From Candidatus Gottesmanbacteria bacterium (GTDB lineage Bacteria > Patescibacteriota > Microgenomatia > UBA10105 > UBA927): 33,289 nucleotides of DNA. Under the pieces are notes generated by a model. The model saw only the letters and a program-made list of their open reading frames with translations, was not told where the DNA came from and ran no database searches. This document shows, in pieces, positions 1-33,289 of the stretch. Within the stretch, counting starts at the first letter, position 1; each line of letters opens with the position of its first letter. Location of the stretch: assembly GCA_023245355.1 (NCBI GenBank), contig JAHFKN010000005.1, forward strand, positions 1 through 33,289, written 5' to 3'. The translations under genes and the position numbers were made by a program.

Positions 1-1036
1 GCATAAATTTAGCCGGGAAACGCACCGATCCTACCGCCCGCGATATCGTCACCACTCCGTCTTCCATCGGCTGACGGAGGGCTTCCAGTACGTTCCGGGG
101 ATATTCAGGGAATTCATCGAGAAACAATACGCCCCGGTGTGCAAGCGATATTTCACCGGGCGCCGGGCGGGTTCCTCCGCCGATTAAACCGATGCGGGAT
201 GTCGTATGATGAGGACTCCGAAACGGCCGGAATTTGACGATCGATTCTCCCGCGGGCAAATTTCCGGTTACGGAATATATTTTCGTGACGTCAAGCGCCT
301 CTTCTTCAGTCATAACAGGCAGGATGGAAGGCAAGGTGCGCGCGAGCATCGTTTTACCCGCTCCGGGAGGACCCTGCATGAAAAGATTATGGGCACCTGC
401 TGCCGCAATTTCTAAGGCCCGCTTCACATGCTCCTGACCCGCGACATCTGACATATCGAAATCGTAACCGGAAGAAACACTCAGCGTCTCAAACGGCACA
501 TGCGGATGAGGCGCGATATTTCCTGTCCCCGTAAGATGCCGGAATAACTCGAGAAGTGACACGACGGGAACTACCGAAATGCCGCGGATCACTGCCGCTT
601 CTTTCGCATCAGGAAACGGCACATACATGATGTTTGATTCCCCGGCTTCCTTTACCATCATGGCAAGCGGCAATATCCCGTTGGTGTGCCGGAGTCCCCC
701 GTCCAGCGACAATTCACCTACAAATAACGCGTTACCTTTAAGCGGAGGCAGCTGGCCCGACGCGACAAGCATACCGACGGCAATCGGCAAATCGTACGCA
801 GGCCCTCCTTTGGGTAAATCCGCAGGTGCCAAATTTACCGTGATGCGGTGATTCGGAAATTCCGCACCGCTGTTTTTTAATGCGGAACGGACCCGTTCTT
901 TACTCTCTTCGACTGCCTTATCGGGAAGCCCGACGATGGTAAACGACGGCAGACTCTGGGATGAAATATCGACTTCAACCGTTACCGGGACTGATTCCAA
1001 TCCCACGACTGCTCCGGACAGAATTTTTGCAAGCAT
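1..1036 (-). CDS. comM: Mg chelatase-like / ComM (YifB) family AAA+ protein, N-terminal part; truncated by the window edge
   Basis: Minus-strand translation from ATG at 1036 begins [57 protein letters not shown] and contains Walker A ([22 protein letters not shown]) and [17 protein letters not shown], typical of ComM. Absent from the ORF track because it is open at the window edge. Confidence 0.93.
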
Positions 1037-1073
1037 TATCTATTACCATAAAGCAAATATCACTCCGGTTCTG

Positions 1074-1102
1074 TGGACTAGATTACAAAACGGGGGTATA
1101 AT
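1074..1102 (+). promoter_or_regulatory. Sigma70-type promoter of rnpB: TGGACT-N17-TATAAT
   Basis: Perfect TATAAT at 1097-1102, 17-bp spacer to TGGACT at 1074-1079, 7-8 nt before the P1 helix of RNase P RNA. Confidence 0.75.
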
Positions 1103-1109
1103 ACCACTG

Positions 1110-1451
1110 CACTTTGGGAACCCGGATTCTCGCTCCGATCATATCGGAGAGGAAAGTCCAGACAGCAGAATGCAGGGGACTCCGCGTAAGCGGAGCGCCG
1201 AAAGGTCGGGTGTCCCGGTAACGAAAGAAACCGGGAACGAGACCTGAATTGACAGGTTGAGAGAGCCACAGAGACGATCATCAGCCGCCAGCCGAAATTC
1301 GGCTCGGAAGATGGGTGAAACGTTGGCAATCCCACCCGCTGCAACCGGCGACCGGTCCGTTATTACCACGCATTCGGGAGGACCAAAGTTTACGGGCATC
1401 AGAGAAATGAGAGTCTTAAAACAGAATCTGGCTTACGAGGATCCCGAAGTG
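1110..1451 (+). ncRNA. rnpB: RNase P RNA (bacterial type)
   Basis: Conserved GAGGAAAGTCC (1149 region), GCCGAAAGGTC-like segment, and the 3' motif ACAGAATCTGGCTTACG. P1 helix formed by CACTTTGGGA (1110-1119) with TCCCGAAGTG (1442-1451). Confidence 0.93.
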
Positions 1452-1452
1452 C

Positions 1453-1489
1453 AAACAAAAACTCATGATCATATCATGGGTTTTTGTTT
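1453..1489 (+). terminator. Rho-independent terminator of rnpB, probably bidirectional
   Basis: AAACAAAAACTCATGAT / ATCATGGGTTTTTGTTT stem-loop with U tract directly after P1 of RNase P RNA. Confidence 0.85.
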
Positions 1490-1537
1490 ATAGTGAGGGA
1501 GAACGCGGGCGTAGCCCCGGGAAACCCAAAGTGCGCT

Positions 1538-2518
1538 TTATATTTTTTTCGGTTTAGACGTGATGGGGAACGAGTTAATAACTTCCTGAACTGCCAGCAG
1601 CACCGGAACGGCGAGGACTGCTCCCGTCACCCCTCCGAACCTTCCGCCGATCATAAGCGCCAGTATGGTGAGAACAGGCGGCAATCCGACACTCCGTTTC
1701 ATCACCAGGGGAACCAGAAGGTTATTTTCTATCTGTTGCACGATGATATAGAGGGCTATCACGGAAAGCGCGAGAATCGGCGAGCTCCCTAAGGCCACCA
1801 ATACTGCAGGAATGGCTGATACGGTCGGCCCAATCGTGGGGACAATCTCAAGGACACCGGCTAAAATTGCCAGCGGCAGCGCGTACTCTACACGCAGAAA
1901 AAACAATCCGCCGTACGCGAGCAACCCCACAAACGCCATAAGACATAACTCACCCAATACCCAGGAACCCAGACGTTTCTCAATCCGGAGTAATACGTCA
2001 AATACCCGCTCTCCCGGTTCTGCCCCCAAGAGCGCGCCCAAAAAATCCTGCAAATGCCGCCGCTCCAGGAGGAAGTAAAACGTAAACGTCATGACGGTAA
2101 GCACTGCCAGGACGTTAGAAAATACCCCGACCGTCACCTTTACGAGATTTTCCCCCACCGGAGCAACCTGCTGGATGAGCGACTGGACATCGGATGAAAT
2201 GTACGGAAATACGCGGCTTAATGCATCCGGCAACTGCATAAGAAGCTTGCCGGACTGGACGGCAAGTGTCGGAACCATACTTGCCAGCCCTGCGCCCAAT
2301 CCGCCGAATACTAAGCCGTACAGCAGAAATATAGACACGATCCTGGGAATTTTCAGGCGTTCCATACCGTCAACAATCGGCCGGAGTGCTGACATGAGGA
2401 TAAACGATATAAAAAGCAGGAAAAGAATATCCCGTATCTCCAGAATCAGCCATATGCCCGCAATTAAAACGAGGGTAAAAATAATCGTCCGGTGGGAAAT
2501 TTCTATCTTTGTGGGCAT
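1538..2518 (-). CDS. AI-2E family (PerM-like) transporter
   Basis: Polytopic membrane protein, ...LEIVPTIGPTVSAIPAVLVAL...IVQQIENNLLVPLVMKRSVGLPPVLTILALMIGG..., typical AI-2E/PerM motifs. Start chosen at MPTKIEIS (2518). Confidence 0.9.
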   Translation of the reverse strand: MPTKIEISHRTIIFTLVLIAGIWLILEIRDILFLLFISFILMSALRPIVDGMERLKIPRIVSIFLLYGLVFGGLGAGLASMVPTLAVQSGKLLMQLPDALSRVFPYISSDVQSLIQQVAPVGENLVKVTVGVFSNVLAVLTVMTFTFYFLLERRHLQDFLGALLGAEPGERVFDVLLRIEKRLGSWVLGELCLMAFVGLLAYGGLFFLRVEYALPLAILAGVLEIVPTIGPTVSAIPAVLVALGSSPILALSVIALYIIVQQIENNLLVPLVMKRSVGLPPVLTILALMIGGRFGGVTGAVLAVPVLLAVQEVINSFPITSKPKKI

Positions 2519-2519
2519 A

Positions 2520-3524
2520 TCACCTGTTAGTATACCATTGCCGTACATCCTTCTCTACTTGCCGCTCAATCCCCTTTTCTTCCGCGTCATACCAACGGAT
2601 ATCTTTCTGACGCCTGAACCAAACCATCTGCCGCTTCGCATATGCTATTTCATCTTTTGTCCAAAGGTCTTTTGCTTCGGCTTCTGATACTTCTCCGTCT
2701 ATGTACTTCATAATCGGCACAAACCCTAAAAGATGTGCTCCCGGCAATGCATGATACAGAACTTTGAGCCGCTTTACCTCACCTACCGCCCCTGCATCCC
2801 ACCGCTCTTTGACTCTTGTCCGGATACGCACGGATAACGCATCTATCGGCCGCCTGATTCCGACCCAAAAGCAATCAAATCTGCGTGTTTCCGGCGCTTC
2901 CCCTTTATGTTCTGCTTGCCATTGGGCGATTTCTATTGCGCGGATAAGACGCCGGGGATTTTGTCTGTCTGAAGCATTCATCATAGCTAAACGATCGGGA
3001 CTGATTGCAGCAAGATCATCCTGTAACGCTTCGACCGTCAACGTATTCCGGTAATCCCGGGCAATCAGATTAGGCGGGATATTAATCGTCTCCGGCGTGC
3101 GGACAATTGCGTTTATATACAGGCCTGCACCGCCGACAATGATCGGAAGCTTACCCCTTGACGCAATATCACCGATAACCGTCTGTGCGAGAGACTGGTA
3201 CAGCGAAATACTGCACTGCCGGTCAGGCGTCATGACATCATAAAGCCAAACGGGAACCGTATCGATATCATAGGTCACCAATGCGTATTCCTCATCCCGG
3301 TACTGCACGCTCTTTCGCGGTATAGCACCAGCACCCGACGGGATATCTTTCCCCGATAGGATGTCGGTACATTTGTATATCTGACGTGAATCAGCGCTCA
3401 CCAGCTCACCATTGAAACGCTTCGCCAGAGAAACGGCCAGATTAGTTTTCCCCGATGCCGTAGGGCCGCACACGATAATAACCCGGGGCAGATGATGATC
3501 AGGCGTAGCGGATGCTTTTTGCAT
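2520..3524 (-). CDS. miaA: tRNA dimethylallyltransferase
   Basis: IIVCGPTASGKTNLAVSLAKRFNGELVSADSRQIYK, LPIIVGGAGLYINAIV, YAKRQMVWFRRQKDIRWYD. Confidence 0.96.
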   Translation of the reverse strand: MQKASATPDHHLPRVIIVCGPTASGKTNLAVSLAKRFNGELVSADSRQIYKCTDILSGKDIPSGAGAIPRKSVQYRDEEYALVTYDIDTVPVWLYDVMTPDRQCSISLYQSLAQTVIGDIASRGKLPIIVGGAGLYINAIVRTPETINIPPNLIARDYRNTLTVEALQDDLAAISPDRLAMMNASDRQNPRRLIRAIEIAQWQAEHKGEAPETRRFDCFWVGIRRPIDALSVRIRTRVKERWDAGAVGEVKRLKVLYHALPGAHLLGFVPIMKYIDGEVSEAEAKDLWTKDEIAYAKRQMVWFRRQKDIRWYDAEEKGIERQVEKDVRQWYTNR

Positions 3525-4740
3525 ATGTACCGTTCCGCAAATTTGTTTTATTAATCAGTTCTTCCAATATCTTCCAGCGGCGCTTCTTTTCCTCATGCGG
3601 CACGTCATCGGTATAGGCTTTATGAGCAGCCGTCATCGGCCGGTCGGAATACATGGCCACGTATGCTTTGGAAAATCCGACTTGTTTTGCCAAATCTACC
3701 GTTTGCTCAAACTGGGCAGCTGTTTCGCCGCAGAATCCGACGATAATATCGGTCGATATGCGGGCATTGGGCATGGCAGTTTGTATTTTACGTGCTAAAT
3801 CCAAAAAATCTTCGCGCGTGTACCACCGGTTCATGCGCCGAAGCACCTCATTATCACCGGATTGCAGCGCCAGATGAATGTCTTTGGATATTTTTTCCTG
3901 TGTTGCCATAACCCGGATAAGGTCATCGGAAAAATCCCAGGGATTACTGGAAATAAAATCGACAAGTTTGATGCCCGGTATGGCGCAGATTTCCTTTAAA
4001 AGTTCAGGAAACAAGGTCGGGATACGTAATCTGCCTAAGTGCTTTACGTACGTAGGCGTTATCGTTTTGCCGTTTACGGTAAACGCGGTTTTCCTGGAGG
4101 GTGCCGAAACCCGCTTTTGAAAATATGTTTTATCCGGCAAATCCCGCATCACCTGGATGTTTTTCTCGCCGACTACTAAATCCGCTCCATATGAATTCAC
4201 ATTCTGCCCGACCAGCGTAATATGCGCAATTCCTTTTTCTGCCAATTGCCAGCATTCCGAAATCACATCGGCAAACGGCCGGCTGATTTCTCTCCCTCTG
4301 GTAAACGGTACCACGCAAAACGTACAGAAATTATTGCATCCGTTGGAAATCGGCACCCACGCATGATGCGGATCTGTTCGTATTGCGGCAAAATCAAATC
4401 CCACTTCTTCTATCGGAAGAAATTCATCTACGCCGGGCATCTTTTTCCCTAACTGCGAAAGCATGTTCCCTGTTTTTTCGCGGGCAGCCATGCCGACCAT
4501 ACATCCGGTTACGACGATTTTTACTTTCCTGCCTTTTTTCTTTTCTTCGGTCAGATTATGAACAATACCGTATACACGGTGTTCCGCCGATGCCCTGATC
4601 ATACAGGTATTGACGACGACATCGTCTGCCTGTTTCATGGTCCTGGCCCGTGTATACCCCCGTGATTCATACAGCGCCGCAATGCGCTCCGAATCCGCCT
4701 CATTAGCGGCACAGCCGAAGGTTTTGATGAAGTATTTCAT
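3499..4740 (-). CDS. miaB: tRNA-2-methylthio-N6-dimethylallyladenosine synthase (radical SAM methylthiotransferase)
   Basis: MKYFIKTFGCAANEADSERIAALYESRGY, SNGCNNFCTFCVVPFTRGRE (radical SAM Cx3Cx2C), LVGQNVNSYG, STDIIVGFCGET. Start reassigned to ATG 4740. Confidence 0.93.
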   Translation of the reverse strand: MKYFIKTFGCAANEADSERIAALYESRGYTRARTMKQADDVVVNTCMIRASAEHRVYGIVHNLTEEKKKGRKVKIVVTGCMVGMAAREKTGNMLSQLGKKMPGVDEFLPIEEVGFDFAAIRTDPHHAWVPISNGCNNFCTFCVVPFTRGREISRPFADVISECWQLAEKGIAHITLVGQNVNSYGADLVVGEKNIQVMRDLPDKTYFQKRVSAPSRKTAFTVNGKTITPTYVKHLGRLRIPTLFPELLKEICAIPGIKLVDFISSNPWDFSDDLIRVMATQEKISKDIHLALQSGDNEVLRRMNRWYTREDFLDLARKIQTAMPNARISTDIIVGFCGETAAQFEQTVDLAKQVGFSKAYVAMYSDRPMTAAHKAYTDDVPHEEKKRRWKILEELINKTNLRNGTYAKSIRYA

Positions 4741-4785
4741 ACGTGGCTCATATTGTAACAAAAATAACGAATATTCCGAACACCG

Positions 4786-4814
4786 TTGTTTATCGATCAA
4801 AAATTGAGTAGAAT
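4786..4814 (+). promoter_or_regulatory. Candidate promoter of the beta-flower cassette: TTGTTT-N17-TAGAAT
   Basis: TTGTTT 4786-4791, 17-bp spacer, TAGAAT 4809-4814. ATG at 4826 implies a very short leader. Confidence 0.6.
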
Positions 4815-4825
4815 CTGAAACGGAT

Positions 4826-5206
4826 ATGGACGAAAACCAAGTGCTCTATAATCGTTACGGTCAACCCGAATTATTGATTATCGAGGGCGACCGCTTGGTA
4901 GATTTTCATGGGCAAAGCGCTGGTTTTATAAGTGGAACAAGCGTCTATAACTATAGTGGAAGACACGTTGGTTGGTTTGAAAGCGGAATTCTTCGAGATC
5001 ACTATGGAAATGTTGTCGGCTTCACTCAAAACGCGACAGATTCTCCGGGACCGATACTACCAATTCCTAACATACCGCCCATTCCTAGCATCCCCTCAAT
5101 AGAACCTATTAGGCCAATAGAGTCAATTCCCCCTATTGAGCCGATAAAAACATTTAACTGGTCAGACGATACCCCCATTACCTTAATTAACTCAAGTTAT
5201 GCCTAA
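4826..5206 (+). CDS. Hypothetical protein: four tandem ~16-aa beta-flower-like repeats followed by a Pro/Ile-rich tail
   Basis: Repeats LYNRYGQPELLIIEGD / RLVDFHGQSAGFISGT / SVYNYSGRHVGWFESG / ILRDHYGNVVGFTQNA resemble the '4-fold beta flower' domain as I recall it. Tail PILPIPNIPPIPSIPSIEPIRPIESIPPIEPIK. Confidence 0.8.
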   Translation: MDENQVLYNRYGQPELLIIEGDRLVDFHGQSAGFISGTSVYNYSGRHVGWFESGILRDHYGNVVGFTQNATDSPGPILPIPNIPPIPSIPSIEPIRPIESIPPIEPIKTFNWSDDTPITLINSSYA

Positions 5207-5567
5207 ACAAACACTTCGTCCAGTTTTTACACCTCACGATAAAGCTAGCCCAGCTTACCGAAAAATGTTGGAAACAAACAATTCTCAACTAAAAAAAAGC
5301 CTAAAAGAAACTCAAAATCAGGCATCCACCCTCCAGGCAAAAAATAACTCCCTTGAGTCAGATAATCGATTGTTAAACTTACAGCTTAGCGAGCAGGGAA
5401 TAGCTGCGGTATTGAAAGATTTAGCGCTAATGACAGGAGGCGCATCGATACCTTACGCTATAGACTCAAAATGGAATGCCTCAGTTTACCTACTAATTGC
5501 GACATTCTTTCTTATTGTTCTCAAATGGATTATTGACCACTTCAATAAATCACAAAAAACATCCTAA
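5199..5567 (+). CDS. Hypothetical protein with N-terminal coiled coil and C-terminal membrane segment
   Basis: Gln/Leu/Lys-rich heptad-like region (MLETNNSQLKKSLKETQNQASTLQAKNNSLESDNRLLNLQL), then hydrophobic ASVYLLIATFFLIVLKWIID. Start overlaps the upstream stop by 8 nt (ATGCCTAA). Confidence 0.75.
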   Translation: MPKQTLRPVFTPHDKASPAYRKMLETNNSQLKKSLKETQNQASTLQAKNNSLESDNRLLNLQLSEQGIAAVLKDLALMTGGASIPYAIDSKWNASVYLLIATFFLIVLKWIIDHFNKSQKTS

Positions 5568-5587
5568 AGTGATATTGTTAAAAGGCT

Positions 5588-6337
5588 TCAAGAAAGAATA
5601 AATTTCTCAATAACCGTAGCCACCCCGTCATCGCTGACTGACGGCGCCACAAAATCCGCAACTTCTTTAAGCTCCGGCACTGCATTTCCCATGGCGATTT
5701 TGAGCCCGCATGCCAGAAGCAGCGCAAAATCATTGTACCCGTCGCCGACACCGATAATTTCATGGGTTTCAATTCCCGTAAGCCGCGATACCTCTACCAC
5801 ACCGTGCAGTTTGCTCGCCTCTGCATTGACGATATCCAGACATTCGTATCCTGCTTCCCATGCCTCCATTCTGTGGAGCGCGATACCGGCAACTCCTTCA
5901 AGATGCTTGGTAATATCCTGAAGTACGGCAGGTTCCAGTTTGGGGAAATACATTCCCAGCACTTCTCCGGGAAGATTCGTGCCGTCGTATACGAATTCTT
6001 TTTCTCCGTCGTATATGCTCAATGGCGCATTATACATTTTCGCCGCAGCGACAATCGGCTGGAGGGAAGACATGGGGAATTCTTTTTTTATGATGACGGT
6101 TTTGGATTTCGGATCATAGATCTGTGCCCCACTTGAAAGCACGCAGTATCCGTTGAGTTTGAGGTGCTCTATGACATGTACGGCTGACCTGGGAGGACGG
6201 CTTGTGGCAAGACTCACAGAAATTCCGGCCTGCATGGCGCGTTTTACCGCCTGAGTTACCCGCTCGCTGGGGAGATTATCAACGCCGTGTATAACGGTCG
6301 TACCGTCGACATCCAGAAACAGCGCCTTATACTTCAT
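5588..6337 (-). CDS. HAD superfamily hydrolase (Cof-like)
   Basis: FLDVDGTTVIHG (motif I), SLATSRPPRS, IIGVGDGYNDFALLLACGLKIAMGNAVPELKEVADFVAPSVSDDGVATVIEKF. Confidence 0.92.
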   Translation of the reverse strand: MKYKALFLDVDGTTVIHGVDNLPSERVTQAVKRAMQAGISVSLATSRPPRSAVHVIEHLKLNGYCVLSSGAQIYDPKSKTVIIKKEFPMSSLQPIVAAAKMYNAPLSIYDGEKEFVYDGTNLPGEVLGMYFPKLEPAVLQDITKHLEGVAGIALHRMEAWEAGYECLDIVNAEASKLHGVVEVSRLTGIETHEIIGVGDGYNDFALLLACGLKIAMGNAVPELKEVADFVAPSVSDDGVATVIEKFILS

Positions 6338-7173
6338 TCCTCTTTCCCGACTATGACTTCTGCGTCATAGGTGGCGCTCTCTTCTACGACGGCGGAGGCA
6401 GTACCGAGTGAGTAATCCGCTTTCAAATCATCAGTGAGAAGCTTGGTATATGCTGTTTTGCCTGATTTCACCGAAATCTCGGTCTGCGTATAGGTATATG
6501 CGCTGGCATTCGCAACGCTTACGACGGTATATCCTTTTCCTTCCAAAAATGTCTTCATCTTGCTTCCTGCTCCCGGAGTTCCGCCGCCGTTTATCACGCG
6601 GATTTTTATGTCACTTTTCTTTACGTCCGCAGCCGGAGGAGGAGTCGGTTCTGCAGTAGGAGTAGGAGTCGGTGTAGGTTTAGCTGCCAAAAACGGCAAT
6701 GTCGACGGGCCTCTGACCAGAAGAATCAATGAAACGCCTATGGCAAGCGCTACTCCTAACATAGCTCCCACCCATACCCCCAATGACGGACCGCGTTTTC
6801 CGACGACGGTAATTTCAGGAGCGACTCCGGGTTCATTTTTGACAAAAAGTGATTCCACACTGGTTTTCGCATCCCCGGCTACTTCTTCACGCATAGCGGG
6901 TGCGGGCGATACTTCGGGAGTTCCCACAGCGGATATATTTTCCTCTACTTCTTCCTCTATTGCTTCGACTGCCTCGCTGATTTCCTCGGCATCTTTTTTG
7001 ATCGTTTCGATAGCCTCCGGCACCGGCCCTTCCTCAACGACCTCAACCACCTGACGGACAGACGGCTCCCGCACTTCTGTTTCTTCCTTTTCCACCGGTT
7101 CGGCTTCTTTTACCTGCCCGCTTACCGCGTCGAGTTTCAGTGAGGCACGTTTCTTTTTTGCTTTTGGTGGCAT
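6334..7173 (-). CDS. Membrane-anchored protein with acidic cytoplasmic region, one TM, Pro/Thr linker and LytR_C-like domain
   Basis: TM LGVWVGAMLGVALAIGVSLILLV, linker KPTPTPTPTAEPTPPPA, C-terminal IKIRVINGGGTPGAGSKMKTFLEGKGYTVVSVANA resembling LytR_C. Confidence 0.75.
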   Translation of the reverse strand: MPPKAKKKRASLKLDAVSGQVKEAEPVEKEETEVREPSVRQVVEVVEEGPVPEAIETIKKDAEEISEAVEAIEEEVEENISAVGTPEVSPAPAMREEVAGDAKTSVESLFVKNEPGVAPEITVVGKRGPSLGVWVGAMLGVALAIGVSLILLVRGPSTLPFLAAKPTPTPTPTAEPTPPPAADVKKSDIKIRVINGGGTPGAGSKMKTFLEGKGYTVVSVANASAYTYTQTEISVKSGKTAYTKLLTDDLKADYSLGTASAVVEESATYDAEVIVGKEE

Positions 7174-7221
7174 ATAAATCCAGTATAGTGATTTAAAACG
7201 TACGCTGCAAGTATGATCACG

Positions 7222-8010
7222 CTAACTGCTTGCACTGGTATAGTGCCGCAGGGCAAATAGCCAATATTTCCGCGCCGCAATCCACAAACATACAGCTATC
7301 ACAGTCAGCGTCAGAATATCCGTCCATGCCACGCGATTAAGAAGCACCCGTGCCGGCGTATTGATGACGAGTGCGATGGGAAATACGACATAAAAAAGAA
7401 CGCCCGATAGCTGGGCGAGCATTTCTTTCGGAAACCTGGCCATACTTTCAAACGAATACAAAAATACGACAAGATTCGACATATTGGTAAACCACATGAG
7501 ATTGGTAAGCAGCAGAAACCAGATCGAATACAGCAGAATAAGCGACACGACAGCGAGCGTGCACACGAGCAACACGGACGCAATGCTCACCGAAAGCTGC
7601 ATGGAGTGAATAATCCAGGCGGTGTATCCGGCCGCCATAAGAATACGGAAAACGGTAGAAAAATTGACCTGCCACAGGCTGATGGCAAACTGCGAATCTA
7701 TCGGTTTGATCAGTATGCTGTCCAGTTCTCCCATGTGAATGATGCGGGACATTCTCCCCATATTGATACTCAAAAACATATGAAACACTCCCACAATGAT
7801 TCCGTATATGCCGTTTAAAAGCAGCAGTTCTTCCCGTTTCCAGCCATATGCGTCAGTCACCCTGGCGGTAAGGATGATAACCGTATATAACGACATAGCT
7901 CCCCATCCGATACTGGCAATGACATTATTGATAAAATTCACGCGGTACGTGAGCAGTGAGGCCAAATTCAGCCGAAGTAATTGTGCATATATCCCCAGAT
8001 ACCGTTTCAT
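7222..8010 (-). CDS. ABC-2 family transporter permease
   Basis: Polytopic membrane protein directly downstream of a second permease and an ABC ATPase; GELDSILIKPIDSQFAISLW typical of ABC-2 (COG3694/COG4587-like). Confidence 0.85.
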   Translation of the reverse strand: MKRYLGIYAQLLRLNLASLLTYRVNFINNVIASIGWGAMSLYTVIILTARVTDAYGWKREELLLLNGIYGIIVGVFHMFLSINMGRMSRIIHMGELDSILIKPIDSQFAISLWQVNFSTVFRILMAAGYTAWIIHSMQLSVSIASVLLVCTLAVVSLILLYSIWFLLLTNLMWFTNMSNLVVFLYSFESMARFPKEMLAQLSGVLFYVVFPIALVINTPARVLLNRVAWTDILTLTVIAVCLWIAARKYWLFALRHYTSASS

Positions 8011-8015
8011 ATATA

Positions 8016-8810
8016 TTATTGCCCTACTGCCGTAAATACCCGCAAACCCCTATACCAAAACAGCCGGTAGATGGCGTACAGAATAATCATCCAGACCCAT
8101 TGCATCCCTAAAATCTGCCATAACTGCCCGTATGTATACACACCCTGCACTGCGCGGACCGGATAATAAAGTGTGTATCCTATCGGCTGAAGCAGCGCAA
8201 ACGCACGGATATCGGACGGCAATAAATGAAGCGGAATCAGCATGCCGCTAAACAGCATATAAACAATAATCTGAATATTCTGGAGCCCCGTATAATCGAT
8301 GGTCCAAAACGCCATAATTCCGACGATCATTTTGTAGATAAAACACAGAACATATGCACTCACGATAATAGCTATGATCAGCGGCACTGCATATATATCC
8401 GTCACGACCACAATGTGCCGCACAAACAGGGAAATGCCGATGAGTGCCACGACACCGAATCCCCCCTGGATAAGCCGCCAGGGAAGCTCCTGAAAAAATT
8501 TAAAACGGAAATACGAAAACGGACGCAGCAGATATTGGGAGAGTCTCCCGTACTGTATATCTTCAAATGCGACTTCTTCTTCTATGTGGATCTGCAGCAG
8601 GTTGCCGGCTACCAGAAGCAGCAGGTAATAGGACACTGCCTCGGAAAACGTCCAGAGTCCGCCGGATTGTCCGTTCTGCAACACGCCCCGCCAGTACAAT
8701 ACGTAGACAAATACGTCAAACAAAATAACGCCGAACCATACCAGTGACCGGACTTTGTATTCCAGTGCATGCTGCGCATACAGCGAAAATATGGTCATGA
8801 GCCGCTTCAT
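8016..8810 (-). CDS. ABC-2 family transporter permease
   Basis: Polytopic; YGRLSQYLLRPFSYFRFKFFQELPWRLIQGGFG; overlaps the ATPase gene by 4 nt. Confidence 0.85.
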   Translation of the reverse strand: MKRLMTIFSLYAQHALEYKVRSLVWFGVILFDVFVYVLYWRGVLQNGQSGGLWTFSEAVSYYLLLLVAGNLLQIHIEEEVAFEDIQYGRLSQYLLRPFSYFRFKFFQELPWRLIQGGFGVVALIGISLFVRHIVVVTDIYAVPLIIAIIVSAYVLCFIYKMIVGIMAFWTIDYTGLQNIQIIVYMLFSGMLIPLHLLPSDIRAFALLQPIGYTLYYPVRAVQGVYTYGQLWQILGMQWVWMIILYAIYRLFWYRGLRVFTAVGQ

Positions 8811-9790
8811 AGCTTTTTCGGCGCGTTGGTAAACACGTCGCGGATCACGTCTTCGATATCCGGTTCCTCGATATTGAGATCATCAACCGGAAAATTCTGC
8901 AGCAACTCCGCCGCCGCGACGTTGGATGCGTTCCGCTCTACTTTTATCACCGCTTTGGGAAATTCATACGAAACCAACTCCCCGATGGCAAGCAATTTAT
9001 CCGGCGGCACATAGGTATCCAGTACTACGGAAAGCAGCTTGTGTTTGGCATACCGTTTCACTAAATGGTCCAATTTGCCGTCGTACATGATTTTCCCGTG
9101 GTCTATGATGATGACACGGCTGGCCAACTGACGCACGTCTTCCATATAATGCGATGTCAGAAGAATCGTGGAATGATGCAGCCTATTGTACGCGGCGACA
9201 AAATCCCGCATCTTTTTCTGCATGACGACATCCAGTCCGATGGTGGGCTCGTCCAAAAACAGTACCTCCGGCGCGTGGATCAATGCCGCGATAAGTTCCA
9301 TTTTCATCCGCTCCCCCAGCGACAGTTTACGTACCGGCACCCTTATCATTTCCTCCACTTCGAGAAGTTCCACGAGCTCCCCCAAATTCTGTTTGTATGC
9401 ATCGTCCCTGATGCCGTAGATTTCCTTATTGAGGAGAAACGTTTCCTGCGCAGGCAAATCCCACCAGAGCTGATTTTTCTGGCCCATCACAAGAGCTATA
9501 CGGGAAAGATACGGTTCTTTCCGCTCAAACGGCGTATACCCCAGCACGGATACCTTGCCGGAATCAGGAAACAGAAGGCCGGATAAACATTTAAGCGTCG
9601 TCGTTTTTCCGGCGCCGTTAGGTCCGATAAATCCGACAAGCTCTCCTTCGTTTATCGTAAACGATATGTCATCTACCGCAGCTACCGTTTCCGTATTCTT
9701 CGAAAACAGGGACCGCACCGACCCCATAAATCCCGGGTCTTTTTTGTGAACCTGATACTGCTTTGAAAGATGTGAAACCTGGATTACCAT
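8807..9790 (-). CDS. ABC transporter ATP-binding protein
   Basis: Walker A GFIGPNGAGKTTTLKCLSGLL, signature LSLGERMKMELIAALIHAPEVLFLDEPTIGLD. Confidence 0.95.
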   Translation of the reverse strand: MVIQVSHLSKQYQVHKKDPGFMGSVRSLFSKNTETVAAVDDISFTINEGELVGFIGPNGAGKTTTLKCLSGLLFPDSGKVSVLGYTPFERKEPYLSRIALVMGQKNQLWWDLPAQETFLLNKEIYGIRDDAYKQNLGELVELLEVEEMIRVPVRKLSLGERMKMELIAALIHAPEVLFLDEPTIGLDVVMQKKMRDFVAAYNRLHHSTILLTSHYMEDVRQLASRVIIIDHGKIMYDGKLDHLVKRYAKHKLLSVVLDTYVPPDKLLAIGELVSYEFPKAVIKVERNASNVAAAELLQNFPVDDLNIEEPDIEDVIRDVFTNAPKKL

Positions 9791-9814
9791 AATCTACCCA
9801 CCAGTATATACCAA

Positions 9815-9847
9815 AAGAGACCCGCCTTTTTAATACGCGAGCCTCTT
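9815..9847 (-). terminator. Rho-independent terminator downstream of the HU gene
   Basis: On minus: AAGAGGCTCGC / GCGGGTCTCTT, 11-bp stem with two wobble pairs, followed by TT. Confidence 0.7.
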
Positions 9848-9868
9848 ATTTGGATAAAAGTCTTGGCT

Positions 9869-10141
9869 TTAGCGGACGACTTTTTTCAACGCTTTCCCTG
9901 CGGTAAACCCTGGGGTCTTCCGTGCCGGGATATTGATCGCTGTTCCGGTTTGGGGATTGCGACCAGTGCGTGCTTTGCGGCTTCGTACCATGAACGTTCC
10001 GAAACCGGTAACCACTACTTTGTCACCTTTTTTCAGTGCGTCTGTGACGGCACCAAATACTGCTGCGACTGCTTCGCGTGCTGCTTTAGCGGTAAGGTTA
10101 GCCTTTTTTGCTACGACATCGACGAGATCTGCTTTTGTCAT
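9869..10141 (-). CDS. hup: HU-family DNA-binding protein
   Basis: MTKADLVDVVAKKANLTAKAAREAV...VVTGFGTFMVRSRKARTGRNPQTGTAINIPARKTPGFTAGKALK. Start at 10141 preceded by AAGGAGGTGA. Confidence 0.97.
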   Translation of the reverse strand: MTKADLVDVVAKKANLTAKAAREAVAAVFGAVTDALKKGDKVVVTGFGTFMVRSRKARTGRNPQTGTAINIPARKTPGFTAGKALKKVVR

Positions 10142-10222
10142 GAAGAAATTCACCTCCTTTTGGGCAGAAGGTTCTGACAAGAAAAAAATTTTTCGGGATT
10201 GTTGCAACAATCTCTATGAGGC

Positions 10223-10251
10223 ACTGTAAAAGATATGGAGCGTCCTGTCAA
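10223..10251 (-). promoter_or_regulatory. HU promoter: TTGACA-N17-TACAGT
   Basis: On minus: perfect -35 TTGACA (10251-10246), 17-bp spacer, TACAGT (10228-10223). Confidence 0.75.
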
Positions 10252-10366
10252 TATAGATTTTAGTACATCGCACTGTAACAATCTAAATCGTTATAGATAG
10301 AATAAATAGATTGTCACACCGGCCCTTTACAGACTGGCGACTTCCAAAAAATCCAAAGACACGGTA

Positions 10367-11917
10367 TTACTTCACGATCTCAGTCGCGCGCAGTTCCCGG
10401 ATAACCGTTACCTTCACACTTCCGGGGACAATCACCTTTTTGGCGATCTCATCGCGGATTTCTTTTGCCATGACGGCAGTGGTCGCATCCGAAACGGTGC
10501 CGGGATCCACAATGACGCGGATTTCCCTTCCTGCCTGGAACGCGAAACTCTGCGTGACGCCTTTGTGGGACATGGCTATCTCTTCCAGGTCTTTGAGGCG
10601 TTTGACGTACTCATCATAGTTTTCATACCGGGCTCCCGGACGGCTTCCGGAAATGGCGTCTGCGATGTATACCAGCATGGATTCCGCACTGGTAAACGCG
10701 GTATCTTCGTGATGCTGTGCGACACAGTCAACCACTTTTTGCGGCAGACCGTATTTTTTACACAGTTCGACGCCGAGCTCCACATGATTTCCCTCTTTAT
10801 CGGCGACGATTTTCCCGATGTCATGGAGCAAACATCCCAGTCTCACGACATTGACATCCGCACCGATTTCCTGTGCGATGGCCACACCGATTTTCGTTTC
10901 TTCCATGGTATGGGCGATCATGTTCTGACCGAACGAGTATCGATACTTAAATCTTCCGAGCATGGCGATAAGCGGCGGCGGCAGATTATACACACCGACG
11001 GAATGGCAAAGCTTCTGCCCTTCCTCGAACATAATCCGCTCGGTTTCTTTTTTCACCTGCTCGATGAGCTCTTCTATTCTTCCCGGCTGTACCCTGCCGT
11101 CCCGAAGTAAACGCTCCAGCGTCACGCGTGCAATCTCACGGCGTACCGGATCAAAACTGGATAACCGGATAACGCCTTCTTCATCCAGATCCACGTCGAC
11201 ACCTGTTGCTGTTTCGAACGCGCGGATATTCCGCCCCTCTTTCCCGATAATTCTCCCTTTTACTTCTTCATCAGTGACTTTGATAACCGACACCGTGTAT
11301 TCCGGTACATAATCAGTGGCACCGTGTTTCATGGCGTCTACCAAAATCTCCCGGGCTTTCCCCTCGGCCTCTTCTTTTGCTTTCGCTTCTGCTTCACGGA
11401 TTTCGCGCGCCATATCAGCATCGAGCTCATTACGCAATTCAGAAAGGATGAGATCCTTGGCTTCATCGCGTGTCAGGTGAGCGATTTTTTCCAGCTTCTC
11501 AAGGGTTTCTTTGTGGATCGTGCTGATCTCCTCGCGTTTCTTAAGGTTCAGCTCTTCTGATTCCAGGATGCGTTTTTCACGGACTTCTAACCCCGCGTCT
11601 TTGCGGTCAGCCGCAATTTCCCGCTGCCTCACGCTTTCCTCAAGACGCCGTACTTCAAGTTCCGCGTCTCTCCTGATCCTGAGCGCTTCATCTTTTGCCT
11701 CCAGGATGATTTCCCGGCTTTGGGCTTCGGCAAATTTCCGCGCGGCTTCTAAATCTGCGGCCTGCTGTGCTACTGCTGCTGTCTTTTTGGCTTTCTTTGC
11801 CGGCTCGGCGGCAACAGGTGGCATAACAGGCTGCTCCAATTTTACTTTGACCTGCTGTACCGCGCCTGAATTTTTGGGTTTTACCAACCCGGATAAGGTT
11901 TTAAGAACATCAAACAT
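10367..11917 (-). CDS. rny: Ribonuclease Y (KH and HD domains)
   Basis: GRIIGKEGRNIRAFETATGVDVDLDEEGVIRLSSFDPVRREIARVTLERLLRDGRVQPGRIEE, HTMEETKIGVAIAQEIGADVNVVRLGCLLHDIGK, ISGSRPGARYENYDEYVKRLKDLEEIA. Confidence 0.96.
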   Translation of the reverse strand: MFDVLKTLSGLVKPKNSGAVQQVKVKLEQPVMPPVAAEPAKKAKKTAAVAQQAADLEAARKFAEAQSREIILEAKDEALRIRRDAELEVRRLEESVRQREIAADRKDAGLEVREKRILESEELNLKKREEISTIHKETLEKLEKIAHLTRDEAKDLILSELRNELDADMAREIREAEAKAKEEAEGKAREILVDAMKHGATDYVPEYTVSVIKVTDEEVKGRIIGKEGRNIRAFETATGVDVDLDEEGVIRLSSFDPVRREIARVTLERLLRDGRVQPGRIEELIEQVKKETERIMFEEGQKLCHSVGVYNLPPPLIAMLGRFKYRYSFGQNMIAHTMEETKIGVAIAQEIGADVNVVRLGCLLHDIGKIVADKEGNHVELGVELCKKYGLPQKVVDCVAQHHEDTAFTSAESMLVYIADAISGSRPGARYENYDEYVKRLKDLEEIAMSHKGVTQSFAFQAGREIRVIVDPGTVSDATTAVMAKEIRDEIAKKVIVPGSVKVTVIRELRATEIVK

Positions 11918-12102
11918 ACTGGTTCCTTTCTAAAAAGCGAAGATAAAAAAAGCAGCAGGAAAGACCGCAATTACGCGGCTATATGTGTAGGAAAATCTGT
12001 GGTTTGTGAATACGTCATGGTCCTACAAAATTTCAGTTCTGCTGATCTTTATAATTCGCCCGTAAGCCAACGAATAACATACTGGCTTATATATTAGGCA
12101 TT

Positions 12103-12603
12103 TTACACGTTTTCAAGCACATCGTCAACGACGCCCCATACAACTTCGGAAGAAAACCCTCTCCGCAGCAGGAAATCAGCAAGTTTGCGCTTCTTTTCAG
12201 CACGTGGCAACAGAGCGTACAGCTTCAGTTTCTTTTCCAATGCTGCTTTGGCTAGCTCCCGCTCAGACGTCTCTGCCTGCATACCGTGTGAAATAGCCGC
12301 ATCAGCTACGTCCGGTGCTATTCCTTTCCCCAGGAGTTCCGCACGTATCGCCCGTGCCCCTTTTGGGTTTCTCCCGGTGCGCTGTGAGACCCACCATGCC
12401 CCGAATGCATAGTCATCGGCGTATCCTAAGTCAGTAAGGCGCCGCATGACTTCAGCCACCACCAGCGGGGCCGTGGTGTGGCTGTTTTTGAGTTTCCGGG
12501 CGATAAAATCGTTAAGTTCCTTCCGGCTCCGCGGCCGGTACGAAACAAACCGTATGGCGCTTGCCATCAGTCTCTCATATACCTCTGATTGTGCTGCATC
12601 CAT
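12103..12603 (-). CDS. recX: Regulatory protein RecX
   Basis: AIRFVSYRPRSRKELNDFIARKL, RLTDLGYADDYAFGAWWVSQRTGRNPKGARAIRAELLGKGI. Start at MDAAQSE (12603). Confidence 0.85.
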   Translation of the reverse strand: MDAAQSEVYERLMASAIRFVSYRPRSRKELNDFIARKLKNSHTTAPLVVAEVMRRLTDLGYADDYAFGAWWVSQRTGRNPKGARAIRAELLGKGIAPDVADAAISHGMQAETSERELAKAALEKKLKLYALLPRAEKKRKLADFLLRRGFSSEVVWGVVDDVLENV

Positions 12604-12614
12604 AACAGACTCCC

Positions 12615-12643
12615 TTGTTTGGGGTATTCCCTGCGTATATACT
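12615..12643 (+). promoter_or_regulatory. Promoter of SPFH gene: TTGTTT-N17-TATACT
   Basis: TTGTTT 12615-12620, 17-bp spacer, TATACT 12638-12643, then GGAGG and ATG 12662. Confidence 0.65.
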
Positions 12644-12661
12644 ACAGTCACGGAGGAAATT

Positions 12662-13420
12662 ATGGAACTACTTTTTGCAGGTATGACCCCGGTGCTTATC
12701 GGTATTCTCGTCATTATTCTCTCGTCCCTCAAACAGATAAACGAATACGAGCGCGGCGTACAATTCACATTCGGACGGTTCTCCGGCGTCATGGAGCCAG
12801 GCTGGAGGGTCGTGCTGCCGATAGTTCAGACATGGCAAAAGGTAGACATCCGGACCAAAGTTGTGGAAGAACCCGACCAGGAAGCTATCACAAAAGATAA
12901 TGTCAGTACAAAAATTACCGCCGTTATCTATTACAAAATCGTTGATGCGCAAAAAACCATTCTGGAAGTAGAAAACTTCTATTGGGCGGTTTCCCAGCTT
13001 GCGCAGACAACAATGCGCAACGTCATCGGCGAAGTGACACTCGATCAGCTGCTTACCCAGCGGCATGAGTTGGCACTCAAAATCCGTGACATTGTCGAAA
13101 AATCAGCCGGCCAATGGGGATTGGACGTGTCGAGCGTGGAACTTAAGGACATCAAGCTTCCGGAATCCATGGTGCGAACGATGGCCAAGCAGGCGGAAGC
13201 AGAACGGGAAAAACGCGCTACCATTATCAATTCCGAGGGAGAAGTCATAGCGTCCAAAAATCTGGCGATTGCCGCCAGAACAATGGCCGATACTCCGGGA
13301 GCGCTGCATCTTCGGACACTCAATTCCATCAATGACATCTCATCGGATCAGTCCAACACGGTCGTATTTACCGTTCCGCTGGAAATCCTCCATGCATTGG
13401 AGGGATTCAGAAAGAAATAA
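12662..13420 (+). CDS. SPFH domain / slipin (stomatin-like) protein
   Basis: INEYERGVQFTFGRFSGVMEPGWRVVLPIVQTWQKVDIRTKVVEEPDQEAITKDNVSTKITAVIYYKIVDA...QAEAEREKRATIINSEGE. SD GGAGG. Confidence 0.95.
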   Translation: MELLFAGMTPVLIGILVIILSSLKQINEYERGVQFTFGRFSGVMEPGWRVVLPIVQTWQKVDIRTKVVEEPDQEAITKDNVSTKITAVIYYKIVDAQKTILEVENFYWAVSQLAQTTMRNVIGEVTLDQLLTQRHELALKIRDIVEKSAGQWGLDVSSVELKDIKLPESMVRTMAKQAEAEREKRATIINSEGEVIASKNLAIAARTMADTPGALHLRTLNSINDISSDQSNTVVFTVPLEILHALEGFRKK

Positions 13421-13436
13421 ACACACCGCGTTTGCT

Positions 13437-14471
13437 TCACTCTTCTTCCTGGGGGGCCGCTATTTTCGGCGTAGCGTGACCGGATTTTACGGATTTCCAA
13501 ATCGCATCCGTGATTTCTTTAGTTACTTTCCCGTTTTCTTTAAGATACAGCTTAGCCGCTTCCTTGCCCTGACCAAGCATCTGCGTCCCGTACTTTAAGA
13601 ACGCGCCTGATTTGGAAATGATGTTAAACTCCACGCCGACATCCAGTAAACATCCTTCTTTGGAAACCCCGTCATGCATCACGTCAAATTCCGCGATCCG
13701 AAACGGCGGGGATACTTTGTTTTTTACGACCCGAACCCTGTGTCTGCTGCCGATCACCTTATCGCCGTCTTTGAGCGTTTCGGTCTTTCGGGAATCCATA
13801 CGGATACTCGCATAAAACTTAAGCGCCATTCCTCCGGTCGTCGTTTCGGGATTCCCGAACATCACACCGATTTTCTGACGGAGCTGGTTGGTAAATATAA
13901 CAACTGCTTTTGATTTGGAAATGACCGCGGTCAGTTTGCGGAGCGCTTGAGACATAAGTCTGGCGTGTACTCCCATCATGCTGTCGCCCATCTCCCCTTC
14001 GATTTCCGCACGCGGAACCAAAGCAGCCACGGAATCGATGACGATAATATCTACGCCTCCGCTCCGGATCAGCGTTTCAGCTATCTCAAGCGCCTGCTCT
14101 CCGGTGTCGGGTTGCGAGATAAGCAGATCATCGAGTTTTACTCCCAATATTTCCGCCCACTGCGGATCAAGCGCATGTTCAGCATCGATAAAGGCCGCTA
14201 CTCCGCCTGTTTTCTGCGCCTCTGCAATGATAGAAAGACATACCGTTGTTTTTCCCGACGCTTCCGGTCCGTAAATTTCCACAATTCTTCCGCGCGGCAC
14301 GCCGCCGACTCCGAGCGCCAAATCCAACGGCAGAATCCCGCTCGATACGACATCAATCGCATCCCGGATGTTCGCTTTTTCTCCGAGCTTCATGATGGAG
14401 CCTTTGCCGTATTGTTTTTCTATCTGTTCCATCGCAAGCCGGATTGCCTGAAGTTTCTGATCTTGTGCCAT
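13437..14471 (-). CDS. recA: Recombinase A
   Basis: [100 protein letters not shown]. Confidence 0.98.
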
Positions 14472-14668
14472 AAAAAATACCTCCTATAGAAGAATGTTGG
14501 GGCAGACCTGCACGTCTTGCAGGATCTTACCCATTTTTACACAATAAATGGTAGAATACAAGGATTGATCAAAGGTATATTGTACCTGTCTATCTTGATC
14601 AAGATACTATCTGTCGCGAACGTGCGATTGAGATCTGAATAGTTCGCGACACCTATTGGGGAAAATCG

Positions 14669-14698
14669 TTGGGAAAAAACCGCAAGGTTTTGTCCCAA
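14669..14698. repeat. 13-bp-arm hairpin with GCAA tetraloop immediately upstream of tRNA-Pro
   Basis: TTGGGAAAAAACC-GCAA-GGTTTTGTCCCAA, with one A/G mismatch. Confidence 0.8.
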
Positions 14699-14702
14699 GA
14701 AA

Positions 14703-16118
<1,416 letters not shown>

Positions 16119-16136
16119 AGTTCTATAATACGCTTC

Positions 16137-16730
16137 ATGGAACAAAAACGAGTCAACCGGATCACGCAAGTCGTCAACAAAAGACAAGGAGGCATCATCA
16201 TCGTACTCGAAGATATCCACGATCCGCATAACGCGGCGGCAATCTTGCGTACCTGTGATGCCATGGGAATCCAGAATGTCTGGTTTATATTCGAAAAAGA
16301 AACGCCGTACAACCCCAAAAGGGTTGGCAAAGCGACCAGTTCCAGCGCAAATAAATGGCTCGATTTCAGAATTTTCAAATCATCAGACGAGTGTATTACA
16401 GAACTTAAAAAGCAAACGTATCGCATTATCGTGACTGCTCTTACCGACCAATCGATATCATTACAAGATTACGCATGCACGGAAAAAAAGGTCGCTCTGA
16501 TTGTGGGAAACGAACATCGTGGTGCGTCAGAAGAAATGCTGCAGAGCGCTGATGTTGTGCTGAAAATCCCTATGATGGGGTTTGTCCAAAGCCTCAATGT
16601 TTCCGTCGCAACGGCCATCGTACTTTGGGAAATTACCAGACAAAGAATACATTCCGACTCCTCCTTCGTATTAGAAACAAAAGACCGGAAAAAACTTCTT
16701 GAGGACTTCCTGGAACGGGCGAAAAAATAA
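16137..16730 (+). CDS. SpoU/TrmH family RNA methyltransferase
   Basis: IIIVLEDIHDPHNAAAILRTCDAMGIQNVWFI, VALIVGNEHRGASEEMLQSADVVLKIPMMGFVQSLNVSVATAIVLWE (SpoU motifs 1-3). Confidence 0.95.
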   Translation: MEQKRVNRITQVVNKRQGGIIIVLEDIHDPHNAAAILRTCDAMGIQNVWFIFEKETPYNPKRVGKATSSSANKWLDFRIFKSSDECITELKKQTYRIIVTALTDQSISLQDYACTEKKVALIVGNEHRGASEEMLQSADVVLKIPMMGFVQSLNVSVATAIVLWEITRQRIHSDSSFVLETKDRKKLLEDFLERAKK

Positions 16731-16772
16731 CACGCGGTACATCAAAAGGAAGAAAAGCAGTGGTTGTATTTC

Positions 16773-16819
16773 TCCGGCTTCGCCGGACGTCACGTCGAGG
16801 AAAAACGTAGTTTTTCCTC
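16773..16819. terminator. Two tandem hairpins between convergent genes; bidirectional terminator
   Basis: TCCGGC-TTC-GCCGGA (16773-16787) and GAGGAAAAAC-GTA-GTTTTTCCTC (16797-16819, perfect 10-bp stem). Confidence 0.75.
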
Positions 16820-16825
16820 AGGACA

Positions 16826-17284
16826 TTAACGCTTCGGGGATTGCTTCCGTGCGCGTGATTTGTGGGCAAATCCTGCCTTGATGCGTTGTTTCTTCCGTGA
16901 GTCACGGGTCATGAAACCGCGCTTTTTGAGAATCGGACGGAATTTTTCTTTATCAGTTTTTTCCAGTGCACGTGCAATACCGTGAACCGTAGCACCGAGC
17001 TGTCCTGCATGTCCGCCGCCGGTTAAAAGAATACTGGTAACAAATCTTCCGATCGTGTTGGTCGTCCTGAACGGTTCCAGATATACTTTTTTCGCAACCT
17101 CTCCCGGGAAATATTTTTCTGCGGGAATACCATTGACGATACAGTCACCCTTGGCAACCGTCACACCGTTTATCACGGCGCTTTCTTCTTTTGCTACATA
17201 TAAACGCACCCGTGCGGTCGCATTTTTTCTGCGCCCGACAGCTTCGTAATACGTAAGTTTTTCTGATACCTGATCTTCAGTCAT
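16826..17284 (-). CDS. rpsI: 30S ribosomal protein S9
   Basis: YYEAVGRRKNATARVRLY, LTGGGHAGQLGATVHGIARAL, KKRGFMTRDSRKKQRIKAGFAHKSRARKQSPKR. Confidence 0.97.
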   Translation of the reverse strand: MTEDQVSEKLTYYEAVGRRKNATARVRLYVAKEESAVINGVTVAKGDCIVNGIPAEKYFPGEVAKKVYLEPFRTTNTIGRFVTSILLTGGGHAGQLGATVHGIARALEKTDKEKFRPILKKRGFMTRDSRKKQRIKAGFAHKSRARKQSPKR

Positions 17285-17287
17285 ATA

Positions 17288-17716
17288 TTATGTAGTAAAT
17301 TTACTCCCGAATTCATGCGCACCCTCGGCACTGACGTGCAGTCTCGCTATCATCCCGTGGCGCAGTCTGTTTTTCGGCAGCATTCCCATAACTGCGATCC
17401 GTATTAAATCCGTCGGTTTATCCCGTCTCACCTGCCACAAGGCTTTTGCCTTGAGTCCTCCCGGATATCCGGAATACCGAGTATACAACTTTTCCTTCTC
17501 TTTGTGACCGGTGACTTTAACATACTTAGCATTGATAACAACCACGTAATCGCCGCAATCCAGATTCCGGACAAAATACGGTTTGGATTTACCGATCAGT
17601 TTTGCCGCAATTTCAACGGCAACGCGACCCAATATTTTATCTTTTGCATCAATAAGCACCCAGGAGCGGGAGATTTCACTTGCTTTTGTTGCTTTGGTAG
17701 ATTTCGTTGCGTTCAT
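17288..17716 (-). CDS. rplM: 50S ribosomal protein L13
   Basis: WVLIDAKDKILGRVAVEIAAKLIGKSKPYFVRNLDCGDYVVVINAKYVKVTG. Confidence 0.96.
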   Translation of the reverse strand: MNATKSTKATKASEISRSWVLIDAKDKILGRVAVEIAAKLIGKSKPYFVRNLDCGDYVVVINAKYVKVTGHKEKEKLYTRYSGYPGGLKAKALWQVRRDKPTDLIRIAVMGMLPKNRLRHGMIARLHVSAEGAHEFGSKFTT

Positions 17717-17731
17717 ATATGGATCCGTATA

Positions 17732-18226
17732 TTATTTACCCAAACTTTTTGCCGGCTTTGCTTTCCGTTTTGGTTTTTCTTCAGTTACGACTTCTGCTTC
17801 CTGAACCTTAGAGTCTTTTTTAACTTCTTTGGCTGCCTTGGCAGCTTTTGCAACCGCCGGCTTTACCGGGGCTGCATCTACAAATTCCAGATACACCATT
17901 TCGGACGCATCCCCGATGCGGGATCCTAATTTTATAATCCGTGTGTACCCGCTCGTGCGTGAAGCGAATCTCGTTTTTACCATGTCGGAAAGCAACGTAT
18001 ATGTTGCCGTATCCGAAATTATCTTCTGGGCTTTGACAAGCGCACCTGACGAACCGCGTTTCACCTGGGTGATCAGTTTTTCGACCGTCGGCTGTATGGA
18101 CTTTGCCTTGGCCAGCGTCGTATGAATCCTGCCGTGTTCAATCAGAGCACGGGAAAGATTCCGGAATAACATTTTCCGTTCATCTTTATTTCGGCCCAAT
18201 TTACGTCCAAAATACCCGTGTTTCAT
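17732..18226 (-). CDS. rplQ: 50S ribosomal protein L17 with Ala/Lys-rich C-terminal extension
   Basis: MKHGYFGRKLGRNKDERKMLFRNLSRALIEHGRIHTTLAKAKSIQPTVEKLIT. Confidence 0.97.
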   Translation of the reverse strand: MKHGYFGRKLGRNKDERKMLFRNLSRALIEHGRIHTTLAKAKSIQPTVEKLITQVKRGSSGALVKAQKIISDTATYTLLSDMVKTRFASRTSGYTRIIKLGSRIGDASEMVYLEFVDAAPVKPAVAKAAKAAKEVKKDSKVQEAEVVTEEKPKRKAKPAKSLGK

Positions 18227-18233
18227 ACGCGTC

Positions 18234-19154
18234 TTATACGTTCAGTGCGACTCCCTTTTCCCGTAATTTCTCTTCGACGATCGAGAGGGATTTGGCACCC
18301 AAGTTTTTAATCTTCATGAGTTCTACTCTGGGAGTTCCCAACAGTTGTCCGATGGTTTCTATACTGCCGCGGGACAATGCATTCACAATGCGGGTAGGAA
18401 TATCGAGTTCCTCAATACGCATTTTGAGCACTTCGTCCGAAATAGACGGCGTCACGGCGACTGCATCGTCAGACACTTTTGCTTTGGGTTCGTACACCTG
18501 CAAAAAGTAAGAAACAAGCACTTTGGACGCTCTCTTCAGCGCATCAAGAGGAGCGACTGTTTCATCGGTCCAGATTTCCATAACGAGCTTGTCCAAATTC
18601 GTCATCCGTCCTACACGGGTTGCATCTACGCGGTAATTTACCCGGAGTACCGGACTGTAGAGCGAATCCATCGGAATGCGGCCGACTTCATCAAGATGCC
18701 GTTCATCCGCCTGGACATATCCGAAGCCTTTTTCGACCGTAGCCTGCAGATCAAGCTCTGCTTTTTTGTCGGTAAGCGTCGCTATATGTAAATCAGGATT
18801 CACGATGGTCACCCCTGCAGATACTTCAAAATCTCCTGCCGTGACATCTCCCGGTCCTTTTTTGGATAATTTCAGTACTGCCGAATCCGCGTCTTCCAGA
18901 GACAACCGGACTTTTTTAAGATTCAAAATAAGTTCAACCACATCTTCCTTAAGACCGGCAAGCGTACTGAACTGATGTGAAACACCGGCGACTTTGATGG
19001 ACGTTATCGCGGCTCCGGAAAGAGACGACAATAACACACGTCTCAGACTGTTTCCGAGCGTGTGACCATATCCCTGTTCCAACGGCTCGATGACGAACAT
19101 GCCGTATCCGGGTTTTTCGACCTCTGTTTTAATAGCGAAATTTGGATCTATCAT
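18234..19154 (-). CDS. rpoA: DNA-directed RNA polymerase subunit alpha
   Basis: FVIEPLEQGYGHTLGNSLRRVLLSSLSGAAITSIKV; alpha-CTD helix-hairpin-helix IKNLGAKSLSIVEEKLREKG. Confidence 0.97.
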   Translation of the reverse strand: MIDPNFAIKTEVEKPGYGMFVIEPLEQGYGHTLGNSLRRVLLSSLSGAAITSIKVAGVSHQFSTLAGLKEDVVELILNLKKVRLSLEDADSAVLKLSKKGPGDVTAGDFEVSAGVTIVNPDLHIATLTDKKAELDLQATVEKGFGYVQADERHLDEVGRIPMDSLYSPVLRVNYRVDATRVGRMTNLDKLVMEIWTDETVAPLDALKRASKVLVSYFLQVYEPKAKVSDDAVAVTPSISDEVLKMRIEELDIPTRIVNALSRGSIETIGQLLGTPRVELMKIKNLGAKSLSIVEEKLREKGVALNV

Positions 19155-19219
19155 ATAATATGAGCTTGGTGCAGAGATAACTTACGCGTATAAGCCACCG
19201 CTGCCTTTGCCCTACCTCC

Positions 19220-19840
19220 TTAACGAGAATAATACTCGATAACCAATTGTGTATTTATATCTTCTTTCACGTCATCACGCTCCGGCAATCTGACAACCTT
19301 ACCGGTTCCCGATTGACGGGCCAGCCAACCAGCCGGAACAAATGTCTTATCATCCAGCATTTTTTTAATGGCCGGAATGTTTGCTGATTTTGCTTTCAGT
19401 GTTATGACTTCGTCTTTTGCAACCAGATAGGAAGGAATGTTTACCTTTTTTCCGTTCACAAATACGTGTCCGTGAGATACAAACTGACGTGCTGACGTTC
19501 TGGTAGGAGCAAGTCCCAACCGATACAGCGTGTTATCCAGTCTGCGCTCCAGAAACTGTACCAGCATGTCGCCGGTATTGCCGCGCCATTTCCGTGCCAT
19601 CGCATAATAACGGCGGAATTGCCGTTCCATAATTCCGTACAGACGCTTCATTTTCTGCTTCTCGCGGAGCTGCGTTCCGTATCCGGAAATCTTTCTGCGC
19701 ATTTTCTGACCGTGTTGCCCCGGAGGAACATTGAGACGACGCAGAAGTCCGGCATGACTTTTGGTGCCGATCGTTTTAAGGCCTAAATCAATGCCTTCTT
19801 TGCGTGCTAATCTGTTTTTCGGTCCTGTATATTTACCCAT
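19220..19840 (-). CDS. rpsD: 30S ribosomal protein S4
   Basis: MGKYTGPKNRLARKEGIDLGLK, REKQKMKRLYGIMERQFRRYY, RLDNTLYRLGLAPTRTSARQFVSHGHVFVNGKKVNIPSYLV. Confidence 0.97.
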   Translation of the reverse strand: MGKYTGPKNRLARKEGIDLGLKTIGTKSHAGLLRRLNVPPGQHGQKMRRKISGYGTQLREKQKMKRLYGIMERQFRRYYAMARKWRGNTGDMLVQFLERRLDNTLYRLGLAPTRTSARQFVSHGHVFVNGKKVNIPSYLVAKDEVITLKAKSANIPAIKKMLDDKTFVPAGWLARQSGTGKVVRLPERDDVKEDINTQLVIEYYSR

Positions 19841-19844
19841 AGTG

Positions 19845-20216
19845 TTATACTCTCCGTTTTTTCTTCGGACGCACACCGTTATGCGGAATCGGCGTCACAT
19901 CAGCAATAAGCGAAATTCCCAACCCGACTGCTTTAAGCGCGCGGAGCGCCGCATCACGGCCCGCTCCCGGTCCTTTGATGTAGACTTCTACTTCACGGAG
20001 TCCTGCATCCATCGCTTTGCGTGCCACGCCTTCTACTGCGGTTGTTGCTGCATACGGGGTTGCTCTGCGGGCACCTTTAAATCCCACCAGACCCGATGAG
20101 CCCCAGAACAATGAATTGCCGTGCTCGTCGGTTATCGTTACCAGTGTGTTATTAAACGTCGCGGTAATATATACGCGGCCTTTTGTCGGAATAGTCTTGG
20201 TAATTTTTGTTGCCAT
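19845..20216 (-). CDS. rpsK: 30S ribosomal protein S11
   Basis: [45 protein letters not shown]...[18 protein letters not shown]. Confidence 0.98.
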
Positions 20217-20219
20217 AGG

Positions 20220-20630
20220 TTACTTTGTTTCCGCTGCCGGTGCATCCTGCTTTGCGCGGTCTTCTTTCTTCAGGGCTCCGACGGTCATACGCTTGCCCCG
20301 TTTAGTACGTGCATTTGTCCTGGTCCGTTGACCCCGGCTCGGCAGTTTATGTGAATGCCTCATGCCGCGGTACGATTTGATTTCAACTAAGCGTTTGATA
20401 TTGTTTCCGACAGCCCGGCGCAGATCTCCTTCTACCATCGCCTCTTTTTCGATAATCTTGGTAAGCTTACTCACCTCATCGTCGGAGAGCGTTTTAAATC
20501 TCCGTGATCCGTCGAGTTCTGCCTTGACTAAAATCGCCTTTACGTTAGATCGTCCTATACCATACAGATAGGTAAGGGCAATGTCTAATCGTTTCTCGTT
20601 TGGTAAATCAACTCCAGATATACGTGCCAT
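20220..20630 (-). CDS. rpsM: 30S ribosomal protein S13
   Basis: MARISGVDLPNEKRLDIALTYLYGIGRSNVKAIL...SYRGMRHSHKLPSRGQRTRTNARTKRG. Confidence 0.98.
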   Translation of the reverse strand: MARISGVDLPNEKRLDIALTYLYGIGRSNVKAILVKAELDGSRRFKTLSDDEVSKLTKIIEKEAMVEGDLRRAVGNNIKRLVEIKSYRGMRHSHKLPSRGQRTRTNARTKRGKRMTVGALKKEDRAKQDAPAAETK

Positions 20631-20751
20631 AACTTTTTACTCGGAGGGGCAAACCCAGAAAGGGTTTTCCCCTTCCGACGCTTCGCTGCCTCCCTTTTCT
20701 GTTGTGTCCTCAGCCTGAAATAAATTCAGGCATCGGATAATTATTCATGTC

Positions 20752-20865
20752 TTATCCTTGTCGTTGTTTATGCTTCGGATTTTCGCAAATAACAAACACC
20801 CGCCCTCTCCGGCGGACAATTTTACATTTTCTGCACATTGGTTTAATACTTGCTCGGACCTTCAT
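20752..20865 (-). CDS. rpmJ: 50S ribosomal protein L36 (37 aa, below the supplied ORF-track cutoff)
   Basis: Translation [37 protein letters not shown]. Confidence 0.97.
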
Positions 20866-20872
20866 AATCCCT

Positions 20873-21091
20873 CTATTTCATTCTGTACGTGATCCTTCCT
20901 TTAGTCGGATCATACGGTGTCATCTCGATTTTTACCCGGTCACCCGGCATGATCCTGATAAAATGCAGACGCATTTTACCGGACAGATGACACAACACAA
21001 TATGGCCGTTTGGTAACTTCACTCGAAACAACGTATTCGGCAAACATTCTGCAACCTCACCGTCAATCTCTATATTTCCCTGATGTGCCAT
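20873..21091 (-). CDS. infA: Translation initiation factor IF-1
   Basis: [68 protein letters not shown]. Confidence 0.97.
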
Positions 21092-21099
21092 AAAATAAC

Positions 21100-21135
21100 A
21101 ACAAACTTCCCTCTTAGTTAGAGAGGGAGCTTGTT
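21100..21135 (-). promoter_or_regulatory. Terminator-like hairpin in the infA leader
   Basis: On minus: AACAAGCTCCCTCT-CTAACTA-AGAGGGAAGTTTGTT then GTTATTTTATG; ~14-bp stem with one bulge and one G:U. Confidence 0.7.
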
Positions 21136-21144
21136 AAGAGTCTT

Positions 21145-21173
21145 ATTGTACCGCATACGGGGTGTTTGGTCAA
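21145..21173 (-). promoter_or_regulatory. infA promoter: TTGACC-N17-TACAAT
   Basis: On minus: TTGACC (21173-21168), exactly 17-bp spacer, TACAAT (21150-21145). Confidence 0.75.
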
Positions 21174-21199
21174 CCGGGGCAATCCTGTCGGTTTTAGCC

Positions 21200-22834
21200 T
21201 CAAAAATACCCATCGTTTATGAGTTTTTTCCGTTTCTCCGTATCGAGCCAGTCGGGAAATTCGCCGCTGACGGAAGCGTACTTGGGAGACGCGCGCAAAA
21301 TATTTTCCAGCGCATCATCCAGTTTTCCGGCGATATCCAGATGAGTACCCAAAACATTATTTTGTTCCAGCGGATCTTTCATGAGATCAAACAACTCCAC
21401 ATAATGCCTGTCTTCTGAATTGTTTTTATACATCTTCCACCTGTTGTTTCTGATCGACACAATTGCGTCACCGCGGTGTTCTCCTATAAGGTACCGCTGC
21501 CCGACCTGCTGCTCCCCCCTGCCTTCCAGCACCGGCACGGCACTCTGCCCTTCCAGCGGAGCAGTCGGCCGGATACCCACAAGATTGAGCAGCGTCGGAT
21601 AAATATCAATCGCCTGAATCAACTCATGAAACACGCCGTTCTGCACTCTCGGGACCGCCATGATAAACGGGGCGTGTACCGCAGTATTATAGATATTCCA
21701 TGCGTGTTCAAATTCTCCGTGTTCCATAATTTCTTCCCCGTTATCAGAAAGGATTATGACGATGGTTTTCCGTTTCACTTCGGGCAGACTGACAAAATCC
21801 AACAATGCTTTCATATCGGCGTCCACCTGATACAACCGTTCGTCGTACAGGCTTTTTATGTAGGTAACCATCTCAGGGTCACCTTTGTCCACTAAGGCCC
21901 AGTACCAGCTGATATGCAGATAATACTGTTCATAGAGCGGCAACGTCCAAAACAATTCTTCCGCCTGTTTAAGATCTCCGTTTGCGACAAACGTCCCCAA
22001 CTGAGACACGATACGGCTGTTGCGCCCGGAACTTTCCGCGGTATCGCTTCCTATAAGACGCTGTTGGAATTGCGTAATCACATACCGGTAAAACGGAATC
22101 GTACTTACGTGAAATTCATCCTGTGTTACCGGAATAAACGGAAACATGCGCGTATTCGTAAATTTCCATGGTCCCTTTCCCGGCAAATACGGCGCATGCG
22201 GAGCGTAGGTATGCAAAAACATAAATGTCGGTTTATCACCCCGGAATAACGGCAATAGCTCCTTGTATTTTGCCGGCCAGTCCGGCAACGTACCGTCTAT
22301 GTGATGAAACTCGGTAAATCCGCGTTCCAACCCCTTATCAAGCGGCAGATTAATATCGTCAGTAATCCCCGCCCAAACGGCGCGGTATCCGTTGTTTTTC
22401 AGCACGTTTGTAAACGTCGGGATATCAGGATTTAACGAATCCTTCAGCGCCTCAATGACATGGTGCGTACTCGGATATAATCCGGTAAAAATCGACATAT
22501 GACTGTCGAGCGTAAACGATGTCTGGGTAAAAAAACGGGAAAACAGAATGTTTTTTTTGGCAAACGCACACAAGTTAGGCGTCGTATCACGGCTATACCC
22601 GTAACAGGGCATTTCATCCGCACGCATCGTATCCAGATTTACAAGAATGATATTACAGTCCGGACACTTGGGCAGACCGGGAACGGCAAATGGCAGTCTG
22701 TATATGATTTCATTGCGTGCTCTCCGGGCTATTCCCGGCGCCCACACCATCACGGCGATGACACCGGCAATTCCCACCATGAATACGGCCATACGCGTAT
22801 GGTTTATGAAAAAATTCAATACGGTTGACCTCAT
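21200..22834 (-). CDS. Membrane-anchored sulfatase-fold (alkaline phosphatase superfamily) hydrolase/transferase
   Basis: N-terminal TM; CPDCNIILVNLDTMRADEMPCYGY; TSFTLDSHMSIFTGLYPSTHHV; ILSDNGEEIMEHGEFEHAWNIYNTAVHAPFI. Confidence 0.9.
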   Translation of the reverse strand: MRSTVLNFFINHTRMAVFMVGIAGVIAVMVWAPGIARRARNEIIYRLPFAVPGLPKCPDCNIILVNLDTMRADEMPCYGYSRDTTPNLCAFAKKNILFSRFFTQTSFTLDSHMSIFTGLYPSTHHVIEALKDSLNPDIPTFTNVLKNNGYRAVWAGITDDINLPLDKGLERGFTEFHHIDGTLPDWPAKYKELLPLFRGDKPTFMFLHTYAPHAPYLPGKGPWKFTNTRMFPFIPVTQDEFHVSTIPFYRYVITQFQQRLIGSDTAESSGRNSRIVSQLGTFVANGDLKQAEELFWTLPLYEQYYLHISWYWALVDKGDPEMVTYIKSLYDERLYQVDADMKALLDFVSLPEVKRKTIVIILSDNGEEIMEHGEFEHAWNIYNTAVHAPFIMAVPRVQNGVFHELIQAIDIYPTLLNLVGIRPTAPLEGQSAVPVLEGRGEQQVGQRYLIGEHRGDAIVSIRNNRWKMYKNNSEDRHYVELFDLMKDPLEQNNVLGTHLDIAGKLDDALENILRASPKYASVSGEFPDWLDTEKRKKLINDGYF

Positions 22835-22836
22835 GA

Positions 22837-24216
22837 TTATTTTCCGGAACTTTTCGTCGGCTGCAGGGATAAGCCATGAATATATAAGGCATCAATGAGC
22901 TCTGACGCTTTCGTACTGCCGCCGGAAAACAGATCTTCCGTCTCTTTGGGATCCTTATTGATGTTGTACAGTTGTTTCATCTGCGATTCTTCATCCATGA
23001 TGAGTTTCCACTGATCATACGTCCGCAGGGCCTTTTGAAATGTTGCATACCGGTACGATGTTTCGGCAAACACGTTCAGCCGGAGATCTTTCCCCGTCAG
23101 CGCGGGCACAAGCGTGGTACCCCGAAGCTGCATACTGAATTGCGGATCAGGGGTTTTTCCGATAAGGGAAAAAATGGTCGGAATAATATCTATAGAGCGG
23201 ACCTGCGTAGATATTTTTTTGTTCCCCGGCGTTCCCGGGACAACCAGTATGAGCGGAATATGAAGAACCTCGTCAAATAACGTCATACCATGATCAATCC
23301 TTCCATGCTCATAAAACTCGTCCCCGTGGTTGGATGTAAATATGACGATAGTTTTTTCTGACAGCTGTAACGATTCGATTTCACTGATAATTTGCCGTAC
23401 GGACGTATCTAACCGTGCTGCTTTTTCATCATAAATGCTGCGCAAAAACGAAACGTCGTCCCCCGTCAGGAAAATTTTTCCGTTTTTTACCCCTTCCTCA
23501 CGCAGCGATTTTTGTTCCTCCGCCGAACCGGTCAGTTTTCCCGCATAGGAAGCACTCACATACCGACGGTCAAGTCCGCCCTGAGGGATATATTGTCCGT
23601 GGACGTCAAATCCGTGGATGAACAAAAACATTTTTTCGTTCCTGTGTTTCCGGATAAATTCCGTCGCTTTCGGAAGCACCGAAAGCAACCCGTCAAACGC
23701 ATCACCGCTTACATACTCGTCAAATCCTTTATCAAAACCGTACGATGCGGAAAGCGCAGCTCCTCCTGCAAAACCGCCGGTAACGTATCCCATCAATTTA
23801 AGATTTTCTGCAAGCGTCGTAAGAGCCGGCGCCGTTTCGGATAATCGTGCAGGGATGAATTCTTTTTTCGGATCATCCGGAATCAATTCCTTGTTCAGGA
23901 TGCCGTGTGTTGAAGGGTATGTCCCGGTCATGAGGCTCATGGCGGCGGGCAATGTCCACGGGGCTACGGAAAACGCCCTGGTAAATACGTATCCTTTTTT
24001 GGCTAATGCATCGAGTGTCGGTGTAGTATTTCTGGGATTCCCATATACGGAGAGCGCATCTGCACGGAGCGGATCTATAACGACTAAAAGAATATTACAG
24101 TCTTTGCATTGACCCTCAATACCCGACCTCCGGACAAATACCTGCCGTATCACCAATCCTGCAGCAGCCAACATTGCTATGAACATGATTAGCTTCACCA
24201 CGTTCCATCTGTTCAT
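22837..24216 (-). CDS. Membrane-anchored sulfatase-fold (alkaline phosphatase superfamily) hydrolase/transferase
   Basis: N-terminal TM; QCKDCNILLVVIDPLRADALSVYGN; APWTLPAAMSLMTGTYPSTHGI; FTSNHGDEFYEHGRIDHGMTLFDEVLHIPLI. ATG at 24216 preferred over TTG 24225. Confidence 0.88.
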   Translation of the reverse strand: MNRWNVVKLIMFIAMLAAAGLVIRQVFVRRSGIEGQCKDCNILLVVIDPLRADALSVYGNPRNTTPTLDALAKKGYVFTRAFSVAPWTLPAAMSLMTGTYPSTHGILNKELIPDDPKKEFIPARLSETAPALTTLAENLKLMGYVTGGFAGGAALSASYGFDKGFDEYVSGDAFDGLLSVLPKATEFIRKHRNEKMFLFIHGFDVHGQYIPQGGLDRRYVSASYAGKLTGSAEEQKSLREEGVKNGKIFLTGDDVSFLRSIYDEKAARLDTSVRQIISEIESLQLSEKTIVIFTSNHGDEFYEHGRIDHGMTLFDEVLHIPLILVVPGTPGNKKISTQVRSIDIIPTIFSLIGKTPDPQFSMQLRGTTLVPALTGKDLRLNVFAETSYRYATFQKALRTYDQWKLIMDEESQMKQLYNINKDPKETEDLFSGGSTKASELIDALYIHGLSLQPTKSSGK

Positions 24217-24226
24217 AATAATCAAC

Positions 24227-24232
24227 TATAAT
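24227..24232 (+). promoter_or_regulatory. Candidate -10 (TATAAT) for the embedded + strand gene
   Basis: TATAAT 15 nt before ATG 24247 in a 30-bp divergent gap; no convincing -35. Confidence 0.5.
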
Positions 24233-24246
24233 ACAAGTATACGGCT

Positions 24247-24849
24247 ATGACCAGCGCACGATACACGGCATTTCTTTTCCTGACGGTTCTTTCCGGTATA
24301 CTGATACACACATGGTGGACGAAACGCCCGGTGTCACTGTGCAATACCCTCTCCTGCATTCAGATGGATGATTCATCACGTTTCCGCAACAAAGATACCT
24401 ACAGCGACACGCAGAGCACCTACCGGGCATTATTTGAACACAACGGGCGGTTTCTGCGCATAGATGCGCAGCGCACAGCCCAAAATTCAGCCGGACAGGA
24501 GCGTGACGCGGCAGTAACAAAAATAAAAGCCATGTTTGAAAAAGCACCGGCCCCTTACCCCGGGGAGATATCCGACGCGATCGTCTGCGATCCTGCATTT
24601 GTCCCGACATATGAGGAAATAGGACCCGATAAAGCACGCATTTCCCTGTTTGTCGGATATCTCAACAACAGAATGACGTTCGGTTCCTGTTCGCAAAGTC
24701 AGGCGGTCTACCGCGGGGCACTCGCTCTCATGCATTGTGCGGAACAATCCCTGCTACTGAGAGTAGAGCTGATTGCCAAAACCGATGACTTCGTGATCCA
24801 CGAAAAAGAACTGATGAATCAAATCCGTTCGCTTCGGTGTGGGAAGTAG
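24247..24849 (+). CDS. Hypothetical membrane-anchored exported protein with six cysteines
   Basis: N-terminal TM (YTAFLFLTVLSGILIHTWW), no recognised domain, Cys in SLCNTLSC, IVCDP, GSCSQ, MHCAE, LRCGK. Intact 200-codon ORF, stop 2 nt from the convergent neighbour. Confidence 0.7.
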   Translation: MTSARYTAFLFLTVLSGILIHTWWTKRPVSLCNTLSCIQMDDSSRFRNKDTYSDTQSTYRALFEHNGRFLRIDAQRTAQNSAGQERDAAVTKIKAMFEKAPAPYPGEISDAIVCDPAFVPTYEEIGPDKARISLFVGYLNNRMTFGSCSQSQAVYRGALALMHCAEQSLLLRVELIAKTDDFVIHEKELMNQIRSLRCGK

Positions 24850-24851
24850 AA

Positions 24852-26849
24852 TCAGCGGGTGAATATCTCGAGCGGTTTACCCTGCACGAATGACGGGATA
24901 GCAACTCCCAACGCGTTCATAATTGTCGGATATTGCTGAATCAGGGAGAACGGCTTGTCGCCCAAAAAGTTATTCTTCTTCACGCCGGGACCGGCCATAA
25001 TAAACGGTGTCCACATACCCGGCACATCAGCGGCTTTGATCGCCTGTTTGTATCCGGAAACCAAAGGCGCCGAAAACGGAACCAGATCAGCAGACATTTC
25101 TTCGTTCCATCCGTACCCCGGCGTATTTGCAATTACCAGGTCTCCGATGCGGTCGGGATCAAGCTGCATATAGGACTTTGCATTTTCCCATTTCACGATC
25201 TCTACGACGGGGGCTATCCCATTCTCATCTTTGAGATCTTTGAGTGTACTCATAACTTCATCCCGCAACGCCTCATATGCCGGTCCGCTTGCCCGGGTAT
25301 ATTTTCCGGCCAAGCCTGCTGGATTGATGTACACGTGCGCCATTTTAAGATACATGACTTTTGACTGTTTCCAGTCGATAATCGGCTCACCGGTTTTCGG
25401 ATCAATCGTGAATTTAAGCCATCCTTTTTTAGCAAACACGTTGTTTAAATTCACGCTCCGGTCAAGCGGAACCGCTCCGTGATCGCTACTTAAGACGATA
25501 TAGGTATTTTTGTCGGCCACTTTGAGTATTTCCCCGATCATCCCGTCAAGCTTTTTGTACATATCCTGCACTTCATTCCACAACTGATCCCGCACTTTCG
25601 GATCCATGGAGGCGTAGGAAGCACTCTTGGGATCCACCCCGCTCATCCACCATTTGCTGGTCAGCATCTGATTGGGCGTGTAGATATCGTGAATGACGAC
25701 GTCAGGAGAAAAATCATTTACCATGGCGCCGACGGCTTTCGTATGCCAGTCAAACGAAAGTTTGGCTTCGTCCATGAATGCTTTTTTGTCCTCGGGGTAA
25801 TAGATAAGCTGCGCGGGGAAATTATCCGCAAAATCCGTCATGGGTCCCACTGACTTTTCGAGTGCGTCAGCGGCAGCTTCAGGGAACGTAATATTGCGGT
25901 TTAATGCGTCGTAAAGTAACCTGATGCGGAAAAATCCGTTATCGCCGAGTTTTATGACTCCCGCTTTCACATGCGAATCTACATTGACGGACTTGTCTGC
26001 TGTTTTCCAAACCAATGTGATCGGCTGCCAATCGGTCCAATCCCCGACTGCGATATCACCGAGCTTCGTTTTTTTATCCAGCGAAAACATCACGCGGTCA
26101 GGTGACTTTTTCTCATCATTGGTGCTGTCATATATATAGGCGTACACCGGCGTTCCCCATCCGACGAGTGTTACCTCCGAAGGATCGGAAAAACTCATCG
26201 GAGGCGCTTCCCATCCTTTGGGGGTACCGCCGTCCAGATATTGGGTAAGCTGCGGTCCGAAATAAAACAGTCTGGTTCCCCTGCCCTGCTTTTTCCGCTG
26301 TGTCAGGTCACCGAGCGTTTCGAAATTCAGCGATGCGAAATCCGCTCCCCATCCGCCCCAGCGGCCACGGATAACTATCCCCTTCTGCACTTCCGGCGGC
26401 GTACTGCCGGGAACGGATAAAATTGCTACTTTCATGCCTGCCTCTTCCAGCGTTTTCCAGATAGGCGCTACTTTTTTGGCGGTAGAGCGGAAACCCGGCA
26501 CTGCAACGGCATCCAGAGGCTTGCCGACTTCACGCATGGGCCCGTCATCTACACCATGAACTTCCGGCATGGAACCGGTAAGTAACGTCGCAAAATTTGT
26601 CGGCGTGTGGCTCGGAAAATTCGGATATGAATATCCGTATGATCCGCGCTCCATCAGTTTTTTGATATTCGGGAGTTTCCCCTCGTTTGCCCATGCATAA
26701 ATATTAAAAAGACCGGGCTCAGCACGCATACCGTCGGGGATAAACCAGTAGAGTTTTACCGCGTGTTTCGGAGGGGAATTCCGTTTTTGTATAAATATAA
26801 ATCCACCTAACATCAACAGGGCAAGAACAAGTATGTATGTTCTCTTCAT
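24852..26849 (-). CDS. Type I phosphodiesterase / nucleotide pyrophosphatase-like (alkaline phosphatase superfamily), membrane-anchored
   Basis: N-terminal TM; LYWFIPDGMRAEP; FPSHTPTNFATLLTGSMPEVHGV; YIVLSSDHGAVPLDRSVNLNNVF. Confidence 0.88.
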   Translation of the reverse strand: MKRTYILVLALLMLGGFIFIQKRNSPPKHAVKLYWFIPDGMRAEPGLFNIYAWANEGKLPNIKKLMERGSYGYSYPNFPSHTPTNFATLLTGSMPEVHGVDDGPMREVGKPLDAVAVPGFRSTAKKVAPIWKTLEEAGMKVAILSVPGSTPPEVQKGIVIRGRWGGWGADFASLNFETLGDLTQRKKQGRGTRLFYFGPQLTQYLDGGTPKGWEAPPMSFSDPSEVTLVGWGTPVYAYIYDSTNDEKKSPDRVMFSLDKKTKLGDIAVGDWTDWQPITLVWKTADKSVNVDSHVKAGVIKLGDNGFFRIRLLYDALNRNITFPEAAADALEKSVGPMTDFADNFPAQLIYYPEDKKAFMDEAKLSFDWHTKAVGAMVNDFSPDVVIHDIYTPNQMLTSKWWMSGVDPKSASYASMDPKVRDQLWNEVQDMYKKLDGMIGEILKVADKNTYIVLSSDHGAVPLDRSVNLNNVFAKKGWLKFTIDPKTGEPIIDWKQSKVMYLKMAHVYINPAGLAGKYTRASGPAYEALRDEVMSTLKDLKDENGIAPVVEIVKWENAKSYMQLDPDRIGDLVIANTPGYGWNEEMSADLVPFSAPLVSGYKQAIKAADVPGMWTPFIMAGPGVKKNNFLGDKPFSLIQQYPTIMNALGVAIPSFVQGKPLEIFTR

Positions 26850-26891
26850 TAGCCTTGAGCGTAATACATCAAATACACCTGCGTCAAGGGG

Positions 26892-27677
26892 TTATCCCTT
26901 TGCAGAAAGAAGCGGGGTAAGAATAACCGGGTCGCCGTCAGTAATTGCTACCGTATGTTCAAATACTGAAGACAGTGAATGATCCCGGGTCGCAATCGAC
27001 CATCCGTCATCAAGATAAATCATCGCGGGATTCCCCATGGTATAGATTACCTCTATGGCTATCGTCATGCCGGTTGTAAGGGGCGGTGTTTTTTCTATTG
27101 AACCCTTCAGATACCCCGGAATCTGTGGGGGTTCATGCAGTGTCGTACCGACTCCGTGCCCGACTAATGATTTGGCTATCCCGTACCCCGATCCTTCGAC
27201 AATATCCTGGATTACTTTTGAGATATGTCCGACTCTGTTACCGTTTCTTGCCTGCTTCGTTGCTTCCGTCAATGCATCGAGCCCAACCTGCAAAAATTTC
27301 TCCACACGTTTTGGCGTCTCATACGTGCTGCCCGGCGCCCGGATAACTTTTGTCCATGCGGTATCCGTATGATACGTCTTATGGATAAGCCCGATATCGA
27401 TCGTAAGAACATCTCCTTCTTTTACTCTGTATTCCGACGGGATACCGTGTACAATCACGTCGTTAATACAAAGACATGTTGCCCATTTATAATCGGCGAC
27501 CGTCGAAAACGACGGCTTCATGCCGGCCTCTTTTATGCGCTTTTGTGCACGCGCTTCTATCTCCAAAAGCGACACACCGGGAATTGCCATATCAACAAGT
27601 TCTTTCAGTACCAAAGAGAGGACAGCTCCTCCCTCTTTCATCGCGGATATTTTCTGTTCCGTTTGTTTGTCACTCAT
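26892..27677 (-). CDS. map: Methionine aminopeptidase type I
   Basis: VLTIDIGLIHKTYHTDTAWTKV, VGHGVGTTLHEPPQIPGY, GMTIAIEVIYTMG, SIATRDHSLSSVFEHTVAIT. Confidence 0.96.
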   Translation of the reverse strand: MSDKQTEQKISAMKEGGAVLSLVLKELVDMAIPGVSLLEIEARAQKRIKEAGMKPSFSTVADYKWATCLCINDVIVHGIPSEYRVKEGDVLTIDIGLIHKTYHTDTAWTKVIRAPGSTYETPKRVEKFLQVGLDALTEATKQARNGNRVGHISKVIQDIVEGSGYGIAKSLVGHGVGTTLHEPPQIPGYLKGSIEKTPPLTTGMTIAIEVIYTMGNPAMIYLDDGWSIATRDHSLSSVFEHTVAITDGDPVILTPLLSAKG

Positions 27678-28225
27678 ATGAGGGTCTGCAAAAACGTCTG
27701 TAGTTCCGAGTCCAGGTCCTGCGGCGTTCCTTCATTTTTTATCACGTAGTCTGCGATTGCAATCGGGCCTCCGGAATTAAGCTTTTCTATTTCTGCACGG
27801 TCCCGTTCTTTTGATTCCTTTTCCGTCAGCGGACGGACTGTCCGGCTGGCAAGACGCGCGTACCGCGTAGCAGGAGATGCATACACGGAAAGTACACGCA
27901 GCCCCGGAAATTTTGCTTTGAGATATACGTATTCTTCCCAGCTGCGCATGCCGTCGAGAGCGATTTTATGCGTAGACACTTCTGCTTCCCGTATTCTCGG
28001 CTCGATCTTAATAGCCATTGCGGCCATACCGAGTTCTTTCCTGATGTTTTCCCGGTATTGCCGCTCGTTGGTTTCGTTCAACTCCAATCCCAATTCCTTG
28101 AGTCCGATATCCGTCTGGTCCCCGAATCGGAGGACGGTAAATCCGTGTTCACGGAAAAAATCAGAGGCTTTCGTTTTGCCGGAACCGGGAAGACCGACGA
28201 TAGCTATATATACCGTGTTGTTCAC
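27674..28225 (-). CDS. P-loop kinase, UPF0200 / archaeal dephospho-CoA-kinase-like
   Basis: IAIVGLPGSGKTKASDFFREHGFTVLRFGD, KELGMAAMAIKIEPRIRE, KIALDGMRSWEEYVYLK, VLSVYASPATRYARLASR, IAIADYVIKNEGT; resembles the archaeal UPF0200 pattern from memory. Confidence 0.75.
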   Translation of the reverse strand: MNNTVYIAIVGLPGSGKTKASDFFREHGFTVLRFGDQTDIGLKELGLELNETNERQYRENIRKELGMAAMAIKIEPRIREAEVSTHKIALDGMRSWEEYVYLKAKFPGLRVLSVYASPATRYARLASRTVRPLTEKESKERDRAEIEKLNSGGPIAIADYVIKNEGTPQDLDSELQTFLQTLI

Positions 28226-28767
28226 GAAACCCCCAAACCAGAGAGAATCTGTGTTGTGACGTCTTCAATGGATTTTTCGCCGTCTACTTCAAGCAATCTG
28301 TTTTGCTTGCGGTAATACTCCAGCACCGGCTCCGTCACATCATGGAACAGCTGGATACGTTTCCGTATGGCCTGCAGCGTATTATCTTCGCGTATTCCGT
28401 CTTCAAACCGGCCGCTTAAACGCCACAGCGCTTCTTTGTCCGTTACCTTAAGGTAAATGACCCGTTCAACGCCGTTGGTAAAATCTTCTGCCTGTTTTGA
28501 GGTTCTCGGGAACCCATCCAGGATATATCCGTTTTTGTATTCGGGTTTTGCAAGATACTCTTCGATAATCGGAATCGCTTTCTCATCGGGAATGAGGTAT
28601 CCGGCATTTAATGTTTCTTTGACATATCTGCCCCAGGAAGTTTTTTCCTGCGACATCTGGCGGAATATATGCCCGCTGGATAAATACGGTATCCCCAGCC
28701 GTTCGCTCAATATATTGCCCTGCGTCGACTTCCCTGATCCCTGTATTCCCACAAGTATAAGCTTCAT
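28222..28767 (-). CDS. adk: Adenylate kinase
   Basis: MKLILVGIQGSGKSTQGNILSERLGIPYLSSGHIFR, GYILDGFPRTSKQAEDF. Confidence 0.95.
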   Translation of the reverse strand: MKLILVGIQGSGKSTQGNILSERLGIPYLSSGHIFRQMSQEKTSWGRYVKETLNAGYLIPDEKAIPIIEEYLAKPEYKNGYILDGFPRTSKQAEDFTNGVERVIYLKVTDKEALWRLSGRFEDGIREDNTLQAIRKRIQLFHDVTEPVLEYYRKQNRLLEVDGEKSIEDVTTQILSGLGVS

Positions 28768-28785
28768 ATATGCTATGAGTCCTTT

Positions 28786-30072
28786 CTACTCCAGAAATCC
28801 TTCGTAATTACGCATGACAAGCTGCGCTTCCAATGCTTTCACGGTTTCCAACACGACAGACACGACGATCAGTACTCCGGTGCCTCCGATAAGCAATGTG
28901 GAAAGCCCGGAAATACCGCGCGCCAGCGAAGGAAAGACCGCCAAAATTCCCAAAAAGAGCGCTCCGGCTAGCGTGATGCGCGTTAAAATATAATTTAAGT
29001 AATTGGCAGTCGGGCTGCCCGGCCGTATTCCGGGAATAAATCCTCCGTACTTCTGGATTTCTCCTGCTATCTTGGTCGGATTAAACGTAATTGCGGTATA
29101 AAAATACGTAAATCCTATGACCAGGAAAAAATAAATAAGGTTATACGAAAGGCCGTTGGGGTTAAACGCGGTCGTCAAAAAGCGGCCGAATCCCGCGATG
29201 GCAGGATTTTGGAGCTGCTGCAAAAATCCTCCCAGAAGTGACGGAAGCAGCACAAGAGAAACGGCAAAGATGATGGGAATTACTCCCGCCTGATTAACGC
29301 GGAGCGGCAGATACGACGTATTGCCGCCGTACATTTTGTTTCCCCGGATGCGTCTGGCATAATGAACCGGAATCCTGCGCACCGCCTCATTCATAAACAC
29401 GGTTCCCGCAATGACGATAAGCGCGACGAATCCGAACAGCGCGACGTTCGTGAGCTGCTCCGGCTGAAATACGCTGGCCGTCTGAAACATAACGACAGGC
29501 AGCCGTCCGACGATACCGGCAAATATCAGAAGCGATATGCCGTTTCCGACGCCGTACTCGGTGATCAGTTCGCCCAACCACATGACAAACAGGGTACCGG
29601 CAGTCATGGTGAGCACGACGGCTATCAGGGTTAACGGATTCATCACACCGACGATTCCCTGATTCCGAAGCAGTAAATACATGCCGATCGACTGCATGGC
29701 CGCCAGCGGCACGGTGATAAACCGCGTATACTGGTTAATTTTTTCCCGGCCGAATTCCCCTTCTTTCTGCAATTCTTCCAGTTTGGGAAATACGATGGTC
29801 AGAAGTTGCAGGATAATCGACGCGTTAATATACGGGTTCAGTCCCAACGCCAATACGGAAAAATTCACCAATGTTCCGCCTGAAAATATATCCAACAATC
29901 CCAAAAATTGATTCTGGGAAAACAGCAGTGCCAGTTTTGTGCGGTCGATTCCCGGAATGGGAACGTGGGCAAATACTCTGAAGATAACAAAAATGAGTGC
30001 GGTAAGCAGTATCTTGCGTCGCAGTTCAGGCGATTTCCAACTGTTGACCAGGGCAGTCAAAATTGTGTTCAT
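28786..30072 (-). CDS. secY: Preprotein translocase subunit SecY
   Basis: [90 protein letters not shown]. Confidence 0.98.
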
Positions 30073-30114
30073 GTTTTGGTGATACCGATTCTGTCAGACA
30101 ACTCCACCGATTAG

Positions 30115-30546
30115 TCAGGCAATGTTCCCGCCGGCTTTTTCAATCAACTTCCGGGCTCCCGCTGAACACGGAACAGATACCGTCAATGCGACGCTTAACG
30201 CTTTGCCGGAAAGTATTTTCGCCTGCGTTGCGGATTCCGGAATAACGTTGTGTTTCTTGAGGCTTTCCAGAGTCACGACGGAACCTGCCGGAAATACGGA
30301 AAGCAATCCAATTGCGACCGTCACGGGTTTGGACTGTAAGGATTTATTCCGTTGTTTGCCGCGTAAAAACGGCAGCCGCTTCATAACGGACAACTGACCG
30401 CCCTCAAAATGAGGAGGGATTGTTCCACGGGCTTTCTGGCCCTTGGTACCACGACCTGCAGTTTTGCCCCGGCCTGAACCGTGTCCGCGGCCAAGTCGTT
30501 TTTTTGATCTGTCTACCGTCTGACGTAATGTGTGTATCATATGCAT
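30115..30546 (-). CDS. rplO: 50S ribosomal protein L15
   Basis: [28 protein letters not shown]...[17 protein letters not shown]. Confidence 0.97.
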
Positions 30547-30550
30547 TGTA

Positions 30551-31033
30551 TTACGATCGTGATTTTATAGCCTTTAATTGTTTCAGCGCTTCCATAGTAG
30601 CATAGACATTTGATGCTTTGTTGCTTGTCCCTAATATTTTGGAAACGATATCGCGGATACCTGCCGCTTCGACGACTGCCCGCACCGGGCCTCCCGCAAT
30701 AACGCCCGTTCCTGCAGGTGCCGGCTTCAACATAATCCGGGCTGCTCCCAGTTTGACAAATACCACATGGGGAATCGTTGTTTTGTTAAGCGGAACGGTA
30801 ATTAAATGTTTCCGCGCATACAGGACTGCTTTTTTCACTGCTGCAGACACGTCCGGCGCGCCTCCCAATCCGGCTCCTACTCTCCCCTTTTTGTCACCGA
30901 CGACAACGAGGACCGAGAATCCGATTTTGTTTCCGCCTTTGGTCTTTTTGGACACACGGTTTACCTGTACCACTTTTTCTTCAAATTCACTCGGCACTCC
31001 GCGGTCAGGACGTCTGGAACCATAATTCATCAT
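30551..31033 (-). CDS. rpsE: 30S ribosomal protein S5
   Basis: EEKVVQVNRVSKKTKGGNKIGFSVLVVVGDKKGRVGAGLG, PAPAGTGVIAGGPVRAVVEAAGIRDIVSKILGTSNKASNVYATMEALKQL. Confidence 0.98.
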   Translation of the reverse strand: MMNYGSRRPDRGVPSEFEEKVVQVNRVSKKTKGGNKIGFSVLVVVGDKKGRVGAGLGGAPDVSAAVKKAVLYARKHLITVPLNKTTIPHVVFVKLGAARIMLKPAPAGTGVIAGGPVRAVVEAAGIRDIVSKILGTSNKASNVYATMEALKQLKAIKSRS

Positions 31034-31359
31034 ACTTCTAACCCTCCTTCTCGGATTGCTTCAGCGACGGCTTTTATTGCCCCGTGATAGCGATAACCCG
31101 AGCGGTCAAATACTACCTTCGTTATTTTTTTGGCCTTGGCTTTTTCGGCAATGACACTTCCTAATTTCGTGGCAGCCGCGACATTTTTGCCTTTGGTCCA
31201 CGCAGACAGAATCGTCATGGCTTTATCGTCGTCGACTAACTGAACCATCATCCGCATATTAGAACGGAATACCGCAACGCGCGGCCGGCTTTGGGTTCCG
31301 CTCAGCCTGCGGCGGATAGACAACTTACGTTTTAAGCGCATTTCTTTTTTGGTTTTCAT
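31030..31359 (-). CDS. rplR: 50S ribosomal protein L18
   Basis: RRLSGTQSRPRVAVFRSNMRMMVQLVDDDKAMTI...VVFDRSGYRYHGAIKAVAEAIREGGLEV. Confidence 0.97.
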   Translation of the reverse strand: MKTKKEMRLKRKLSIRRRLSGTQSRPRVAVFRSNMRMMVQLVDDDKAMTILSAWTKGKNVAAATKLGSVIAEKAKAKKITKVVFDRSGYRYHGAIKAVAEAIREGGLEV

Positions 31360-31362
31360 AGG

Positions 31363-31923
31363 TTACTTAGCTCCGGGAGCTCCTCCTACTGCTTTGGCGG
31401 ACTTACCTGCCTTTTTACGGATATGTTCACCCGTATATTTGATACCTTTGCCTTTATACGGCTCCGGCGGTTTCACTCCGCGTACGGACGCTGCTACCTG
31501 GCCCACCAGATATTTGTCGATCCCGCTCACCATAATTTTCCCTTCGGTAACGGTAAACGTGATTCCGGAAGGGGGTGTTAATACCACCGGATGGGAAAAT
31601 CCGACGGAAAGTGACAAATCCGTGCCGTTTAATGCCGCCCGGTATCCGACGCCGGATAACTCAAGCTGTCTTTGCCAGCCCTTGGTCACGCCTGTCATGG
31701 CATTTTTCATGAGTGCCACGGTCGTTCCGTGAAGTGCTTTTACTTTTTTGTCATTTCTCGTCCGTGCGGCAACAAGCGATTCGCCTTCCTGCGTCACGGC
31801 TATCCCGTCAGGAACGGTAACGGTAAGCTCGCCTTTGGGGCCTTTAAACACTACCGTGTTACCCGTACGTGTTACGGTAACATCTTTTGTTATGACCACT
31901 GGTGTATTTCCGATTCGTGACAT
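31363..31923 (-). CDS. rplF: 50S ribosomal protein L6
   Basis: MSRIGNTPVVI...VVFKGPKGELTVTVPDGI, ELSGVGYRAALNGTDLSLSVGFSHPV, KPPEPYKGKGIKYTGEHIRKKAGKS. Confidence 0.98.
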   Translation of the reverse strand: MSRIGNTPVVITKDVTVTRTGNTVVFKGPKGELTVTVPDGIAVTQEGESLVAARTRNDKKVKALHGTTVALMKNAMTGVTKGWQRQLELSGVGYRAALNGTDLSLSVGFSHPVVLTPPSGITFTVTEGKIMVSGIDKYLVGQVAASVRGVKPPEPYKGKGIKYTGEHIRKKAGKSAKAVGGAPGAK

Positions 31924-31936
31924 AAGTTAGTACTCC

Positions 31937-32332
31937 TTACCACACTTCACACAATAATTCTCCGCCGACTCCCTGTTTTCGTGCATCTTTACCGCTCATA
32001 ACTCCGTTGGGAGTGGATATAATTGCGATTCCCTGCCCTCCCATAACCATCGGGATCTTTTTCTTGTTGATGTACCAGCGAAGACCCGGTTTACTTATGC
32101 GGCGCACGCCGGTAAGTAACGGCTCTTTTCCTTCGTACGTCAATTCAATCTGCAATACGGGGCCGTGAGATCCTTTTGTCTCTTCAACATGAGACAGATA
32201 TCCTTCCCGTACGAGAAGCTTGGCCACTGCAACCTTGAGCTTACTGCTGGGAAGCTCAATCGTTTTTTTGTGCGCCAGAGCCGCATTTCTGATGCGGGTT
32301 AACATGTCTCCGATAGGATCGCTTATCATCAT
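31937..32332 (-). CDS. rpsH: 30S ribosomal protein S8
   Basis: MMISDPIGDMLTRIRNAALAHKKTIELPSSKLKVAVAKLLVREGYL...GIAIISTPNGVMSGKDARKQGVGGELLCEVW. Confidence 0.98.
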   Translation of the reverse strand: MMISDPIGDMLTRIRNAALAHKKTIELPSSKLKVAVAKLLVREGYLSHVEETKGSHGPVLQIELTYEGKEPLLTGVRRISKPGLRWYINKKKIPMVMGGQGIAIISTPNGVMSGKDARKQGVGGELLCEVW

Positions 32333-32345
32333 ACTTTTTTCTCCT

Positions 32346-32531
32346 TTACCAAGACGCCTTTACTACCCCCGGCAGTTCGCCTTTATGCGCGAGCTTCCGG
32401 AAACAGATACGGCACAATTTAAACTTCCGCATATACGCCCGGCTTCTGCCGCAGAGCATGCAACGGTTTCTGTGTCGGACTGCGAATTTTTGTTTATGCT
32501 CAAATTTCACTACATCAGATGTTTTTGCCAT
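32346..32531 (-). CDS. rpsN: 30S ribosomal protein S14, short zinc-binding type
   Basis: [61 protein letters not shown] (CxxC...CxxC). Confidence 0.97.
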
Positions 32532-32532
32532 A

Positions 32533-33081
32533 TTATTTCTCCTTCGCAAACGGCATACCCATTGCCGCAAGCAGTGCTTTACCGGCTTTATCATTCCCTG
32601 CGTTTGTCACAAATGTTATTTCAAAACCGCGTGTTTTATCAATCAGGCTGTAATCCAGTTCCGGAAATATCGACTGATCCGTCACTCCCAATGTATAGTT
32701 CCCTCGTCCGTCAAATCCCCTGTTCGGCACGCCGCGGAAATCGCGCACACGGGGCAGTGCCACGATAGTGAGACGGGTGATGAAATCATACATCCTGATC
32801 CCGCGGAGCGTTACGCGCAGTCCGACCGGATCACCGGCACGGAGTTTAAATGTCGAAATTGCCATTTTTGCCCTGGTTATATGCGGACGCTGTCCGGTTA
32901 TGATACCGAGCTGCTCGCGTGCTTTATCGATCACTTTTTTATCTTTCTGCGCCTCTCCGCCTATGCCGCAGTTCACTACGATTTTGACTAGCTTCGGAAC
33001 TGCCATGATATTTTTGACCTCTAACTCTTTCATGAGTTTCGGGATCAGTTCTTTTGTATATGTATCGCGTAATCCGTTCAT
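32533..33081 (-). CDS. rplE: 50S ribosomal protein L5
   Basis: [43 protein letters not shown]...[30 protein letters not shown]. Confidence 0.98.
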
Positions 33082-33289
33082 ATTTTTTTACCGCACTTTC
33101 TGCACACCCGTACTTTTTCATTTTTCGAAACCAGCCAGCCGATGCGCGTCTGTTTTCCGCAGGCCGGGCACACCAACGCTAATTTCGACACGTTTATCGG
33201 TTTTACGATATCGATAATCCCGCCGGGATTCTTGTCGTCCTTACGCTTCATGTGACGTTTGGAAATATTCACGCCGGCCACAGTTACCG
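33078..33289 (-). CDS. rplX: 50S ribosomal protein L24, C-terminal part (truncated by window edge)
   Basis: VTVAGVNISKRHMKRKDDKNPGGIIDIVKPINVSKLALVCPACGKQTRIGW...; open at the window end. Confidence 0.93.
   Translation of the reverse strand, partial: VTVAGVNISKRHMKRKDDKNPGGIIDIVKPINVSKLALVCPACGKQTRIGWLVSKNEKVRVCRKCGKKI

Follow-up and report, generated by a model that had tools for sequence, protein, structure and literature searches.

Threonine-type members of the alkaline phosphatase superfamily act on phosphate-ester substrates. The nucleophile of EptA, LtaS and YejM is a threonine (PMC7576196), and formylglycine sulfatases require Cys or Ser within C/S-x-P-x-R. Two sulfatase-fold proteins of the locus described here, sulfA and sulfB, share the overall fold and sequence similarity with formylglycine sulfatases (PF00884, SGSH_C), but neither carries CxPxR/SxPxR, which is replaced by a Thr-containing motif. 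As in EptA/MCR, LtaS and YejM, a membrane-anchored exported domain is combined with Thr at the nucleophile position. In contrast to EptA, LtaS and YejM, the proteins have one predicted transmembrane segment (TM) and no multi-TM domain, and their sequences are closer to sulfatases than to the EptA or LtaS models.

Few bacterial gene orders are as conserved as that of the ribosomal superoperon. In the window (the whole stretch of DNA analysed, 33,289 nucleotides from the start of its contig; genome 1.275 Mb, 95% complete), a four-gene cassette was found between map (26892..27677, minus strand; PF00557, 3e-34) and infA (20873..21091, minus strand; PF01176, 2e-27). Three of the genes lie on the minus strand: pde (24852..26849; 665 aa), for a predicted membrane-anchored type I phosphodiesterase/NPP-like enzyme, sulfB (22837..24225; 462 aa) and sulfA (21200..22834; 544 aa). 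The plus-strand gene orfP (24247..24849; 200 aa) encodes a predicted exported or membrane-anchored accessory protein. The start codon of sulfB may be TTG at 24225 or ATG at 24216. An earlier note on this DNA had placed three alkaline-phosphatase-superfamily genes and an opposite-strand exported protein between map and infA, with an N-terminal membrane anchor on each enzyme. The order and coordinates were confirmed, and Pfam agreed with the superfamily (PF00884 for sulfA at 9e-32 and for sulfB at 3e-36; PF01663 for pde at 1e-30). The anchoring was borne out by a hydrophobic N-terminal segment in the three enzymes (best 19-residue Kyte-Doolittle means of 2.25, 2.29 and 1.88); that of orfP was weaker (1.46), though a helix spans residues 3-25 in its structural model. 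The GC content of the cassette (about 0.45-0.51) was the same as that of the flanks and gave no sign of recent arrival. No Rfam family was detected in the 17-31 kb part of the window. A kinase-like gene (27674-28225), absent from the earlier note, was also seen between adk and map.

PF00884 scores were 111 bits for sulfA and 126 bits for sulfB, against a cut-off of 25. When aligned to solved sulfatases, a Thr stands opposite the sulfatase Cys (FTLDSH in sulfA, WTLPAA in sulfB), and this position was Thr in 75 of 76 sulfatase-fold homologues and Ser in the remaining one. The plain sulfatase label, which was considered, is weakened by this Thr. The metal motif of sulfA (SDNGE) was intact. The metal-site Asp of sulfB is replaced by Asn in the window (SNHG) and by Ser, His, Gly or Pro in several relatives, and to judge from this motif sulfB may therefore be inactive or altered, a point against the main reading given below. 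Hydropathy maxima of both proteins were at the N-terminus, where the single TM was read. In both, CxxCN follows the TM, as it follows the membrane segment in 55/76 sulfatase-fold proteins, including nearly all of those from Patescibacteria and DPANN. NCBIfam EptA/LtaS/YejM models scored far below cut-off on the sulfatase-fold proteins, and PHROGs matches were to unannotated families only.

The pde product scored 107.6 bits with PF01663 (cut-off 23). Structure prediction and fold searching, suggested in the earlier note, were performed with AF2 and Foldseek and returned an ENPP1-like pde and a PsbP-like orfP. The best matches of the pde model (pLDDT 93) were ENPP1 (E 5e-16), autotaxin and Xac NPP. 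With the NPP/ENPP family pde has a like fold and motif order, at about 14% identity; its SDHG motif and its TxxN motif align to ENPP1, with the nearly invariant T82 and N85 falling on TFPN. T82 is the predicted nucleophile in the family alignment (A3), with N85 as its partner and D39, D456 and H457 as metal ligands. At the second zinc site of NPPs a likeness was not recognised: A3 contains neither a conserved DxxxH nor a His near the conserved GYKQ, and the C-terminal region has no obvious counterpart of the second-zinc His, in a stretch where the alignment to PafA is weak. This makes the exact chemistry of pde less certain, a point against the phosphodiester reading set out below. Compared with a relative carrying the same cassette (L006), pde was 87% identical, and orfP, sulfB and sulfA were 48-55% identical. 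Four-fold sites were equally diverged across the four genes (about 0.65-0.71). By this sequence comparison pde, the core enzyme, is constrained as tightly as rpoA or secY, and its partner genes evolve fast.

For orfP, none of the members tried could be assigned to a Pfam, NCBIfam or PHROGs family, no Pfam match was above cut-off in nine members, and a PDB sequence search gave no match. Its AF2 model (pLDDT 95) was closest in Foldseek to PsbP proteins, followed by Mog1, DcrB, EagT6 and LpqN, with modest TM-scores (E 8e-5, TM about 0.4-0.58). Eight of the nine PDB matches at E<=1e-3 were of PsbP type. On the basis of the model, orfP is thus predicted to represent a family, unnamed in the libraries searched, with a PsbP/Mog1/DcrB/LpqN-like fold. 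Like PsbP, Mog1, DcrB, LpqN and EagT6, it is small, exported or lipoprotein-like and membrane-associated. It differs from them in having no detectable sequence similarity, in its linkage to phosphodiesterase-like enzymes and in a distinct PYPG and Cys signature (PYPGxIS...C...FKP...G.C; alignment A1). A Cx4C follows the membrane segment in patescibacterial orfP. Several orfP members resembled lipoproteins when inspected by eye. The gene truly codes on the plus strand, as indicated by the differences between genomes at the first, second and third codon positions (0.38/0.33/0.63), the pLDDT of the model and the fusion of the domain to other exported enzymes.

A scan of 84,980 species genomes with search patterns from the pde protein of this window recovered 63 loci. 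They were found in Patescibacteria, Woesearchaeota and other DPANN, Altiarchaeota, Omnitrophota and Elusimicrobiota, and also in Bdellovibrionota, Myxococcota, Nitrospirota, Chloroflexota and others. An orfP homologue was present in 45 open reading frames. Co-occurrence of the cassette genes, another check proposed in the earlier note, was evident: of 61 pde loci, 34 or more had both orfP and a sulfatase-fold gene close by, a minimum figure since the open reading frame picker dropped some orfP genes visible to tblastn. Fusions also joined the components, namely orfP-sulfB (L021, L026, L034), sulfA-like-orfP in the reverse order (L059), sulfatase-fold-pde of about 1,046 aa (L054, L055) and an arylsulfotransferase-like domain with orfP (ASST-orfP; L024). 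As an independent test, orfP alone was used as the query in sampled genomes of four phyla. True matches were obtained in 2/380 genomes of the phylum to which the window belongs (its own included), 3/237 of that of L026, 6/279 of that of L023 and 8/331 of that of L049, the last in genomes of 3.9-9.3 Mb, so that orfP is rare (0.5-2.4% of genomes). Each of the 17 strong matches in the three other phyla was accompanied by a neighbouring pde, sulfatase-fold gene or both; for one (G709) this was pde alone in the stretch fetched, and for the L023 genome the evidence came from the larger locus. Two weak matches, G588 in the phylum of L026 and G160 in the window's phylum, were discounted, as no cassette gene was nearby. 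An enrichment in ultra-small or predatory lineages, hinted at by the first list of pde matches, was not supported by these orfP counts, which include the large genomes.

The pde tree mixed the two domains: support was 100/100 for the grouping of one Woesearchaeota row with Daviesbacteria and 100/98 for that of a second with a Nitrospirae row. Mis-binned contigs may account for individual groupings of this kind. Exchange of membrane-associated genes between Patescibacteria and DPANN has been reported (PMC12455944). Viral and plasmid carriage were rejected: close patterns gave no viral-contig match, and only two weak plasmid matches, to haloarchaeal phosphatases, were seen. No paper describing the cassette was found in the open-access literature. 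The module is the interesting part of the locus: it is rare, present in two domains, linked and fused, with a putative function and with a signature protein that matches no named family of the libraries searched. It may offer a handle on surface modification by very small bacteria and archaea, which to our knowledge has been little studied.

At about even chances, the cassette is a membrane-tethered enzyme set acting on phosphodiester groups of a surface polymer or lipid, and a transferable module inserted once between map and infA. The extracytoplasmic set would consist of the NPP-like phosphodiesterase, one or two Thr-type sulfatase-fold enzymes and the PsbP/LpqN-like accessory protein. Together these would cleave phosphodiester-linked groups or transfer them, in either case by way of a covalent phospho-Thr intermediate. 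Its action as a complex, its substrate and the hydrolysis or transfer are what we infer; gene content, conservation, single-clade insertion, linkage, fusions, the Thr position and the promoter sequence were observed. Phosphodiester-type chemistry, as read in the earlier note, is favoured by the residues themselves, since a Thr occupies the nucleophile position throughout and pde is NPP-like. The envelope-polymer role also proposed there, which we infer rather than observe, gains plausibility from the loci of several other Patescibacteria, in which the cassette stands among glycan and ABC-transporter genes. These surroundings, seen at several loci but not at every one, include glycosyltransferase, O-antigen-ligase and ABC-transporter genes, and clusters in other relatives also contain WecG and sugar epimerases.

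A wider proposal is tentative, being possible but on balance doubtful: pde, orfP and the Thr-type sulfatase-fold enzymes might form an undescribed envelope-modifying complex, common to Patescibacteria and DPANN, that would have passed from one to the other of the two domains, bacteria and archaea. Here orfP would be the signature subunit, and the Cys pairs immediately outside the membrane (CxxCN of the enzymes, Cx4C of patescibacterial orfP) might connect the subunits through a disulfide or a metal.

Instead of modifying the surface, the secreted phosphodiesterases might free phosphate, nucleosides or head groups from nucleic acids and lipids of the environment or of partner cells. Such scavenging would suit the resemblance of pde to ENPP-type enzymes, which cleave nucleotide and lipid phosphodiesters, and a phosphate-selective porin-like gene lies beside pde in one locus (L021). 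It is nevertheless unlikely, given the glycan-assembly genes around the cassette in several other Patescibacteria and the Pfam tally of 108 neighbour proteins, in which glycosyltransferases and O-antigen ligase lead and uptake families are few.

Sulfate-ester chemistry, in which the sulfatase-fold proteins would take sulfate off surface glycans or transfer it there, appears less probable again. In sequence, the solved proteins closest to them are sulfatases, and six loci (L024, L028, L031, L058, L066 and L091, with no orfP detected in L066) have an arylsulfotransferase-like gene near pde or orfP or in fusion with orfP. The position of such a gene beside orfP in some Omnitrophota and Elusimicrobiota hints at sulfate chemistry and counts against a phosphodiester substrate. 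On the other side, the Cys or Ser from which formylglycine is formed has given way to Thr in all but one of the homologues, and Thr-type superfamily members work on phosphate esters (PMC7576196).

The earlier note had also raised a functional meaning for the co-location with translation genes, and this was not supported. In G009 and G020 the cassette adjoins dnaA- and dnaN-like genes, and in G004 prepilin-like genes, all named by sequence resemblance and not by family search. Since the cassette of relatives is found next to dnaA or within surface-glycan clusters, its location beside the translation genes looks like a matter of position and not of function. Functional coupling to translation or protein export through the superoperon position is accordingly very improbable, even with a placement that is strict in six genomes. 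A second orfP and sulfatase-fold pair of G003, in a region reading hrcA-grpE-dnaK-dnaJ ... nusA-infB by sequence resemblance only, would fit such coupling; the settings in other genera, the absence of the cassette from most relatives and the conserved promoter sequence that infA has of its own do not. A second orfP was also found in G006, amid five sulfatase-fold genes.

The map-infA interval was compared across 59 genomes (that of the window and its relatives), as the earlier note had suggested. In 46 of them map and infA adjoin on one contig (gap below about 0.9 kb); in six genomes of the window's genus, its own included, they are 4.2-7.5 kb apart, and in the remainder the two genes are on separate contigs, distant or missing. 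The cassette has identical order and strands between map and infA in L006, L007, L008 and L022, with an additional sulfA copy in L008, and lacks sulfA in L018. In G004, the seventh member of the genus, the junction is intact and the cassette lies on a different contig. A misassembly or chimeric contig is practically excluded, since the same insertion, with diverged sequence, is present in five other assemblies, making six independent genomes, and since G004 and others have intact junctions.

Both pde and orfP were present in 7/7 genomes of the genus and in 2/17 others of the family, with no full-length match among 35 more distant relatives. Additional pde matches in G030 were weak and partial. 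The arrangement is routine within the genus, as the earlier note had allowed for the clade, but not beyond it, where 45 relatives besides G004 have intact junctions. Having the cassette at this site is a derived state of a single genus; the lineage-specific insertion can be taken as established, and its explanation is ordinary. The six ribosomal-locus pde sequences formed one clade in the maximum-likelihood tree (100/99), which is consistent with a single insertion; the module would have entered, or moved within, this Gottesmanbacteria-type genus of tiny Microgenomates once.

A candidate infA promoter of conserved sequence, TTGACC-N17-TACAAT (21145..21173, minus strand), lies just downstream of the sulfA stop codon. 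The pattern TTGACC-N17-TA(C/T/G)AAT preceded the infA start codon, at -81 to -139, in all nine sites scored (six occupied and three empty; eight of them aligned), against a chance expectation, by rough count, of about 0.01 per 200 random bases. It was close behind the sulfA stop codon in all five occupied sites that have sulfA, and its conservation suggests that it is active. The cassette ends just before this promoter and thus lies at the transcription boundary between a spc-type unit, which ends in map, and an alpha-type unit, which starts with infA. Landing there would have left the alpha-operon genes joined to their promoter. A shared divergent promoter for sulfB and orfP was looked for and was not conserved. 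The locus presents a clean case of a foreign-type block entering the ribosomal superoperon once while the downstream operon kept its promoter, with empty sites for comparison. The infA leader also contains a conserved attenuator- or terminator-like hairpin, CCCTCTCTAACTAAGAGGG (21108..21128, minus strand).

The infA leader (window 21089-21180, minus strand) contains a hairpin, CCCTCTCTAACTAAGAGGG, located between the infA promoter and the start codon. Genome comparison identified six genomes in which this hairpin was present without any sequence change; in three pairs measured from the same six genomes, about two-thirds of the four-fold degenerate sites had diverged. The hairpin sequence differed in other genomes, with pairing retained. 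No Rfam family matched the hairpin. This element may be a leader or attenuator acting on the alpha operon.

The adk genes of five relatives (L008, L018, L079, L087 and L088) shared only ~30-33% identity with the adk of the window, whereas the genes flanking adk were much closer to those of the window. The low identity of adk alongside far more similar neighbours suggests that adk was replaced within its operon in these relatives. The adk–map interval also holds a P-loop kinase-like gene (window 27674-28225, minus strand; AAA_18, with weak similarity to PRK08356 and to CMP kinases), which was retained in several relatives.

At six loci with cassette homologues, an arylsulfotransferase-like protein was encoded near or adjoining pde and orfP (L028, L031, L058, L091, and L066, where orfP was not detected) or was fused to orfP (L024). 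The hosts were some Omnitrophota, some Elusimicrobiota and one Armatimonadota-like record. A second orfP copy, at L085 in genome G006, was surrounded by five sulfatase-fold genes, without pde. Three additional sulfatase-fold genes were found in the window's own genome (L001, L002 and L005; C9 and C10), all three with CxxCN and with Thr at the nucleophile position, where sulfatases carry the Cys or Ser that becomes formylglycine.
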